Made by a program: the position numbers and the translations under genes. A stretch of DNA of 64,000 nucleotides from Arthrobacter sp. SW1 (lineage in GTDB: Bacteria; Actinomycetota; Actinomycetes; Actinomycetales; Micrococcaceae): positions 310,001 through 374,000 of the forward strand of contig NZ_MJLT01000045.1 in the NCBI RefSeq assembly GCF_001766675.1, read 5' to 3'. Below the pieces are notes generated by a model. It was not told the DNA's origin and did not search any database. It saw nothing but the letters and a program-made list of their open reading frames with translations. Shown here one piece after another: positions 1 through 64,000 of the stretch (within the stretch, counting starts at the first letter, position 1; every line of letters begins with the position of its first letter).

Positions 1-596
1 GGAGCGGCGGGGGAGGTTTCCGCGCCGGCCAGGAAGGCGATGTCCCGGTGGCCGAGGCCCAGCAGGTGCTGAGCGGATTCGCGGCCGCCGGAAACCTCAT
101 CCGGGATGACGTGGTGCAGGCGCGGCTCGGGCGCGTTGTCGATGCAGTTGGCCAGGACGGAGGGCACCCGGAGCATGCCCTGCGGGACGTCAAGCGGCTT
201 GAGGCCCACGGTGACGTACATGAGGCCGTCCACCTGTCGGTCGAGCAGGGTTTCCACGGCGCTGGCATCCCGGGAGGCATCGAGTTCGGTGTCCATCACC
301 ACGGTGACGAAGCCGCGGCTGCGCGCGACGTCGTCCGCGCCGCCGATGATGTTGCCGTCAAAGGGGCTGGTAACCACTTCATCGGACACGATGCCGATCA
401 CGCGGGTGCGCTGGTTCCGCAGGCTCAGGGCGATGGGGTTGGGGGTGTAGTTCAGTTCTGCGGCGGCCTGCCGGATCCGGTCCTGGCTTTCCTTGGCCAC
501 GTTGCCGTCGCCCCGGCCGTTGAGCACCAGCGACACGGCGCTGCGGGAGACTCCGGCGCGCTTGGCGACATCGAGCGCTGTGGCTTTTCGCTGCAT
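1..596 (-). CDS. LacI-family transcriptional regulator, truncated by window edge
   Basis: The reverse strand is open from an ATG at 596 to the window edge, giving 198 codons without a stop, so the C-terminus is missing. The N-terminus reads MQRKATALDVAKRAGVSRSA, a typical LacI helix-turn-helix, followed by a hinge helix region (NYTPNPIALSLRNQRTRVIG) and the start of a periplasmic-binding-protein-like sensor domain (GIVSDEVVTSPFDGNIIGG). AAGGGG about ten bases upstream of the ATG can serve as ribosome binding site. It is divergent from menC. Members of this family bind a sugar or related ligand and repress nearby catabolic genes; the target must lie outside the window to the left. The family assignment is secure; the ligand is unknown. 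Confidence 0.9.
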   Translation of the reverse strand, partial: MQRKATALDVAKRAGVSRSAVSLVLNGRGDGNVAKESQDRIRQAAAELNYTPNPIALSLRNQRTRVIGIVSDEVVTSPFDGNIIGGADDVARSRGFVTVVMDTELDASRDASAVETLLDRQVDGLMYVTVGLKPLDVPQGMLRVPSVLANCIDNAPEPRLHHVIPDEVSGGRESAQHLLGLGHRDIAFLAGAETSPAA

Positions 597-630
597 GGTT
601 GAAACCCCTTCGGACTGCTGTAGGAACAGC

Positions 631-638
631 TTAGCTAA
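631..638. promoter_or_regulatory. Palindrome between divergent lacI-type gene and menC
   Basis: TTAGCTAA is a perfect 8-bp palindrome about 35 bp upstream of the LacI-type start at 596. LacI proteins often bind short palindromes near their own promoter, so autoregulation is possible, but one copy of so short a site is weak evidence. Confidence 0.25.
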
Positions 639-678
639 CTCGTGTGAGCCGCGATGGGAAGCGGCGGCGGCAGGCACG

Positions 679-691
679 TAGAGTGGGCCTG
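679..691 (+). promoter_or_regulatory. Probable leaderless promoter of menC
   Basis: TAGAGT (679-684) fits the actinobacterial -10 pattern TANNNT and ends six bases before the GTG at 691. Transcription would therefore begin at the start codon itself. No Shine-Dalgarno sequence precedes the GTG. I see no convincing -35 element. Confidence 0.5.
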
Positions 692-1722
692 TGCCTGAAT
701 CCGCCGCCCTGCCCGCCCAGCCACTGCCGGCCCAGCCGCTGCCGGTCCTCGACGAACTGCTCGCCACGGCCCGCGTGGTGAGCCTGCCCATGCGCGTGAA
801 GTTCCGCGGCATCATGGAGCGCGAAACCCTGCTGCTGGAGGGCCCCGCCGGCTGGGGCGAATTCTGCCCCTTCCCCGAATACGGCGACGCCGAAGCGTCC
901 CGCTGGCTCGCCGCCGCCGTCGAAGCCGCCTGGGCAGGGTTCCCGCAGCCGCTCCGCAGCAGCATCCCGGTCAACGCCACGGTTCCGGCTGTGGACGCCG
1001 CGCGGGTGCCCGAGGTCCTGGCCCGCTTCGGCCGGGTGGATGCCGTCAAGGTCAAGGTGGCCGAGCGCGGCCAATCGCTCGCGGAGGATCTCGCCCGCGT
1101 CACTGCCGTCCGGGAAGCGCTGCCGGAAGCAGCCATCCGGGTGGATGCGAACGGCGGCTGGGACGTCCCGCAGGCCGTGGAGGCACTCGGCCGGCTGGCC
1201 GCCGTCGGGCTCGAATACGCGGAGCAGCCCGTGCCGGACATTGCTGGACTCGCCGAAGTCCGCCGCCGCCTCGCCGGAAATGGCACAGCTGTGCTGATTG
1301 CCGCCGACGAATCCGTCCGCAAGGAGGACGACCCCCTCAAGGTCGCCCGGGCAGGCGCCGCGGACCTGATCGTCGTCAAGGTGGCACCGCTCGGGGGAGT
1401 GCGGCGGGCCCTGGAGATCGTGGCGCAGGCCGGGCTGCCCGCCGTCGTGAGCTCCGCCCTGGACACCTCGGTGGGCATCCGTGCCGGCCTGGCGCTTGCC
1501 GCTTCCCTCCCGGAACTGCCGTATGCCTGCGGGCTGGGAACCGTGCGCCTGTTTGAGTCGGACATCACCGCCGACCCCCTGGTGCCCGACGACGGCGCCA
1601 TCACCGTGAGCGACGCCGCAGCGGACGCGGGGCTGCTGGAGCGGTACGCGGCCCCCGCCGAGCGGTGGGACTGGTGGCTGGCCCGTCTACGGCGGGTGTA
1701 CGAGGTGCTGGCTGCGGGCTGA
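691..1722 (+). CDS. menC: o-succinylbenzoate synthase MenC
   Basis: This 343-residue enolase-superfamily enzyme dehydrates SHCHC to o-succinylbenzoate in menaquinone synthesis. The expected active-site set is visible: the KVK motif (K120, K122), metal ligands D152 (RVDANGGWD), E178 (YAEQPV) and D206 (AADES), and the second catalytic lysine K230 (IVVKVAPLGG). The length fits the actinobacterial OSBS branch. The GTG at 691 is chosen because an apparent -10 box ends six bases upstream and no better start with a ribosome site exists. menD follows after two phoX genes, and the remaining menaquinone genes lie at 34.8-39.4 kb. N-acylamino-acid racemase is a related activity in this superfamily, but the context favours MenC. 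Confidence 0.92.
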   Translation: MPESAALPAQPLPAQPLPVLDELLATARVVSLPMRVKFRGIMERETLLLEGPAGWGEFCPFPEYGDAEASRWLAAAVEAAWAGFPQPLRSSIPVNATVPAVDAARVPEVLARFGRVDAVKVKVAERGQSLAEDLARVTAVREALPEAAIRVDANGGWDVPQAVEALGRLAAVGLEYAEQPVPDIAGLAEVRRRLAGNGTAVLIAADESVRKEDDPLKVARAGAADLIVVKVAPLGGVRRALEIVAQAGLPAVVSSALDTSVGIRAGLALAASLPELPYACGLGTVRLFESDITADPLVPDDGAITVSDAAADAGLLERYAAPAERWDWWLARLRRVYEVLAAG

Positions 1723-1733
1723 GTCTTCGCTGT

Positions 1734-1792
1734 GTTCACCGGTTCTGTGTTGACCGGTGCGGTGTTCACCCAGATTTCACCGGAGTGTCCTC
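1734..1792 (+). promoter_or_regulatory. Pho-box-like direct repeats upstream of phoX
   Basis: Four GTTCACC-like heptamers run in the same direction: GTTCACC at 1734, GTTGACC at 1749, GTTCACC at 1764 and TTTCACC at 1775, with a weaker TGTCCTC at 1786. The last three are spaced exactly 11 bases apart. The actinobacterial PhoP box is built of 11-base direct repeats of a GTTCACC-type core. Finding it 60-120 bases upstream of an alkaline phosphatase makes PhoP control under phosphate limitation very likely. Confidence 0.75.
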
Positions 1793-1851
1793 TCGGATTC
1801 CCTTGGCGCTGACAGGGTGGGCGGGTCCCACGTCTGACTCCGGAGGCCCCC

Positions 1852-3948
1852 ATGACTGATACGCCCACCCGTTCGTTCCCGCTCCTGCCCATGCTCGGAC
1901 ACACCAGGGGCAAGCGCAGCCCGGTGACCTGTGCCCTGAAGTGCGATAACGCCTGCGCCAGCCCGGCCTGCAACACCAGCTCCAACTCTTACTTCCGCGA
2001 CATCGCCTCTGCCGCGATGTCCCGCCGCGCGGCCCTGGGCCTGGGCGCGGCCGGCGCGCTCGCCGTCGCCCTTGGCGGCAAGCTGGCCGGCGCAGAAACC
2101 GCCGAAGCCGCGGAAGGCCTGTCCGCCGCCGCGAAGGCCGGCTTCAAGTCCAAGCTCAGCTTCACGCCGATCGCCCCGGTGGATTACACCGTGGACGAAT
2201 TCACCGTTCCCAAGGGCTACGCCTGGCGCCCGATCATCCGCTGGGGCGACCCGCTCTTCAACGACAGCCCGGACTTCGACCCCGCCGCGCTGACCCCGGA
2301 GGCCCAGGCCCGCCAGTTCGGTTACAACAACGACTACTCGGACATCATTGAACTGCCCGGCAGCAAGGGCCGCCGCGCCGTCATGTTCGCCAACCACGAG
2401 TACACCAACGACAACCTGATGTTCTCCGAGGCCGAGACCGCGGCCGACCCGGCCCGCGTGCGTGCCGTCGCCCGTGCTGCCCAGGGCCTGACTGTCGTCG
2501 AGCTGGAGCGCAAGAACAAGAACCAGCCGTGGAACTACGTCAAGGGCGCCCCGCTGAACCGCCGCTTCCTGACCGAAACTGAGTACCAGCTCACCGGCCC
2601 CGCTGCCGGCTCCGCCCTCCTGAAGACCGTCGCCGACCCGTCCGGCCGCCGCCCCAAGGGCACCATCGGCAACTGCTCCGGTGGCACTACTCCGTGGGGC
2701 ACCATCCTCTCCGGCGAAGAGAACTTCCAGGGCTACTTCCGCGCCCCGGGCACCTCCGAAGGCGACCTCCGCTACGGCCTGAAGGACAAGCAGTCCACCT
2801 TCGGCTGGGAGCTCGACGACCCCCGCTGGGACACCCGCAACCCGGGCTACGAGAATGAAGCCAACCGCTTCGGCTGGATCGTGGAAGTCGACCCGATGGA
2901 CCCGACGTCGACCCCCAAGAAGCACACTTCGCTGGGCCGCCTGAAGCACGAGGGTGCCAATGTCCAGATCGCTGCCAACGGCAAGGCCGTGGCCTACACC
3001 GGCGACGACGAGCGCTTCGACTACCTCTACAAGTTCGTCTCCAAGGGCACCTTCCGTACCGGCACCACCGTGGCGGACCGCGAACTGAACAAGACCCTGC
3101 TCCACGAAGGCGACCTCTACGTTGCCAAGTTCACCGGCAACTCCCCGGTCTCCGAAATCGACGGCAGCGGGGCAGTCCCCTCCGACGGCGCCTTCGACGG
3201 TACCGGCCAGTGGCTCCCGCTCGTGGTCAACGGCGCATCCGCCATTGCCGGCATGACCGTCGCCGAGGTCCTGGTCTACACCCGCCTCGCTGCGGACAAG
3301 GCCGGCGCCACCAAGATGGACCGCTGCGAAGACGTCCAGCCGAACCCGGCCACCGGCAAGGTCTACGTGGCCTGCACCAACAACTCGGACCGCGGCAAGC
3401 CGGGCAAGGAAGGCGCCACCGAGGTCAACCCGCGCGCCCTCAACCGCGATGGCCACATCGTGGAAATCACCGAGGACGGTGGCGACCAGACCGCCACCAC
3501 CTTCACCTGGAACCTGCTGCTGGTTGCCGGCGACCCCGCCCAGGGCGATGTCACCTACTTCTCCGGCTACCCGGTGGACAAGGTCTCCCCGATCTCCTGC
3601 CCGGACAACCTGGCCTTCGACTCCGTGGGCAACCTGTGGATCTCCACCGACGGCGCGCCGTCCGGCATCGGCTACAACGACGGCCTGTTCAAGGTCACCC
3701 TGGAAGGCCCGGAGCGCGGCAAGGTGGAGCAGTTCCTGTCCGTTCCGCGTGACGCTGAAACCTGCGGCCCGATCATCCACGACGGCGAACGCCACGTCTT
3801 CGTCTCCGTGCAGCACCCGGGCGAGGAGGGTACGTACGACGCACCGAACTCCTACTTCCCGGACTACGTGCCCGCCGCCGGCCAGGCCAAGCCCGGCCAG
3901 TTCAAGGGCCCCCGCCCGTCCGTGGTCCAGGTGTACCGGGTGGACTAG
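1852..3948 (+). CDS. phoX: Secreted alkaline phosphatase, PhoX (DUF839) family, copy 1
   Basis: A 698-residue PhoX-type phosphatase, predicted to be exported folded by the Tat pathway and to release phosphate from organic phosphoesters. The N-terminus carries a four-cysteine segment (VTCALKCDNACASPAC), then a twin-arginine signal (SRRAALGLG, R58-R59) about 57 residues in. The family core motif NCSGGTTPWGTILSGEENF follows; C275 in it matches, by motif, the metal-ligating Cys of characterised PhoX, a Ca/Fe enzyme. GGAGG lies five bases before the ATG. A Pho-box-like array precedes it. The next gene is a close paralogue lacking that box. Substrate range cannot be read from sequence. Confidence 0.9.
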   Translation: MTDTPTRSFPLLPMLGHTRGKRSPVTCALKCDNACASPACNTSSNSYFRDIASAAMSRRAALGLGAAGALAVALGGKLAGAETAEAAEGLSAAAKAGFKSKLSFTPIAPVDYTVDEFTVPKGYAWRPIIRWGDPLFNDSPDFDPAALTPEAQARQFGYNNDYSDIIELPGSKGRRAVMFANHEYTNDNLMFSEAETAADPARVRAVARAAQGLTVVELERKNKNQPWNYVKGAPLNRRFLTETEYQLTGPAAGSALLKTVADPSGRRPKGTIGNCSGGTTPWGTILSGEENFQGYFRAPGTSEGDLRYGLKDKQSTFGWELDDPRWDTRNPGYENEANRFGWIVEVDPMDPTSTPKKHTSLGRLKHEGANVQIAANGKAVAYTGDDERFDYLYKFVSKGTFRTGTTVADRELNKTLLHEGDLYVAKFTGNSPVSEIDGSGAVPSDGAFDGTGQWLPLVVNGASAIAGMTVAEVLVYTRLAADKAGATKMDRCEDVQPNPATGKVYVACTNNSDRGKPGKEGATEVNPRALNRDGHIVEITEDGGDQTATTFTWNLLLVAGDPAQGDVTYFSGYPVDKVSPISCPDNLAFDSVGNLWISTDGAPSGIGYNDGLFKVTLEGPERGKVEQFLSVPRDAETCGPIIHDGERHVFVSVQHPGEEGTYDAPNSYFPDYVPAAGQAKPGQFKGPRPSVVQVYRVD

Positions 3949-3967
3949 TCCCGTCCCGGTTCCCGCT

Positions 3968-4028
3968 AACGCGGGGTCACTTCGCGCCCATGTTTGCACC
4001 ATGCATGGGCCGTAAGTGACCCCGCGTT
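3968..4028. repeat. Palindromic repeat family A, copy 1
   Basis: Inverted repeat with arms AACGCGGGGTCACTT (3968-3982) and AAGTGACCCCGCGTT (4014-4028) and a CAT/ATG-containing centre. The same arms recur at 6210-6274 and 60326-60388, always between genes. It sits just after the phoX copy 1 stop and may also terminate transcription. The layout resembles REP-type extragenic palindromes. Confidence 0.85.
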
Positions 4029-4063
4029 GCTTTTTGGGGTGCGTCCAGGGAACGATCAGGGGA

Positions 4064-4100
4064 TTGACAGCTTTTGACGATGGTGTTGTCATCTTTTGAC
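4064..4100 (+). promoter_or_regulatory. TTGAC repeats in the promoter region of phoX copy 2
   Basis: TTGAC occurs at 4064, 4074 and 4096, with the octamer CTTTTGAC at 4071 and 4093. TTGACA at 4064 could be a -35 element. No GTTCACC array like that of the first phoX is present. This may be a separate regulator site or a chance cluster. Confidence 0.3.
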
Positions 4101-4144
4101 TTGATTGGCCAATAGTGGCCATTCGCTATTTCAAGGAGGAAATA

Positions 4145-6199
4145 GTGCCTGACAACACCCAGCGGAAGTTCCTGCCCATGCTCGGCCACGTGCGCGGCAA
4201 ACGCAGCGCCGTGACGTGCTCGCTCAAATGTGCCAACGCCTGCGACGGGCCCGCCTGCAACAACAGCCCCAACTCCTACTTCCGGGACATCGCCGAGGCT
4301 GCCATTTCCCGGCGCGCCGCCTTGGGCCTCGGTCTGGCCGGCGCCTTCGCGATCGCCGTCGGCGGGCCAGGCCAACGCGCCCAGGCGCTCGCCCCGGCCG
4401 TGACGGCGGCGCCGTCCAAGCTTTCCTTCGCCCCGATCGCGCCCGTGGCCGGCACTGTGGACGGCTTCTCCGTTCCGGAGGGATTCACCTGGCAGACCAT
4501 CATCCGCTGGGGAGAACCACTCTTCTCCGATGCCCCTGACTTCGACCCCGCCGCCCAGACCCCGGATGCCCAGGCCCGCCAGTTCGGCTACAACAACGAC
4601 TACTCGGACATCCTCCACATCGAGGGAAGCAAGGACCGGCGGGCCCTGCTCTTCGCCAACCACGAGTACACCAATCCCGAACTGATGTTCTCCGCGGCAG
4701 AGCGGGCGGCTGACCCGGCCCGGACGCGCGCCGTCGCCCGCGCGGCGCAGGGGCTGTCCGTCGTCGAGCTTGAACGCAGGAACAAGAACGATCCGTGGAA
4801 GTACGTCCAGGGCGCGCCGCGCAACCGCCGCTTCCTCACCGAAACCGAATACCGCTTCACCGGGCCGGCCGCTGGATCCCCGCTGCTGCGCACCGACGGC
4901 GACCCCGCCGGAAAGCACCCGCGCGGCACCCTCGGCAACTGCTCCGGCGGCACCACCCCGTGGGGCACCATCCTTTCCGGCGAGGAAAACTTCCAGAGCT
5001 ATTTCCGTGCGGGCGGAACGTCCGACGGCGACAAGCGCTACGGCTTGAAGGACGCTCCCAGCGTGGCCGGCTGGGAACAGGACCAGCCGCGCTGGGACAC
5101 CCGGAACCCCGGCTGGGTGAACGAAGCCCACACCTTCGGGTGGATCGTCGAGGTGGACCCGTACGATCCGACGTCGACCCCCAAGAAACACACCTCCCTG
5201 GGCCGCATCAAGCACGAGGGCGCCAACGTGCAGATCGCGGCGAACGGCAAGGCCGTGGCGTACACCGGCGACGACGAGCGCTTCGAGTACCTCTACAAGT
5301 TCGTGTCCCGGGACCACTACGTGGAAGGGGACCGGGAACACAACAAGACGCTGCTGCACGAAGGCGATCTCTACGTGGCGCAGTTCAGCGGTGACTCCGG
5401 CGCGGAGATCGACGGCAGCGGAAAGGTGCCCTCCGACGGTTCCTTCGACGGGACCGGCCGCTGGCTGCCGTTGGTGCTGGACGGCGCATCAGCGGTCCCC
5501 GGAATGAGCCTGGACGAGGTGCTGGTCTTCACCCGCCTGGCCGCGGACACCGTGGGCGCCACCAAGATGGACCGGCCCGAGGACGTGCAGCCGCACCCCA
5601 CCACCGGCAAGGTCTACGTGGCATGCACCAACAACACGGACCGCGGCAAGGAAGGCAAGGAAGGGGCCACCGAGGTCAACCCGCGCCTGCTCAACCGCAA
5701 CGGCCACGTCGTGGAAATCACCGAGGACGGCGGGGACCAGACCTCGGAGACTTTCACCTGGAACCTGCTGATCGTCGCCGGAGACCCCGCCCGGGACGAG
5801 ACCGCGTACTTCTCCGGCTACCCCGCGGACAAGGTCTCCCCGATTTCCTGCCCGGACAACCTGGCTTTCGACTCCGTGGGCAACCTGTGGATCTCCACGG
5901 ACGGTGCGGCCAAGTCGATCGGCTACAACGACGGTCTGTTCAAGGTGACCCTGGACGGTCCCGAACGCGGCAAGGTGGAGCAGTTCCTCTCGGTCCCGCG
6001 CGGCGCCGAAACCTGCGGCCCGATCGTCCACGACGAGGAACGCCACGTTTTCGTCTCCGTGCAGCACCCAGGCGAGGAGGGCACGTTTGAAGCGCCGCTG
6101 TCGCTCTTCCCGGACTACGTGCCCGAGGGCGTGACGCCACCGGCCGGCGCCTTCCGTATGCCGCGGCCGTCCGTCGTCCAGGTCCTGCCGGAACGCTAG
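4145..6199 (+). CDS. phoX: Secreted alkaline phosphatase, PhoX (DUF839) family, copy 2
   Basis: A 684-residue paralogue of the preceding gene, collinear over its whole length. It has the four-cysteine N-terminal segment (VTCSLKCANACDGPAC), the twin-arginine motif SRRAALGLG (R56-R57) and the core NCSGGTTPWGTILSGEENF with C266. GTG at 4145 is chosen over the upstream in-frame ATG at 4115: AAGGAGG lies directly upstream and the resulting N-terminus (MPDNTQRKFLPMLGH) aligns with that of copy 1. Predicted Tat-exported phosphatase. It is bracketed by two copies of palindromic repeat A in the same orientation. Its promoter region lacks the Pho-box array, so it may be expressed under different conditions. 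Confidence 0.88.
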   Translation: MPDNTQRKFLPMLGHVRGKRSAVTCSLKCANACDGPACNNSPNSYFRDIAEAAISRRAALGLGLAGAFAIAVGGPGQRAQALAPAVTAAPSKLSFAPIAPVAGTVDGFSVPEGFTWQTIIRWGEPLFSDAPDFDPAAQTPDAQARQFGYNNDYSDILHIEGSKDRRALLFANHEYTNPELMFSAAERAADPARTRAVARAAQGLSVVELERRNKNDPWKYVQGAPRNRRFLTETEYRFTGPAAGSPLLRTDGDPAGKHPRGTLGNCSGGTTPWGTILSGEENFQSYFRAGGTSDGDKRYGLKDAPSVAGWEQDQPRWDTRNPGWVNEAHTFGWIVEVDPYDPTSTPKKHTSLGRIKHEGANVQIAANGKAVAYTGDDERFEYLYKFVSRDHYVEGDREHNKTLLHEGDLYVAQFSGDSGAEIDGSGKVPSDGSFDGTGRWLPLVLDGASAVPGMSLDEVLVFTRLAADTVGATKMDRPEDVQPHPTTGKVYVACTNNTDRGKEGKEGATEVNPRLLNRNGHVVEITEDGGDQTSETFTWNLLIVAGDPARDETAYFSGYPADKVSPISCPDNLAFDSVGNLWISTDGAAKSIGYNDGLFKVTLDGPERGKVEQFLSVPRGAETCGPIVHDEERHVFVSVQHPGEEGTFEAPLSLFPDYVPEGVTPPAGAFRMPRPSVVQVLPER

Positions 6200-6209
6200 G
6201 CCACTTTCT

Positions 6210-6274
6210 GCAACGCGGGGTCACTTCGCGCTCATGTTTGCGCCAAACATGGGCCGTAAGTGACCCCGCGTTGC
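6210..6274. repeat. Palindromic repeat family A, copy 2
   Basis: Left arm GCAACGCGGGGTCACTT, right arm AAGTGACCCCGCGTTGC, with an inner extension CATGTTTG-CGC-CAAACATG that makes the hairpin nearly continuous. It lies between phoX copy 2 and menD, and the right arm occupies the -35 region of the menD promoter. Confidence 0.87.
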
Positions 6275-6278
6275 TCAC

Positions 6279-6291
6279 TAGACTGGAACGG
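6279..6291 (+). promoter_or_regulatory. Probable leaderless promoter of menD
   Basis: TAGACT (6279-6284) ends six bases before the GTG at 6291, the same geometry as at menC. The expected -35 position falls inside the right arm of the palindromic repeat just upstream. Confidence 0.5.
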
Positions 6292-8042
6292 TGACTTCCC
6301 CCGCTTCCCCCGATCCGGTTTCGCCCGACTCCCTGACCTCGCTCGCCGCCGCGCGGATCGCCGTCGCCGCCCTGGTCGACGGCGGTGTGCGGCATGTGGT
6401 GGTGTCTCCCGGATCGCGTTCGGCACCCATGGCCTACGCGCTCGCCGAGGCCGAAGCCGCCGGACGGGTCACCCTATTGGTCCGCATCGACGAGCGTTCG
6501 GCCGGTTTCACCGCCCTCGGCCTGGCGCTGTCCACCGAAACCCCCGCCGCCGTGCTCACCACCTCCGGGACCGCCGTCGGGAACCTCCTGCCCGCGGTCA
6601 TGGAAGCCAACCATGCCGCCGTGCCCCTCGTGGTCCTCTCGGCGGACCGGCCGGCCGAGCTTCACGGCACCGGGGCGAACCAGACCACCGTCCAACTGGA
6701 CCTTTTCGGCGAGCACGTCCGCTTCGCCGTCGACATCCCCGCCGGAAGCGACCCGCAGCGCGCCGTCCGCACCGCCCTGCACGCCGCGAGCGGCGCCCTC
6801 GAAGGGACCCCGCCGGGTCCCGTGCAGCTGAACCTCGCCTTCCGCGATCCGCTCGTTCCTGAACCGGGGGAGGCCCTTCCGCCGCGTGAGGGCCGCGGGG
6901 TTTTCCATTACGACGCCGGCCCCGAAGTCCTGGAGCTTCCGGCCGCTGCCGCCGGGCTGCCCGAGCGGCGCACCGTGGTCCTGGCGGGCCACGACGCCGG
7001 AGCCGTCGCCGAGGCTTTCGCCCGCGCGCACGATCTGCCGCTGCTGGCCGAACCGTCCTCCAACGCCCGCTTCGGGCCCAACGCCGTGGGGCCCTACCGG
7101 CTGTTGCTGGAGCACTTCGCCGCGGGATCTCCGCTGCCGATCGAACGGGTGGTGGTCTTCGGCCGGCCCACCCTCAGCCGTCCGGTGGCGGCCCTGTTGG
7201 CGCGCGAGGACCTGAAAACAGCCCTCTACGAGCCGGTCCCCGTGGCCTGGTACGAGCACGGCCGCCGCCGCGAGACCCCGATCGAAACACTCGCCGCGCT
7301 GGGCGACTTCGCCGGTCGCGGCGCGCCTGGCTGGCTGGACGCCTGGCTGCTGGCCGGCGCAGCCGCGCAGCACGCGCTCGACGGCGTCCTGGCCGCCGAG
7401 GCCTCGCTCACCGGACCCGCCCTCGCCGCCGCCGTCTGGGAACATGTGCGTGGCCGCTTGGTGCTGGGCTCCTCGAACGGCATCCGCGACGTCGACCTCG
7501 CCGGGCAGCCGCAATCCGCGCCCCTCGCCACGGTGGACGCCAACCGTGGCCTCGCAGGCATCGACGGCACCATCGCCACGGCCACCGGCATCGCCCTCGG
7601 TTCCGGCCGCGAAACCACGCTCCTGCTGGGCGACGTGACCTTCCTGCACGATGCCGGCAGCCTCCTGCTCGGCAGCGGCGAAACCGAACCGGACCTGCGC
7701 ATCGTGGTCCTCAACGACTCCGGCGGGGCCATCTTCGGGCTCCTGGAACACGGCACTTTCCTGGAACACGGCGGCGTCGAGGCGGAAGGCGGCTACGGCA
7801 CCGCCGTCGAACGGCTCTTCGGCACCCCGCACAACGCCGACATTTCCGCGCTGGCCGCCGCGTACGGCGTCGGATACTCGCTGGCGAGCACGACGGCGGA
7901 GCTCACCGCCGCGCTCACCGCGCCCCTGAAGGGCCGGGGCATCGTGGAAGTCCGCACCGACCGCTCCGGCCTGCGGGCACTCCACGGGCGCATCAAGGCC
8001 GCGGTGGGAGAGGCCACGGCGAGGGTGCTCGCGGCGGTGTAG
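6291..8042 (+). CDS. menD: MenD, SEPHCHC synthase
   Basis: A 583-residue thiamine-diphosphate enzyme that joins isochorismate and 2-oxoglutarate in menaquinone synthesis. MenD hallmarks are seen from N to C: VVVSPGSRSAPMAYAL, the ThDP-activating Glu region DERSAGFTALGLAL, TSGTAVGNLLPAV, DRPAELHGTGANQT, and a C-terminal ThDP/Mg-binding stretch LLGDVTFLHDAGSL with VVLNDSGGAIFGLLE. Length is normal for the family. The GTG start is supported by the -10 box six bases upstream and the correct N-terminal alignment. MenF, which supplies isochorismate, is encoded 28 kb away at 34.8 kb. Confidence 0.95.
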   Translation: MTSPASPDPVSPDSLTSLAAARIAVAALVDGGVRHVVVSPGSRSAPMAYALAEAEAAGRVTLLVRIDERSAGFTALGLALSTETPAAVLTTSGTAVGNLLPAVMEANHAAVPLVVLSADRPAELHGTGANQTTVQLDLFGEHVRFAVDIPAGSDPQRAVRTALHAASGALEGTPPGPVQLNLAFRDPLVPEPGEALPPREGRGVFHYDAGPEVLELPAAAAGLPERRTVVLAGHDAGAVAEAFARAHDLPLLAEPSSNARFGPNAVGPYRLLLEHFAAGSPLPIERVVVFGRPTLSRPVAALLAREDLKTALYEPVPVAWYEHGRRRETPIETLAALGDFAGRGAPGWLDAWLLAGAAAQHALDGVLAAEASLTGPALAAAVWEHVRGRLVLGSSNGIRDVDLAGQPQSAPLATVDANRGLAGIDGTIATATGIALGSGRETTLLLGDVTFLHDAGSLLLGSGETEPDLRIVVLNDSGGAIFGLLEHGTFLEHGGVEAEGGYGTAVERLFGTPHNADISALAAAYGVGYSLASTTAELTAALTAPLKGRGIVEVRTDRSGLRALHGRIKAAVGEATARVLAAV

Positions 8043-8077
8043 GGCTGCGCTTCGTGATTTTCGACGCGCTTCGTCCT

Positions 8078-8130
8078 TTTCGACGCGCTTTGTTCCAGGC
8101 GCACGGGGAATTTCCGTAGCGCCAGGCACG
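8078..8130. repeat. Palindromic repeat family B, copy 1
   Basis: The stretch 8078-8113 matches 9221-9256 at 28 of 36 positions (direct repeat), so related sequence lies on both sides of the AbiEi-type gene. Within it GGCGC-ACGGGGAATTTCCGT-AGCGCC forms a hairpin related to the palindrome at 32051-32094. A second partial unit, TTTTCGACGCGCTT, starts at 8058. Confidence 0.6.
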
Positions 8131-8193
8131 AATCGAGTCGCGGGCAAGTGAGCGGATCGCGGGCAAATGAGCGCGTCGCCGGGCACGGGCGCA

Positions 8194-8207
8194 GAGTTGT
8201 CCACATA
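8194..8207 (+). promoter_or_regulatory. GAGTTGTCCACATA box with DnaA-box core
   Basis: This 14-mer contains TTGTCCACA, the preferred DnaA box of high-GC actinobacteria. The identical 14-mer occurs at 39847-39860. Each copy ends exactly 49 bases before the ATG of an AbiEi-type gene, which suggests a promoter or operator role for that gene family. Confidence 0.6.
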
Positions 8208-8256
8208 GCGGGTTCAGTGGCTTTCGCGGCCCCGTTCCGGTTGCGATGTTCGAAGC

Positions 8257-9207
8257 ATGACGGACATGCCACGGTTTATTCTCGCCCGCGACAGCGCCGT
8301 ACACGGGATGAGCGCCAAGGAACTCGCGCGGCAGGCAAAGGCCGGACTCCTTCACCGGGTCCGGCGCGGGGTCTACGTGGATAGGACGGTGTGGATGGCG
8401 CTTAAGCCCTGGGAACAATACCGGCTCCAGGTAAGTGCGGCGGCTGAGACTTTTGAAAGCCGCACCGTCTTTGCGCGGCAGTCAGCGGCATCAGTGCTTG
8501 GTATCCCGACGGTAGGCAACCATCCGGTGTGCGCGCTGACGTTCCGGAACGACGGCGGCCGATCCAGGGCAGGTGTCGTACGGCACTTCGCCGATCCCGC
8601 CGGCATCGTGATCCGCAGGGTGGACGGCCTGCTGGTCACCGACCGGCTCCGCACTGTCCTGGACCTTGCGGCGTACACGCCGTTCGTCCAAGCGGTTGTG
8701 CCGGTGGACCATGTCCTGAAGCCTGACCGGGAACGCGGATTGCCGGCCATCAGCAAGGAGGAATTGCTTGGCACGGCTGAGGGCCGGTACACAGCGGCGG
8801 CGATGCGCAGGATCCGGGCAGTCGTGGCTTTTGCGGATCCCTTGTCCGGTTCCGCCGGCGAGTCCTACAGCCGGGCACTCATGCATGCCGCCGGATTTGA
8901 ACCGCCCATCCTGCAACAGGAATTCCGGGACCAGCGGGGCCTGATCGGGTACACGGATTTCCATTGGGAAAAGGCACGGATCGTGGGCGAATTCGATGGA
9001 TTCGCGAAGTACCAGAGGGAGGAATACCTCAATGGCATGACGCCTGCCGAAGCCGTGGTCAAGGAGAAAGAGCGGGAGGACAGAATCCGCGCCACCGGAT
9101 GCGGTGTGAGCCGCTGGGTGTGGGGCGATCTGATGGATTTTCCCCGTCTGGAAAAGAAGCTCCTCGCGGCGGGTGTCCCACGAAGAGCTGCGCGCTCCGC
9201 ACGGTGA
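8257..9207 (+). CDS. AbiEi/DUF559-type protein with PD-(D/E)XK-like C-terminus
   Basis: A 316-residue protein of a kind common as orphans in actinobacteria. Residues 1-60 look like the winged-helix region of AbiEi antitoxins (LARQAKAGLLHRVRRGVYVD). The C-terminal half resembles Vsr/DUF559-like nuclease folds: a conserved Glu (GESYSRAL, near residue 201), TDFHW, GEFDGFAKY (near 244) and a closing VSRWVWGDL. No toxin gene is adjacent, so a toxin-antitoxin function is not supported. The ATG is 49 bases after the GAGTTGTCCACATA box; no strong ribosome site is seen. A decayed relative lies at 39910-40592. The true function is unknown. Confidence 0.75.
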   Translation: MTDMPRFILARDSAVHGMSAKELARQAKAGLLHRVRRGVYVDRTVWMALKPWEQYRLQVSAAAETFESRTVFARQSAASVLGIPTVGNHPVCALTFRNDGGRSRAGVVRHFADPAGIVIRRVDGLLVTDRLRTVLDLAAYTPFVQAVVPVDHVLKPDRERGLPAISKEELLGTAEGRYTAAAMRRIRAVVAFADPLSGSAGESYSRALMHAAGFEPPILQQEFRDQRGLIGYTDFHWEKARIVGEFDGFAKYQREEYLNGMTPAEAVVKEKEREDRIRATGCGVSRWVWGDLMDFPRLEKKLLAAGVPRRAARSAR

Positions 9208-9220
9208 ATTCCTTTCCGGA

Positions 9221-9256
9221 TTTCGATACGCTCCGTGCCTGGCGCATGGGGAATTC
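9221..9256. repeat. Palindromic repeat family B, half copy 2
   Basis: This 36-base stretch matches 8078-8113 at 28 positions, including GGCGCA and GGGGAATT. Its CGTGCCTGGCGC (9234-9245) is also the exact reverse complement of 8119-8130, so the AbiEi-type gene is framed by both direct and inverted homology. It seems to be a degraded half of the palindrome. Confidence 0.5.
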
Positions 9257-9358
9257 GGGGGTCGGCAGGAATTGTGGGTAGCGCGGAAGAAAATGCGTGT
9301 CGCTGAAGTTACGGTCCAGGCAGGACCCGGCATGTTCGCCTCGCCGCTTTGTATCGAG

Positions 9359-9371
9359 CACAATAGCTCCA
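9359..9371 (+). promoter_or_regulatory. Probable leaderless promoter of the first LacI gene
   Basis: CACAAT (9359-9364) ends six bases before the ATG at 9371. No ribosome binding site precedes that ATG. The same CACAAT hexamer is the apparent -10 of the arabinose promoters at 10436 and 26998. Confidence 0.4.
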
Positions 9372-10381
9372 TGGCTAAAAGCAACGCCCGGCTTCCCCGG
9401 CTTGAAGATGTGGCCGAGCGCGCAGGGGTCTCCCACCAGACGGTTTCCCGGGTCATCAACAACCACCCCAACGTCAGCAAGCGCACGCGGGAACGGGTGG
9501 AAGCAGCCATCGCCGAGCTCGGTTACCGGCGCAACACAGCCGCCCGCAGCCTGGTCACCCGGCGCTCGCAGACCATCGGTGTCCTGGCCAGTGAACTTTC
9601 CCAGTATGGCCCGGCCAATACCCTGCTGGGCGTCGAGCAGGCCGCGCGGGACGCCGGCTATTTCGTCAGCATTGCGGCCCTGCGGACGGTAAACCGTGAC
9701 GCGATCTTCGACGCCATCCGGCATTTCCTGGACCAGTCGGTGGACGGCATTGTGGTGATCGTGCCGCATGCCGAGACGTTGTCGGCCCTGGCGGAGCAAT
9801 CGCCCGGCGTGCCGATTGTGGCGGTCGGATCCTTGGGGAGCGATACCGTCAGCGGAGCCATGGTGGACCAGAAACGCGGTGCCGAGCTTGCCGTGGCCCA
9901 CCTGATCGAACAGGGGCACAGCAGGATCGGCCACGTTGCGGGCCCGCAGGACTGGATTGACGGCGTTGCCCGTGCCGAAGGCTGGAGCATGGCCTTGCGT
10001 GAGGCCGGCTTGGCCGACGACCTCCTGCTGGTGGGGGACTGGAGCGCCGGCAGTGGGTATGACATCGGCCGCAAGCTCGCTGTGGAACGGACCGCCACCG
10101 CGATTTTCGTGGGAAATGACCAGATGTCCCTTGGCCTGCTCCGGGCCTTCAACGAGGCCGGAGTCCGTGTTCCGGAGGACGTTTCCGTGGTCGGTTTCGA
10201 TGACCAGCCAGAATCCGGATACTTCATCCCGCCGCTCACCACCGTTCGCCAGGATTTTGAGGAACTGGGCAGGCGCTGCATGGACCTGATGCTCGGCGCC
10301 ATTGAAAACGGCGACACCACCTCGACTATCGTGGTGGAGCCGGAATTGGTGGTCCGCCGCAGCACGGCGGCCCCGGCCTAG
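9371..10381 (+). CDS. LacI-family regulator, probable L-arabinose repressor 1
   Basis: A 336-residue LacI regulator. The N-terminus (LEDVAERAGVSHQTVSRVIN) is the helix-turn-helix, followed by the hinge (YRRNTAARSLVTRRSQTIG) and a sugar-binding-protein-like effector domain with the usual FVGNDQMSLGLLRAF and VSVVGFDDQPESGYF segments. ATG 9371 gives a standard LacI N-terminus; longer in-frame starts would add about 66 unrelated residues. It lies just upstream of araBDA. A paralogue at 15412 shares the recognition helix SHQTVSRV almost exactly, so both may bind the TGTTAGCGCTAACA-type operators found at four arabinose promoters. L-arabinose or a phosphorylated intermediate is the likely effector (inference). 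Confidence 0.88.
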   Translation: MAKSNARLPRLEDVAERAGVSHQTVSRVINNHPNVSKRTRERVEAAIAELGYRRNTAARSLVTRRSQTIGVLASELSQYGPANTLLGVEQAARDAGYFVSIAALRTVNRDAIFDAIRHFLDQSVDGIVVIVPHAETLSALAEQSPGVPIVAVGSLGSDTVSGAMVDQKRGAELAVAHLIEQGHSRIGHVAGPQDWIDGVARAEGWSMALREAGLADDLLLVGDWSAGSGYDIGRKLAVERTATAIFVGNDQMSLGLLRAFNEAGVRVPEDVSVVGFDDQPESGYFIPPLTTVRQDFEELGRRCMDLMLGAIENGDTTSTIVVEPELVVRRSTAAPA

Positions 10382-10411
10382 GACGCTCCCCCGAAACTCC
10401 CGGATGGGCAC

Positions 10412-10441
10412 TTGACGAATCATTTTGTTAGCGCTCACAAT
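10412..10441 (+). promoter_or_regulatory. araB promoter with LacI-type operator
   Basis: TTGACG (10412-10417), an 18-base spacer and CACAAT (10436-10441) form a promoter. TGTTAGCGCTCACA (10426-10439), a near-palindromic LacI-type operator, covers the spacer and most of the -10. Repressor binding would block RNA polymerase. Related operators occur at 20624, 26995 and 27118. Confidence 0.75.
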
Positions 10442-10485
10442 GGTGTCAGCCCGCGGAGCAGCGGGCGCATTTCTTGGAGGACTTC

Positions 10486-12243
10486 ATGGACGTCACTGCT
10501 GACGGCAGCGAAAAGTATGTCATCGGGGTGGATTTCGGCACCCTGTCCGGCCGGGCCGTGGTGGTGCGGGTCCGCGACGGCAAAGAGCTCGGCAGCGGGG
10601 TGCTTGATTACCCGCACGCGGTGGTCACCGAGGCGCTTCCCGAGGATGTAGCGGGCGACGGCGCCGGGCGGCTTCCCGGCGAATGGGCGCTGCAGGTGCC
10701 GGACGACTACCGGGAAGTACTCCGCCGCGCTGTACCGGCGGCCGTCGCGGAAGCCGGAATCGATCCGGCCGCCGTCGTCGGAATCGCCACGGACTTCACC
10801 GCCTGCACGATGGTTCCGGTGAAGGCGGACGGCACGCCGCTCAACGAAGTTTCAGGTTTCGCCGGCCGGCCGCACGCTTACGTGAAGCTGTGGCGGCACC
10901 ACGCCGCCCAGGGCCAGGCGGACCGGATCAACAAGCTCGCGGCCGAACGCGGCGAAGACTGGCTGCCGCGCTACGGCGGGCTGATCTCTTCGGAATGGGA
11001 ATTCGCCAAGGGCCTGCAGCTCCTCGAAGAAGACCCGGAAGCTTATGCCGCGATGGACCACTGGGTGGAAGCCGCGGACTGGATCGTCTGGCAGCTGTGC
11101 GGCAATTACGTGCGCAACGCCTGCACCGCCGGCTACAAGGGCATCTACCAGGACGGCCGCTATCCCTCGGAAGATTTCCTGGCCGCCCTGAACCCGGCGT
11201 TCAAGGACTTTGTCAGCAGCAAGCTGGCGCACACCATCGGCCGCCTTGGCGACGCCGCCGGCTACCTGACCGCGGAAGCTGCGGCCTGGACCGGCCTGCC
11301 CGAAGGCATCGCCGTCGCGGTGGGCAACGTGGACGCCCACGTCACCGCCCCGGCTGCCCGTGCCGTGGAGCCTGGGCAGCTGGTGGCCATCATGGGCACC
11401 TCCACCTGCCACGTCATGAACGGAGCCGAACTGCACGAAGTCCCGGGCATGTGCGGCGTGGTGGACGGCGGAATAGTCGACGGACTGTGGGGCTACGAAG
11501 CCGGCCAGAGCGGCGTGGGGGACATCTTCGGCTGGTTCACCAAGCACGGCGTCCCGCCCGAATATCACCAAGCCGCCGGCGCCGCCGGGCTGGGAATCCA
11601 CGAGTACCTCACCTCCCTCGCCTCCCGGCAGGCCATCGGCGAACACGGGCTGATCGCCCTGGACTGGCATTCGGGCAACCGCTCGGTGCTGGTGGACCAC
11701 GAACTTTCCGGCCTGGTGGTGGGGCAGACCCTGGCCACCCGCCCGGAGGACACGTACCGCGCCTTGCTGGAAGCGACGGCCTTCGGCACGCGCACCATCG
11801 TTGACGCCTTCCGCGACTCCGGAGTACCGGTAAAGGAATTCATCGTGGCGGGCGGGCTGCTGAAGAACCCGCTCCTCATGCAGATCTACGCGGACGTCAC
11901 GGGCCTGCAGCTTTCCACCATCGGCTCAACCCAGGGACCGGCGCTCGGCTCGGCTATCCATGCGGCCGTGGCCGCCGGCCGGTACCCGGACATCAGGGCG
12001 GCCGCCGCCGCGATGGGAGCAGAACCCGGCGCCGTATACACGCCCATCCCGGAAAACGTGGCCGCCTACGAGGAACTGTTCCGCGAATACCGCACCCTCC
12101 ACGACTACTTCGGCCGGGGTAGCAACGACGTCATGCACCGGCTCAAGGCCATCCAACGGAAAGCGCGGAAAGCACAGCTCCCCGTCCCGGCGGAGGGGCC
12201 CATCCCGGCGGGCGACCCCGTCCTGGCCGGAGCCGGCGCATGA
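10486..12243 (+). CDS. araB: L-ribulokinase AraB
   Basis: A 585-residue FGGY-family kinase that phosphorylates L-ribulose to L-ribulose 5-phosphate with ATP. The N-terminal VIGVDFGTLSGRAVVVRV is characteristic of AraB, as are EWALQVPDDY, GFAGRPHAYVKLWRHH, the MGTSTCHVMN segment and the C-terminal ATP-binding region FIVAGGLLKNPLLMQIYADV. The ATG at 10486 is preferred because GGAGG ends five bases upstream. It is the first gene of the araB-araD-araA-galM-lacI operon, and its stop overlaps the araD start as ATGA. The upstream operator predicts induction by arabinose. Confidence 0.95.
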   Translation: MDVTADGSEKYVIGVDFGTLSGRAVVVRVRDGKELGSGVLDYPHAVVTEALPEDVAGDGAGRLPGEWALQVPDDYREVLRRAVPAAVAEAGIDPAAVVGIATDFTACTMVPVKADGTPLNEVSGFAGRPHAYVKLWRHHAAQGQADRINKLAAERGEDWLPRYGGLISSEWEFAKGLQLLEEDPEAYAAMDHWVEAADWIVWQLCGNYVRNACTAGYKGIYQDGRYPSEDFLAALNPAFKDFVSSKLAHTIGRLGDAAGYLTAEAAAWTGLPEGIAVAVGNVDAHVTAPAARAVEPGQLVAIMGTSTCHVMNGAELHEVPGMCGVVDGGIVDGLWGYEAGQSGVGDIFGWFTKHGVPPEYHQAAGAAGLGIHEYLTSLASRQAIGEHGLIALDWHSGNRSVLVDHELSGLVVGQTLATRPEDTYRALLEATAFGTRTIVDAFRDSGVPVKEFIVAGGLLKNPLLMQIYADVTGLQLSTIGSTQGPALGSAIHAAVAAGRYPDIRAAAAAMGAEPGAVYTPIPENVAAYEELFREYRTLHDYFGRGSNDVMHRLKAIQRKARKAQLPVPAEGPIPAGDPVLAGAGA

Positions 12244-12932
12244 GCACGCTACTGGAGACCATCGCCGAGGTGCGCCGGGACGTCTGCGCACTGCATGCCG
12301 AACTGACCCGCTACGAGCTGGTGGTGTGGACCGCGGGCAACGTCTCCGCCCGGATTCCCGGCCAAGAGCTGATGGTCATCAAGCCCTCGGGCGTTTCCTA
12401 CGCGGAGCTGACCCCCGAACTCATGGTGGTCACGGACCTCTACGGCACTCCCGTGGATGGCGACGCAACAGGCGAGTGGGGCAACCCGGCGCTGTCGCCG
12501 TCGTCGGACACTGCCGCGCACGCCTACGTCTACCGGAACATGCCGCACGTGGGCGGCGTGGTGCACACGCACTCTACCTACGCCACTGCCTGGGCCGCCC
12601 GCGGCGAGGCGATCCCGTGCGTACTCACCATGATGGGCGACGAATTCGGCGGCTCCATCCCGGTGGGCCCCTTCGCGTTGATCGGCGACGATTCGATCGG
12701 CCGCGGCATCGTGGAGACGCTCACGGCCTCCAACTCCCCGGCGGTCCTCATGCAGAACCACGGACCCTTCACCATCGGCAGGGACGCCCGGGCCGCGGTC
12801 AAGGCCGCCGTGATGTGCGAGGAAGTGGCCCGGACGGTCCACATCTCACGGCAGCTCGGCGAGCCACTGCCCATGGACCAGGCCCAGATCGAATCCCTGT
12901 ATGACCGCTACCAGAACGTGTACGGGCGCTAG
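12240..12932 (+). CDS. araD: L-ribulose-5-phosphate 4-epimerase AraD
   Basis: A 230-residue class II aldolase-family enzyme that epimerises L-ribulose 5-phosphate to D-xylulose 5-phosphate, feeding the pentose phosphate pathway. The phosphate-binding stretch WTAGNVSARIPG and KPSGVSY, the zinc-binding HTHS (GGVVHTHSTYATAWA) and NHGPFTIG are all present. The length is standard. It is translationally coupled to araB by a 4-base ATGA overlap. Confidence 0.95.
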   Translation: MSTLLETIAEVRRDVCALHAELTRYELVVWTAGNVSARIPGQELMVIKPSGVSYAELTPELMVVTDLYGTPVDGDATGEWGNPALSPSSDTAAHAYVYRNMPHVGGVVHTHSTYATAWAARGEAIPCVLTMMGDEFGGSIPVGPFALIGDDSIGRGIVETLTASNSPAVLMQNHGPFTIGRDARAAVKAAVMCEEVARTVHISRQLGEPLPMDQAQIESLYDRYQNVYGR

Positions 12933-12998
12933 CGCCCCGAAGCCCGCTAAGCCCCGAAGCCAGCACCCCGCCGCAACCACAGACTTTCAAGGAGAACC

Positions 12999-14519
12999 AT
13001 GCGCACCGCCAACACCACATCCCTGGACCACTACGAGGTCTGGTTCCTCACGGGCAGCCAGCACCTCTACGGAGAGGACGTCCTGAAGCAGGTTGCCGCG
13101 CAGTCCCGGGAAATTTCGGAGCTCCTTAACGCGTCCGGCGATGTCCCCGTCAAGCTTGTCTGGAAGCCGGTGCTCACGGATGCTGACGCCATCCGCCGCA
13201 CCGCGCTGGAGGCAAACTCGGACGATTCCGTGATCGGCGTGACCGCCTGGATGCACACCTTCAGTCCCGCCAAGATGTGGATCCAGGGCCTGGACCTGCT
13301 CCGGAAGCCGCTCCTGCACCTCCACACCCAGGCCAACCTTGAATTGCCCTGGGCGGACATTGACTTCGACTTCATGAACCTGAACCAGGCCGCACACGGC
13401 GACCGCGAATTCGGCTACATCCAATCCCGGCTGGGCGTACCTCGCAAAACGGTGGTGGGCCACGCCTCCAACCCCGAGGTAGCCCGCCAGCTGGGTGCCT
13501 GGCAGCGCGCCGCGGCCGGCTGGGCCGCCGTCCGGACCCTCAAGCTCACCCGTTTCGGCGACAACATGCGCAACGTCGCGGTCACCGAAGGGGACAAGAC
13601 CGAAGCCGAGCTGCGCTTCGGCGTCTCGGTGAACACCTGGTCCGTCAACGAACTCGCCGACGCGGTGCACGGCGCCGCGGAGTCCGACGTCGACGCCCTG
13701 GTAGCAGAGTACGAGCGCCTGTACGAGGTGGCTCCGGAGCTCCGGCAGGGCGGTGCCCGCCATGAGTCCCTGCGGTACAGCGCCCGGATCGAGCTCGGTC
13801 TGCGCAGCTTCCTCGAAGCCAACGGATCGGCCGCGTTCACTACCTCTTTCGAGGATCTCGGTGACCTGCGCCAGCTTCCCGGCATGGCGGTGCAGCGGCT
13901 CATGGCGGACGGCTACGGATTCGGTGCCGAGGGCGACTGGAAGACGGCCATCCTGGTCCGCGCGGCCAAGGTAATGGGCGGTGGGCTGCCCGGTGGCGCC
14001 TCGCTGATGGAGGACTACACGTACCATCTCACGCCGGGCTCGGAGAAGATCCTGGGCGCCCACATGCTGGAGGTCTGCCCCTCCCTGACGGCGAAGAAGC
14101 CGCGCGTGGAGATCCACCCGCTGGGAATCGGCGGCAAGGAGGACCCCGTCCGCATGGTTTTCGACACCGACGCCGGCCCCGGTGCCGTAGTGGCGCTCTC
14201 GGACATGCGGGACCGCTTCCGACTGGTAGCGAACGCCGTGGACGTGGTTGACCTGGACGAACCGCTGCCCAACCTCCCCGTGGCACGCGCACTCTGGGAG
14301 CCCAAGCCGGACTTTGCCACCTCGGCCGCTGCCTGGCTGACCGCCGGCGCCGCGCATCACACGGTCCTTTCCACCCAGGTGGGCATGGACGTCTTCGAAG
14401 ACTTCGCCGAGATCGCCCGCACCGAACTGCTCACCATCGACGAAGGAACCACCCTCAAGCAGTTCAAGAAGGAACTGGCCTGGAACGCGGCGTACTACAA
14501 GCTGGCCGGCGGATTGTGA
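12999..14519 (+). CDS. araA: L-arabinose isomerase AraA
   Basis: A 506-residue isomerase converting L-arabinose to L-ribulose. The start [20 protein letters not shown] and the hallmark [15 protein letters not shown] identify it, together with [12 protein letters not shown], the GEGDWKTA-like segment [13 protein letters not shown], and [13 protein letters not shown] near the metal-binding site. AAGGAG lies six bases before the ATG. It follows araD after a 66-base gap and overlaps galM by four bases (GTGA). Confidence 0.96.
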
Positions 14520-15415
14520 GCGCTGAATTCACGTTGCGCGCGGGCGGCTACTTGGCAGTCGTGACTGCCCGGGCTGCTGCCCTGCGGGTTTTGCAGTTCG
14601 GGGGACGGGACCTTGTGGTCCCGTTCCCCGCCGGCGGGCCCATCCCGGACTTCCGCGGCATTGTGGCCTCTCCGTGGCCCAACCGGATCGCGGACGGTAC
14701 CTACAGTTTCGACGGCGTCGAGTACCGGCTGCCGCTCAACGAAGCGGACCGCGCCTGCGCCCTCCACGGGCTGGTGTTCCCGCTCGATTGGGAAACTGTG
14801 TCCCGCACGGAATCATCCGTGGTGCTGGCCTGTGAGCCGGAGCCGGTTGACGGATACCCGCACCGCCTGCGGATCGAAGCCGGCTACAGCCTGACGCAGG
14901 ACGGCCTGCACTGTACCGTGAGCGCCACAAACCTGGGCGGAACGGCGGCACCCTACGGGGTCTGCCCGCACCCGTACCTGGTGGCCGGCCCCGCCCCGCT
15001 GGACGAATGGATCCTCGAAATCCCCGCGGACAGCTTCCTCGACGTCAGCGCTGACCGGCTCCTTCCCGTGGGCACCCGGCCGGTGGCCGGCCATGCCTTC
15101 GACTTCCGTTCCGCCCGCGCCATCGGCGCCACCCGGATCGACCATGCGTTTACGGACATAGCGTTCGACGACGGCGGCCGCGCGGGAGTGCTGGTCCGGG
15201 ACCCCGGAGGGACCGGCGTCGGGATGTCCTGGGACCGCAGCTGCCGCTGGCTGCAAATCCACACCGCGGACAAACTGCCGCCGGCGGCGGACAGGCTGGG
15301 CCTGGCCGTGGAACCGATGAGCTGCCCGCCGGATGCCTTCAACAGCGGTACGGACCTCGTGCGTCTGGAAGCCGGCGCCACGCATCGTGCCGCATGGACG
15401 ATCTTCGCAGTGTGA
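14516..15415 (+). CDS. Aldose 1-epimerase (GalM-like mutarotase)
   Basis: A 299-residue aldose 1-epimerase-family protein. The pattern [21 protein letters not shown] and the catalytic-region segment [10 protein letters not shown] (conserved His) are typical. In an arabinose operon it would interconvert alpha and beta anomers of arabinose ahead of isomerisation. The GTG start overlaps the araA stop and the downstream regulator start overlaps its own stop, both as GTGA, showing tight coupling. Confidence 0.85.
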
Positions 15416-16446
15416 CCGGACCCGGAATCACACCCTCCGGCCGGATGCCGCGTCCTCCCGTGATGGAGGACGTGGCACGGCTGGCCAGGGTCTCCCATCA
15501 GACGGTTTCCCGGGTACTGAACGCCCATCCCCACGTCAGCGCACGGACGCGCCTGCGCGTGGAACGCGCCATCGCCGACCTTGGTTACCGCCGGAACACT
15601 GCCGCGCGCAGCCTCGTTACCCGCCGCTCACAGGTGATCGGTGTCCTAGGTGCAGGCATGGGCCAGTACGGTCCCGCCCACACCCTTTTGGGCGTTCAAC
15701 ACGCTGCGCGCGGACACGGATATTCCGTGAGCGTGGCCAACCTCAGCAGCGTTACGCCGGCAGGAATCAGGGACGCGCTGGAACACTTCATGGTCCAGTC
15801 CGTGGACGGAATCGTAGTGATCGCGCCGCACCAGGCCATGCTGGCATCGCTACGGGGCCTCGCGGGTTCCACGCCGCTCGTGGCGGTGGGTTTCAGCGCA
15901 GGGGAGCGACTGAGCACTGCGGCCGTGGACCAGCGCGCCGGGGCGGCCCTCGTGGTGCAGCACCTCCTGGACCTGGGCCACCGCACCATCGCGCATGTCT
16001 CCGGGCCGCCGGACTGGATCGATGCCGCTGCCCGTGTTGACGGCTGGCGCAGAACCCTCGAACAGGCCGGGCTCCAAGGCGCTCCGCTGCTCGAAGGAGA
16101 CTGGAGCGCGGGCAGCGGATACAGGGCAGGCCTTGCGCTCGCCGTGGAAGGCACGGCCACCGCGGTGTTCGCTGCCAATGACCAGATGGCCCTCGGCGCG
16201 CTCCGGGCCTTCAAGGAGGCCGGGCTTCGCGTCCCCGAAGACATCAGCGTGGCGGGCTTTGACGACCAGCCCGAGGCCGCCTATGTCATTCCGCCCCTCA
16301 CCACGGTCAAGCACGACTTCGAACTCCTCGGGGCCCGCTGCCTCAGGATGTTGCTTTCGGACATGGAACACGGACCCTCCGGCAGGGCCTCGGTCATCAT
16401 GCCGGAGCTTGTGGTCCGCGGCTCGACGGCGGCCGCCCGGCCCTGA
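15412..16446 (+). CDS. LacI-family regulator, probable L-arabinose repressor 2
   Basis: A 344-residue LacI regulator, last gene of the araB operon and closely similar to the regulator at 9371 along its whole length. Its HTH (MEDVARLARVSHQTVSRVLN), hinge (YRRNTAARSLVTRRSQVIG) and effector domain (AANDQMALGALRAF, GFDDQPEAAYV) align block for block. GTG 15412 is chosen because it repeats the GTGA stop-start overlap seen elsewhere in the operon; ATG 15394 or ATG 15445 are alternatives. Being inside the operon it should repress, it would be autoregulated. Whether the two paralogues form heteromers or sense different ligands cannot be told. Confidence 0.88.
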   Translation: MTGPGITPSGRMPRPPVMEDVARLARVSHQTVSRVLNAHPHVSARTRLRVERAIADLGYRRNTAARSLVTRRSQVIGVLGAGMGQYGPAHTLLGVQHAARGHGYSVSVANLSSVTPAGIRDALEHFMVQSVDGIVVIAPHQAMLASLRGLAGSTPLVAVGFSAGERLSTAAVDQRAGAALVVQHLLDLGHRTIAHVSGPPDWIDAAARVDGWRRTLEQAGLQGAPLLEGDWSAGSGYRAGLALAVEGTATAVFAANDQMALGALRAFKEAGLRVPEDISVAGFDDQPEAAYVIPPLTTVKHDFELLGARCLRMLLSDMEHGPSGRASVIMPELVVRGSTAAARP

Positions 16447-16472
16447 AAGCCCCTCCCGGAGCAAGTCCCAAA

Positions 16473-16520
16473 CCGACGACGGCCCGCACCTTTCGCAGGA
16501 AAGGTGCGGGCCGTCGTCGG
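16473..16520. terminator. Bidirectional terminator between convergent operons
   Basis: A perfect 22-bp stem, arms 16473-16494 and 16499-16520, with a GCAG tetraloop. The GC-rich stem ends in CTTTC/GAAAG near the loop. It separates the araB operon from the converging gguB end, so it can stop transcription from both sides. No long T tract is present. Confidence 0.8.
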
Positions 16521-16537
16521 GTACTTTGCTGTCAGCC

Positions 16538-17833
16538 TCAGCGGCCCACCCCGGGGGCCACGGGATCGGCCGCGCTTACCGCCTCGGGAGCTGGAACCTT
16601 GCCTTCCGCCGCGGGCGGTGCGGTACGGAAAGTGAAGCGCTTGGCGATGGAGGAGCTGCCGCCGGCACGGTTCTTGTTGAAGATGTCGAAGCCGACGGCG
16701 AGCAGCAGGACCAGGCCCTTGATGAGCTGCTGGTAGTCGGTGCCGAGGCCCAGGATGGACATGCCGTTGTTCAGCACGCCCATGATCAGGCCGCCGATCA
16801 TTGCTCCGGCCACCGTGCCGATGCCGCCCTGCACGGCCGCGCCGCCGATGAACGCCGCGGCAATGGAATCGAGCTCGAAGCCGGTACCGCCGGCGGGCTG
16901 GGCCGAGTTGAGGCGGGCCGTGAAGATGAGCCCGGCGAGTGCGGCCAGGACGCCCATGTTCACGAAGAGCCGGAAGGTCACCGCCTTGGTCTTGATCCCG
17001 GAGAGTTGCGCCGCGTGCAGGTTGCCGCCGATCGCGTAGGTGTGCCGTCCGAAGATGCTGTTGTTCATCAGCGCGGAATAGCCGACCACCAAGACCGCCA
17101 GGACTACCAGGACGATCGGGGTGCCGCGATAGCTGGCCAGCAGGAAGGTGATGGCCAGCATGAGCAGGGCGATGAATGCCGTCTTCGTGGCGAACCAGGC
17201 CATGGGCTCGTTTTCCAGGCCGAGCCTGCGGCGGATGCGGCGTTCCTTGACGGACTGGAACAGCAGCGCGGCCGTACCCACCACACCGAGCAGCACGGTG
17301 AGCCATTCCAGCACGGAGGTGCCACCGGAGATGTCGGGGAGGAAGCCGCCGCCGAGTGCGCGCAGTTCGTCCGGGAACGGGGTGATCTGCTGGTTCTTCA
17401 GGGTGATGAGGGTCAGGCCGCGGAAGATCAGCATGCCGGCCAGTGTCACGATGAACGCCGGGATGCCCACGTAGGCGATCCAGTACCCCTGCCAGGCGCC
17501 CACCAGTGCGCCCACCAGGAGACAGGCGGGGATGGCCGCCCACCACGGCCAGCCCCAGTGGACGATCATCACGCCCGCCACCGCACCGATAAAGCCTGCG
17601 ATGGACCCTACGGAGAGGTCGATATGGCCGGCGATGATCACCATCACCATGCCGATGGCCAGGATCAGGATGTAGCTGTTCTGCACCACCAGGTTGGTGA
17701 CGTTCTGGGGCTGGAGCAGGATGCCGTCGGTGAGGATCTGGAACAGCAGCACGATCAGGATCAGGGCGAGGAAAATACCCACCTGGCGGAGGCGGCTTGC
17801 CAGGAAGCCGAGGGATTCCCGTAGTGCGGACAT
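16538..17833 (-). CDS. gguB: Sugar ABC transporter permease, GguB/MmsB type
   Basis: A 431-residue integral membrane permease with about ten hydrophobic segments. Typical features of the ribose/xylose permease family are present: VMVIIAGHIDLSVGSIAGF, GWPWWAAIPACLLVGALVGAWQGY, GIPAFIVTLAGMLIFRG, TYAIGGNLHAAQLSGI and the C-terminal MGVLNNGMSILGLGTDYQQLIKG. It forms the channel of the ChvE-GguA-GguB importer, whose members take up xylose, arabinose, galactose or glucose. The ATG follows the gguA stop by five bases, with AAGGA overlapping that stop. Confidence 0.92.
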   Translation of the reverse strand: MSALRESLGFLASRLRQVGIFLALILIVLLFQILTDGILLQPQNVTNLVVQNSYILILAIGMVMVIIAGHIDLSVGSIAGFIGAVAGVMIVHWGWPWWAAIPACLLVGALVGAWQGYWIAYVGIPAFIVTLAGMLIFRGLTLITLKNQQITPFPDELRALGGGFLPDISGGTSVLEWLTVLLGVVGTAALLFQSVKERRIRRRLGLENEPMAWFATKTAFIALLMLAITFLLASYRGTPIVLVVLAVLVVGYSALMNNSIFGRHTYAIGGNLHAAQLSGIKTKAVTFRLFVNMGVLAALAGLIFTARLNSAQPAGGTGFELDSIAAAFIGGAAVQGGIGTVAGAMIGGLIMGVLNNGMSILGLGTDYQQLIKGLVLLLAVGFDIFNKNRAGGSSSIAKRFTFRTAPPAAEGKVPAPEAVSAADPVAPGVGR

Positions 17834-17838
17834 GGCTG

Positions 17839-19368
17839 CTATTCCTTCTCTTGGGTCATGTAGTGCATAAGGGTCTCCTGTGAGGCCTCGGAAATCGGTA
17901 CTTCGCCGGTGACGTGCCCGGCGGACAGGGTGTAGATCCTGTCGCAGATGCCGAGCAGTTCGGGAAGCTCCGAAGAGATCACGATGACGGCTTTGCCTTG
18001 GGCAGCGAGCCCGGCGATGATCGTGTAGATCTCATACTTGGCGCCGACATCGATCCCGCGGGTGGGCTCGTCCAGGATGAGGACGTCGGGGTCCGAGAAC
18101 ATCCATTTGCTGAGCACCACTTTTTGCTGGTTGCCGCCGGACAGCTTCCCGGTGATGGCGGACACCGCGGGTGCCTTGATGTTCATGCTGTCCCGGTAGC
18201 CGTTGGCCACGGCGGTTTCCCGGTTCTTGTCCACCCAGCCCCGCTTGGCCAGCTTGGACAGGGCGGCCATGGAAATGTTCCGCTTGATGTCCTCGATCAG
18301 GTTCAGGCCGTAGTGCTTGCGGTCCTCGGTGGCGTAGGCGATTCCGTGGGCGATCGCCTGCGGAACGGTAGAGGTGTTGATTTCCTTGCCGTACTTGAAC
18401 ACCTTCCCCGAGACGGCCCGGCCGTAGCTGCGGCCGAACACACTCATGGCCAGCTCGGTGCGGCCTGCACCCATCAGGCCTGCCAGGCCCACCACCTCGC
18501 CGGCACGGACGTTGAGGCTGGCGTTGTGGACCACGGTGCGGCTGTGGTCCTGGGGGTGCTGCACCGTCCAGCCCTCGATCCGGAGCACCTCCCCACCGAT
18601 CTGCGGAGTGCGCTCCGGATACAGGCTGTCCAAATCCCGGCCCACCATGCCCCGGATGATCCGTTCCTGGGTGATCTGGCCCTGATCCAGGCGCAGGGTT
18701 TCGATGGACCTGCCGTCCCGGATGATCGTGACGGCGTCTGCCACCTTACGGATCTCGTTCAGCTTGTGGCTGATGATGATGCTGGTGACGCCTTGGCCCT
18801 TCAGATGCAGGATGAGGTCCAGCAGGTGGTCCGAATCCTCGTCATTCAGCGCCGCCGTGGGCTCGTCCAGGATCAGGAGCTTGACCTTCTTGGACAGCGC
18901 CTTCGCGATCTCCACCAGCTGTTGCTTGCCCACGCTGATGTGCTGGATGGGTGTCACGGGGTTTTCGTCCAGCCCCACCCGTGCCAGCAGTTTGGCCGCT
19001 TCCAGATTGGTCTTGCGCCAATCCACCCAGCCACGGGAAGCGATCTCGTTTCCCAGGAAGATGTTCTCGGCGATGGACAAGTACGGGCTGAGGGCGAGTT
19101 CCTGGTGGATGATCACGATCCCGCGCTTTTCGCTGTCGCTGATGGAAGAGAAAGCGCATGGTTCGTCCTCGAAGCGGATCTCGCCGTCGAAGGTGTTGTG
19201 CGCGTAGACGCCGGAGAGCACCTTCATCAGGGTCGACTTGCCCGCTCCGTTCTCACCGCAGATCGCGTGGACCTCGCCGCGGTTCACGTCCAGCGTGACA
19301 TCCTGGAGGGCTTTGACGCCGGGAAAGGTCTTGGTGATCCCGCGCATCTGAAGAATGGGTACGTTCAT
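17839..19368 (-). CDS. gguA: Sugar ABC transporter ATPase, GguA/MmsA type
   Basis: A 509-residue tandem ABC ATPase. The first domain has Walker [10 protein letters not shown], Walker [13 protein letters not shown] and the LSKKV region. The second has the degenerate Walker A-like GLMGAGRTE, signature [14 protein letters not shown] and [11 protein letters not shown]. This layout is standard for monosaccharide importers of the CUT2 class. It starts five bases after the chvE stop with no obvious ribosome site, so translation is probably coupled to chvE. Confidence 0.93.
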
Positions 19369-19373
19369 GCCGG

Positions 19374-20498
19374 TTACTTGATGTCGGCTTCGGTGTAGTA
19401 ATCGGAGTCGATCAGTTCCTTCTTGTAGTTGTCCTTGGTGACGATCACCGACTTCAGGAGGTAAGCCGGAACCACCTTGACCTTGTTGTTGTAGGTTTCG
19501 GTGTCGTTGGTTTCCGGGGCCTGGCCCTTCAGGACGGCGTCAACCATCTTCACTGCCTGCTCGCCGAGCTTGCGGGTGTCCTTGAAAATGGTGGAGTACT
19601 GCTCGCCGGCGATGATTGACTTCACCGAACCCTTTTCGGCGTCCTGGCCGGTGACGACCGGAAGAGCGCCTTTGGAGTATCCGCCGGTGCTGGTCAGCGC
19701 GGAGATGATGCCGATGGACAGGCCATCGTAAGGCGACAGTACGCCGTCGAGCTTCTTGCCGGAACCGTAGGCCGCGGTGAGGATGTCCTCCATGCGCTTC
19801 TGCGCGGTGGCCGCTTGCCAGCGAAGGATGGCGGCCTGCTCGAACTTGGTCTGGCCGCTGGGCACCTTGAGCGTGCCGGCGTCCAGGTACGGCTTGAGGG
19901 TGTCCATGGCACCGGTCCAGAAGAAGTTGGCGTTGTTGTCATCCGGGCTGCCGGCGAACAGTTCCACGTTGAAGGGGCCCTTGCCTTCGACCTTCTTGCC
20001 CGTCGCATCAAGCAGCCCCAGCCCGGTCAGCAGCGACGTGGCTTGCTGCACGCCTACCTCGTAGTTGTCGAAGGTGGTGTAGTAGTCGACGTTGGGGGTT
20101 CCGTTGATGAGGCGGTCGTAGGCGATGACCTTCACGTTCTGTTCCTTGGCCTTGGCCAGGACATCAGTCAGGGTGGTGCCGTCGATTGCGGCCACGATCA
20201 GGGATTTTGCGCCCTTGGTCAGCATGTTTTCGATCTGGGAGACCTGCGTGGGAATATCGTCATTGGCGTACTGCAGGTCTGTCTTGTACCCGAGCTTGGC
20301 CAGGGATTCCGAGACGTTCTTGCCGTCCGCGATCCACCGTTCGGACGTCTGGGTGGGCATCGAGATTCCCACCAGGGCGCCGGAAGCATCGGCAGCACCG
20401 CTTGCCGGGGCGGAACCCGGGCGGCTGCCGCAGGCGGTGGTGCTGGCGGCGAGGGCCAGGACGACGGCGACGGCGCCCAGGAGCTTCTTGATTCTCAC
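19374..20498 (-). CDS. chvE: ChvE-type multiple-sugar-binding lipoprotein
   Basis: A 374-residue periplasmic-binding-type protein anchored as a lipoprotein: [20 protein letters not shown] followed by the lipobox-like TTAC. The ChvE signature is strong: [44 protein letters not shown] and [14 protein letters not shown] 20498 is chosen because AAGGAG lies five bases upstream and it gives a proper signal peptide. It heads a chvE-gguA-gguB operon whose promoter holds the perfect operator TGTTAGCGCTAACA at 20624. Ligand probably L-arabinose, possibly also galactose or xylose. Confidence 0.93.
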
Positions 20499-20623
20499 GT
20501 GTTCTCCTTCCGTGGCCTGCTCGTGGCCGCGAATCGGTGGTTGCGCGGGGGAGCGTCTGTGCTCTTCGCGTGGCCGGGCGTCCTCGCCCGGTGGTTCGTG
20601 CCGATGGTTGTCTGCGCTTCGTC

Positions 20624-20637
20624 TGTTAGCGCTAACA
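20624..20637 (-). promoter_or_regulatory. LacI-type operator of the chvE operon
   Basis: TGTTAGCGCTAACA is a perfect 14-bp palindrome 126 bases upstream of the chvE GTG. It is the best match of the four arabinose-operator copies in the window and defines their consensus TGTKARCGYTMACA. Confidence 0.75.
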
Positions 20638-20705
20638 ATCAAAGGCAATGATATCCCCCGGCGTCCTGTGAAGCAACTCACAGTCCGCCGGGGGTGGGGC
20701 CTGGA

Positions 20706-22151
20706 TCAGGGGTGAAGGAAGAAGGTTGCTGCCGCCCGCCACGCTTTCTCCACGGGCGCCAGGATCAGCCGGCCTTCGCGGAGCAGGAGGTAGGCGCCCG
20801 GGACATCCACGGACTCGAAGGACATGCCGTTCCGATCCGCCAGTCCGCCGCGGCGGATGAAGGCAGAGGAGCTGCCGTCCGTCGTCGCGATGGCCACGGA
20901 GGAGCCGTCCACCCGCAGGAAGCGCCCCTTGGTGAGGACCGGTTCGATCACCACCGAATTCTTTTTCGCGTACCCCGGGGCGATCCGGAACTGCGAAGAC
21001 TCCAGGGCGGGCGACGCCGCAGAGGTGACCGTGACGCCGTCGTGGGCGAGGAAGCTGCCACGCGCGGAGGCCGGTTCCAAGCGGACCGGCAGTTCGCCGT
21101 CGCCCACCGGGACGCCGAACTCCGGGCTTCCGTCCGCCTTCCAGTGCAGTTGCTGGACGCGGGCGTGGCGGTTGGGATCGTACAGCGGGTCGCCGGTGAT
21201 GGCGCGGTAGGAGCGGGCGTGGTAGACCAGCACATCCCGGCCGGCCTCATCCACCGTGAAGGAGTTGTGGCCGGGCCCGTACTGCTTCGACCCTTCGTTG
21301 GTGGTGAAGACCGGCAGCGGGGACTTGGACCAGCTCGCGGCATCCAGCAGGTCTGCAGAAGCATCCGCGGTGAGCAGGCCCATGCAGTAGTTGGCATCGG
21401 TGGCGCTTGCCGAGAACGTCACGAAGATCCGGCCGTTCCGTTTCAGGACTGCCGGCCCTTCATTGACCTTGAAGCCGATGGTCTCCCACGCCAGGGTGGG
21501 CACGGCGATGCGCACCGGCGTGCTGGAGAGGGTGGACGGCGAGGACATTGACGCGATGTACAGGCTCGAGTTCACCCCGGTATCGCTCTGCGCCCACAAC
21601 AGGTAGCGGGTGCCAAGGTGTTCGAAGGTGGTGGCGTCCAGGGAGAATGTGTCCGCGTGCGTGTACACCCGGACCGGCGGTTCCCAGACGGCGGTCATGG
21701 GGTCCGCGTCGCTGGTGGACAGCACGTAGATCCGTACCCGGAAAACGTCCGTGCTGTCTCCGGCGGCGAAGTAGATGTGCCACTTGCCGTCGAAATGGTG
21801 CAGCTCCGGAGCCCAGATATGCCCGCCCATGGTTCCGGACGCGGGCCGTGTCCAAACCACCGTCTCGGCCGCGGCACCAAGCCCCGCAATGGTTGCGGAG
21901 GAACGGAGCACAAGCCGGTCGTACTCCGGCACGGAGCCGGTGAAGTAGTACCTGCCGTCCGAATGTTTCATCAGCCAGGGATCGGCCCGGCGCGGTACTA
22001 CAGGGTTGATGACGGGATTCCCGACGGCGGGCGCCGCCGCCGCTGCCGGGGCGAAAGCCAGTGCGCCGGTGCCGGCGAGGGCTGCCGCCGCAGCTGCGGC
22101 GGTTCCTGAGCCGAGGAGGAGGCGGCGGGACAGGTGGCGGTTCATATCCAT
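20706..22151 (-). CDS. Secreted GH43 arabinofuranosidase/arabinanase with AbfB-like domain
   Basis: A 481-residue Tat-exported enzyme: MDMNRHLSRRLLLGSGTAAA contains the twin-arginine motif. The catalytic five-bladed propeller shows GH43 landmarks: RADPWLMKHSDGRYYFTGS (base Asp), GGHIWAPELHHFDGKWHIYF and FKVNEGPAVLKRNGRI (acid Glu). The last 140 residues repeat three beta-trefoil-like units (GSFLAHDG, GRFLRVDG, GAYLLLREG), as in CBM42/AbfB arabinose-binding modules. ATG 22151 is preferred to longer starts because it gives the export signal. It follows yjfF by 50 bases and is probably the last gene of that operon. It would trim arabinose from arabinan or arabinoxylan outside the cell. Confidence 0.82.
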   Translation of the reverse strand: MDMNRHLSRRLLLGSGTAAAAAAALAGTGALAFAPAAAAAPAVGNPVINPVVPRRADPWLMKHSDGRYYFTGSVPEYDRLVLRSSATIAGLGAAAETVVWTRPASGTMGGHIWAPELHHFDGKWHIYFAAGDSTDVFRVRIYVLSTSDADPMTAVWEPPVRVYTHADTFSLDATTFEHLGTRYLLWAQSDTGVNSSLYIASMSSPSTLSSTPVRIAVPTLAWETIGFKVNEGPAVLKRNGRIFVTFSASATDANYCMGLLTADASADLLDAASWSKSPLPVFTTNEGSKQYGPGHNSFTVDEAGRDVLVYHARSYRAITGDPLYDPNRHARVQQLHWKADGSPEFGVPVGDGELPVRLEPASARGSFLAHDGVTVTSAASPALESSQFRIAPGYAKKNSVVIEPVLTKGRFLRVDGSSVAIATTDGSSSAFIRRGGLADRNGMSFESVDVPGAYLLLREGRLILAPVEKAWRAAATFFLHP

Positions 22152-22201
22152 GCGGAGGTGGTCCTTTCGACAGGCTTGGGTGGGGCAGGGGTAGCGCGGG
22201 G

Positions 22202-23218
22202 TCAGGCGGTTTTCCTGGCGAAGAGCCGCTGGAGCAGGATGAAGACCAGCAGCAGGCCGCCGATGACGATCTTGGTCCACCAGGAACTGAGGGTGCCGTC
22301 GTAGGCGATGAAGGTCTGGACGATTCCCAGGACCAGCACCCCCACCACGGAGCCCAGAACGTAACCGGTTCCGCCGGTCAGGAGCGTTCCCCCGATCACC
22401 ACTGCGGCGATGGCATCCAGTTCCATGCCCTGGGCGGCCAGGCTGTAGCCGGACAGGCTGTAGAAGGAGAACAGGATCCCGGCGATCGCGGAGCAGAGGC
22501 CGCTGAGGGCATAGACCAGGATCTTGGTGCCCTTGACCGGCAGGCCCATGAGCATGGCCGAGTGTTCGTTGCCGCCGATCGCATACACCGTGCGGCCGAA
22601 ACGGGTGTGGTGCAGCACGAAGAAGGCCGCCGCCACGATCAGCAGGGCCAGCACTACGCCGGGGGAGATGAACAGCTCGCCGGGCAGCGGGATCTGTGCC
22701 TGCGCCATGCCGGTGAAGAAGCCCTCGGTCACGGGGATCGATTCCAGGCTGATGACGTAGCAGAGGCCGCGGGCCAGGAACATGCCGGCCAGCGTGACGA
22801 TGAACGGCTGAATGTCGAAGTACTGGATGACCAGTCCCATGAGGAAGCCCAGTCCGCTGCCGATCACGAGGACCAGGACAATCACGGCGGCCGGATTCCA
22901 GCCCTGCTGCAGCAAGGTGGCGGCCACCATCATGGAGAGCGCGACGACGGCACCCACCGAGAGGTCGATTCCCCCGGTCAGGATCACGAAAGTCATGCCG
23001 ACGGCCAGCACGATCAGGAAGGTGTTGTCTATGAACAGGTTCAGAAACACCTGGCCGGAAAGGAAGCTCGGGTACAGGCCCGATCCGACGGCGAACATCG
23101 CGAGGAAGAGTCCTACCGTGGCGAGGGTGGGGGCGTAGCGGGCGCTGGCGCGCAGGCGGGTGCGGGCCTGCGTCGCCTTCCTGGTGGAGGGCTTCGCGAG
23201 GGTGGACAGTGCGGACAT
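22202..23218 (-). CDS. yjfF: Sugar ABC permease, YjfF type
   Basis: A 338-residue membrane protein of the ribose-permease family: VGMTFVILTGGIDLSVGAVV, FDIQPFIVTLAGMFLARGL, TVYAIGGNEHSAMLMGLPV and AAVVIGGTLLTGG. It is the second of two different permeases in a YtfQRT-YjfF importer. Its ATG shares one base with the stop of the preceding permease (TGATG), showing coupled translation. The family transports furanose sugars: galactofuranose in E. coli, and arabinose through similar systems in Shewanella. Confidence 0.9.
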   Translation of the reverse strand: MSALSTLAKPSTRKATQARTRLRASARYAPTLATVGLFLAMFAVGSGLYPSFLSGQVFLNLFIDNTFLIVLAVGMTFVILTGGIDLSVGAVVALSMMVAATLLQQGWNPAAVIVLVLVIGSGLGFLMGLVIQYFDIQPFIVTLAGMFLARGLCYVISLESIPVTEGFFTGMAQAQIPLPGELFISPGVVLALLIVAAAFFVLHHTRFGRTVYAIGGNEHSAMLMGLPVKGTKILVYALSGLCSAIAGILFSFYSLSGYSLAAQGMELDAIAAVVIGGTLLTGGTGYVLGSVVGVLVLGIVQTFIAYDGTLSSWWTKIVIGGLLLVFILLQRLFARKTA

Positions 23219-24276
23219 CAGGCGGCCACCTTTTCCTTGGGGGTTTCCTTCACCACGACCTGCCGCGCCGGCCTGAAGCTGCCGAGCAGCTTCCTGGCTT
23301 TCGGCGCCTGCAGCAGGCAGACGATGATGACGACGAGTGCCTTGAACACCAGGGTGACTTCCGGCGGGATGCCCAGGGTGTACACGGTGGTGGTCAGGGT
23401 CTGGATGATGAAGGCGCCGACGACGGTCCCCACCAAGGTGTACCGGCCGCCTGCCAGCGAGGTGCCGCCGATCACGACGGCCAGGATGGCGTCCATCTCG
23501 ATGTAGAGCCCTGCGTTGTTGGCATCCGCGGCCGTGACATTGGAGCTGATCATGAGGCCGGCGATTGCGGCGCAGACGGCGCTGAAGACGTAGACAATCC
23601 AAATGATGTTCCGGGACCGCAGCCCGGCCAAGCGGCTGGCCACCGGGTTGATGCCGACGGCTTCGATCAGGGTGCCCAGGGCGGTGCGGCGAGTGAGGAC
23701 TGCTGTGGCTACGAAGACGGCCGCGGTGACAAGGATGGAGACGGGCAGGGTGAAGAGATACCCGGCTCCGATCGCCTTGTAGTGGTCGTTGGATACCGAG
23801 ATGATCTGGCCGCCGGTGATGAGCTGCGCAATTCCGCGGCCTGCGGTCATGAGCACCAGGGTGGCAATGATCGGCTGCACTCCGATCGTCGAGACCAGGA
23901 AGCCGTTCCAGGCGCCGAGCAGTAGCGCCGCGGCGACGGCGACCAGCACGGCGACGGCCGCCGTCGACGGCGAAGCGGGCTCCGGCGAGGCGGCGATATA
24001 GGCGCAGGACGCCGCGCCGGCAATCGCCACCACGGCCCCCACGGAAAGGTCGATCCCGCGGGTGGCGATCACCAGGGTCATGCCCAGGGCGATCAGGATG
24101 GTGGGTGCGCCATTGCGCATGATGTCGATCAGGCTGCCGTACAGGTGCCCGTCCTGCATCCTGAGCGCGAGGAAGTCCGGACGGAAGATCTGGTTGAGAA
24201 GCAGCAGCGCGGCGAGGGCCAGCACTGGCCACGCCAGGCGGTGTTTCAGAAGGTCTTTTACTGCATTGGATTTCAC
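23218..24276 (-). CDS. ytfT: Sugar ABC permease, YtfT type
   Basis: A 352-residue permease with LGMTLVIATRGIDLSVGAVVA, GVQPIIATLVLMTAGRGIAQL, EAVGINPVASRLAGLRSRN and LAVVIGGTSLAGGRY, all typical of YtfT. GTG 24276 overlaps the ATPase stop as GTGA and is preceded by GGAGG six bases upstream. It pairs with YjfF to form a heteromeric channel, unlike the single GguB permease of the other importer. Confidence 0.9.
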   Translation of the reverse strand: MKSNAVKDLLKHRLAWPVLALAALLLLNQIFRPDFLALRMQDGHLYGSLIDIMRNGAPTILIALGMTLVIATRGIDLSVGAVVAIAGAASCAYIAASPEPASPSTAAVAVLVAVAAALLLGAWNGFLVSTIGVQPIIATLVLMTAGRGIAQLITGGQIISVSNDHYKAIGAGYLFTLPVSILVTAAVFVATAVLTRRTALGTLIEAVGINPVASRLAGLRSRNIIWIVYVFSAVCAAIAGLMISSNVTAADANNAGLYIEMDAILAVVIGGTSLAGGRYTLVGTVVGAFIIQTLTTTVYTLGIPPEVTLVFKALVVIIVCLLQAPKARKLLGSFRPARQVVVKETPKEKVAA

Positions 24277-25814
24277 TGCGTGCCTCCGGCGATGACGGAC
24301 ATGACGTCCTCCACTGAGACGCCGTTGTTGTGGATTTCGGCGAGCTTTTCGCGGTCCTTGATGATGGCGATGCGGTCGCTCACGCGCAGCACTTCCTCCA
24401 GCTCGGAAGAGATGAAGAGGATGGACATTCCCTTGGCTGCCAACTGGTTGACCAGCTTCTGGATCTGGGTCTTGGCCCCGATGTCGATGCCGCGGGTGGG
24501 TTCGTCGAGGATCAGCAGCCCGGGTTCCGTGACCAGCCAGCGGGCCAGCAGGACTTTCTGCTGGTTTCCGCCGCTGAGGTTCTTGATGAGCGCATCCGGG
24601 TTGGCGGGGCGGATGTCCAGGGCCTCGATGTATTCGGTCACCAGTTCGTCCTGGACCCGCCGCGGTACGCGGCGCATCCAGCCTTTGCTGGCCTGCATGG
24701 CCAGGATGAGGTTGTCGCGCACGGAGAGATCTCCGATGAGGCCTTCCTGCTTGCGGTCTTCGGAACAGAAGGCAATGCGCTTGTCGATGGCGGTGCGGGG
24801 CGAACGGATCTTCTCTTGGATGCCTTTGACTTTGAGGTGGCCTTCGTCGGCCTTGTCCGCGCCGAAGAACAGGCGGGCGATTTCCGTGCGGCCCGCGCCG
24901 AGCAGCCCTGCCAGTCCCACCACTTCCCCGGGGTTGATGGCCAGGTCGATCCCGGACACCGAGCCTTTCCGGCCAAGGCCGACGGCTTCGATGAACGGCA
25001 TGGCGCTGGCGTCCGCTGCTGTGCGCTCCTTCGCTGGTCCGTTGTCGAGTTCGGCGAGGGCTTCCATGTCCTTGCCGATCATTTTGGAGATCAGGCTCAT
25101 TCGGGACAGCTCCCGGGTCATGTACTCGCCCACGAGCTTGCCGTTGCGCAGGACCGTCATGCGGTCCGAGATCTCGTAGACCTGCTCCAGGAAGTGGGAG
25201 ACGAAGAGGATGGCCACGCCTTTGTCGCGGAGCTCGCGGATCACCCGGAAGAGCTGGGCGACTTCTTCGGCGTCGAGGCTGGAGGTCGGTTCGTCCAGGA
25301 TGAGGACCTTGGCGTTGATCTCCACAGAACGCGCGATCGCGATCAGCTGCTGCACCGCAATGGAGTGGCTGGCGAGCAGGGAATTCGGCTCGACGTGGTC
25401 AAGATGCAGGCCTGCCAGGACCTCTCGGGTGCGGCTCCGGACGGCCTTCCAGTCGATGCTGCCGCGGCCGGTTTTGCCTCCCCGGCGGGGTTCACGGCCC
25501 AGCATGATGTTCTCTTCCACCGTGAGGTTGGGGCAGAGATTGACCTCTTGGTAGACGGTGCTGATCCCGGCCGCCTGCGATTCCGCCGGCGTCGTGAAGC
25601 TTTTGCGTTCACCCAGGACCGTGATGGTTCCGGAGTCGATGGTGTAGACCCCCGTCAGGGCTTTGATCAGGGTGGACTTCCCGGCCCCGTTTTCACCCAT
25701 GAGGGCGTGGACCTCGCCTTGGAAGAGCCGGAAGTCGACGCCGTCGAGCGCCTTCACCCCCGGGAAGCCGATGGCTATGCCGGTCATCTCCACGACCGGA
25801 ACGATTTCGTTCAT
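24273..25814 (-). CDS. ytfR: Sugar ABC transporter ATPase, YtfR type
   Basis: A 513-residue tandem ABC ATPase. Domain 1 contains [18 protein letters not shown] and LILDEPTSSLDAEEV. Domain 2 has the degenerate GLLGAGRTEIARLFF, signature [14 protein letters not shown] and [13 protein letters not shown]. Of several possible starts ATG 25814 (MNEIVPVVEM) is chosen: AAAAGG lies seven bases upstream and the protein then begins just before the conserved nucleotide-binding fold. It is separated from ytfQ by a hairpin-containing 105-base gap. Confidence 0.9.
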   Translation of the reverse strand: MNEIVPVVEMTGIAIGFPGVKALDGVDFRLFQGEVHALMGENGAGKSTLIKALTGVYTIDSGTITVLGERKSFTTPAESQAAGISTVYQEVNLCPNLTVEENIMLGREPRRGGKTGRGSIDWKAVRSRTREVLAGLHLDHVEPNSLLASHSIAVQQLIAIARSVEINAKVLILDEPTSSLDAEEVAQLFRVIRELRDKGVAILFVSHFLEQVYEISDRMTVLRNGKLVGEYMTRELSRMSLISKMIGKDMEALAELDNGPAKERTAADASAMPFIEAVGLGRKGSVSGIDLAINPGEVVGLAGLLGAGRTEIARLFFGADKADEGHLKVKGIQEKIRSPRTAIDKRIAFCSEDRKQEGLIGDLSVRDNLILAMQASKGWMRRVPRRVQDELVTEYIEALDIRPANPDALIKNLSGGNQQKVLLARWLVTEPGLLILDEPTRGIDIGAKTQIQKLVNQLAAKGMSILFISSELEEVLRVSDRIAIIKDREKLAEIHNNGVSVEDVMSVIAGGTQ

Positions 25815-25852
25815 CCTCATGCCTTTTCTGTGCTGGTGCGCGACGGCGTTGG

Positions 25853-25892
25853 TACTCCGTGCGGCGGCGGTTTCCCGTCGCCGCATGGAGTA
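25853..25892 (-). promoter_or_regulatory. Intercistronic hairpin between ytfQ and ytfR
   Basis: Arms 25853-25866 (TACTCCGTGCGGCG) and 25879-25892 (CGCCGCATGGAGTA) form a 14-bp stem with one G-U-type mismatch and a 12-base loop. Such hairpins after binding-protein genes often stabilise the upstream mRNA or partly terminate, giving more binding protein than membrane components. Confidence 0.6.
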
Positions 25893-25919
25893 TTCGGGAC
25901 GCCTGGTGCGCGGATGGCC

Positions 25920-26903
25920 CTAGTAGGGGCGCGTTGCGAGGACCTGCTTGGCCTGTTCCTGTGTGAAGGTGGTCTCTTCCGTGACCACGCGTTCGGGAAC
26001 GCTTTCGCCGGCCACGACCTTCTTGGCGAGGTCCATGAGTTGGTCGCCGAGCATCGGGCTGCATTCGACGATGTAGTTGATCTTGCCGGCGGCCAAAGCA
26101 GTCATTCCGTCCTTGACGGCGTCGATCGTGATGATCTTGATGTCCTTGCCCGGGACCTTGCCGGCAGCCTCGATGGCCTCGATGGCGCCCAGGCCTTCGT
26201 CATCGTTGTGCGCGAAGACAACATCGATGTCCGCGTTGTTCTTGAGGAAGGCTTCCATGACCTGCTTGCCGCCGCTGCGGGTGAAGTCGCCGCTCTGGGA
26301 TGCCACGATCTTCAACTTCGGGTCGGCCTTGATGGCTTCTTCAAAGCCTTCCTTGCGGTCGTTGGCGGGGGCGGATCCGGTGGTGCCCTGGATTTCGACG
26401 ATGTTCACGGTGTCCGTGGCGGACTTTGACTCGTCCACCAGCCACTTGCCGGCCTTCCGGCCTTCTTCGACGAAGTCGGAGCCGAGGAACGTCTTGTAGA
26501 GGGACTTGTCCGCCGAATCGACGGCGCGGTCCGTGAGGATCACGGGGATCTTTGCGTTTTTGGCTTCCTTCAGCACAGTGTCCCATCCGGATTCCACCAC
26601 GGGGGAGAAGGCAATGACGTCCACCTTCTGCTGGATGTAGGAACGGATGGCCTTGATCTGGTTTTCCTGTTTCTGCTGGGCGTCCGAGAACTTCAGGTCC
26701 ACACCGGCGTTCTTGGCGGAGTCCTGGACGGACTTGGTGTTGGCGGTGCGCCAACCGCTTTCGGCGCCCACTTGGGCGAAGCCCATGGTGATCTTGTCGT
26801 TGCCCGCGGCGCCGGCAGGGCTGCCGGCACCGGCGTTTCCGCCGCAGGCGGTGAGGGCGAGGAGCGATGCGGCGGCCACCGCAAGCAGGGATTTCTTGAA
26901 CAA
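25920..26903 (-). CDS. ytfQ: YtfQ-type sugar-binding lipoprotein
   Basis: A 327-residue substrate-binding protein. TTG 26903 gives MFKKSLLAVAAASLLALTAC, a clean lipoprotein signal with a lipobox Cys, and GGAGG lies five bases upstream; ATG 26930 is a longer alternative that spoils the signal. Family motifs are clear: MGFAQVGAESGWRTANTKS, AFSPVVESGWDTVLKEAKNA, PVILTDRAVDS, FLGSDFVEEGRKAGKWL and FAHNDDEGLGAIEAIEAAG. It probably delivers L-arabinofuranose or galactofuranose; the arabinose operator in its promoter favours arabinose. Confidence 0.9.
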   Translation of the reverse strand: MFKKSLLAVAAASLLALTACGGNAGAGSPAGAAGNDKITMGFAQVGAESGWRTANTKSVQDSAKNAGVDLKFSDAQQKQENQIKAIRSYIQQKVDVIAFSPVVESGWDTVLKEAKNAKIPVILTDRAVDSADKSLYKTFLGSDFVEEGRKAGKWLVDESKSATDTVNIVEIQGTTGSAPANDRKEGFEEAIKADPKLKIVASQSGDFTRSGGKQVMEAFLKNNADIDVVFAHNDDEGLGAIEAIEAAGKVPGKDIKIITIDAVKDGMTALAAGKINYIVECSPMLGDQLMDLAKKVVAGESVPERVVTEETTFTQEQAKQVLATRPY

Positions 26904-26992
26904 AACATCCTCCCGGAGGCGTAGGTACATTGCTGGCGGGAGAACTCGTAACACCGCCATTGCTGCAAGTGAGCTGATGCGCTCTGCGAAAC

Positions 26993-27021
26993 ATTGTGAA
27001 CGCTAACAATTCCACCGTCAA
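26993..27021 (-). promoter_or_regulatory. ytfQ promoter with LacI-type operator
   Basis: Read on the minus strand: TTGACG (27021-27016), a 17-base spacer and CACAAT (26998-26993), the same hexamers as the araB promoter. The operator at 26995-27008 (TGTGAACGCTAACA on the plus strand) overlaps the spacer and -10. It lies in the 303-base gap shared with the divergent GH51 gene. The rest of that gap, apart from the operator at 27118, shows nothing else I can identify. Confidence 0.72.
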
Positions 27022-27117
27022 GTGACTCCCGCCACAAGGCGGAGGGGTTCCGGTCTTTTTGGAATTGCCCTTTACAAGCCGCGCGGAAATGCCGAATACT
27101 CGTTTCCGGCGGTCGGT

Positions 27118-27131
27118 TGTTAGCGTTCACA
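27118..27131 (+). promoter_or_regulatory. LacI-type operator of the GH51 gene
   Basis: TGTTAGCGTTCACA matches the other three operators with conservative changes. It lies 75 bases upstream of the GH51 ATG, with CACAAA as a possible -10 overlapping its right half. Together with the 26995 site it brackets the divergent intergenic region. Confidence 0.68.
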
Positions 27132-27206
27132 AAAGTTCTCGCCGCGGCCGCCAAGATGCCGCGCCGGAATCCCGGCGGACCATTCAACGGAGAAAGGCTC
27201 CTCCCC

Positions 27207-29747
27207 ATGCCATCGAAAGCAACAAGACCAGCCCAACGGGCATGCACCCTGGTGCTTGCCGGTTCCCTGGCCGCCGCGGTGCTGGCCTTCGCACCCGCCA
27301 TCAACGCGAACGCGGACGCGTCAGGCAACAGGACCATCGACATCAACGCTGCTGCCCCCGGGCCGGCGATCGATCCGGCGATGTACGGCATCTTCTATGA
27401 AGACATCAACCAGGGCGCCGACGGCGGCATCTACGCTGAACTTGTACAGAACCGCTCCTTCGAATTCAATTCCGCCGACAACCGCGCCTTCACCCCGATG
27501 ACCGGCTGGGAAACGCTGCGGAGGGGCAGCGACGGCGCGGTCGGCGTCGTCAATGACGACAACCGGCTCAACGAAAAGAACCGCAACTACCTCCGCATCG
27601 ATGCCATGAGTGCAGGCGCAGGCGCCGGCGCCGGAATCGGTGTGCGGAACAGCGGCTGGAACGCGGGCCAGAAGCTTGAGGCAGGCAAGAAATACAACTA
27701 CTCGGTGTGGGCACGCACCTCCAACCCCGCAGGATCCACCCTCGCCGTGACCCTGGAGACTCCCGAGGGCGCACGGCTGGCCATGGCCTCGGTGAAAGTC
27801 AAAGGAGACAACTGGGCCAAGTATTCGGTCACCCTCTCGCCGAAGGATTCCAGCAACGCTGGCCGGCTCTCCACCTTGGTGCAGGGCACCGGAACCGTCC
27901 GCCTGGACATGGTGTCGCTGTTCCCGCAGGACACCTGGAAGGGCCGCCCCAACGGCCTGCGGAAGGACTTGGCGGAAAAAGTCGCCGCGCTCAAGCCCGG
28001 GTTCCTGCGGTTCCCCGGCGGCTGCATCGTCAACACCGGAAACTACGACAGCTACTCCGCGCCCGACTACACCCGGGTCCGTACCTACCAGTGGAAGGAA
28101 ACCATCGGCCCGCTGGAACAGAGGCCGGCCAACCGCAATTTCTGGGGCTACAACCAGACCTACGGCCTGGGCTACATGGAGTACTTCCAGTGGGCAGAAG
28201 ACCTGGGCGCCATTCCGGTGCCCGTGGTTCCGGTGGGCGTCACGGGGTGCGGCGACAACAAGCAAGCTCCGGACCAGGCCACCCTGGACCGCTACATCCA
28301 GGACACCCTGGACCTGATCGAATTCGCCAACGGAGACGCCACCACGGAATGGGGCGCCAAGCGCATCGCCTACGGACACCCGGCTCCCTACAAGCTGGAC
28401 AGGATCAGCCTGGGCAACGAGGAGTACAAGCCGGAGTTCAAGGCCTACTTCACCCAGTTCTACAACGCGGTCCGCAAGGCCCACCCGGAGATCAAGATCA
28501 TCGGCAACACAGGGCCCTTCAGCCAGGGCCCGGAATTCGACGATCTTTCCAAGTTCAATGCTGAAACCGGCGTGGACCTGGTGGATGAGCACTACTACAA
28601 CGAGCCGTCCTGGTTCCTGAACAACAACCACCGTTACGACTCCTACAGCCGCGACAGCTACAAGGTGTTCCTTGGCGAATACGCCTCCCGTGGGAACAAG
28701 CCCGACAACGCCTTGGCCGAGGCGTCGTACATGACAGGGCTGGAACGGAATGCCGACGTCGTCAAGATGGCCTCCTATGCGCCGCTGCTCGCCAACGAAT
28801 CCAGCGTGCAGTGGAGCCCGGACATGATGTTCTTCGACGGCACCAGCGTCCGGACCACCCCCAACTACGAGGTGCAGAAGCTGTTCATGAACAACGTGGG
28901 CACGCAGGTAGTGCCGAGCACCCAGGTGAACCCGGCATCCACGGTTGTTCCGATCAGCGGCCGGATCGGCCTGTCCACCTGGGCCACTTCCGCCAGGTAC
29001 GACGACGTCAAAGTCACCGGCGCAGACGGCTCCACGCTCTTCAGCGACGATTTCTCCGGAACGGCCGCGGCCTGGACCGGCAACGGGGTAGGTTCCTGGT
29101 CCATCCAGGACGGTGCCTACGTCCAGTCCAGCACCACGGCACAGAACACCATGGTCACGGCCGGCAGCGACAACTGGAGCAATTACACCTTCAGCACCAA
29201 GGCCACCAAGCTGGCGGGCTCCGAAGGGTTCCTCATCGCCTTCGGCGTGAAGGACACCGGGAACTACTACTGGTGGAACCTGGGCGGCTGGAACAACACC
29301 AAATCAGTGGTGGAGAAGGCCGTGAACGGCGGCAAGAGCAACGTCATCGAAAAGAACACCACCATCCAGGCGGGCAAGGAATACGACATCCGGATCGAAG
29401 TTTCGGGACGCGTTGCCAAGCTTTACCTGGACGGCGTGTTGTGGGGTACCGTGGACGATTCCCAGGCCGACCCCGTCTACTCCGTGGTGACCAAGGACGC
29501 CAGGAGCGGAGACACCATCGTCAAGGTGGTCAACACCTCCAGCGCCACAGCCCCGGTGGACATCAAGGTCGCCGGTGCCGCCGCTGTTGGCAGCACGGCC
29601 GCTGTCACCACTCTCCGCCAGACCGCCGACGGCCAGGGCCTCGTCCCCGCCGGCAGCACCTTTAACGGTGCCGGCGACGCGTTCACCTACGCCTTCGAAC
29701 CGAAGTCCGTCACCTTCATCCGCCTGGCGGCCGGCTCCGGCAAGTAG
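27207..29747 (+). CDS. Secreted GH51 alpha-L-arabinofuranosidase with inserted C-terminal module
   Basis: An 846-residue exported enzyme with a Sec-type signal (LVLAGSLAAAVLAFAPAINA). The GH51 core is clear: MYGIFYEDINQGADGGIYAE, RFPGGCIVNTGNY, acid/base E405 (LGNEEYKPEF) and nucleophile E491 (FLGEYAS). A carbohydrate-binding-like module lies between about residues 305-240 from the C-terminal end and the last 60 residues: a beta-rich stretch with STWATSARYDDVKV, DNWSNYTFSTKATK and GNYYWWNLGGWNN, after which the C-terminal arabinofuranosidase beta domain resumes. GGAG lies upstream of ATG 27207. It would release terminal arabinose from plant arabinoxylan or arabinan. Confidence 0.9.
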   Translation: MPSKATRPAQRACTLVLAGSLAAAVLAFAPAINANADASGNRTIDINAAAPGPAIDPAMYGIFYEDINQGADGGIYAELVQNRSFEFNSADNRAFTPMTGWETLRRGSDGAVGVVNDDNRLNEKNRNYLRIDAMSAGAGAGAGIGVRNSGWNAGQKLEAGKKYNYSVWARTSNPAGSTLAVTLETPEGARLAMASVKVKGDNWAKYSVTLSPKDSSNAGRLSTLVQGTGTVRLDMVSLFPQDTWKGRPNGLRKDLAEKVAALKPGFLRFPGGCIVNTGNYDSYSAPDYTRVRTYQWKETIGPLEQRPANRNFWGYNQTYGLGYMEYFQWAEDLGAIPVPVVPVGVTGCGDNKQAPDQATLDRYIQDTLDLIEFANGDATTEWGAKRIAYGHPAPYKLDRISLGNEEYKPEFKAYFTQFYNAVRKAHPEIKIIGNTGPFSQGPEFDDLSKFNAETGVDLVDEHYYNEPSWFLNNNHRYDSYSRDSYKVFLGEYASRGNKPDNALAEASYMTGLERNADVVKMASYAPLLANESSVQWSPDMMFFDGTSVRTTPNYEVQKLFMNNVGTQVVPSTQVNPASTVVPISGRIGLSTWATSARYDDVKVTGADGSTLFSDDFSGTAAAWTGNGVGSWSIQDGAYVQSSTTAQNTMVTAGSDNWSNYTFSTKATKLAGSEGFLIAFGVKDTGNYYWWNLGGWNNTKSVVEKAVNGGKSNVIEKNTTIQAGKEYDIRIEVSGRVAKLYLDGVLWGTVDDSQADPVYSVVTKDARSGDTIVKVVNTSSATAPVDIKVAGAAAVGSTAAVTTLRQTADGQGLVPAGSTFNGAGDAFTYAFEPKSVTFIRLAAGSGK

Positions 29748-29773
29748 CGGCCCACCCATTCCAAGGAGTTTCC

Positions 29774-32014
29774 ATGACCCATGTTCCATTACGGGCCCGG
29801 AGCGGCCCCGCGGTCCTGGCAGCGGCGGCGCTGCTGCTCGCTTCAATCGCGGCCGGCACCCCGGCACATGCCGCCGTCGACGACGGCCTGATCCTCAAGT
29901 ACACGCTCACCGAAACCGCGGGCACCATGGCCGTGGACAGTTCCGGCAACGGCCGGAACGGCACCATCAGCGGTGATGCCACGCCGCTGGGCGCCGAGGG
30001 ACTGCAGCTTGGCGGCAGCAACGCCCACGTCAAGCTGCCCAATGACCTCATGCGCGGCCTGGACGCCATCACCGTGTCCACCAACGTGAAGATCGCACCG
30101 GACCAAGGCACCCCGTACTTCATCTGGGGCCTCGGCAACACCAACAACGGCACGGGGAACGGCTACCTGTTCACCACGGGCAACGCCTACCGCAGTTCGA
30201 TCGCCACCGGAAACTGGTCCACCGAGCAAACCGTCAGCGCCAACCGCGATCTTGCCCGCGGCGCCTGGAAGACCATTACCTACACCTTGGGCGGCGGCAC
30301 GGCGGTCCTCTACGAGGACGGCGTCGAGGTGGCCCGGAAGACCGGCGTCACCGTCACGCCGGGCAGCATCGGCGCCGGCACGACGACGGCCAACTACCTG
30401 GGGCGCTCCGTGTACTCCGCGGACAAATACCTCAAGGGCCAGCTGCGTGATTTCCGCGTCTACGGCAGGGCGCTCTCCGCGGACGAGGTCCGCGCGCTGG
30501 GCTACGTCTCGCCGGAGCAGAAGGTTGCGCTGGACCTCGAAGGGCTGTCCCTTGGGGATACGACGGCGGTGGGCAGCGATCTGAAACTGCCACTCAGTGG
30601 GCCCAACGGTTCCTCGTTCAGCTGGCAGTCATCCGATCCGTCCGTTGTCTCCAGCGAAGGCATAGTGACACGGCCCGCGCACGGCACCGGAAACGCGGCA
30701 GTGACGCTGACCGCCACCGCCGGATACGACGGGGCATCGGCGTCGAAGGCTTTCCAGCTTACGGTCCTCGAAGACATCAGCGACCGCCAGAAGGTCAGCG
30801 AAGCAGCGGCCTCCCTGAAGGTCTGGGACGCAGGCGGCATCCGGGGCAACATCACCCTTCCCGTCACGGGCCTGCACGGGACCGCGGTGCAATGGACGTC
30901 CTCGGACGCCTCCGTGATTACCGCAAGCGGCGAAGTGACCCGCCCGGCCTTCGGCGCAAGCCCCGTCAGCGTCAAGCTGCAGGCAACAGTGAGCTACGGA
31001 AAGGCCAAGGAAGACAGGAGATTCCGAGTCCAGGTACTGCCCCTGCCCAAGGCAGAACCCAAGGAAGGCTACGCGTTCGCCTACTTCACCGGAAACGACA
31101 TCGCGGGGGAGAACATCTACTTCGCTGCCAGCCGCGGCAATGATGCCCTGAAGTGGGACGAGCTCAACGGCGGCAAGCCCGTGCTCAAGTCCACCCTGGG
31201 CACCAAGGGCCTGCGGGATCCCTTCATCATCCGTTCCCCCGAGGGCGACAAGTTCTACCTCATCGCCACGGACCTCTCCATCGGCAGCGGTACCAGCTGG
31301 GATGCGTCCCAGCGCCAGGGCAGCCGGTACATCGAGGTCTGGGAGTCATTGGACCTGGTCACCTGGTCCGCGCAACGCCATGTGAAAGTGTCACCGGACA
31401 CCGCCGGCAACACCTGGGCGCCGGAGGCACACTACGACGAGACGATCGGAGCCTACGTCGTCTACTGGGCATCCAAGATCTACGCGGACAACGATCCCCT
31501 CCACGCAAGCGGCACCCACAACAAGATGATGTACTCCACCACCAGGGATTTCCGGACCTTCACCGAAGCGAAGGTCTGGAACGATCCCGGCAATTCGGTG
31601 ATTGATTCCACCGTCATCAAGGAAGGCGATACCTACTACCGCTTCACCAAGGACGAGGGACGTGTGTCAGGCTGCCTGGACATCATGCAGGAGAAGTCCG
31701 CCAGCCTGCTCGCTGTCGACCTGCCGGACACTACTCCGCGGAACTGGACGCTTATGGGCAACTGCATCGGGAAGAACGCCGGCACCGGGGGAGTCGAAGG
31801 GCCCACTGTCTTCAAGTCCAACACAGAGGAGAAGTACTACCTCTTCGTGGACGAGTTCGGTGGCCGCGGCTACATCCCGCTGGAAAGCAGCAGCCTGGAA
31901 AACCCTGACTGGAAGCTTTCGAGCAACTACGAGCTGCCCCGGGCTCCACGCCATGGCACAGTACTTCCCGTGACCAAGGCCGAGCTCGAGCGCCTGCGCA
32001 GCAGCCTCGGCTAA
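29774..32014 (+). CDS. Secreted multidomain LamG - Ig-like x2 - GH43-type glycosidase
   Basis: A 746-residue exported protein. After a Sec signal (LAAAALLLASIAAGTPAHA) there is a LamG/concanavalin-like module (about 35-235: GLILKYTLTETAG to DFRVYGRALSADEV). Two repeats of an atrophied bacterial Ig-like domain follow (about 250-330 and 335-425, each with a WQSSDPSVVS / WTSSDASVIT core). Then comes a GH43/62-type propeller with LRDPFIIRSPEGDKFYLIA, NTWAPEAHYDE, VIDSTVIKEGDTYYRF and GGVEGPTVFKSN, the positions expected for the catalytic Asp/Glu triad. AAGGAG precedes the ATG and it follows the GH51 gene by 26 bases, so they form an operon. Likely an arabinofuranosidase or arabinanase bound to polymer. 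Confidence 0.8.
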   Translation: MTHVPLRARSGPAVLAAAALLLASIAAGTPAHAAVDDGLILKYTLTETAGTMAVDSSGNGRNGTISGDATPLGAEGLQLGGSNAHVKLPNDLMRGLDAITVSTNVKIAPDQGTPYFIWGLGNTNNGTGNGYLFTTGNAYRSSIATGNWSTEQTVSANRDLARGAWKTITYTLGGGTAVLYEDGVEVARKTGVTVTPGSIGAGTTTANYLGRSVYSADKYLKGQLRDFRVYGRALSADEVRALGYVSPEQKVALDLEGLSLGDTTAVGSDLKLPLSGPNGSSFSWQSSDPSVVSSEGIVTRPAHGTGNAAVTLTATAGYDGASASKAFQLTVLEDISDRQKVSEAAASLKVWDAGGIRGNITLPVTGLHGTAVQWTSSDASVITASGEVTRPAFGASPVSVKLQATVSYGKAKEDRRFRVQVLPLPKAEPKEGYAFAYFTGNDIAGENIYFAASRGNDALKWDELNGGKPVLKSTLGTKGLRDPFIIRSPEGDKFYLIATDLSIGSGTSWDASQRQGSRYIEVWESLDLVTWSAQRHVKVSPDTAGNTWAPEAHYDETIGAYVVYWASKIYADNDPLHASGTHNKMMYSTTRDFRTFTEAKVWNDPGNSVIDSTVIKEGDTYYRFTKDEGRVSGCLDIMQEKSASLLAVDLPDTTPRNWTLMGNCIGKNAGTGGVEGPTVFKSNTEEKYYLFVDEFGGRGYIPLESSSLENPDWKLSSNYELPRAPRHGTVLPVTKAELERLRSSLG

Positions 32015-32050
32015 AGCGCACGACGACGCGCTTCCGTCCTGGCGACACAG

Positions 32051-32094
32051 AAATGCCCTGGCGCTGCGGGAATTCCCGTAGCGCCAGGGCATTT
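32051..32094. terminator. Palindromic repeat family B, copy 3, likely bidirectional terminator
   Basis: A 20-bp stem with one G-U pair, arms 32051-32070 and 32075-32094, around an AATT loop; the outer ends are AAA/TTT. It separates the converging glycosidase and amino-acid ABC operons. The core GCGGGAATTCCCGTAGCGCC is related to repeats at 8101-8123 and 9241-9256. Confidence 0.75.
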
Positions 32095-32126
32095 GCGCAG
32101 CGTCACCCAAAAGGTGCAGCGCGTGC

Positions 32127-32933
32127 TTAGTCTTCCTCGACCTCGATATGCGTCGGGTCCAGGACGCGGCGCAGGAATTCCTGGGTACGCGGCTGCTGCG
32201 GGTTGCCGATGACCTGCTCGGCCACGCCTTCCTCGACCACCACGCCGCCGTCCATGAAGACCACGCGGTCTGCCACTTCACGGGCGAAGGCCATTTCGTG
32301 CGTGACCACGAGCATGGTCATGCCTTCACGGGCCAGCTTGCGCATGACGGCGAGCACGTCGCCCACCGTCTCGGGGTCGAGCGCCGAGGTGGGCTCGTCG
32401 AAGAGCATCAGCTCGGGGTTCATGCTCAGTGCGCGGGCAATCGCGACACGCTGCTGCTGGCCGCCGGAGAGCTGGTCCGGGAAGCGCTTGGCCAGGTGTC
32501 CCAGGCCCACGCGTTCCAAGTTGGCCTGGGCGATCTTGTCCGACTCTTCCTGCGAACGCTTGAGCACTTTGGTCTGCGCCACCGTGCAGTTGCGCAGCAC
32601 GTCCAGGTGCGGGAAGAGGTTGAACTGCTGGAACACCATGCCCACCTTGCGGCGCATCTTGTCGATGTCCACATCGGGATCAGTGGCTTCGAAGCCGCCC
32701 ACGTGGATGGTGCCCTGGTTGGGCTGTTCGAGGAGGTTGACGCAGCGCAGCAGGGTGGACTTGCCCGAGCCCGAGGGGCCGATCAGGCAGACGACCTCGC
32801 CGGGCTGGACGTCCAGGTTGATGCCCTTGAGCACTTCGTTGGAGCCGTAGGCCTTGCGGAGGTCCTTGATGGACACACCGGCGGCGTGCACCGTCCGGGC
32901 GCCGCCGGGAGTAGTGGTTTCGACGTCGTTCAT
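32127..32933 (-). CDS. Polar amino-acid ABC transporter ATPase
   Basis: A 268-residue ABC ATPase of the GlnQ/GluA class: Walker [11 protein letters not shown]-loop [14 protein letters not shown], signature [15 protein letters not shown], Walker [13 protein letters not shown] and switch His in [15 protein letters not shown]. It is the last gene of a binding protein-permease-ATPase operon and starts 10 bases after the permease stop. Substrate is probably glutamate, glutamine, cystine or another polar amino acid; sequence alone does not decide. Confidence 0.92.
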
Positions 32934-32943
32934 GGCTTCCTGC

Positions 32944-33735
32944 CTATCGCTTGGTCCGCGCGCTGCGGCTCTCGAACTTCCGGGCCAAGAGGCTCAACGG
33001 GATGGTGACCACCAGGTAGAAGGCACCTGCCACCAGCAGCGGCGTCAGGCCGGCGCCCAGGCTGGAGATGCCGTCGCGGCCGAACTTGGTGAGCTCGTAC
33101 TGCGAGGCGGTCAGGCCCAGCACGTAGATCAGGGAGGAGTCCTTGGTCAGCAGGATGATTTCGTTGGTCAGCGGCGGCAGGACGATCTTGAAGGCCTGCG
33201 GGATGATGATGGTCACCATCGCGCGCCACTGCGGCATGCCCAGGGAGCGTGCGGCCTCCAGCTGTCCCTTCGGAACAGCCTGCAGGCCGGCTCGGAGGGT
33301 TTCGGCGATGTAGGCCGCGGCCACCATGCCGAGGGAGACCATGACCACCACGAAGATGGGCCACTGGACGCCGAAGGCCAGGGGAACGCCGTAGCCGAAG
33401 GCGATGAAGACGAGCAGTGCCGGGATACCGCGGAAGAATTCGATGTAGCCCGTGGCGATCCAACGGTACAGCGGGAAGCTGGAGAGCTTCATGAGGGCCA
33501 GCAGCAAACCGCCGGAGAGGCCCACGATGAAGCCGAGGGCGGTGTAGATCAGCGTGTTGAGCAGGCCCACGGTGAAGATGCCCGGGAACATCGGGCCGAT
33601 CTTGCCGAAGTTGAAGACGTTGGCGCTGATGGTCTTCCAGTCGGTGGCCAGCAGCAGGGCTGCGATGGCCACCACGAAGATGCCTGCCTGGACGTACAGG
33701 CTGACTTTGGCTCGTTGACGTGCGGTCATTGCCAT
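32944..33735 (-). CDS. Polar amino-acid ABC transporter permease
   Basis: A 263-residue permease of the HisM/GlnP class with about five membrane segments and the conserved loop [19 protein letters not shown] and [20 protein letters not shown], where EAARSLG is the contact site for the ATPase. Only one permease is present, so it probably acts as a homodimer. It is separated from the binding-protein gene by an 87-base gap with a strong hairpin. Confidence 0.92.
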
Positions 33736-33760
33736 GGTGTTCTCACATTCATATTGCGCA

Positions 33761-33800
33761 GCTGAGGCCCCGTGCAGCGTGCTTCACGGGGCCTCGCAGC
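33761..33800 (-). promoter_or_regulatory. Intercistronic hairpin after the amino-acid binding-protein gene
   Basis: GAGGCCCCGTG (33764-33774) pairs perfectly with CACGGGGCCTC (33785-33795), and flanking GCTG/CAGC extends the stem with one bulge. Position between binding-protein and permease genes suggests partial termination or mRNA stabilisation. Confidence 0.65.
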
Positions 33801-33822
33801 GTATGTCTCTGGCCGGACGTAC

Positions 33823-34635
33823 TTACTTGGCTGCTTCGCCGAAGTACTGGGTTTCGAGCTTCTTCAGCGTGCCGTCGTCGGTGAGGCGCTTGAGGGTGGC
33901 GTTGACCTTCTCGGCCATGGCCGTGTTGCCCTTCTTGATGGCGATGCCGAGCTTTTCACCGGTGGCGTAGTTCTCCACGCGCTTGAACTTGGTGTCGCCC
34001 TTGATGGCGTAGCCGAGCACGGACTGGTTGCCCAGGGCGGCGTCGATGGTGCCGGCCTTGAGGGCCTGGACCAGGAGGCCGGTGTCCTCGAACTGCTGGG
34101 CGTCGATGCCCTTGTCCTTGGCGTACTGGGCACCGGTGGTGGCCTGCTGCACGCCGACCTTCTTGCCCTTGGCGCCGTCGATGTTGGTGATGCCGGAAGC
34201 CTCGGAGGCGACCAGGGTGAGGTCGTCGGCGAGGTACGGGTCGGAGAAGTCCATGACGTTCTTGCGGGTGTCCGTGATGGAAACCGAGGAGATGGAGAGG
34301 TCACAGCCGGTCAGCGCGGTGCCGGTTTCGATGGCTTCGAAGGAGCTGTCCACGATGTTCAGCTCGGCGTTGAGGTCCTTGGCGATCTCGTTGGCGATGT
34401 CGATGTCGAAACCGACGATCTTGCCGTCCTTCTGGTACTCGAACGGCTCGTAGGGAACGTCGGAGCAGACAGTGAGCTTGCCGGCGTTGATCAGCGAGAC
34501 GCTGCTGCCGCCGGCGGAGCTTGCTGCCGGGGCGGGTGCGCCGCCACCGCAGGCGGTCAGGGCGAGGGCGCCGGCTGCGAGGAGGACTGCGGCCTTGACT
34601 TTGGAGCTGCCGAGGAACGAACGGGAGATATGCAT
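33823..34635 (-). CDS. Polar amino-acid-binding lipoprotein
   Basis: A 270-residue family 3 solute-binding protein. MHISRSFLGSSKVKAAVLLA leads into the lipobox LTAC. Binding-domain hallmarks: CSDVPYEPFEYQKDGKIVGF, DIANEIAKDL, TRKNVMDFSDPYL, GKKVGVQQATTGAQYAKD and the C-terminal LGIAIKKGNTAMAEKVN. AAAAGG lies nine bases before the ATG. It is the first gene of its operon; a possible -10 TACACT lies at 34682-34687 on the minus strand. Confidence 0.92.
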   Translation of the reverse strand: MHISRSFLGSSKVKAAVLLAAGALALTACGGGAPAPAASSAGGSSVSLINAGKLTVCSDVPYEPFEYQKDGKIVGFDIDIANEIAKDLNAELNIVDSSFEAIETGTALTGCDLSISSVSITDTRKNVMDFSDPYLADDLTLVASEASGITNIDGAKGKKVGVQQATTGAQYAKDKGIDAQQFEDTGLLVQALKAGTIDAALGNQSVLGYAIKGDTKFKRVENYATGEKLGIAIKKGNTAMAEKVNATLKRLTDDGTLKKLETQYFGEAAK

Positions 34636-34712
34636 TTGTTTACCTTTTGTTGCGGGGGACGCGAAGCAAATCGGTCTTTAGTGTAGCGCTGACCATGAGA
34701 TGTTCGTCACAG

Positions 34713-34742
34713 GAAACTAAGTTTCACTATTGGATAACCAAT
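34713..34742. promoter_or_regulatory. Two small palindromes upstream of the amino-acid ABC operon
   Basis: GAAACTAAGTTTC (34713-34725) and ATTGGATAACCAAT (34729-34742) are perfect inverted repeats in the AT-rich gap between menF and the binding-protein gene. They lie just upstream of its likely promoter and could be operators for an unidentified regulator. Confidence 0.4.
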
Positions 34743-34793
34743 ACGGGTCAAAAATCAAGCCCGCGCAGCCCGCTTCAGTCTGAGATCCCGGAT

Positions 34794-36131
34794 TCAGCGC
34801 TCGATGCCGAGGGATTCGAGCATCGGACGGAACTTCGCCCACGTCTCCGCAAGCTCAACCTCCGGCACCGAGCCCTCCACGATCCCGCACCCGGCGAACA
34901 TCCGCACCGAGGTCGGCGACTCGATGACCGCCCCGCGCAGCGCGATGCCCCACTCGCCGTTACCGGCCGCGTCCAGCCAGCCCACCGGACCGGCGTACGG
35001 CCCGCGGTCCATGTGCTCCAGGCGCCGGATCAGCTCGCCCGCCACCGAGGTGGGCGTGCCGCACACCGCCGCCGTGGGATGCAGGGCGTTGATCAGGGCC
35101 AGGCAGGTGGGCACATGCCCCTCGATATCTGCCAGTTCGGCCTTCACATCCGAAGCCAGGTGCCACACGTTCGGCAGTTCCAGGATGAACGGTTCGCTGT
35201 GCGCGTTCATTGCCTCCGAAAACGGTGCCAGCTGGGTGGTCAGCGACTGGATGGCGATCTCGTGTTCGTGCCGCTGCTTCTCCGAGCCGGCCAGCACCCG
35301 CTCGGCGTAGTCCATCGGGGAGCCGTCCACGCCCTCGGCATCGCGGCGGTCCAGGGTGCCGGCCAGCACGCGCGCCTGCGCGGTGCGGCCCTCCACCTGG
35401 ATCAGCATCTCGGGCGTGGCACCCACCAGGCCGTCGACGCCGTACGTCCAGCACTCGCGGTAGTTGCGCGTCAGGTTCCGCAGCACCTCCGCCGGCCGCA
35501 CGCCGTCGGGCAGGGTCGCCACGACATCCCGGGCCAGCACGAGCTTTTCCAGCTTTCCGGTGCGGATTTCCGCGACGCCGTCCGCCACCGCCTGCTTCCA
35601 GTCCTCCTCGCTCAGCGAGCCGCTCTTGAGCGTGAACCGCCCGACGCCGGTGCTGCCGCCCCCGGCCGGGGTGAGTCCGGTATCCGGGACATTGAGCCAG
35701 CCCGCCAGGGCGGCGCGGGCGCCCGCCTCGGTGAGTTCGACGTCGTCGAGCGTCAACTGGGTCAGCCAGGAGCGGCCGTCGCGGATGCCCACCACGATTT
35801 CGGGCAGGATCAGCCGGGACTCAAAAGGCGAAGTCTTGGAGAAAGCGAAGGTGCCGAAGGCCAGGGGGCCGGTACCGGGAATGCCCACATGGTCTGTGAT
35901 GTCGGCCTCGATCACCATGTGCCGCCACCAGATATCGGCCTCGAGGAAACGCTCCGGGCCCGTGCCGGTGAAGCGGGTCAGTTCGCCGAAGGCCACCAAG
36001 CCGTCTTCGCGGCGCGTCCAGCACAGCGCGTCATCCCGTACCAGAAACGACGGCAGCCCCCCGGCGGTGAAGTCTTCATCGAGGGGGACTGTCAAGGTCT
36101 TCAAAGTGCTGGCGCGGAGCGTGGTGGTCAT
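34794..36131 (-). CDS. menF: Isochorismate synthase MenF
   Basis: A 445-residue chorismate-utilising enzyme making isochorismate for menaquinone. Typical motifs: EIRTGKLEKLVLARDV, LVGATPEMLIQVEG, RVLAGTLDRRDAEG, SEKQRHEHEIAIQSL, LHPTAAVCGTPTSVA, GPYAGPVGWLDAAGNGEW and MFAGCGIVEGSVPE. ATG 36131 (MTTTLRASTLKT) is chosen over a longer start because the apparent -10 TACTGT lies just upstream and the longer form would overlap the divergent gene. Isochorismate could also serve siderophore synthesis, but no such genes are nearby. Confidence 0.92.
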   Translation of the reverse strand: MTTTLRASTLKTLTVPLDEDFTAGGLPSFLVRDDALCWTRREDGLVAFGELTRFTGTGPERFLEADIWWRHMVIEADITDHVGIPGTGPLAFGTFAFSKTSPFESRLILPEIVVGIRDGRSWLTQLTLDDVELTEAGARAALAGWLNVPDTGLTPAGGGSTGVGRFTLKSGSLSEEDWKQAVADGVAEIRTGKLEKLVLARDVVATLPDGVRPAEVLRNLTRNYRECWTYGVDGLVGATPEMLIQVEGRTAQARVLAGTLDRRDAEGVDGSPMDYAERVLAGSEKQRHEHEIAIQSLTTQLAPFSEAMNAHSEPFILELPNVWHLASDVKAELADIEGHVPTCLALINALHPTAAVCGTPTSVAGELIRRLEHMDRGPYAGPVGWLDAAGNGEWGIALRGAVIESPTSVRMFAGCGIVEGSVPEVELAETWAKFRPMLESLGIER

Positions 36132-36175
36132 GATGGAACAACAGTACTCCGCGGAATGTCTGAGACAATTGCATG
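36132..36175. promoter_or_regulatory. Overlapping divergent promoters of menF and menG
   Basis: In this short gap GACAAT ends six bases before GTG 36176 on the plus strand. On the minus strand TTGTCT, 16 bases and TACTGT form a promoter for menF whose -35 overlaps the plus-strand -10. Two polymerases could not occupy both at once. Confidence 0.45.
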
Positions 36176-36937
36176 GTGAACCGAGCATCCTTGGAAAAGC
36201 GTCCGGACGAAGTTGCGACGATGTTTGACGATGTCGCCCCCAAATACGATGTCGTGAACGATGTCCTCTCCATGGGGCAGACCCGGCGGTGGCGCCGCGT
36301 GGTGGTCGAAGCCATGGACGTCAAGCACGGCCAGCGGGTCCTGGACCTCGCCGCCGGAACCGGAACCTCCAGCGAACCGTATGCGGATGCCGGCGTTGAC
36401 GTGGTGGCCTGCGATTTCTCCCTCGGGATGCTCAAGGTGGGCAAGCGCCGCCGCCCGGACATCAACTTCGTGGCCGGTGACGCCACCAACCTGCCGTTCG
36501 CGGACAACAGCTTCGACGCCACCACCATTTCCTTCGGCCTGCGCAACGTCAACGAACCGCACAAGGCGCTCCAGGAGATGCTGCGCGTCACCAAGCCGGG
36601 CGGCCGCCTGGTGATCGCCGAATTCTCGGCCCCGGTGGTTCCGCTCTGGCGCACCATGTACACCGAATACCTCATGCGCGCCCTCCCGGCGATCGCCACC
36701 AAGGTGTCCTCCAACCCGGATGCCTATGTGTACCTCGCCGAGTCCATCCGCGCCTGGCCGGACCAGGACCACCTGGCCGCGTGGCTGCAGGAAGCCGGCT
36801 GGCAGGACGTCACCTATCGGAACCTCAGCGGCGGAATCGTGGCCGTGCACCGCGCCTCCAAGCCTGCCAACGGGCACTCGGACAGCGTTCCCGTGGCCAA
36901 GCTGCGCCGCCAGCTCAAGCCGCGCAAGGCGTCCTAG
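36176..36937 (+). CDS. menG: Demethylmenaquinone methyltransferase MenG (UbiE family)
   Basis: A 253-residue SAM-dependent methyltransferase catalysing the final menaquinone methylation. Motifs: [33 protein letters not shown], the SAM-binding [37 protein letters not shown] and SFGLRNV. GTG 36176 is favoured because GACAAT ends six bases upstream, the leaderless spacing seen elsewhere; ATG 36173 would add one residue. It faces menF and is followed by two isoprenoid genes. Confidence 0.93.
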
Positions 36938-36981
36938 CGCCCGGGCTTCCAGACCGTCCCTGCATTAACACCAAGGCTGTT

Positions 36982-38331
36982 GTGAACGTACTGATTGTTG
37001 GCGCCGGGCCCGCCGGGTCCACCGCCGCGTATTACCTTGCCCGCGCCGGCATCGCCGTGACCGTGCTGGAGAAGACCAGCTTCCCCCGGGAAAAGGTCTG
37101 CGGCGACGGCCTCACCCCGCGCGCTGTCCGCGAGATCCAGAAGCTCGGACTGCCGCATGCCGAAGCGGACGGTTGGCGCCGCAACAAGGGCCTGCGCCTG
37201 ATTGCCGGCGGCCGCACCATCGAACTGCCCTGGCCCGAGGTCTCCGATTTCCCCACCTACGGGCTGATCCGTACCCGCCTGGGCTTCGACGAGGAACTGG
37301 CCCGGCACGCCCAGGCTGCCGGCGCCGTCGTGCTGGAACGCCACAGCGTCACCGAAGCGCTGCGCTCCGAGGACGGCCGGGTGATCGGCGCCCGGGCCGC
37401 GATCCTTGACGAGTCCGGACGCAAGACGGGCGAAACGCGCGACTTCCACGCCGACGTCGTACTCGCCGCGGACGGCAACTCCACCCGCACGGCTGTGTCC
37501 CTGGGCATGCACAAGCGCGACGACCGTCCGCTCGGCGTCGCCGTCCGCACCTACTTCACGTCCCCGCGCACGGATGACGAGTGGATGGAAGGCTGGCTGG
37601 AACTTCCGGGTAAGTCCGGCAAGCCGCTGCCCGGCTACGGCTGGGTGTTCGGAGTCGGCGACGGCACCTCCAACGTGGGCCTGGGCATCCTGAACTCCTC
37701 CAAGGAATTCGGCAAGCTGGATTACAAGCAGGTCCTGCGCGAATGGACCGCCGGCATGCCCGCCGAGTGGGGCTTCACCCCGGAGAACCAGGTGGGGGAG
37801 ATCCGCGGCGCCGCACTGCCCATGGGCTTCAACCGCACCCCGCACTACTCGCCGGGGCTCCTGCTGCTGGGCGACGCCGGCGGCATGGTGTCCCCGTTCA
37901 ACGGCGAGGGCATCTCCTACGCCATGGAGTCCGCGCGCTTCGCCGCGGAGTTCATCATTGACGCCTCTGCACGTCGCGCTGCTGCGGGGGAGTACGACGC
38001 CGACGCGCACCTCGCGCGGTACGCGGACTACGTGCGGGATGAGTGGGGATCGCACTTCACGCTCGGACGGGTCTTTGCCGCGCTGATCGGCAAGCCGGCC
38101 GTCATGAAGCTCGCGCTGCGGACCGGCATGCCCCTGCCGCTGCTGATGCGCTTCGTGGTGCGCCTGCTGGCCAACCTCACCGATTCCTCCGCCAAGGGCT
38201 TCGAAGACCGCATGATCCGGGTCCTCGAATCCTTGGTTCCCGCCACCTCCAATATGACGCCTTCCGCTTCCACCGCGCCCGCGACGCCGGGCGGCGGCAC
38301 CGAATCAGCGGTTTCCGCTGCGAAAAGTTAG
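36982..38331 (+). CDS. Geranylgeranyl-reductase-family flavoprotein (MenJ-like)
   Basis: A 449-residue FAD enzyme: N-terminal Rossmann VLIVGAGPAGSTAAYYLARA, then KVCGDGLTPRAV and the second FAD contact LLLLGDAGGMVSPFNGEGIS. Family members reduce double bonds of isoprenoid chains; in mycobacteria MenJ reduces one unit of the menaquinone tail. Its place between menG and a polyprenyl diphosphate synthase supports that role. GTG 36982 is preceded by AAGG at five bases; longer in-frame starts run into menG. The last 25 residues are low-complexity Ser/Thr/Ala/Pro. Confidence 0.85.
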   Translation: MNVLIVGAGPAGSTAAYYLARAGIAVTVLEKTSFPREKVCGDGLTPRAVREIQKLGLPHAEADGWRRNKGLRLIAGGRTIELPWPEVSDFPTYGLIRTRLGFDEELARHAQAAGAVVLERHSVTEALRSEDGRVIGARAAILDESGRKTGETRDFHADVVLAADGNSTRTAVSLGMHKRDDRPLGVAVRTYFTSPRTDDEWMEGWLELPGKSGKPLPGYGWVFGVGDGTSNVGLGILNSSKEFGKLDYKQVLREWTAGMPAEWGFTPENQVGEIRGAALPMGFNRTPHYSPGLLLLGDAGGMVSPFNGEGISYAMESARFAAEFIIDASARRAAAGEYDADAHLARYADYVRDEWGSHFTLGRVFAALIGKPAVMKLALRTGMPLPLLMRFVVRLLANLTDSSAKGFEDRMIRVLESLVPATSNMTPSASTAPATPGGGTESAVSAAKS

Positions 38332-38341
38332 GGTTAACCCT
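38330..38341 (+). promoter_or_regulatory. Palindrome at the start of the polyprenyl synthase gene
   Basis: AGGGTTAACCCT is a perfect 12-bp palindrome directly before the GTG at 38342. TAGGGT within it ends seven bases before the GTG and could act as a -10 for a leaderless transcript. The palindrome overlaps the stop codon of the preceding gene. Confidence 0.4.
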
Positions 38342-39445
38342 GTGACTCACTCTGCCGAACACAGCTGGACGCATGCCGGGCACGGATTGCCCAGCACTGC
38401 GGAACCCGCTCCCAGCACCACAGCCATCGCCACGGGGCTCCAGCTTCCCGCGGGATTCGCCGCCATCGCCGCCGACGCCGAGCTGGGCCCGGCCATCACC
38501 ACCAATCTTGCCCGTGTGGAAAAGAAGCTCCGCGAGGCCATCGCCAACTCTGATCCGCTGGCTGACGCAACGTCGCGTCATCTGGTGGAAGCCGGCGGCA
38601 AGCGCATCCGTCCGCTGCTGACCCTGCTGTGCGCGCACCTGGGTGACGCCTCGCGCGCCGAAGTGGTGCAGGCCGCCGTCGTCGTCGAATTGACGCACCT
38701 GGCCACGCTCTACCACGACGACGTCATGGACTCCGCGCCCTTCCGCCGTGGTGCGCCGACGGCGCACGAAGTGTGGGGCAACTCGGTGGCCATCCTTACC
38801 GGCGACCTCATCTTCGCCCGTGCCTCGATCCTGGTGTCCGAACTCGGTTCCCGCGCCCTGGGTATCCAGGCCCGGACCTTCGAGCGCCTGTGCCTGGGTC
38901 AGCTGCACGAAACCGTGGGCCCTCGCGAAGACGAAGATCCCGTGGCCCACTACCTTTCGGTGATCGCGGACAAGACGGGCTCCCTCGTGGCTGCCTCCGG
39001 CCAGCTCGGTGCCATCTTCGCCGGCGCGGATGAAGCCTTCGAGGACGTGCTGGTGGAATACGGCGAGAAGGTGGGCGTTGCCTTCCAGCTGGCCGACGAC
39101 GTCATCGACGTCACGGGCGTCAAGGTCAAGTCCGGCAAGTCCCCGGGCACGGACCTGCGCGAAGGCGTGCCCACCCTGCCGGTGCTCCTGCTCCGCAAGG
39201 CCGCTGCCGCCGGCGACCAGTCCGCCGTCTCGCTGCTTGAACTGGTGGACGGCGACCTGTCCTCCGATGAGGCGCTGGCCGAGGCCGTTGCCGGGCTGCG
39301 CGAGCACCCCGTGACGGCGGAGTCCTGGGTCATCGCGCGCCAGTGGGCTGCCGAGGCCGTTGCCGCGCTGGCCCCGCTGCCCGAGGGCGTGGTGAAGGAT
39401 TCGCTGACCAACTTTGCGCACGCCGTGGTGGAGCGCAGCAGCTAG
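38342..39445 (+). CDS. Long-chain polyprenyl diphosphate synthase
   Basis: A 367-residue trans-isoprenyl diphosphate synthase. Both aspartate-rich motifs are present: LYHDDVMDSAPFRRG (first DDxxD) and FQLADDVIDVTG (second DDxxD), with GGKRIRPLLTLL at the N-terminus. It probably makes the octa- or nonaprenyl tail of menaquinone, given the adjoining menG and reductase. The residue pattern before the first DDxxD should set chain length but I cannot derive it reliably. The first 40 residues are a variable extension. Confidence 0.9.
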   Translation: MTHSAEHSWTHAGHGLPSTAEPAPSTTAIATGLQLPAGFAAIAADAELGPAITTNLARVEKKLREAIANSDPLADATSRHLVEAGGKRIRPLLTLLCAHLGDASRAEVVQAAVVVELTHLATLYHDDVMDSAPFRRGAPTAHEVWGNSVAILTGDLIFARASILVSELGSRALGIQARTFERLCLGQLHETVGPREDEDPVAHYLSVIADKTGSLVAASGQLGAIFAGADEAFEDVLVEYGEKVGVAFQLADDVIDVTGVKVKSGKSPGTDLREGVPTLPVLLLRKAAAAGDQSAVSLLELVDGDLSSDEALAEAVAGLREHPVTAESWVIARQWAAEAVAALAPLPEGVVKDSLTNFAHAVVERSS

Positions 39446-39462
39446 TTTTCCTGGCTGAGGCG

Positions 39463-39504
39463 GGCGTCCGGTCCCTTGGTGGGCCGGGCGCCTGTTTTTG
39501 TTTT
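39463..39504 (+). terminator. Rho-independent terminator of the menG-polyprenyl synthase unit
   Basis: GGCGTCCGGTCCC pairs with TGGGCCGGGCGCC through a TTGG-type loop (about 12 pairs, two G-U), followed by TGTTTTTGTTTT. This is the most classical intrinsic terminator in the window. Confidence 0.8.
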
Positions 39505-39846
39505 GCGGGATTTGGCCGGGTGGCAGCGCGGATGGCAGCGAATTGCCGGCTTAAACGGAATGACCCCGGCTCCGAGCAACGCTACGAGTCAAAGCGCTGC
39601 GCGAAACCGGGGTCACAATCTCCGTTCGCATCAGACCCACCGGAGGCATTTAGTGAATCCGAGAAACAGCATATGACAGTTTTGTCATAGATGCAACTGT
39701 GGTGGTCAACTCTCATTTACTGGGTCGAAATGGCGTCGGCCAGGCCTACGGCGAGCGGCGCTCCTGACCTGCTATGGCTTGCTTGACCGCCGAAATCCGC
39801 CGGAATTGCCAGGACCTGCCGTGAAACAAGGTCAGGAAGGCAGCCT

Positions 39847-39860
39847 GAGTTGTCCACATA
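39847..39860 (+). promoter_or_regulatory. GAGTTGTCCACATA box, second copy
   Basis: Identical to 8194-8207 over 14 bases and likewise 49 bases before the ATG of an AbiEi-type gene. The core TTGTCCACA matches the actinobacterial DnaA box. The bases between box and ATG are otherwise only loosely similar, so the box itself is conserved. Confidence 0.6.
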
Positions 39861-39909
39861 CGGCACTTTCGGGCCCCGCCGTGCTTTATCCGGGTGCTGA
39901 AGTCGGTGC

Positions 39910-40592
39910 ATGGATCTTGTTCAATTCGTAAACAGCCGCGGTGGCGTCGTCAGGACCGCTCAACTTCGAAAAGCGGGATACGGCCGTTCCGTGCAGAAAA
40001 AGGCTGTTGAAAGCGGCGCGATAGTTGTGCTTCGCAGGGGTGTGTATGCGGCGGGAACTCTGGACGCTGCCATCCTGGCTGCCGTGCTGGCCAATGCGAG
40101 GCTGACGTGCACTTCCGCAGCAATGACCTACAGGCTCTGGCAGCTACCGAAGCCCGCGAACGGCGAAGCGAAGTTCCTTCACCTGAGTTGTGGCAATGGC
40201 ATCCCCAAAGCCATGGTCGTGGATCATGCTCCGTGCCTGCACCCCGCCCACCCTTATCTTCCGGTGGCGGGCCTTGCCGATGTGCTTCTCCGTGCGCTCC
40301 GCTGCCTGCCGGAACTGGAAGCACTTGTCATGGTGCAGTCGGCGGTTGGCCAGGGCGCCATCACCGTGGATTTCCTGCGGCGGAAGCTGCCAGGCAACCG
40401 GAACAGCGCGGCACAGAGCGTTGCTGGACCTGGTGATTCCGAGGGCGGATTCCCTGCTGGAGGTCCGCCCTGAGGGCCGGGTTGTTGCCTTTGAGGTTTT
40501 ACTACGACGACGTCGTCCACCACCCGGAGCGCATGGTGGCCCAGGTGCTTGAGGTACTTGAACTCCAGCGGCGGGGAGCTTTCGCGTCTTAG
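39910..40592 (+). pseudogene. Decayed AbiEi/DUF559-type gene
   Basis: From ATG 39910 the reading frame gives an AbiEi-like N-terminal half (VVRTAQLRKAGYGRSVQKKA, VLRRGVYAAGTL) up to about 40415. A frameshift then moves the homology to another frame (RALLDLVIPRADSLLEV, to about 40462). The central nuclease core expected next is missing, and after a further frame change the family C-terminus appears: FYYDDVVHHPERMVAQVLEV, ending at TAG 40590-40592. At least two frame disruptions and one internal deletion mark it as a pseudogene. Its upstream box and the intact relative at 8257 support the assignment. Its end overlaps the converging SUKH gene by four bases. Confidence 0.75.
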
Positions 40593-41011
40593 TCCTCGTC
40601 GCTGAAGGCCCAGTCGAACATGTCGAAGACGAACTCGGAGAACGTTCCGTCTTCGCTCTTCCACTGTCCGCGGGCGTTGTTGCGGCGCCACACGATGGGG
40701 TCCGGCACGCTGAGGTCGGCTACCCGGAAGCCCCAGGTGAAGCGTTCCTCTTCGTCTTCGAGGAACATGAGGAAGCCTTCGTCATCCACTTCGAGTTCCT
40801 CGGGGTCCCAGAAGTAGTGGTAGGCCTCCATGAGGTCTTCGCAGCCGCCCAGCGCCAGGTAGAACTCGCGCAGCACCAGCGGGATGGTGAAGCTGTGGGC
40901 GGACAGGGCCTCGTCCAGCTCGGCGGCGCTAAGGCCGTCCTCTTCCTGCCATTCGTCCTCGAGATACTTCGGAACAAGCGCGCGGAACTTCTCGAGGAAC
41001 ATGTCAGTCAT
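40589..41011 (-). CDS. SMI1/KNR4 (SUKH)-like small acidic protein
   Basis: A 140-residue, strongly acidic protein. The pattern LREFYLALGGCEDLMEAYHY, followed by a hydrophobic-acidic stretch (GFLMFLEDEEERFTWGF) and a C-terminal aromatic block (FVFDMFDWAF), is reminiscent of SUKH-superfamily proteins, some of which are immunity proteins to secreted toxins. No toxin gene is nearby, so an immunity role is speculative. ATG 41011 with GGAA three bases upstream is preferred to the longer start. Confidence 0.65.
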   Translation of the reverse strand: MTDMFLEKFRALVPKYLEDEWQEEDGLSAAELDEALSAHSFTIPLVLREFYLALGGCEDLMEAYHYFWDPEELEVDDEGFLMFLEDEEERFTWGFRVADLSVPDPIVWRRNNARGQWKSEDGTFSEFVFDMFDWAFSDED

Positions 41012-41029
41012 GGCTTCCATCCTAGCCAA

Positions 41030-41716
41030 TCAGGAGCGGCCGAATTTCTTCCGCTGCCGGACCCTGACCTTGGTGCCGTGGGGTGTCCGGTACCAGCCGC
41101 GCACGGCCAGCGGGACCCGCCAGCCGTAGTGCCAGGCGGCCACCCGGAAGAGGAAGACGCCGCCGGCCACGAAGGCTGCCGTGGTGCCGTTGAAGTTGCC
41201 GCTGTGCCACAGCCATGCGGTCAGGGCGGCGCCCATGAAGGCGGGCAGGGCGTAGAGGTCGCGGTCGTTGAAAAGGGACGGCACCTCGTTGGCGGTGATG
41301 TCCCGCAGCACGCCGCCGCCCACTGCCGTCGTCACGCCCAGCAGCACCGCGGCCACCGGGTTCATGCCGGCCACGAGCGCCTTCAGTGTTCCGGTGATGC
41401 AGAACAGGGCGAGCCCGCCGGCGTCGAACAGGGTGAGCAGGGAGGTGAAGCGCTGGACGCTGAAGAACAGGAAGTACACCAGCGCGGCGGCCAGCAGCGG
41501 TGGCAGCACGTACACGGGGTTGCTAAATGCGGCGGGCACGCCGGTGCCGATGATGATGTCCCGGATGACGCCGCCGCCCAGCGCCACGAGGCTGGCCAGC
41601 ATGATCGAACCGATGATGTCGAACTGTTTCCGGGCCGCCAGCAGCGAGCCCGATACGGCGAAGAAGAACACACCTGCCAGATCCAGCCATACCAGGGCCA
41701 GGTCGAAGCTGAACAC
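41030..41716 (-). CDS. TRIC-family cation channel protein (UPF0126)
   Basis: A 228-residue membrane protein with seven predicted hydrophobic segments arranged as a duplicated three-helix unit. Each repeat has the glycine-rich signature: ALGGGVIRDIIIGTGVPAAF and AVGGGVLRDITANEVPSLF. Bacterial members form trimeric potassium-permeable channels. The C-terminus is short and basic (VRVRQRKKFGRS). GTG 41716 has GAGGAG eight bases upstream. Divergent from the chelatase gene, with a 73-base gap. Confidence 0.85.
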   Translation of the reverse strand: MFSFDLALVWLDLAGVFFFAVSGSLLAARKQFDIIGSIMLASLVALGGGVIRDIIIGTGVPAAFSNPVYVLPPLLAAALVYFLFFSVQRFTSLLTLFDAGGLALFCITGTLKALVAGMNPVAAVLLGVTTAVGGGVLRDITANEVPSLFNDRDLYALPAFMGAALTAWLWHSGNFNGTTAAFVAGGVFLFRVAAWHYGWRVPLAVRGWYRTPHGTKVRVRQRKKFGRS

Positions 41717-41777
41717 GTGCGCGTCTCCTCGTCGTCGGGGTGGTGGTCATACTGGCGGGCAAGTACCGACTCAAGGT

Positions 41778-41790
41778 TACGCTGGGGGAA
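41778..41790 (+). promoter_or_regulatory. Probable leaderless promoter of the chelatase gene
   Basis: TACGCT (41778-41783) ends six bases before the ATG at 41790. The intervening GGGGGA is too close to the ATG to serve as a ribosome site. No clear -35 is visible. Confidence 0.45.
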
Positions 41791-42500
41791 TGAGCAACCC
41801 CGTCCTCATCGCCTGCGCCCACGGAACCCGCAACGCCGAAGGGCAGGCGGCCATCCGGCGCGTGCTCGCGGAGATCGCGGAAATGCGTCCGGGGCTGGAG
41901 GTCCTCGAAGCCTATGTGGATGTCCAGGAACCCGAGCTCGGCACTGTGGTGGCGGGACTGCCGGAGGGGGCGGCCGCCGTCGTCGTTCCGCTGCTGCTGG
42001 GGACCGGCTACCACGTGAAGGTGGACATCCCCAAGGCCATCAAGGACCGCCCGGAGGTCACCGCGGCACCGCCGCTGGGCCCGGATCCGCGGCTCGCGGA
42101 GCTGCTCGCCGAACGCCTTCGCGAGGCGGGACTGAAGGACGACGACGGCGTGCTGCTGGCCGCCGCTGGCTCATCACTGCCGGACGGCTCGGTGGATTCG
42201 GAGGAGCAGGCGCGCCTGCTCGCCGAACTGCTGCCGAACCCGGTGCGCGTCGCCTACGGTGCCAGCGCCGAACCCAACGTGCCCGACGGCGTCGCGGCCC
42301 TCCGCGCTGAACTCACCGGTGCCGAACTCGCCGGTGCGGGGCGCGTGGTGGTCGCCTCCTACCTGCTCGCCACGGGTTACTTCCACGACCAGCTGTTCAA
42401 GGCGGAGGCGGATGTGGTCACGGCGCCGGTGCTGCCCTCGCCGGTGCTCGCGGAGATCGCGCTGGAACGGTACGACGCCGCCGTCGCGCTCCGTCCGTAA
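41790..42500 (+). CDS. Sirohydrochlorin chelatase (CbiX/SirB family)
   Basis: A 236-residue two-domain chelatase. N-terminal VLIACAHGTRNAEGQAAIRR carries the active-site His, and the second half repeats the fold (VRVAYGASAEPNVPDGVAAL, VVVASYLLATGYFHDQLF). It would insert iron into sirohydrochlorin to make siroheme for the adjoining sulfite reductase; a cobalt-specific role cannot be excluded. It complements the siroheme synthase at 57532, which supplies the tetrapyrrole. ATG 41790 gives the correct N-terminus. Confidence 0.85.
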   Translation: MSNPVLIACAHGTRNAEGQAAIRRVLAEIAEMRPGLEVLEAYVDVQEPELGTVVAGLPEGAAAVVVPLLLGTGYHVKVDIPKAIKDRPEVTAAPPLGPDPRLAELLAERLREAGLKDDDGVLLAAAGSSLPDGSVDSEEQARLLAELLPNPVRVAYGASAEPNVPDGVAALRAELTGAELAGAGRVVVASYLLATGYFHDQLFKAEADVVTAPVLPSPVLAEIALERYDAAVALRP

Positions 42501-42533
42501 ATCCCCGGTAAGGCAAGGCTTACAGCGGCTTCG

Positions 42534-42613
42534 TGACGAAATGTTTCCCTAGGTGACTTAGCGTTTCCGGTCCTTTGTGACGCAATTCCGGCCACACCTA
42601 CAGTCGATGCATG
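42534..42613 (+). promoter_or_regulatory. Conserved sulfur-gene promoter, copy A (sulfite reductase)
   Basis: An 80-base block from TGACG (42534) to the ATG. GTTTCC covers positions 30-35 of the block (42563-42568), -35 TTGTGA is at 42575-42580, an 18-base spacer follows, and -10 TACAGT is at 42599-42604. Six bases remain before the ATG, so the mRNA is probably leaderless. The same elements occur at identical spacing at 50349-50428 and 57455-57534. Confidence 0.75.
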
Positions 42614-44356
42614 ACTGATACAGCTCTAGCCGGAGCGTCCGCGGACCAGGCTGCCCCGAAGCGCCCTGCCCGGCCGTCCCGACCTGCCGCCAAGCCCCAC
42701 GGCCAGTGGAAGGTTGACGGCACCACGCCGCTCAACGCCAACGAAACCTGGAAGCAGGAAGACAACGGACTGAACGTCCGCGAGCGTATCGAGTCCGTTT
42801 ACTCCAAAGAGGGCTTCGACGCGATCGATGGCACGGACCTGCACGGCCGCTTCCGTTGGTGGGGCCTCTACACCCAGCGCAAGCCCGGGATCGACGGCGG
42901 CAAGACCGCAACGCTCGAACCGCACGAGCTCGAAGACAAGTACTTCATGCTGCGCGTGCGCATCGACGGCGGTGCCCTCACCACCGAACAGCTGCGCGTC
43001 ATCGGCGAAATCTCGGTGGAGTTCGCCCGCGACTCCGCGGACCTGACCGACCGCCAGAACGTCCAGCTGCACTGGATCCGCGTGGAAGACGTCCCGGAAA
43101 TCTGGCGCCGCCTCGAAGCCGTGGGCCTGTCCACCACTGAAGCCTGCGGCGACGTTCCCCGCGTCATCCTCGGCTCTCCGGTGGCCGGCATCGCCAAGGA
43201 CGAGATCATCGATCCCACGCCGCTGATCCACGAACTCTCCGAGCGCTTCATCGGCGATCCGGAACTGGCCAACCTGCCGCGCAAGTACAAGACCGCCATC
43301 ACCGGCCACCCGTCCCAGGACGTGGTGCACGAGATCAACGACTTCGCCCTGGTGGGCGTGGTGCACCCCGAACTCGGCGCCGGCTACGACCTCTGGGTGG
43401 GTGGCGGCCTGTCCACCAACCCGCGCCTCGCCGAGCGTCTCGGCGTCTTTGTTTCCCCGGACGTTGCCGCCGAAGTGTGGCTGGGCGTCACCAGCATCTT
43501 CCGCGACTACGGCTACCGCCGCATGCGCACCAAGGCCCGCCTGAAGTTCCTCATGAACGACTGGGGCCCGGCCAAGTTCCGCCAGGTGCTTGAAGACGAA
43601 TACCTCGGCTTCAAGCTTCCGGACGGCCCCGCCGCGCCGAAGCCTTCCACCCCGGGCGACCACGTGGGCATCCACGAGCAGAAGGACGGCAAGTTCTTCA
43701 TCGGCGTCACGCCCACCGTGGGCCGGGTCTCGGGTTCCATCCTGGTGAAGCTCGCCGACACCCTGGAAGCCCGCGGCTCGCAGCGCCTGCGCACCACGCC
43801 GCACCAGAAGCTCGTGGTGCTGGACGTGGACAAGCAGCAGGTGGAGCCGCTCGTGGCCGAACTGGACGCACTGGGCCTGTCCGCCCGCCCGTCGGTGTTC
43901 CGCCGCGGCACCATCGCCTGCACCGGCATCGAGTTCTGCAAGCTGGCCATCGTGGAAACCAAGGCCACGGCCGCCACCGCGATCGCCGAGCTGGAGCGCC
44001 GCCTGGCGGACCTCGTGGAGAGCAAGCAGCTGCCGCAGGCACTGTCCCTGCACATCAACGGCTGCCCCAACTCCTGCGCCCGCATCCAGACGGCGGACAT
44101 CGGCTTGAAGGGCATGATGCTGCCGACCCCCGACGGCGATCCCGCCCCGGGCTTCCAGGTTCACCTGGGCGGCGGGCTGGCGAACAACGACCGCGCCGAG
44201 GCGGGCCTCGGCCGCACGGTCCGCGGCCTGAAGGTCACCGCCGAGGACCTGCCCGACTACGTGGAGCGTGTGGTCCGCAAGTTCGTGGCCGTCGGCGCCG
44301 AGGGCCAGACCTTCGCCGAGTGGGCACACTCTGCCGATGAGGGGGATCTCCAGTGA
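42611..44356 (+). CDS. sir: Ferredoxin-dependent assimilatory sulfite reductase (SirA/NirA type)
   Basis: A 581-residue siroheme / 4Fe-4S reductase that reduces sulfite to sulfide with six electrons. Cluster ligands are C437 and C443 (CTGIEFC) with C485 and C489 (NGCPNSC). RWWGLYTQRKPG and TEACGDVPRVILGSPVAG contain the Tyr and Cys that are cross-linked in mycobacterial NirA (assigned by motif). Nitrite reductase is a close relative, but the downstream cysH-cysD-cysN coupling shows a sulfite role. The ATG follows a conserved promoter with no leader. The cysH start overlaps its stop as GTGA. FprA at 58849 is a plausible electron donor system. Confidence 0.93.
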   Translation: MTDTALAGASADQAAPKRPARPSRPAAKPHGQWKVDGTTPLNANETWKQEDNGLNVRERIESVYSKEGFDAIDGTDLHGRFRWWGLYTQRKPGIDGGKTATLEPHELEDKYFMLRVRIDGGALTTEQLRVIGEISVEFARDSADLTDRQNVQLHWIRVEDVPEIWRRLEAVGLSTTEACGDVPRVILGSPVAGIAKDEIIDPTPLIHELSERFIGDPELANLPRKYKTAITGHPSQDVVHEINDFALVGVVHPELGAGYDLWVGGGLSTNPRLAERLGVFVSPDVAAEVWLGVTSIFRDYGYRRMRTKARLKFLMNDWGPAKFRQVLEDEYLGFKLPDGPAAPKPSTPGDHVGIHEQKDGKFFIGVTPTVGRVSGSILVKLADTLEARGSQRLRTTPHQKLVVLDVDKQQVEPLVAELDALGLSARPSVFRRGTIACTGIEFCKLAIVETKATAATAIAELERRLADLVESKQLPQALSLHINGCPNSCARIQTADIGLKGMMLPTPDGDPAPGFQVHLGGGLANNDRAEAGLGRTVRGLKVTAEDLPDYVERVVRKFVAVGAEGQTFAEWAHSADEGDLQ

Positions 44357-45066
44357 CAGTAGCTACCAAGCGCACGGTCGAAGACCTCAAGGCGCTGGCC
44401 GCTGCCGGTGCCGAGGAGCTCGGCTGGAACGCCAAGGCAGAGGACGTCATCGCCTGGGTGGCCCGGAACTTCGAACTGCCCGCCGTCGCCGTGGCCTGCT
44501 CCATGGCCGACGCCGTGCTGCCGGCACTGGTCGCGGACCAGCTTCCCGGCGTCGAGGTCCTCTTCCTGGAGACCGGCTACCACTTCCCGGAAACCTACGC
44601 GACCCGTGACGAGGTGGCCGCGAACCTGCGCGTGAACGTGGTGGACGTCCTCCCGGAGAACACCGTGGAACAGCAAGACCGGCTCCTGGGCAAGGACCTC
44701 TTTGCCCGCGACGCCGCCCAGTGCTGCTCCCTCCGCAAGGTCCAGCCGCTGCGCCGCTCCCTGGCCGGCTACGAAGTATGGTTCACCGGCGTCCGCCGCG
44801 ACGAAGCCCCCACCCGGACCAACACCCCGGTGGTCACGTGGGACGAGTCCTTCGGCCTGGTCAAGGTGAACCCGATGGTCGACTGGACCTTCGACGAACT
44901 GGTCCAGTACTCCGAAGACAACATCCTTCCCGTCAACCCCCTCCTGAGCCAGGGCTACCCGTCCATCGGATGCCAGCCCTGCACCCGCAAGGTGGCCCCG
45001 GGCGAAGACCCCCGTGCCGGCCGCTGGGCAGGATCCGACAAGACAGAATGCGGACTACACACATGA
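44353..45066 (+). CDS. cysH: Adenylyl-sulfate (APS) reductase CysH
   Basis: A 237-residue reductase producing sulfite from activated sulfate. The four cluster cysteines C124-C125 (AAQCCSLRKV) and C207, C210 (GCQPC) indicate the APS-specific 4Fe-4S form rather than the cluster-free PAPS enzyme; C233 in ECGLH is the catalytic Cys. It is coupled to the sulfite reductase by a GTGA overlap and to cysD by ATGA, so intermediates would pass directly between the products of one operon. Confidence 0.94.
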   Translation: MTVATKRTVEDLKALAAAGAEELGWNAKAEDVIAWVARNFELPAVAVACSMADAVLPALVADQLPGVEVLFLETGYHFPETYATRDEVAANLRVNVVDVLPENTVEQQDRLLGKDLFARDAAQCCSLRKVQPLRRSLAGYEVWFTGVRRDEAPTRTNTPVVTWDESFGLVKVNPMVDWTFDELVQYSEDNILPVNPLLSQGYPSIGCQPCTRKVAPGEDPRAGRWAGSDKTECGLHT

Positions 45067-46127
45067 GCACTCAAACAAGCAACGAGGAACTGGAGCTGTC
45101 TGTGCTGGAGAACGACATCGCCGAGACGCCGTCTGCCGCCCAGGGAGTGGCATCGGGCCTGTCGGAGCCGCGCGCTGGGCTGATCGAAGATCAGCCGCGC
45201 GGCGAAGGGGCGGGGGCGGCAGGCGGCGTTTCGGGCCGTTTGAGCTCCTTGGACACGCTCGAGTCCGAGGCCATCCACATCATCCGTGAGGTTGTTGCCG
45301 AGTTCGAGCGTCCCGCGCTGCTGTTCTCCGGCGGCAAGGACTCCGTGGTCATGCTGCACCTGGCCACCAAGGCCTTCTGGCCGGGCAAGGTGCCGTTCCC
45401 GGTGCTGCACGTGGACACCGGCCACAACTTCCCCGAGGTCATCGACTTCCGCGACCGCACGGTGGAGCGCCTGGGACTGAAGCTCGTGGTGGGCTCCGTG
45501 CAGGAGTTCATCGACCGCGGCGAGCTCGCCGAGCGCGCCGATGGAACCCGCAACCCGCTGCAGACCGTGCCGCTGCTGGACGCCATCCAGCGCAACAAGT
45601 TCGACGCCGTCTTCGGCGGCGGCCGCCGCGACGAGGACAAGGCCCGCGCCAAGGAGCGCATCCTGTCCCTGCGCGACGAATTCGGCCAGTGGGACCCGCG
45701 CAACCAGCGCCCCGAGCTGTGGAACCTGTACAACGGCCGCCACACCGTGGGCCAGCACGTCCGCGCGTTCCCCATCAGCAACTGGACCGAGCTGGACGTG
45801 TGGCGTTACATCGAGCGCGAAGGCATCGAGCTGCCCAGCCTCTACTACGCCCACGAACGCGAAGTTTTCGCCCGTGATGGCATGTGGCGCGCAGTCGGCG
45901 AGGTCTCCCAGCCGCTGCCGCACGAGGAAGTCATCACCAAGCTGGTGCGCTACCGCACCGTGGGGGACATGTCCTGCACCGGCGCCGTCGAATCCGACGC
46001 GCGCACCGTGGCCGACGTCGTTGTCGAAGTCGCCGCCTCCACCCTCACCGAACGTGGCGCCACCCGCGCAGATGACCGCATCTCCGAGGCCGCCATGGAA
46101 GACCGCAAGAAGGATGGCTACTTCTAA
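45063..46127 (+). CDS. cysD: Sulfate adenylyltransferase subunit CysD
   Basis: A 354-residue PP-loop subunit: LLFSGGKDSVVMLHLATKAF, then VDTGHNFPEVIDFRD, GGRRDEDKARAKER and the C-terminal EAAMEDRKKDGYF typical of CysD. With CysN it forms APS from ATP and sulfate. Residues about 10-55 are an unusual low-complexity extension (ETPSAAQGVASGLSEPRAG) before the conserved LSSLDTLESEAIHI; this stretch encodes an inverted repeat at 45167-45203 and looks inserted. ATG 45063 overlaps the cysH stop. Confidence 0.94.
   Translation: MSTQTSNEELELSVLENDIAETPSAAQGVASGLSEPRAGLIEDQPRGEGAGAAGGVSGRLSSLDTLESEAIHIIREVVAEFERPALLFSGGKDSVVMLHLATKAFWPGKVPFPVLHVDTGHNFPEVIDFRDRTVERLGLKLVVGSVQEFIDRGELAERADGTRNPLQTVPLLDAIQRNKFDAVFGGGRRDEDKARAKERILSLRDEFGQWDPRNQRPELWNLYNGRHTVGQHVRAFPISNWTELDVWRYIEREGIELPSLYYAHEREVFARDGMWRAVGEVSQPLPHEEVITKLVRYRTVGDMSCTGAVESDARTVADVVVEVAASTLTERGATRADDRISEAAMEDRKKDGYF
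45167..45203. repeat. Inverted repeat within the 5' part of cysD
   Basis: Arms GCCGCGCG...GCTGATC (45167-45185) and GATCAGCCGCGCGGC (45189-45203) around GAA, with a CTGG bulge on the left. It falls in the extension that ordinary CysD proteins lack, consistent with a small repeat insertion that kept the frame. Confidence 0.55.
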
Positions 46128-47581
46128 TGATTTCGACAGGCTCAATCACCGGGGCGACAGGCTCAATCACCGGGGCGACAGGCTCAATCAACGAGAACCT
46201 GCGCGAATCCACCCTGTTCCGTTTCGCCACCGCCGGATCGGTCGACGACGGCAAGTCCACCCTGGTGGGCCGCCTCCTGCACGACTCCAAGGCGATCCTC
46301 GCGGACCAGCTCGACGCCGTCGCCCGCACCTCCGCGGATCGTGGCTTCGGCGGGGAAAAGGGCGGCATCGACCTCGCCCTCCTGACCGACGGCCTGCGCG
46401 CCGAGCGCGAACAGGGCATCACCATCGACGTCGCGTACCGCTACTTCGCCACGGACCGCCGCAGCTTCATCCTGGCCGACTGCCCGGGCCACGTGCAGTA
46501 CACCAAGAACACGGTGACCGGCGCGTCCACCGCGGATGCCGTCGTCGTGCTCATCGACGCCCGCAAGGGGGTCCTGGAGCAGACCCGCCGCCACCTGTCC
46601 GTGCTGCAGCTGCTGCGCGTCGCCCACGTGATCGTGGCCGTGAACAAGATCGACCTGGTCGATTTCAGCGAGGATGTCTTCCGCGCCATTGAGGCCGATG
46701 TGCAGCAGGTGGCGCGCGAGCTTGGGATCGGCACTGATGAATCAAATGCTGGCGGCGGCACCGATATCTTGGTCATCCCGGTGTCCGCGCTCGACGGCGA
46801 CAACGTGGTGGACCGCTCCGACCGCACCCCCTGGTATAGCGGCCCCGCCCTGCTGGAGGTCCTGGAGACGCTTCCGGCCGCCGATGAGCTGGAAAGCCAC
46901 CTGGAAAGCTTCCGTTTCCCCGTGCAGCTGGTCATCCGTCCGCAGGGTGCCTTGGCGCCGGATGCCGTGGCCGGCGGGCTCGACGTCGAAGCGTACCGGG
47001 ATTACCGCGCGTACGCCGGGCAGATCACCGAAGGTTCGGTGAAGGTGGGCGACCAGGTCACCGTGCTGAGCCCGGGCCACGAACCCCGGAACACGACCAT
47101 CACCGGCATCGATTTCGCAGGCAAGGAACTGCAGGAGGCTGCGGCCCCGCAGTCGGTGGCCATCCGCCTGGCCGAGGAGATCGACATTGCCCGCGGCGAC
47201 ACCATTGCCGCCGCCGGAACTGTCGCGGACAGCACCGCGGACCTGTATGCCTCCCTGTGCTGGCTGTCCCCGAAGCCGCTCCGCGAAGGCGCCAAGGTGC
47301 TGGTCAAGCACGGTACCCGTACCGTCCAGGCCCTGGTCCGCAACGTCAGCGGCAAGCTGGACCTCGGCACCTTCAAGGTGGAAGAAGCCTCCACCCTGGA
47401 GCTGAACGACATCGGCCACGCCCAGCTGCGCCTCGCCGCGCCGCTGCCGGTGGAGAACTACCTCCGCCACCGCCGCACGGGCGCGTTCCTGGTGATCGAT
47501 CCGCTGGACGGCAACACCCTTGCCGCGGGCCTGGTCAAGGACCACCCGGGCGACCACGAGGACGAGCGCTACGTCATCTGA
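46127..47581 (+). CDS. cysN: Sulfate adenylyltransferase GTPase subunit CysN
   Basis: A 484-residue GTPase that drives APS formation. G motifs: AGSVDDGKSTLVGRLLHDSK (G1), EQGITIDVAYRYF (G2), DCPGHVQYTKN (G3) and VNKIDLVDF (G4), followed by two beta-barrel domains. The ATG shares a base with the cysD stop (TAATG). The first 20 residues are two and a half copies of TGSITGA, encoded by 21-bp tandem repeats, before the normal start of the family (ENLRESTLFRFATAG). No fused APS kinase is present. An intrinsic terminator follows. Confidence 0.94.
   Translation: MISTGSITGATGSITGATGSINENLRESTLFRFATAGSVDDGKSTLVGRLLHDSKAILADQLDAVARTSADRGFGGEKGGIDLALLTDGLRAEREQGITIDVAYRYFATDRRSFILADCPGHVQYTKNTVTGASTADAVVVLIDARKGVLEQTRRHLSVLQLLRVAHVIVAVNKIDLVDFSEDVFRAIEADVQQVARELGIGTDESNAGGGTDILVIPVSALDGDNVVDRSDRTPWYSGPALLEVLETLPAADELESHLESFRFPVQLVIRPQGALAPDAVAGGLDVEAYRDYRAYAGQITEGSVKVGDQVTVLSPGHEPRNTTITGIDFAGKELQEAAAPQSVAIRLAEEIDIARGDTIAAAGTVADSTADLYASLCWLSPKPLREGAKVLVKHGTRTVQALVRNVSGKLDLGTFKVEEASTLELNDIGHAQLRLAAPLPVENYLRHRRTGAFLVIDPLDGNTLAAGLVKDHPGDHEDERYVI
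46131..46193 (+). repeat. 21-bp tandem repeat (family C) at the 5' end of cysN
   Basis: Units of 21 bases start at 46135 (GACAGGCTCAATCACCGGGG), 46156 and, partly, 46177, and are preceded by TTTC. Each unit encodes TGSITGA. The core CGACAGGCTC also occurs inside the siroheme synthase gene (58014-58037) and, in the form TTTCGACAGGCTT, at 22165-22177 between genes. Confidence 0.85.
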
Positions 47582-47614
47582 GGTTTATGCGCCTTGAAAG
47601 GTGCCGCTCATAGA

Positions 47615-47678
47615 CCGCAGCCCGTTTGCGGAACCGGAACCACAAGGCTCCGGAATCGCGGACGGGCTGCGGTTTTTT
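47615..47678 (+). terminator. Intrinsic terminator of the sulfate-assimilation operon
   Basis: CCGCAGCCCGT (47615-47625) pairs with ACGGGCTGCGG (47662-47672), followed by TTTTTTG. The 36-base loop contains a smaller GGAACCGGAACC-type structure. It ends the sir-cysH-cysD-cysN transcript. Confidence 0.75.
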
Positions 47679-47683
47679 GTTCC

Positions 47684-47712
47684 TTGACGCCCAGACATCG
47701 GATGTTTATGCT
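47684..47712 (+). promoter_or_regulatory. Promoter of the glycosidase-fucosidase pair
   Basis: TTGACG (47684-47689), a 17-base spacer and TATGCT (47707-47712) make the best consensus promoter in the window. The start codon is 69 bases further on, with GGGGAG four bases upstream of it. Confidence 0.65.
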
Positions 47713-47780
47713 CGTGCTGAGCTGCGTGGAATCGACGCGGTGAACTGACGCAGTGACATGCCGATCCAGCGGGGAGCCGA

Positions 47781-49068
47781 ATGCAGGACAACGACGCCCG
47801 GAAGGCCCGCCCGCTCAGGCTGGGCGCCAACTACACCCCCAGTCGCGGCTGGTTCCACAGCTGGCAGGACTTCGACGCCGACGAGGTCCGCCGCGACCTC
47901 GAATCCATCGCAAAGCTCGGGCTGGACCACATCCGGGTCTTCCCGCTCTGGCCCGAACTGCAGCCGTCCCGCAGCCTGATCCGCCGCAAGACCGTGGAGG
48001 ACGTGGGCACGGTGGTGGACGTGGCCGCCGAGTTCGGGCTGGATGCGAGCGTGGACGTGCTGCAGGGGCACTTGTCCAGCTTCGACTTCCTGCCGGCCTG
48101 GCTGCATAGCTGGCACCGCCGCAACATGTTCACGGATCCGGACGTCGTGGCCGCGGAAGCTGAACTGCTGCGGGCCCTGGCCGCGGAACTCTCCGGCCGG
48201 TCCAACGCCCTGGGCCTCACCATCGGCAACGAAACCAACCAGTTCGCCGCACCGTGGCACCCGGACCCGCACCGGCTCTCCAGCGAAGAAGCCGGCAGCT
48301 GGCTCGGCACCCTCCTGGGCGCCGCGAAAGAGGCCTGGCCCGCAGGAACCCACCAGCATTCCTTCGATGACTCGGCGCTCTTCAAGGAGGACATGCCGTT
48401 CACGCCGCGGCACGCGGCCACCCTTGGTGACCTCAGCACCGTGCATTCCTGGGTGTTCGGCGGCGCAGGGGCAGCGCTACGGCGAACGGCACCCCGCGCT
48501 GGTCCATTTCGCCGACTACCTGGTGCAGTTCGTCACGGCCTTCGCCGCGGATCCGGCCCGCCCCGTCTGGGTCCAGGAAGTCGGCGCACCCGCCCCGTGG
48601 GTCGCCGCCGGGGACGCCGCGGACTTCGCCACCGCCACGGTGCGCCACCTCGCAGGCAATCCGAACCTCTGGGGCATCACCTGGTGGTGCTCGCACGATG
48701 TCAGCCGGGACCTTGCCGATTTCCCCGAGCTTGAATACTCGCTCGGCCTGCTGGACAGCAGCCGCAAGCCCAAGCCCGCCGGGCTGGCCCTGGCCGGACT
48801 CATCGGCGAGCTGCGCAGCTCACCACCTGCCGCCGTCGTGCCGGGCAGTTCAGTACACAAAACCGCCATGGTCATAGCGCTCGACGACGAACACAGCACC
48901 GCGGGCCGCAGCCGTTACGGCGTCACGGGGGAGTTCTTCGACGCATGGCTGCAGGCCGCCGTCGACGGTGAACCGCCCGCGCTGGTGCTGGAAAGCCGCG
49001 CCACGGACCCCGCCTACCTCGCCGCCCGCGGCATCACCAGCCTCATCGGCAGCCCCCTCCGAAAGTGA
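47781..49068 (+). pseudogene. GH5-like glycoside hydrolase gene with a single-base frameshift
   Basis: The first frame (47781 to about 48458) encodes a TIM-barrel glycosidase start: LGANYTPSRGWFHSWQDF, LDHIRVFPLWPELQPS and LTIGNETNQFAAPWH with the putative acid/base Glu. The homology then continues one frame over, from 48460, as AAQGQRYGERHPALVHFADY, PVWVQEVGAPAPWV (putative nucleophile Glu) and WGITWWCSHDVSRDLADF to TGA 49068. Removing one G near 48459 restores a 428-residue protein. Both catalytic Glu segments are intact, so this is either a recent mutation or a sequencing error. The end overlaps the fucosidase start (GTGA). Substrate uncertain, perhaps a mannan-type glycan. Confidence 0.7.
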
Positions 49069-50333
49069 GTCCCATGCATTCCCTCAAGGCCACCCCCGAG
49101 CAGCTCGCCTGGCAAGCAGACCGCATGGGCGTCTTCTTCCATTTCGGCATCAACACCTTCCACGGCAAGGAATGGAGCGACGGCACCCTTCCTGCGCAGT
49201 CCTTCAACCCCACGGAACTCGACGCCGAACAGTGGGTCCGCACCGCGAAAGAAGCCGGCGCGAAGTACGTGGTGCTCACCACCAAGCACCACGACGGTTT
49301 CTGCCTGTGGCCCACCGCGCTCACGGAGTACTCGGTGGCGTCGTCGCCGTGGAAGGACGGCAAGGGCGATGTGGTGGCGGAGGTCGCCGCGGCATGCCGG
49401 AAGCTCGGCGTGAAGCTGGGCCTCTACCTGTCGCCGTGGGACCGGAACGCGGAGTGCTACGCCGATTCGAAGGCGTACGACGAGTTCTACCTTGGCCAGT
49501 TGCGGGAACTGTGCAGCAACTACGGGCAGCTCCACGAGCTCTGGTTCGACGGCGCCGGCTCCGAAGGCCACGAATACGACTGGGCACGGATCGCGGCCCT
49601 CATCGAAGAACTGCAGCCCGGTGCCATGGTCTTCAACATGGGCCGCCCCACCATCCGCTGGGTGGGCAACGAGGACGGCCTGGCCGCGGATCCCGTGGAG
49701 TACGTGGTGGAGCAGACGGATTTCTCCAACTACACCGTGGTGACCACCAAACTTGAAGAGGCCCTGTACCTGCCTCCCGAATGCGATGTCTCCATCCGCC
49801 CCGGCTGGTTCTGGCACGCGGACCAGGAGCCCAAGACCCTGGAGCACCTGCTGGCCATCTACTACCGTTCGGTGGGCCTGGGCGCGAATCTCCTCCTCAA
49901 CCTGCCGCCGGACACCCGCGGCCTGCTCCCGGAGGAGGACGTGCGGCGCGTGCGGGAATTCGGCGCCGAGGTCACCCGCCGCTTCGGCTCGCCGTTGCCG
50001 GCTGCCGTGCGAGAGCTGGGGAAGGGGCGCTGGGAATTGGACTTCGGTGAGCCTGTCACGATCGACCACCTCCTGCTCGCCGAAGACCTCTCCGACGGCC
50101 AACGCGTGCGCGGCCACCGTGTCCTGTCCGACGACGGCCTGCTTGCCGCCGGGAAAACCATCGGCTCCCAGCGCATCCACGCCTTCCCGGCCGCCACAGT
50201 GCAGCGGCTCACCGTGGAGCTGGAAGCCGTCGACGGCGCCCGGCTGGCCGCCGTCGACGGCTTCCGGACCGGTGCCGAAAGCATCCCGGAGGTCGCCTAC
50301 TTGGCGCCCACCGACTACCCGGAAGATCACTGA
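49065..50333 (+). CDS. Alpha-L-fucosidase, GH29 family, intracellular
   Basis: A 422-residue GH29 enzyme without signal peptide. Motifs: MGVFFHFGINTFHGKEW, KYVVLTTKHHDGFCLWPT, GLYLSPWDRNAECYADS and, for the nucleophile region, LHELWFDGAGSEGHEYDW; the C-terminus adds a small beta domain (WELDFGEPVTIDHLLLAED). GTG 49065 overlaps the preceding stop. It would remove fucose from glycans or oligosaccharides taken up by the cell. The neighbouring frameshifted glycosidase presumably acted on the same substrate. Confidence 0.85.
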   Translation: MSPMHSLKATPEQLAWQADRMGVFFHFGINTFHGKEWSDGTLPAQSFNPTELDAEQWVRTAKEAGAKYVVLTTKHHDGFCLWPTALTEYSVASSPWKDGKGDVVAEVAAACRKLGVKLGLYLSPWDRNAECYADSKAYDEFYLGQLRELCSNYGQLHELWFDGAGSEGHEYDWARIAALIEELQPGAMVFNMGRPTIRWVGNEDGLAADPVEYVVEQTDFSNYTVVTTKLEEALYLPPECDVSIRPGWFWHADQEPKTLEHLLAIYYRSVGLGANLLLNLPPDTRGLLPEEDVRRVREFGAEVTRRFGSPLPAAVRELGKGRWELDFGEPVTIDHLLLAEDLSDGQRVRGHRVLSDDGLLAAGKTIGSQRIHAFPAATVQRLTVELEAVDGARLAAVDGFRTGAESIPEVAYLAPTDYPEDH

Positions 50334-50348
50334 ACCGGCACCCGTATG

Positions 50349-50428
50349 TGACGCTGCATGAAGTTGCGTGACCCCCGGTTTCCATGCCGTTGAACGGCAA
50401 ACAGGCCAGTCCCTACTGTGAATCCATG
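50349..50428 (+). promoter_or_regulatory. Conserved sulfur-gene promoter, copy C (ssu leader)
   Basis: An 80-base block starting with TGACG (50349) and ending at the ATG 50426-50428. GTTTCC is at 50378-50383, -35 TTGAAC at 50390-50395, the spacer 18 bases and -10 TACTGT at 50414-50419, six bases before the ATG. All positions match copies A and B. Here the ATG opens a short Cys-containing ORF rather than the transporter gene. Confidence 0.75.
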
Positions 50429-50482
50429 ACCACGATGGACTGGTCCTTGCCTGCCCTTTACGGGCGATGTTGCGGGACCTGA
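50426..50482 (+). CDS. Leaderless 18-residue Cys-Cys leader peptide upstream of ssuA
   Basis: ATG at 50426 is exactly where transcription should begin, six bases after the -10 TACTGT. It opens an 18-codon ORF, MTTMDWSLPALYGRCCGT, stop TGA 50480-50482, 42 bases before ssuA. Two adjacent Cys codons (TGT TGC, 50468-50473) are the 15th and 16th codons. Leaderless polycysteine short ORFs are known in mycobacteria as cysteine-responsive attenuators of sulfur operons, where ribosome stalling on Cys codons alters expression downstream. Context (sulfonate uptake) and geometry fit that model. Translation is not proven. Confidence 0.7.
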   Translation: MTTMDWSLPALYGRCCGT

Positions 50483-50502
50483 TTTTTCAGCCCCAACCCG
50501 CA
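50471..50502 (+). promoter_or_regulatory. Hairpin after the leader peptide, candidate attenuator
   Basis: TGCGGG (50471-50476) pairs with CCCGCA (50497-50502); inside it CTGA-TTTT-TCAG forms a second small stem. The second Cys codon is part of the left arm, so a ribosome stalled there would prevent pairing. Separately, TCCTT at 50444-50448 could pair with the ssuA ribosome site AAGGA (50512-50516). Confidence 0.5.
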
Positions 50503-50524
50503 CCATCTTCAAAGGAAACCTCCC

Positions 50525-51673
50525 ATGTCACAGACCCCTGAGTCTTCGCAGCCATCAAGCGGCACCGTCCGCATCGTCGCCGGACAGAACCCCAAGCCCA
50601 AGGCCGGCCGCGGCCTCAAGGTCGGCATCGCCGTCGGACTCGCCCTGCTGATCGGCGCGGGCGCGGCCGTCGCCTCCGTCGTTGCGGGCAACGGCAACGC
50701 GGCACCGGCCGCGGCCCCGTCACCCGCCACCGAACTCAAGCTCGGCTACTTCGGCAACGTCACGCACGCTCCCGCACTGGTGGGCGTCAGCAAGGGCCTG
50801 ATCGCCAAGGAACTGGGCAGCACCAAGCTCAGCACCCAGACCTTCAACGCGGGCCCCGCCGCGATCGAAGCCCTCAACGCCGGCGCCATCGACGCCACGT
50901 ACATCGGGCCCAACCCGGCCATCAACTCCTTCGTCAAGAGCAACGGCGAATCCATCCGCATCATCGCGGGCGCAGCAGCCGGCGGTGCACAGTTGGTGGT
51001 CAAGCCGGGAATCAACTCCGCGGCGGACCTCAAGGGCAAGACCCTCGCCTCCCCGCAGCTCGGCGGCACGCAGGACGTCGCCCTCCGGGCTTGGCTGCTG
51101 AAGCAGGGCTACAAGACCTCCACGGACGGCAGCGGCGACGTCAACATCAACCCCACGGAGAACGCCCAGTCCCTGAAGCTCTTCCAGGACGGAAAGATCG
51201 ACGGCGCGTGGGTACCCGAGCCCTGGGCCTCCCGCCTGGTGCTCCAGGCCGGCGGCAAGGTGCTGGTGGACGAGAAGGAGCTGTGGGAAAAGGGCGAGTT
51301 CGTCACCACCGTGCTGATCGTGAACAAGAAATTCGCCACCGAGCACCCGGAGACCGTCAAGGCACTCCTGAAGGGCCATGTTGAATCCGTGAAGTGGCTG
51401 AACTCCGCGCCGGCCGATGAAAAGGCCTCCGTGATCAATGCGGCGCTCAAGGACAGCGCCGGCAAGCCGCTGGCCGCGGACGTGATCGCCCGCTCCCTGA
51501 AGAACATCACGTACACCACCGACCCCCTGGCCGGCACGTACAAGAAGCTCCTGCAGGACGGCGTGGACGCCGGAACCACCAAGCAGGCGGACATCAACGG
51601 GATCTTCGACCTCCGCGGCCTCAACGAGGTCACCGGGACGAAGACCTCGGCAGCCGGCCTTGGTGCGGACTGA
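50525..51673 (+). CDS. ssuA: Sulfonate ABC transporter binding protein (SsuA-like)
   Basis: A 382-residue NMT1/SsuA-type solute-binding protein. Unusually the N-terminus is a cytosolic tail of about 30 residues, then one membrane segment (VGIAVGLALLIGAGAAVASV) with no lipobox Cys, so it is probably membrane-tethered. Binding-domain motifs: KLGYFGNVTHAPALVGVSKG, GAIDATYIGPNPAIN, KGKTLASPQLGGTQDVALRA and DGKIDGAWVPEPWASRL. AAAGGA lies eight bases before the ATG. First large gene of an ssuABC operon behind the Cys leader. Aliphatic sulfonates are the likely substrate; nitrate or taurine are less likely given the sulfur promoter. Confidence 0.85.
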   Translation: MSQTPESSQPSSGTVRIVAGQNPKPKAGRGLKVGIAVGLALLIGAGAAVASVVAGNGNAAPAAAPSPATELKLGYFGNVTHAPALVGVSKGLIAKELGSTKLSTQTFNAGPAAIEALNAGAIDATYIGPNPAINSFVKSNGESIRIIAGAAAGGAQLVVKPGINSAADLKGKTLASPQLGGTQDVALRAWLLKQGYKTSTDGSGDVNINPTENAQSLKLFQDGKIDGAWVPEPWASRLVLQAGGKVLVDEKELWEKGEFVTTVLIVNKKFATEHPETVKALLKGHVESVKWLNSAPADEKASVINAALKDSAGKPLAADVIARSLKNITYTTDPLAGTYKKLLQDGVDAGTTKQADINGIFDLRGLNEVTGTKTSAAGLGAD

Positions 51674-51689
51674 CACCACGACCGACCAC

Positions 51690-51724
51690 GTTGCCGGCCC
51701 GGGCACACCGCCCGGGCCGGCAAC
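51690..51724 (+). promoter_or_regulatory. Intercistronic hairpin between ssuA and ssuB
   Basis: A perfect 15-bp GC-rich stem, arms GTTGCCGGCCCGGGC (51690-51704) and GCCCGGGCCGGCAAC (51710-51724), with a 5-base loop and no T tract. It probably tunes the ratio of binding protein to ATPase and permease. Confidence 0.7.
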
Positions 51725-51759
51725 ACCAGCAAACAGCAAGCAACGCAAAGGACGGGACC

Positions 51760-52503
51760 ATGCCAGTCGTACTGGAACATCTGGGTAAACGCTTCGGCGA
51801 CGGCGCCCCGGTGCTGGACGACGTCAACGCCACCATCGCGAAGGGCGAGTTCGTCGCGCTCCTCGGTGCCTCCGGCTGCGGCAAGTCCACCTTGCTGAAC
51901 ATCCTCGCCGGACTGGAACAGCCGACGTCGGGCGCCCTGGAAGTGCCGGCCGACGGCGCCGCCTTCATGTTCCAGGACTCCGCCCTCTTCCCGTGGCTGA
52001 CCGCCCGGGCCAACATCGAACTTGCCCTGCAGCTGGCCGACAAGAACGCCGGCAAGCGCAGCAGCAAGGCCGAGCGCAGCGCCCGCGCCACCGAGCTGCT
52101 GGAGCTGGTGCACCTGGGCGGGGCCGGGGACAAGCGCCCCCACGAACTCTCAGGCGGCATGCGCCAGCGCGTGGCACTGGCGCGTTCGCTGGCGCAGGAC
52201 CGGCAGCTGCTCCTCATGGACGAACCCTTCGCCGCGCTGGACGCCATCACCCGCGACCTCCTGCACGATGAACTGGAACGGATCTGGAAGGAAACCGGCC
52301 GGACCATCGTGTTCGTGACGCACAATGTGCGCGAAGCCGTGCGCCTGGGCCAGCGCGTCCTGCTGCTGTCCTCCCGCCCGGGCCGTGTGGTGGCCGAATG
52401 GGACGTCACCGAAGAACACCGTACCGACGCGGGCCGGGCCGGGGAACTGACCGCGACCATTACCCGCCGCCTGCGCGAGGAGATCCGCCGCCATGCCAAC
52501 TGA
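51760..52503 (+). CDS. ssuB: Sulfonate ABC transporter ATPase (SsuB-like)
   Basis: A 247-residue ABC ATPase of the nitrate/sulfonate/taurine class: Walker A LGASGCGKSTLLNILAGLEQ, FMFQDSALFPWLTA, signature LSGGMRQRVALARSL, LLLMDEPFAALDAITRDLLH and VFVTHNVREAVRLGQ. ATG 51760 has AAAGGA eight bases upstream; a longer in-frame start would include the hairpin. It overlaps ssuC by 11 bases. Confidence 0.9.
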   Translation: MPVVLEHLGKRFGDGAPVLDDVNATIAKGEFVALLGASGCGKSTLLNILAGLEQPTSGALEVPADGAAFMFQDSALFPWLTARANIELALQLADKNAGKRSSKAERSARATELLELVHLGGAGDKRPHELSGGMRQRVALARSLAQDRQLLLMDEPFAALDAITRDLLHDELERIWKETGRTIVFVTHNVREAVRLGQRVLLLSSRPGRVVAEWDVTEEHRTDAGRAGELTATITRRLREEIRRHAN

Positions 52504-53431
52504 ACAGGACGTCCGCCCCGTGACTGATCCCAACGTCGAAACCGGTCACATCACCTCGCCCGTCCTCAAGGGCAATCCCGAGGACTTGCGCGACCTCGAA
52601 GCCGGCCTGGACAAGCTCCAGTCCGACACGCAGCGCAAGGCCGGCATCGATTGGAGCCGCGTGCTGCTGCCGGTCGCGGCCTTGGTGGTGCTGATCCTCG
52701 TGTGGCAGTTCTACGTGTCCCTCGGCGTGAAGCGCCGCGACCTGGTCCCCGGACCGCTCGACGTCCTCGGCCAAATGGGCGTGCTCTGGTCCGAAGGCAA
52801 GGTCCAGGAATCGGTATGGACCTCGCTGCAGCGCGGCGTATTCGGCTTCCTCATCAGCGTGGTGATCGCGACGCCGGTAGGCCTGCTGCTGGCGCAGACC
52901 GCGCCGTTGCGCCGTGCCTTCGGCCCGCTGATTTCCGGCCTCCAGGTGCTGCCGTCCGTGGCGTGGGTTCCGGCCGCCATCATCTGGTTCGGCCTCAGCG
53001 ACGCCACCGTGTACTTCGTGGTGTTCATGGGCGCCATTCCGTCCATCATCAACGGGCTCATCTCCGGCGTGGACCAGATCCCGCCGCAGTACCGCAGCGT
53101 GGGCAAGGTCCTGGGCGCCAACCGGCTCCAGATGGCGTTGCAGATCATCCTTCCGGCGGCGCTGCCCGGCTACATCGGCGGCCTCAAGCAGGGTTGGGCC
53201 TTCTCCTGGCGCTCCCTCATGGCGGCCGAAATCATCGCCACCGGCGGCACCATCGGCTTCGGCCTGGGCTCGCTGCTTGACCAAGGCCGGCTCCTCTCGG
53301 ACATGGCCACCGTGATGTCCGCCATCCTGTTCATCCTTGCCGTGGGCATCCTCATCGAGCTGCTGGTCTTCGGACCCATCGAGAAGCGGCTCCTGCAGCG
53401 CCGCGGCCTGCTGGCCGGCGGAACGCGCTGA
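52493..53431 (+). CDS. ssuC: Sulfonate ABC transporter permease (SsuC-like)
   Basis: A 312-residue permease with about six membrane segments after a 55-residue hydrophilic N-terminus. The BPD-family loop is present: GANRLQMALQIILPAALPGY with SWRSLMAAEIIA. LQVLPSVAWVPAAIIWFGLS is typical of SsuC/TauC. Its start lies inside ssuB and a terminator follows 40 bases after its stop, closing the operon. Confidence 0.9.
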   Translation: MPTEQDVRPVTDPNVETGHITSPVLKGNPEDLRDLEAGLDKLQSDTQRKAGIDWSRVLLPVAALVVLILVWQFYVSLGVKRRDLVPGPLDVLGQMGVLWSEGKVQESVWTSLQRGVFGFLISVVIATPVGLLLAQTAPLRRAFGPLISGLQVLPSVAWVPAAIIWFGLSDATVYFVVFMGAIPSIINGLISGVDQIPPQYRSVGKVLGANRLQMALQIILPAALPGYIGGLKQGWAFSWRSLMAAEIIATGGTIGFGLGSLLDQGRLLSDMATVMSAILFILAVGILIELLVFGPIEKRLLQRRGLLAGGTR

Positions 53432-53470
53432 GCGCCTCCTAACGCAACACCAGGGCATCGCAACATCAGG

Positions 53471-53502
53471 GCCCGACGGCGACCTCCCGCCGTCGGGCTT
53501 TT
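53471..53502 (+). terminator. Intrinsic terminator of the ssu operon
   Basis: GCCCGACGGC (53471-53480) pairs perfectly with GCCGTCGGGC (53489-53498) across an 8-base loop and is followed by TTTT. Confidence 0.8.
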
Positions 53503-53666
53503 GCGTTTCCTTGGGCGGTTCTTCCGGTGGTTCGGCCGCCAAATCGATGGTTCCCTTCGAAAACGATGACGCGCACCATCGTTCCTGTAGCGAAACATCG
53601 ATTCCGGGGAAACCCCGGGCCACCCGTGGCAGGAATTCCCCGGCCCGCACGCGCGTTGACGCGGAC

Positions 53667-54710
53667 ATGACTCCGCACCCGCAGCGCATCGGCTTCCTCT
53701 CCTTCGGACATTGGGGCCGTGCCCAGGGCTCCAGGGTGCAGACGGCCCGCGACGCGCTGCTGCAGGGCATCGAGTTGGCGGTGGCAGCGGAGGAGATCGG
53801 GATCGACGGTGCCTTCTTCCGCGTCCACCATTTCGCCCGGCAGCAGGCCGCGCCCTTCCCCCTGCTCTCGGCCATCGCGGCCCGGACCAGCCGGATCGAG
53901 ATGGGCACCGGCGTCATCGACATGCGCTACGAGAACCCTCTGTACATGGCAGAAGAAGCGGCGGCCACGGACCTGATCAGCGGCGGCCGGCTGCAACTGG
54001 GCATCAGCCGTGGCTCACCCGAACCGGCCCTCAACGGAGCCGCAGCCTTCGGCTATGAGCCCGGCGACGGCGAAGACCCGGCAGCCATGGCGCGTCGGCA
54101 CACCGAACTGTTCCGGCACGCCATCGCGGGCCGCGGCGTCGCGCAGGCAGACCCCGCCTACGCCGGCGGCGGTACCGGGCTCCTGCCCATCCAGCCCACC
54201 GCGCCCGGCTTGCCTGAACGCATCTGGTGGGGTGCCGGCACCCGGAAGACCGCCGTCTGGGCCGCGGAGCAGGGCATGAACCTCATGAGCTCCACCCTGC
54301 TGACCGAGGACACGGGCGTGCCCTTCGACCAGCTGCAGGCCGAACAGATCCGCCTCTACCGGGAGGCCTGGGCCGGTGCGGGCCATGGCTTCGAGCCGCG
54401 GGTTTCCGTCAGCCGCAGCGTCATTCCCGTGGTGGACGACGAGGACCGGCACTACTTCGGACTCCGTGCCCAAGTGGACGGCCGCGACCAGGTGGGCGTG
54501 CTGGATGGCGCGCTGTCCCGTTTCGGCCGGAGCTACATCGGCGAACCGGATGTCATCGCCGAGGAACTCGCCAAGGATGAGGCAGTGCAGGCGGCGGACA
54601 CCCTGATGCTCACCGTGCCGAACCAGCTCGGCGTCGACTACAACGCCAAGTTGCTGGCCAACGTCGCGGAGCACATCGCCCCGGCACTGGGATGGACGCC
54701 CAAGGCCTGA
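53667..54710 (+). CDS. LLM-class flavin-dependent oxidoreductase
   Basis: A 347-residue luciferase-like monooxygenase with the family barrel: IGFLSFGHWGRAQGSRV, GIDGAFFRVHHFARQQAAPF, IEMGTGVIDMRYENPLYMAE, GRLQLGISRGSPEPA and, near the end, YIGEPDVIAEELAKDEAV. It uses reduced flavin (FMNH2 or F420H2). Alkanesulfonate monooxygenase belongs to this superfamily and the gene follows ssuABC, but it has its own terminator-separated unit and is not an obvious SsuD, so the substrate is left open. ATG 53667 gives the standard N-terminus; a 235-base gap with several small inverted repeats (e.g. CCGGGG-AAA-CCCCGG, 53604-53618) precedes it. Confidence 0.8.
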   Translation: MTPHPQRIGFLSFGHWGRAQGSRVQTARDALLQGIELAVAAEEIGIDGAFFRVHHFARQQAAPFPLLSAIAARTSRIEMGTGVIDMRYENPLYMAEEAAATDLISGGRLQLGISRGSPEPALNGAAAFGYEPGDGEDPAAMARRHTELFRHAIAGRGVAQADPAYAGGGTGLLPIQPTAPGLPERIWWGAGTRKTAVWAAEQGMNLMSSTLLTEDTGVPFDQLQAEQIRLYREAWAGAGHGFEPRVSVSRSVIPVVDDEDRHYFGLRAQVDGRDQVGVLDGALSRFGRSYIGEPDVIAEELAKDEAVQAADTLMLTVPNQLGVDYNAKLLANVAEHIAPALGWTPKA

Positions 54711-54732
54711 ACGCCACCCGGCGGTCAGGCCG

Positions 54733-54774
54733 GGACCGCTGATTTGGCCGGCGGGCCACATTCGCGGTCCTTTT
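54733..54774 (+). terminator. Terminator after the LLM oxidoreductase gene
   Basis: GGACCGC (54733-54739) pairs with GCGGTCC (54764-54770), with an inner TGGCC/GGCCA stem, and is followed by TTTT. Confidence 0.65.
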
Positions 54775-54913
54775 CTTGTGCTGTCCGGACAACATGCGCG
54801 CATCGAAGGCTCGGTAATGTTTCTGGCTGTGCGCGTGCACGGAGCCACCCGGAACCTTCAATGGCGAAGGTCTCCCGGCCTGAAAATCAATGTGAGAGGA
54901 AGCGGCAGCTTCG

Positions 54914-56530
54914 TTGAAAGCCCTGGACCCCGACGACGACGGCGTCGTCACCCTGCTGAGCGACATCCTTGAGGACCTGGGCGTGGACAACGCGCGGCTG
55001 CTGCTGGCGCCGGCGGCGGACAACCGGACCGTACTCGAAACGCTGATCGTCGACGCCGAAGATGAAGCCGAAGTGCCTCCCGGCACCTTGGTGCTGCTCA
55101 TCGGAGCCCGTGGCCGGGCCGCGCTGCCCGCGATACGGCGGATCGCCGCCCACCGGCCCGCGGCAGTGGCCATCAAAGGCAATGAGCACGACCTTGAAGC
55201 GGTGGCTGAAGTCCTGCAGCCCACGGGCGTGGGGCTGGTGGCGGTGGCGCCGGGCCTGCGCTGGGACAAGTTGGAGGGCGTTGCCCTGGACCGCGTCCGC
55301 GAACCCGGGATGCCGGCGGAAGGCACCGGCGCTGTTCACCGGGACCTTTTCGCGATCGCCCAGACCACGGCCACGCTGACCAACGGACACGTGGTGATCG
55401 AAGACCCGGCCAACAGGGTCCTGGCCTATTCACCGGCGTCCAACGACGTTGATGAGCTCCGCCGGCTTTCCATCCTGGCAAGGCGGGGACCGGAGCGGTA
55501 CCAGAAGCTCCTCAAGGAATCGGGAGTGTACAAGCACCTCCAGGCCGCCGAGGTACCGGTCCACGTGGAAGCCAACCCGGAAGCCGGACTCCGTGAACGC
55601 GTGGCCATCGGCATCCACGCCGGAAGCCGCGTCCTGGGTTACATCTGGCTGCAGGAAGGCGCCGGCCCACTGGCTCCCAACACCGACCGGCTCATGATCG
55701 GGGCGGCACGGCACGCGGCGATCGAGCTGGCGCGCCACCGCAATGAACAGGCCCAATCGATGCGCGAAGACCGTGTATCCGGCCTGTTGAGCGGCACGGC
55801 CCAGGTACATTCGCAGGCCCAGGCCGCGGGCATCGACCCGGCCAGGCCTGCGGCGCTGGTCCTGGTGTCCGCCGGCGGGCTGGACCAGAGCCCCGCCGGC
55901 CTTCAGCTCCGCAGGGGAGAGCTGTCCAACCTGGCCTCCATCCACGCGGCTGCATATCGGCCTGGAGCAATAGTGGGGGCGCTCGGCACGGAGACGGCCA
56001 TCATCCTGCCGGACCTCGACCCGGCAAAGTCGCTTCCGGCCATCAACCGCCTGGTCAACGTGATCGTGCGGGACGCCACCACGCACCTGCATTTCCAGGT
56101 CCAGGCGGCCGTCGGGCCGATCGTTCCGCGGCTGGACTCCCTGCACACCACCTTGGGGCACGTCCGGGGTGTCCTGAAGGTCATGGAAGCAAGGCCTTCT
56201 CTCCGGGTGGCCTCCTACAGCGACGTGGAAACGACCGTCCTGAGCAATGAATTGATGGAGCTGCTGGAGGCCAGGACATCCCTGCGGCACGAGGGAATCG
56301 CCACCCTCTGCACGCGGTACCCGGAGTTCGCGCTGACGCTGTTGAGCTACCTGGACTTCTTCGGCGACGTAAACCGCTGCGCGGAAGAGCTCGCCGTCCA
56401 CCGCAACACCGTCCATTACCGTCTCCGGCGGGCATGCGAGGTGGCGGGCCTTGACCTGCAGTCCGCGGACGAGCGCCTTCTGGCCCACCTCCAAATCAAG
56501 CTGTGGAACCGCACCGGGAACAAGGGGTAA
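54914..56530 (+). CDS. PucR-type transcriptional regulator upstream of glutaminase
   Basis: A 538-residue regulator. The N-terminal 200 residues resemble a PucR ligand-sensing region (VVTLLSDILEDLGVDNARLL, VLLIGARGRAALPAI). A middle GGDEF-like/CdaR domain follows, and the C-terminus is a PucR-type HTH: FFGDVNRCAEELAVHRNTVH, YRLRRACEVAGLDL. TTG 54914 is taken as start, with GAGAGGAAG about ten bases upstream. It ends four bases before the glsA start, so it likely controls glutaminase in response to a nitrogen signal (inference). A related regulator lies at 62441. Confidence 0.78.
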   Translation: MKALDPDDDGVVTLLSDILEDLGVDNARLLLAPAADNRTVLETLIVDAEDEAEVPPGTLVLLIGARGRAALPAIRRIAAHRPAAVAIKGNEHDLEAVAEVLQPTGVGLVAVAPGLRWDKLEGVALDRVREPGMPAEGTGAVHRDLFAIAQTTATLTNGHVVIEDPANRVLAYSPASNDVDELRRLSILARRGPERYQKLLKESGVYKHLQAAEVPVHVEANPEAGLRERVAIGIHAGSRVLGYIWLQEGAGPLAPNTDRLMIGAARHAAIELARHRNEQAQSMREDRVSGLLSGTAQVHSQAQAAGIDPARPAALVLVSAGGLDQSPAGLQLRRGELSNLASIHAAAYRPGAIVGALGTETAIILPDLDPAKSLPAINRLVNVIVRDATTHLHFQVQAAVGPIVPRLDSLHTTLGHVRGVLKVMEARPSLRVASYSDVETTVLSNELMELLEARTSLRHEGIATLCTRYPEFALTLLSYLDFFGDVNRCAEELAVHRNTVHYRLRRACEVAGLDLQSADERLLAHLQIKLWNRTGNKG

Positions 56531-56534
56531 CGCC

Positions 56535-57446
56535 GTGAACATGCAGAACCTCCTTGAGGACATTGCCGGCGCCGTGCAGTCGCAGCTCGGCCAGGGCCAG
56601 GTGGCTGACTACATCCCGCAGTTGGCCACCGTAGACCCGTACTGTTTCGGCATTTCCGTGGCCACCCGGGACGGGGAGGTCTACTCCGCCGGGGACGCCC
56701 GCACCGCCTTCTCCATCCAGAGCATCTCCAAGGTGTTTGCCCTCGCCCTGGTGCTGGCCCTCGACGGCGAAGACATTTGGAAGCGCGTCTTCCGCGAACC
56801 CTCCGGCAATCCCTTCAATTCCTTGATCCAGCTGGAAAGCGAAGGCGGCATTCCCCGGAATCCCTTCATCAACGCCGGGGCCATCGTGGTGACGGACAGG
56901 CTGCTCAGCATGACCGGCGACGCCGCCGGCGCCGTGCGCGGACTGATGCGGGAGGAGACCGGCAACGCGGGGATCGACGTGGACCCGCGCGTGGCCGGCT
57001 CCGAGCTCGGGAACAGCCACCGCAACGCGTCGCTGGCGCACTTCCTGGCAAGCTGCGGCAACCTGGAAAACCCGGTGGAGGACGTGCTCGACTCCTACGT
57101 GAAGCAGTGCGCGCTGGCCATGAGCTGCGAGGACCTGGCACTGGCCACCAGGTTCCTCGCCTCGAACGGCCTGCGGACGGACGGTACCCGCCTGCTGTCC
57201 CCGGCTCAGACCAAGAGGATCAACGCCGTGATGCTCACCTGCGGCACCTACGACGCCGCCGGCGAGTTCGCCTACCGCGTGGGCCTGCCGGGCAAGAGCG
57301 GCGTGGGCGGCGGCATTGTGGCGGTGGTTCCGGACAAGTGCGCCATCAGCGTGTGGAGCCCGGGGCTGGGCCGTTCCGGGAATTCCGTGGCCGGCGTTGC
57401 CGCGTTGGACGAGTTCACCACGCGCACGGGGTGGTCGGTCTTCTAG
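56535..57446 (+). CDS. glsA: Glutaminase A
   Basis: A 303-residue serine-dependent beta-lactamase-fold glutaminase converting glutamine to glutamate and ammonia. Motifs: FSIQSISKVFALALVL (catalytic Ser-x-x-Lys), GGIPRNPFINAGAIVV, CALAMSCEDLALATRFLASN and VGLPGKSGVGGGIVAVVP. GTG 56535 (or ATG 56541) follows the regulator stop after four bases, with AAGGGG overlapping that stop. Cytoplasmic, no signal peptide. Confidence 0.94.
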   Translation: MNMQNLLEDIAGAVQSQLGQGQVADYIPQLATVDPYCFGISVATRDGEVYSAGDARTAFSIQSISKVFALALVLALDGEDIWKRVFREPSGNPFNSLIQLESEGGIPRNPFINAGAIVVTDRLLSMTGDAAGAVRGLMREETGNAGIDVDPRVAGSELGNSHRNASLAHFLASCGNLENPVEDVLDSYVKQCALAMSCEDLALATRFLASNGLRTDGTRLLSPAQTKRINAVMLTCGTYDAAGEFAYRVGLPGKSGVGGGIVAVVPDKCAISVWSPGLGRSGNSVAGVAALDEFTTRTGWSVF

Positions 57447-57454
57447 ACGCAATG

Positions 57455-57534
57455 TGACGCCGGATTACCTCCCGTTAACCGGTGTTTCCGGGCCTTTGAA
57501 GCATGTTACGGCGCGGCCCTACAGTCTTTGCATG
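57455..57534 (+). promoter_or_regulatory. Conserved sulfur-gene promoter, copy B (siroheme synthase)
   Basis: An 80-base block from TGACG (57455) to ATG 57532-57534: GTTTCC at 57484-57489, GGGCC directly after it, -35 TTGAAG at 57496-57501, an 18-base spacer and -10 TACAGT at 57520-57525. Same layout as copies A and C; copies A and B also share GTTTCCGG.CCTTTG and CCTACAGTC. Confidence 0.78.
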
Positions 57535-58803
57535 GCACTACAGGACATCTATCCCACGGCACTGCGCCTGCTCGGCCGCCCCGTGCTGGTGGTGGGCGGC
57601 GGCCCCGTTGCCGCGCGCCGCGCCAAGGGATTGCTCGACGCCGGGGCCGAGGTCACCGTCGTCGCACCAGTTGCCTCTCCCGCGCTCCGCGAACTCGCCG
57701 ACGCCGGCCTGCTCGCCTGGGAGCAGCGGGACTACCGCTCGTCAGACGTCGACGGCGTGTGGTTCGTCCAGACCGCCACCGGCGTTTCGGAGGTGGACGC
57801 CCAGGTGGCCGCCGACGCCGAGGCGCAACGGATCTGGTGCGTCAACGCCTCCGACCACGAATCCTCCGCCGCCTGGACGCCCGCCGTCGCAGTTGTCGAG
57901 GACGTCAAGATTGCGGTGAACGCCGGGGGAGACCCGCGCCGCGCGATGGCGCTGCGCGACGCCGTCGCCACAGCCCTTGAAACGGGAGACCTCCCGCTGC
58001 GCCGGCACCGCCGGGTCTCGACAGGCTCGACCACCGGCTCGGTTGCCTTGGTGGGCGGCGGTCCCGGCGACACCGGGCTCATCACCGTCCGGGGCCGCCG
58101 GCTCCTGGCCCAGGCCGACGTCGTCGTGGCCGACCGCCTCGGCCCGCGCGAGCTGCTGAAGGACCTTGCACCGGACGTCCGCGTCATCGAAGTCGGCAAG
58201 ACTCCTGGCCACCACCCCGTACCGCAGCTGGAGATCAACCGCATCCTCGTGGACGAGGCTCTGGCCGGAAACCGCGTGGTCCGGCTCAAAGGCGGCGACC
58301 CCTACGTGCTGGGACGCGGCGGCGAGGAAGCCGAATTCTGCCGGCAGAACGGCGTCGAGGTTGAAGTGGTTCCCGGCGTCACCTCCGCCATCTCGGTCCC
58401 GGCCGCGGCCGGGATCCCCGTGACGCACCGCGGACTGGCCAAGGGCTTCAGCGTGGTGACCGGCCACGAGGAGCTCGCCGAAGTCCCCGCCCGCCCGGAC
58501 CACACTGTGATCCTGCTCATGGGCGTGGCGAAACTCCGCGGATCCGCGGCCGCCCTCGCGGCCGCCGGAATGCCTCTGGACACGCCGGTAGGTATCGTAG
58601 AGAACGGCTACATGCCCGAACAGCGCGTCACCATCGGCACCCTGGAAAGCATCGCGGACCAGGCGGAAGCCAGCGGTGTGGCCAATCCCGCAGTGGTGGT
58701 GATCGGCGACGTCGTGCGTGTCAGCCCGTACGCTCCCGAACATTTCAAGACCGCCGATTACAGCACTTTGACTCCCAACAAACCCCGGGCAGCAGCCCTC
58801 TAG
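57532..58803 (+). CDS. cysG: Siroheme synthase: precorrin-2 dehydrogenase - uroporphyrinogen-III methyltransferase fusion
   Basis: A 423-residue fusion. Residues 1-155 form an NAD-binding precorrin-2 dehydrogenase (VLVVGGGPVAARRAKGLLDA). Residues 170-410 form SUMT: VALVGGGPGDTGLITVRGRR, VVRLKGGDPYVLGRGGEE, GVTSAISVPAAAGIPVTHRG and GIVENGYMPEQRVTIG. The linker contains STGSTTG, encoded by a family-C repeat. It supplies sirohydrochlorin for the sulfite reductase; the chelatase at 41790 probably adds iron. ATG 57532 is fixed by the leaderless promoter. fprA follows by 45 bases. Confidence 0.92.
   Translation: MALQDIYPTALRLLGRPVLVVGGGPVAARRAKGLLDAGAEVTVVAPVASPALRELADAGLLAWEQRDYRSSDVDGVWFVQTATGVSEVDAQVAADAEAQRIWCVNASDHESSAAWTPAVAVVEDVKIAVNAGGDPRRAMALRDAVATALETGDLPLRRHRRVSTGSTTGSVALVGGGPGDTGLITVRGRRLLAQADVVVADRLGPRELLKDLAPDVRVIEVGKTPGHHPVPQLEINRILVDEALAGNRVVRLKGGDPYVLGRGGEEAEFCRQNGVEVEVVPGVTSAISVPAAAGIPVTHRGLAKGFSVVTGHEELAEVPARPDHTVILLMGVAKLRGSAAALAAAGMPLDTPVGIVENGYMPEQRVTIGTLESIADQAEASGVANPAVVVIGDVVRVSPYAPEHFKTADYSTLTPNKPRAAAL
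58014..58037 (+). repeat. Family-C repeat inside the siroheme synthase linker
   Basis: GTCTCGACAGGCTCGACCAC lies at 58015-58034 and encodes STGST in the interdomain linker. It matches the repeat at the start of cysN (TTTCGACAGGCTCAATCACC) at most positions and in the same reading frame. Confidence 0.75.
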
Positions 58804-58848
58804 CCCCTGCGCCAAACACAGCCCGCGCCGAAGAAAAGGAACACAGCC

Positions 58849-60315
58849 GTGTCATCAAGCACCACCGTAGGATCCATCGAGCGTCCGCTGCGCGTTGCCG
58901 TCATCGGCTCCGGCCCGGCCGGCGTCTACGCCGCGGACATCCTCACCAAGAGCGAAGCCGTCAAGAGCGGCGAGCTGAATGTCAGCATCGACCTCTTCGA
59001 CCGTTACCCGGCACCCTACGGCCTGATCCGCTACGGCGTTGCCCCGGACCACCCCCGCATCAAGGGCATCGTCAACGCCCTGCACAAGGTCCTGGACCGC
59101 GGCGACATCCGCTTCTTCGGCAACGTGGACTACGGCACGGACCTCTCCATCGAGGACCTCCGCACGCACTACGACGCCGTCATCTTCGCCACCGGCGCCA
59201 TCAAGGACGCGGACCTGAACATCCCCGGCATCGAACTCGAGGGCTCCTACGGCGGCGCCGACTTCGTCTCCTGGTACGACGGCCACCCGGACGTCCCCCG
59301 CGAATGGCCGCTGGAGGCCAAGGAAATCGCCGTGCTCGGCAACGGCAACGTGGCCCTGGACGTGGCCCGTGTCCTCTCCAAGCACGCCGACGACCTCCTG
59401 GTTACCGAAATTCCGGACAACGTCTACGCCGGCCTGAAGAACTCCCCGGTCACCGACGTGCACGTCTTCGGCCGCCGCGGCCCGGCCCAGGTGAAGTTCA
59501 CCCCGCTGGAACTGCGCGAACTGTCCCACTCCAAGGACGTGGACATCATCCTCTACGCCGAGGACTTCGAGTTCGACGAAGCTTCGGACGAGGCCATCCA
59601 GACGAACAACCAGGTCAAGACCATGGTGGGCACCCTCACCAACTGGATCGCCGAACAGCCCGAGGACCTCTCCGAGCTCAAGGCCTCCCGCCGCCTGCAC
59701 CTGCACTTCCTGCACAGCCCGGTGGAAATCGTGGACTCCGCCGAGGCCCCCGGCAAGGTGGCAGGCATCAAGTTCGAACGCACCGAACTGGACGGCACCG
59801 GCAACGCCCGCGGCACCGGCGAATTCATCGACTACCCGGTCCAGGCCGTCTACCGCGCCATCGGCTACTTCGGTTCGGCCCTGCCGGACGTCGAGTTCGA
59901 CCACAAGAAGGGCGTCATCACCAACGACGGCGGCCGCGTGCTGGACGCTTCCGGCGAGCACGTTCCCGGTCTGTACGCCACCGGCTGGATCAAGCGCGGC
60001 CCTGTCGGCCTGATCGGCCACACCAAGGGCGACGCGCTCGAGACCGTCACCTACCTCCTGGAAGACCGCGAAAACCTGCCGTTCGCCGCCGTTCCGGAAG
60101 CGGACGCCGTCGTCGAACTGCTTGAGGCCCGCGGCGTGAAGTACACCAGCTGGGAAGGCTGGCTGGCACTGGACGCCCACGAGCTCGCGCTCGGCGCGGC
60201 AGCCACGGAGGCCGGCACCTCGCACGGCGTCGAGGTCGCCCGTGAGCGCATCAAGGTTGTCTCCCGCGAAGAGATGGTGGCCATCTCCCGCGACGGCGTC
60301 GCCGCGAACGTCTAA
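58849..60315 (+). CDS. fprA: Ferredoxin-NADP reductase, FprA type
   Basis: A 488-residue FAD/NADP enzyme of the adrenodoxin-reductase family. FAD site VAVIGSGPAGVYAADIL, then YGLIRYGVAPDHPRIKGI, NADP site AVLGNGNVALDVARVL and the C-terminal YATGWIKRGPVGLIGHTKGD. It reduces ferredoxin with NADPH; in corynebacteria a related gene is co-transcribed with sulfite reductase, and here it follows siroheme synthase, so it most likely powers sulfite reduction. GTG 58849 has AAAAGGA upstream. Confidence 0.93.
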   Translation: MSSSTTVGSIERPLRVAVIGSGPAGVYAADILTKSEAVKSGELNVSIDLFDRYPAPYGLIRYGVAPDHPRIKGIVNALHKVLDRGDIRFFGNVDYGTDLSIEDLRTHYDAVIFATGAIKDADLNIPGIELEGSYGGADFVSWYDGHPDVPREWPLEAKEIAVLGNGNVALDVARVLSKHADDLLVTEIPDNVYAGLKNSPVTDVHVFGRRGPAQVKFTPLELRELSHSKDVDIILYAEDFEFDEASDEAIQTNNQVKTMVGTLTNWIAEQPEDLSELKASRRLHLHFLHSPVEIVDSAEAPGKVAGIKFERTELDGTGNARGTGEFIDYPVQAVYRAIGYFGSALPDVEFDHKKGVITNDGGRVLDASGEHVPGLYATGWIKRGPVGLIGHTKGDALETVTYLLEDRENLPFAAVPEADAVVELLEARGVKYTSWEGWLALDAHELALGAAATEAGTSHGVEVARERIKVVSREEMVAISRDGVAANV

Positions 60316-60325
60316 CCCCAAAAGA

Positions 60326-60388
60326 CAACGCGGGGTCACTTACGGCCCATTCCGGTGCTCCGGATGGGCCGTAAGTGACCCCGCGTTG
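60326..60388. repeat. Palindromic repeat family A, copy 3
   Basis: The most perfect copy: two 25-base arms (60326-60350 and 60364-60388) pair without mismatch around the 13-base TCCGGTGCTCCGG. It sits between the converging fprA and gntR-type genes and may act as a bidirectional terminator. Confidence 0.9.
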
Positions 60389-60404
60389 CTGTTTAAGCGG
60401 CGGC

Positions 60405-61085
60405 TTAGCTGCCCAGCCACTCCGCGCATGAGTCCAGGTTCCGGTTGACGCTGTCGACGGCGGCGGCCGGGTCGCGTGCCTCGATGGCGTCCACGAGTTC
60501 GTCGTGGCCTTCGCCGGGGACGCCGTTGAAGCCGGCGCGCTGGCGCTGGACGAGGAGGTCGGCGTGCATGGCGCCGCTGAAGCTTGCGTAGAGCTCGTGC
60601 AGCAGCGGGTTGCCGGAAGCCTTGGCCACGAGGTCGTGGAACGCCCAGTCGGACTTGGCCCAGGTGACGATGTCCTCCGCGGCCCAGGCCTCGCGCCAGG
60701 CACGAAGCAGTCCGCGCATCGCCTCGATATCCGCGGCCGTCGCGTTGGTGGCTGCGAGGCGGGCGGCCTGCGTGTCCAGGGCCAAGCGGACTTCGAGCAC
60801 GTGCTGCGGGGTGTGGTCCTTGTACATCCGCCGGGCCGCGCCGGACATTTCGCTGGTGGCGCGCACGTAGGTGCCGTCGCCGCGGCGGACTTCCAGCATG
60901 CCGCTGTGGGCCAACGCCTTGACCGCTTCCCGGAGCGTGCCGCGGGAGACCGAGAGCAGGGCCATCAGTTCCGGTTCGGCGGGAATCCGCTCTTCGAGGG
61001 GCCATTCGCCGGACTGGATCATGCCGCGCAGTCGCGCGGTGACCTCATCGGCCAGGACGGGGCGGTGCACGGAGGACAGGCTCAT
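60405..61085 (-). CDS. FadR/GntR-family transcriptional regulator
   Basis: A 226-residue regulator with winged HTH (VLADEVTARLRGMIQSGEWP, SVSRGTLREAVKALAHSGML) and an all-helical FCD effector domain (LEVRLALDTQAARLAA, DWAFHDLVAKASGNPLL). ATG 61085 overlaps the stop of the MFS gene as ATGA, so both are one operon and the regulator likely controls it. The palindrome ACGTTTGACGT at 62359 in front of the operon is a candidate operator. Confidence 0.88.
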   Translation of the reverse strand: MSLSSVHRPVLADEVTARLRGMIQSGEWPLEERIPAEPELMALLSVSRGTLREAVKALAHSGMLEVRRGDGTYVRATSEMSGAARRMYKDHTPQHVLEVRLALDTQAARLAATNATAADIEAMRGLLRAWREAWAAEDIVTWAKSDWAFHDLVAKASGNPLLHELYASFSGAMHADLLVQRQRAGFNGVPGEGHDELVDAIEARDPAAAVDSVNRNLDSCAEWLGS

Positions 61086-62344
61086 TTGACGGTCTTCGGT
61101 CCGGCCTGGGGCAGCACGCCCTTGGCGGTCATCAGGTGGCAGGAGGCCATGAGCGCCAGGGACGCCACGATCAGCAGGCCCAGCGGCAGAGTCCAGCCGC
61201 CGCTCGCGCTGTGCAGCAGCCCGACGCCGAACGGCCCGGCCGCCGCGATCAGGTAGCCCAGCGACTGGGCCACCGTGGAGAGCGCGGTGGTTTCCGCCGT
61301 CGAGCGCCCGCTGCGGCTGATCACCATCAGGACCAGCGGGAAGATGCCCAGGCCGAAGCCTGTGAGCACCGCCGGAACGGCGGCCCAGGACACCGGCAGG
61401 AGCAGCATGGCGACAATGCCGGCCAGGGTGCTGGAACTTGCCAGGTAGAACGCCGGACGCAGCATGCCCGGGCGGGAACCGAAGGCCAGCAGCACCATGC
61501 CCGCGAACACGGAGAGGATCTGCATGAGCCCGAACTGCAGGCCGCTTTCGGTGGCGCCCAGGCCGCGGCTGGTCAGCAGGTAGGCGAACCAGCTCATGAC
61601 GCCGTAAGCCAGGAAGCCCTGGAAGGTGAAGACGGCGGTGATCAGCAGGCCGTGGCGGGTGCGGAGCAGGGGCCACATGGAGACCCGTTCGGCATCCTTA
61701 CGGGACTTCCTGCGGTGGGTGTGCAGCACCATGGGAACGAAGCCCAACAGGGCGGCGACGCCCAGCAGCCCCCACGCGGCGAGGCCCAGCGACGGCGAAC
61801 CCAGCTGCCCGGCCAGCGGAACACTGACGGACGCCGCGATGGTGGCGCCGGCGGACATGGTGAAGGTGTAGAGGCCGGTCATCATGGGGGTCTTCGCTGC
61901 GTAGTGCTCGCGGATGAAGACGGGCATGGCCACGTTGCACACGGCCAGGCCGCTCATGGCCAGCACGGTTCCGGCCAGCAGCACACCCGTGGTGGGAATG
62001 CCGCGGACCAGCAGGCCGGCGGCCAGCAGGGTGAGGGACACCAGGATGGCCTTCTCGACGCCGGTCTTCCGCACCAGCCACGGGGTGGCCAGGCCGGCGA
62101 AGGCGAAGCACAGCAGCGGAATGGTCGGCAGGATCGAGGCCACTACCGGGCCGTAGCCGAGGACCGCCTGCAGATCGTGGAACAGTGACGCGGCGCTGGT
62201 GATGCCGGCGCGTAGGTTCAGTCCGATCAGGGCAACCGCCACGACGCCGGCGACGACGACGAGCTTGCGTTTGGGGGCGGCAGCGGCGGCGGAAGTCATC
62301 GAGGCGGAAGCGGGCAGGGGTTGGGAAGGTATCGAAGTCGCCAT
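61082..62344 (-). CDS. MFS transporter, CynX/NimT family
   Basis: A 420-residue protein with about twelve membrane segments. GLNLRAGITSAASLFHDLQA, FAFAGLATPWLVRKTGVEKA and FGLGIFPLVLMVISRSGRST are typical of CynX/NimT exporters or importers of small anions and nitroimidazoles. Substrate unknown. A possible -10 TAACCT lies seven bases before the ATG on the minus strand. Confidence 0.85.
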   Translation of the reverse strand: MATSIPSQPLPASASMTSAAAAAPKRKLVVVAGVVAVALIGLNLRAGITSAASLFHDLQAVLGYGPVVASILPTIPLLCFAFAGLATPWLVRKTGVEKAILVSLTLLAAGLLVRGIPTTGVLLAGTVLAMSGLAVCNVAMPVFIREHYAAKTPMMTGLYTFTMSAGATIAASVSVPLAGQLGSPSLGLAAWGLLGVAALLGFVPMVLHTHRRKSRKDAERVSMWPLLRTRHGLLITAVFTFQGFLAYGVMSWFAYLLTSRGLGATESGLQFGLMQILSVFAGMVLLAFGSRPGMLRPAFYLASSSTLAGIVAMLLLPVSWAAVPAVLTGFGLGIFPLVLMVISRSGRSTAETTALSTVAQSLGYLIAAAGPFGVGLLHSASGGWTLPLGLLIVASLALMASCHLMTAKGVLPQAGPKTVK

Positions 62345-62358
62345 GCTTTAAAGGTTAG

Positions 62359-62369
62359 ACGTTTGACGT
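62359..62369 (-). promoter_or_regulatory. Candidate GntR operator upstream of the MFS-regulator operon
   Basis: ACGTTTGACGT is a perfect inverted repeat (ACGT-TTG-ACGT) 15 bases upstream of the MFS start, in the core promoter. FadR-type regulators commonly bind sites of this size close to their own promoters. Confidence 0.45.
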
Positions 62370-62400
62370 TTTCGATGCCGACTTTTGTGGTGAACCTCTC

Positions 62401-62432
62401 CTGGAGGCCTGGAGGCCTGGAGGCCTGGAGGC
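62401..62432. repeat. Four tandem copies of CTGGAGGC
   Basis: Four exact 8-base units (62401-62432) lie between the MFS start region and the end of the PucR-type gene. Such short arrays vary by slippage. No function is evident. Confidence 0.85.
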
Positions 62433-62440
62433 CGGCAGCT

Positions 62441-63883
62441 CTACCGTGGCTGGCGGGCACCGAGCCGCTGCACGGCCAAGGCCAGCCAGAGCTGCACCCG
62501 GTCCGCGGTCTGCGAGGGGTCGTAGCCGCTCAGCTCGGTGATCTGGGCCAGCCGGTACCGCACGGTGTTCCGGTGCAGGGTCAGTGCTTCGGCCACTGCC
62601 GCCACGGAGCCGTTGTGGTTCAGGTAGCTCTCCAGCGTGGCCACCAGCTCGGAACCGTGGGCGGCGTCGAACTTCTGCAGGGGCGTGAGGGCCTCGGCCG
62701 CCATGTCCGCCAAGGGGACGTCCTCGCTGGCCAGCAGCAGGGACGTCAGGCTGAGGCGCTCGGGTTCGTTGACGGGCAGGCCGTGCGCCACGGCGTCGCG
62801 CGCCTCGAAGTAGCTCCACCGCACGCCGTTGGGCTTCGTGTACGCGCCGCCGATTCCGATCAGCGCATGGATCCCCGCTTCCAGCAGGTGCTCGCTCAGG
62901 TCCTTGGCCAGCGCGCTCGCGGAACTGCCGTCGTCGGGCACCACCGTCACCAGGTCCTTCCCGACGACCGCACTCACCGCCCCTTCGAGCGATTGCGGCA
63001 GCGAGGTGCTGCCGAGCTGCTTGTGGTGGGCGCTGGAAACGGCGAGCAGCACCACATTCTTGCGGGTGCTGTTGATCCCGACGCCGGCCAGGCGGCGTGC
63101 TGCCTCGATGGTGTCCAGGGTGCCGTGGATGACGTCGTCCAGTACCTGCCCGGCCAGGGCCCGCTGGCTCTGGCGCTGCTTGACCATGTTGTTCAGTTCC
63201 ACGCTGATGAGGTTCTGCGCGTAGCCGATGATGCCGGTGTCGCCGAAGGGCTGCTTCAACCAGAGCGTGCACGCATCCCGCCGGCCGGTGGGGATGGGGT
63301 AGGAGGACCAGTCCTCGGCGGTCGGTGCCGGCGCGCCCGCCGCGCTGTTGTACAGCTGGGCGCTGAACTGGGTGAGCGCGACGTCGGTGCGCAGCATGCT
63401 GCCCAGTTGCTTGAGCAGTTCGCCCAGGCCGCCGCCGGTGAGCAGCGCGCGGGCCAGGATCTGGTGCCCGGCGATGAGCCGTTCCAGTTTGGAATAGTGG
63501 TCCGCGGACTGGGACTCGGCCACCAGCTTGCCGATGGCAATGAACGGGGTCTCGTACGGGACCTCCACGAGGGGCAGCCCCCAGCGGTTCGCCTCGGCGA
63601 TCAGTGCGGGCGGCACGGAGTCGTGGCTGAGGCCTGTGCCGAAACCGATGCCGACGGCTCCCGCGCGCTGCACCTGGCGCACGAAGCGGCGCTGTTCCGT
63701 GGCTCCGTTGAGCCGCAGCCCGGTGGTCAGGACCAGTTCGCCGCCGTTGAGGAAACGCTGCGGATCTTCCTGTTCCGTCACCGCTACCCAGCGGATGTCG
63801 GAGGTCCACGTGGTCTCCGCGAGGCCCGCTTTCCGGAGGTTCAGGGACGGCACGGCGAGCAGCGCGGAGAGTGACATTGCCAT
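62441..63883 (-). CDS. PucR-family transcriptional regulator
   Basis: A 480-residue regulator. The N-terminal PucR ligand domain is clear (VPSLNLRKAGLAETTWTSDI, FLNGGELVLTTGLRL), followed by a GGDEF-like middle domain and a C-terminal HTH (VAAVAEALTLHRNTVRYRLA). Related proteins control purine, allantoin or amine catabolism. ATG 63883 is chosen because the -10 TATCCT ends six bases upstream. Its target probably lies to the right of the window or is the neighbouring transporter. Confidence 0.87.
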   Translation of the reverse strand: MAMSLSALLAVPSLNLRKAGLAETTWTSDIRWVAVTEQEDPQRFLNGGELVLTTGLRLNGATEQRRFVRQVQRAGAVGIGFGTGLSHDSVPPALIAEANRWGLPLVEVPYETPFIAIGKLVAESQSADHYSKLERLIAGHQILARALLTGGGLGELLKQLGSMLRTDVALTQFSAQLYNSAAGAPAPTAEDWSSYPIPTGRRDACTLWLKQPFGDTGIIGYAQNLISVELNNMVKQRQSQRALAGQVLDDVIHGTLDTIEAARRLAGVGINSTRKNVVLLAVSSAHHKQLGSTSLPQSLEGAVSAVVGKDLVTVVPDDGSSASALAKDLSEHLLEAGIHALIGIGGAYTKPNGVRWSYFEARDAVAHGLPVNEPERLSLTSLLLASEDVPLADMAAEALTPLQKFDAAHGSELVATLESYLNHNGSVAAVAEALTLHRNTVRYRLAQITELSGYDPSQTADRVQLWLALAVQRLGARQPR

Positions 63884-63895
63884 GGAATGAGGATA
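63884..63895 (-). promoter_or_regulatory. Probable leaderless promoter of the PucR-type gene
   Basis: On the minus strand TATCCT (63895-63890) is followed by six bases and the ATG at 63883, repeating the leaderless geometry seen at menC, menD, sir and cysG. The remaining bases to the window end hold nothing I can identify. Confidence 0.45.
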
Positions 63896-64000
63896 GCGCG
63901 GCACTGGTCATCCGCACTAAGAGAGGTACCCCCGGGTGTGCAGCTGGCTATTCCGTGGCGGGTGCCGCTGGCTTAGGCTCGAATGTGCTGTAAACAACAC

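Follow-up and report, generated by a model that had tools for sequence, protein, structure and literature searches.

The question raised by this locus is whether the short reading frame found in front of the sulfonate uptake operon ssuABC could be a cysteine-responsive attenuator and, if so, which of its parts would do the sensing. Leaderless polycysteine ORFs act as cysteine-responsive attenuators in M. smegmatis, according to the accounts of Canestrari et al. 2020 in PMC9031893, PMC9094748 and PMC13236596, and the initial annotation of the window (the whole stretch of 64,000 nucleotides that was analysed) had proposed an attenuator of this mycobacterial type, marked by tandem Cys codons, before ssuABC. 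The locus is made up of the following elements.

50390-50395, + strand: -35 box TTGAAC, of which TTGA is equally spaced in the 79 leader loci described below
50414-50419, + strand: -10 box TACTGT, 18 nt after the -35 box and separated by 6 nt from ATG 50426
50426-50482, + strand: leader-peptide ORF MTTMDWSLPALYGRCCGT plus stop, 18 codons, predicted leaderless, 5' of ssuA
50465-50470, + strand: Arg-Cys pair CGA TGT (TGT at 50468-50470), the proposed regulatory codon, invariant as Arg-Cys in leaders
50471-50473, + strand: second Cys codon TGC, unconserved, codon 16 being elsewhere CAC, CGC, TGC, TAC, AGC or a stop
50525-51673, + strand: ssuA, aliphatic sulfonate ABC transporter substrate-binding protein (TIGR01728, 190 bits against a cut-off of 163.5)
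51763-52503, + strand: ssuB, transporter ATP-binding protein (start 51763 chosen; a longer ORF from 51691 is possible)
52493-53431, + strand: ssuC, permease

The positions first assigned to TACTGT, ATG 50426, the ORF, the Cys codons (50468-50473), the hairpin arms and the AAGGA/TCCTT complementarity proved correct throughout. The identity of the downstream genes was borne out as well, SsuA scoring above the TIGR01728 cut-off, and the leader stands at the 5' end of this sulfur-related operon.

SsuA relatives were gathered from GTDB genomes and their upstream regions were read, leader loci being chosen without selecting for cysteine. This yielded 79 distinct orthologous leaders, i.e. short leaderless-type ORFs behind the same promoter, which encode 58 different peptides and are all found 5' of ssuA in the genus Arthrobacter; on this comparison the leader is a conserved element and no one-off. 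With a strict pattern, leader-type matches among 395 Micrococcaceae genomes were confined to Arthrobacter, and no leaderless Cys ORF was observed 5' of ssuA relatives at 16 loci from other families of the order. A covariance model, built on the window's subclade and hence under-detecting the second subclade, gave at most one match per genome over 61 Arthrobacter genomes and none before a gene other than ssuA. Two of its matches had not previously been tied to ssuA: L277 is an ssuA at a contig end, and L287, which is outside the 79, carries a frameshifted leader and an apparently frameshifted ssuA in a low-quality MAG (79% complete). The leader matched no curated covariance model in a search of Rfam 15, and three longer orthologous leader peptides matched no NCBIfam profile, the 18-aa window peptide being too short for such a search. 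Two further loci, L027 and L205, keep the promoter and the leaderless ATG, followed by an ORF without Arg-Cys that overruns the ssuA start and is probably a degenerate leader. Many Pseudarthrobacter-like genomes also hold a second ssuA paralogue (L019, L028 and others among L032-L081), which displays a CGTAATCTC-type promoter and no such leader.

The promoter geometry argues for a leaderless start, as initially proposed. Across the 79 leaders the -10 box reads TACTGT in 36, TATGGT in 34 and TAGGGT in 7, and its distance to the ATG is 6 nt in 77. On the scale of the 4.1-Mb genome, the promoter-plus-ATG pattern TTGA-N18..20-TANNNT-N6-ATG has 8 matches compared to 1 for the reversed control. Furthermore, 27 loci (a count in which certain genomes occur in two collections) show the same operator and promoter with the leader gone, the ATG being there the start of ssuA itself, e.g. 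MTSSKPGMTRIVAGES. At locus L216, a leader-like N-terminus is fused in frame to SsuA (MRTTDRLSDGPENPAPGSRPGTTRIVAGD) while the Cys, the hairpin and the Shine-Dalgarno (SD) sequence are lost. In a tree of SsuA, the leader-bearing group is spread across the base of the genus, well-supported branches imply two or more changes to explain the leader-lost state, and one leader-lost locus lies beside the second leader subclade. Given these losses and the fusion, the relatives very probably use the leader ATG as a functional leaderless start. For the window itself we infer that transcription starts at ATG 50426 and that this ATG is used in the same way.

Within the ORF, the most constant feature is the Arg-Cys pair. 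It is present in 79/79 leaders, encoded by CGA TGT in 78 and by CGA TGC in one, even though both codons are rare among the genes of the window (1.3% of all Arg codons for CGA, 14% of all Cys codons for TGT). Cys is encoded at codon 15, 17, 19, 20 or 27, always in frame with the leader ATG, so that every change in the distance from the ATG to this codon is a multiple of three. In the second subclade the residues ahead of Arg-Cys are free to vary, and after the invariant Cys the leaders without the tandem continue with His, Arg, Tyr, Ser or a stop. In four leaders the stop is immediately 3' of the Cys, hence the conserved part ends at this codon. The tandem Cys codons, on the other hand, which had been taken as the defining feature, could not be upheld: they occur in 6/79 leaders, namely the window's nearest relatives (the A. 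cupressi group) and two distant leaders, and a single Cys codon is present in the remaining 73. Comparison across genomes thus retains the promoter, the ATG, the first Cys in CGA-TGT and the covariation of the hairpin, but not the second Cys; since the first Cys alone is invariant, the leader is not polycysteine in the strict sense. Two other candidates were set aside. The ATG inside CGATGT was rejected as a start for ssuA or for a second uORF, its frames relative to ssuA being distributed 28/26/25, and an arrest peptide is unlikely given the free variation ahead of Arg-Cys.

The RNA around this codon pair is predicted to fold into the elements listed here.

50442-50448, + strand: anti-SD segment GGTCCTT within the ORF, complementary to the ssuA SD (50442-50447 also complements 50474-50479)
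50453-50465, + strand: small hairpin P1, GCCC/GGGC, from folding
50466-50507, + strand: hairpin P2, GATG.TGCGGG ... CCCGCA.CATC, whose 5' arm includes the Cys codons and which encloses the uORF stop
50511-50516, + strand: ssuA Shine-Dalgarno AAAGGA, of which AAGGA (50512-50516) complements TCCTT (50444-50448)

The predicted fold of the window leader consists of a closing helix, formed by the GGTCCTT region and the SD, together with P1 and P2, a layout repeated in several relatives; its stability corresponds to z = -2.9 against dinucleotide shuffles, 3/200 shuffles being equally stable. The core of P2 (TGCGGG 50471-50476 with CCCGCA 50497-50502) is extended by GATG 50466-50469 with CATC 50504-50507. 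A hairpin beginning at the Cys codon had been described initially, and it is supported by covariation of the P2 arms. Indeed, the arm pairs differ among loci (CACGGGGC/GCCCCG, GCAGGGC/GCCCTGC, TGCGGG/CCCGCA and GCCGG/CCGGC), and cognate arms pair at -12.5 kcal/mol compared to -10.8 kcal/mol for swapped arms, a difference reached in 0/5000 permutations in which kinship is not fully corrected; the advantage holds with one representative per arm type. At L194, GGATC replaces GGGGC before CGATGT and GATCC is found downstream, an apparent compensatory change that lengthens P2. CGA-TGT is fixed at the foot of P2, hence the regulatory codon keeps a constant place relative to the RNA structure. In the window's subclade, RNAalifold pairs GGTCCT with the tail of the uORF (GGGCC/GGACC), a pairing exclusive with that to the SD, and the anti-SD codon TCC is present in 49/49 leaders. 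As both SD and anti-SD are invariant, their pairing can show no covariation, and none was found. No intrinsic terminator (GC-rich hairpin plus U run) was detected in the leader.

Modelling of ribosome positions on the leader gave different profiles in the two subclades. In the window's subclade (48 leaders) the unpaired probability of the SD is 0.09; it rises to 0.41-0.55 with a ribosome placed 12 to 2 codons before the Cys, and is 0.18 with a ribosome at the Cys and 0.11-0.18 past it, a profile that sets the switch boundary at the Cys codon. With a ribosome stalled at the Cys and others queued behind, the value is 0.50. The footprint of one ribosome at the Cys stops just short of the anti-SD, and the model therefore calls for queueing or for a generous footprint. 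The SD/anti-SD pairing of the initial annotation is in this way reinforced by its invariance and by the strong predicted masking of the SD in the window's subclade; for the window sequence alone, the predicted masking is modest and does not exceed that of shuffles (SD unpaired at 0.21 compared to 0.33, with 20% of the shuffles equally low). In the second subclade (28 leaders) SD masking is weak (0.49 unpaired) and unresponsive to ribosome position, and there a queue makes the whole initiation region cheaper to open, at 4.2 instead of 7.8 kcal/mol, a gain that is in part expected by construction.

The predicted ribosome-dependent opening of the SD or of the initiation region, combined with the lack of an intrinsic terminator, favours translation attenuation gated by Cys-tRNA, and we consider it reasonably probable that the leader, translated from a leaderless start, is a ribosome-mediated attenuator of ssuABC translation and a sensor of charged tRNA-Cys. 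According to this model, transcription would begin at ATG 50426 and the 18-codon ORF would be read by a 70S ribosome. With ample cysteine, this ribosome would clear the slow CGA-TGT pair, get to the nearby stop and depart, upon which GGTCCTT (50442-50448) would pair with the ssuA SD and P2 would be closed, resulting in low translation of ssuA. When Cys-tRNA is scarce, the ribosome would wait at TGT with others queued behind it, and the stalled ribosome and its queue would occupy the 5' arm of P2 and the anti-SD, so that the ssuA site opens. The conserved promoter and ATG, the frame kept up to the Cys, the invariant CGA-TGT, the covarying hairpin and the SD complement are what the aligned sequences offer to such a model, from which we infer the ribosome stalling, the opening of the SD and the direction of the cysteine response. 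The attenuator is also suggested by the persistence of CGA-TGT in 78/79 leaders despite the rarity of its codons and the free variation of the preceding residues in the second subclade, and by the fact that the downstream genes import sulfur, ssuA lying usually behind cysN. Against it speak the need for a queue or a generous footprint, the weak SD masking in the second subclade, the modest masking in the window itself and the invariance that deprives the SD pairing of covariation; moreover, a classical attenuator would be expected to have more than one Cys codon.

Two other readings, both improbable, keep the leader ORF as a functional element. The first one retains the same leaderless leader with a transcriptional output: once the ribosome is released at the uORF stop, Rho or another factor would gain access to C-rich RNA, which a ribosome stalled at the Cys would prevent. 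There is indeed an untranslated C-rich stretch (50489-50510) 3' of the uORF stop, the leader is terminator-less, and Rho was proposed by Seliverstov et al. 2005 for terminator-less Mycobacterium Cys leaders (PMC1262725). However, the untranslated stretch is just 37-53 nt, which is short for Rho loading, and the invariant SD/anti-SD complementarity of the window's subclade would be left unexplained. The second, which we regard as no likelier, is a constitutive translational coupling where the uORF always delivers ribosomes to a masked ssuA site and CGA-TGT is a pause that is not cysteine-specific. The opening of the SD by a ribosome anywhere before the Cys in the window's subclade, the rarity of both codons and the unconserved second Cys would all agree with it, but other rare codons would serve as a pause equally well and the Cys is kept in 79/79 leaders; moreover, the operon that follows is one for sulfur uptake.

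Appreciably less plausible still is that the invariant GGCGATGT acts as a motif in RNA or DNA, whether bound by protein or structural, and that the ORF is incidental. In favour of this reading, CGA TGT is invariant even at synonymous positions and, within the window's subclade, GATG has a pairing partner in CATC; on the other hand, GATG has no constant partner in the second subclade, the ATG internal to CGATGT has no preferred frame, the five ATG-to-TGT lengths are each a multiple of three and stop-free, and the leader ATG translates ssuA in the natural fusions. An ordinary 5' UTR with ORF and hairpin by chance, which the shortness of the window ORF and its unconserved tandem Cys might suggest, is hardly credible, being contradicted by the 79 distinct loci, the covariation and the fold z-score.

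Upstream of the leader, one more element may contribute to regulation of the operon.

50368-50383, + strand: candidate operator GTGAC-N5-GTTTCC, common to the sirA-cysHDN promoter and found upstream of most ssu leaders

The same sequence occurs twice before the leaderless sirA-cysHDN promoter (42533-42568), and a variant, GTTAA-N5-GTTTCC (57474-57489), precedes a leaderless siroheme-synthase-like gene at 57532. Three other exact matches of the operator pattern in the genome lie outside likely promoters, are apparently intragenic and have no adjacent sulfur gene. Both sirA and the siroheme-synthase-like gene are predicted to be leaderless without a leader ORF, and their promoters (at 42575-42613 and 57496-57534) show the same geometry (-35 box, 18 nt, TACAGT, 6 nt, ATG). 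The distribution of the operator suggests a common sulfur regulator acting on initiation, to which the leader would add a second layer at ssu alone. In 42 of 54 leader-bearing relatives, the 1.5 kb that flank the leader on its upstream side include the end of cysN; in the window, two glycosidase-type ORFs (47781-50333) lie between cysN and ssuA.

Compared to known systems, the Arthrobacter leader resembles the mycobacterial leaders, as presented in the accounts cited above, in that a sulfur operon opens with a short leaderless ORF containing Cys codon(s), and in the proposed translation attenuation by ribosome speed at Cys; it differs from them, as they are presented there, in having one invariant Cys within CGA-TGT in place of a run, as well as a sulfonate uptake operon, a conserved hairpin and an SD complement. 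The initial interpretation stands for the leaderless uORF and for ssuABC downstream, but not for the polycysteine run. Cys-run leaders without terminators have also been predicted before cys operons of Mycobacterium and Propionibacterium acnes and before cbs of Bifidobacterium longum (PMC1262725). These share with the Arthrobacter leader a short ORF, Cys near the stop, a sulfur operon and no intrinsic terminator, whereas they have Cys runs and no conserved hairpin found, where the Arthrobacter leader has a single conserved Cys, a covarying hairpin and another gene family. Streptomyces lividans has several leaderless leaders, including metL before metNIQ with RCMCRRMC (PMC8079986); by description, metL (MSTTSDRTPATEATTTPGARCMCRRMCAF) is alike in its leaderless start, Arg-Cys near the end, sulfur-compound importer and absence of a clear terminator, and differs in its several Cys/Met codons and in being methionine-dependent according to its authors. 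With the classical trp, his and ilv attenuators the leader has in common a regulatory codon in the leader ORF and mutually exclusive RNA pairings but, unlike them, it is terminator-less, starts leaderless and its output is probably ssuA translation. By analogy, then, the Arthrobacter leader may work like known Cys leaders yet lacks their run of Cys. No report of Arthrobacter or sulfonate leaders of such kind was found in the open literature.

More tentatively, and with somewhat less than even confidence, we propose that a single TGT behind a very rare CGA suffices to control a sulfonate transporter by way of an RNA of three helices, where the anti-SD has two partners that exclude each other, in a leader repeatedly removed in evolution with ssuA left starting at the leaderless ATG. 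The invariant rare pair turns this into a sharp, testable claim on single-codon sensing of tRNA charging, for which the natural pairs, with the leader present or lost in favour of a leaderless ssuA, are ready comparisons. If the attenuator is real, a codon run would be unnecessary for cysteine attenuation, and cysteine-responsive leaderless attenuation, known from mycobacteria and their operons, would reach soil Arthrobacter and an operon for sulfonate uptake. The leader would then probably let Arthrobacter raise its sulfur uptake when cysteine is short.
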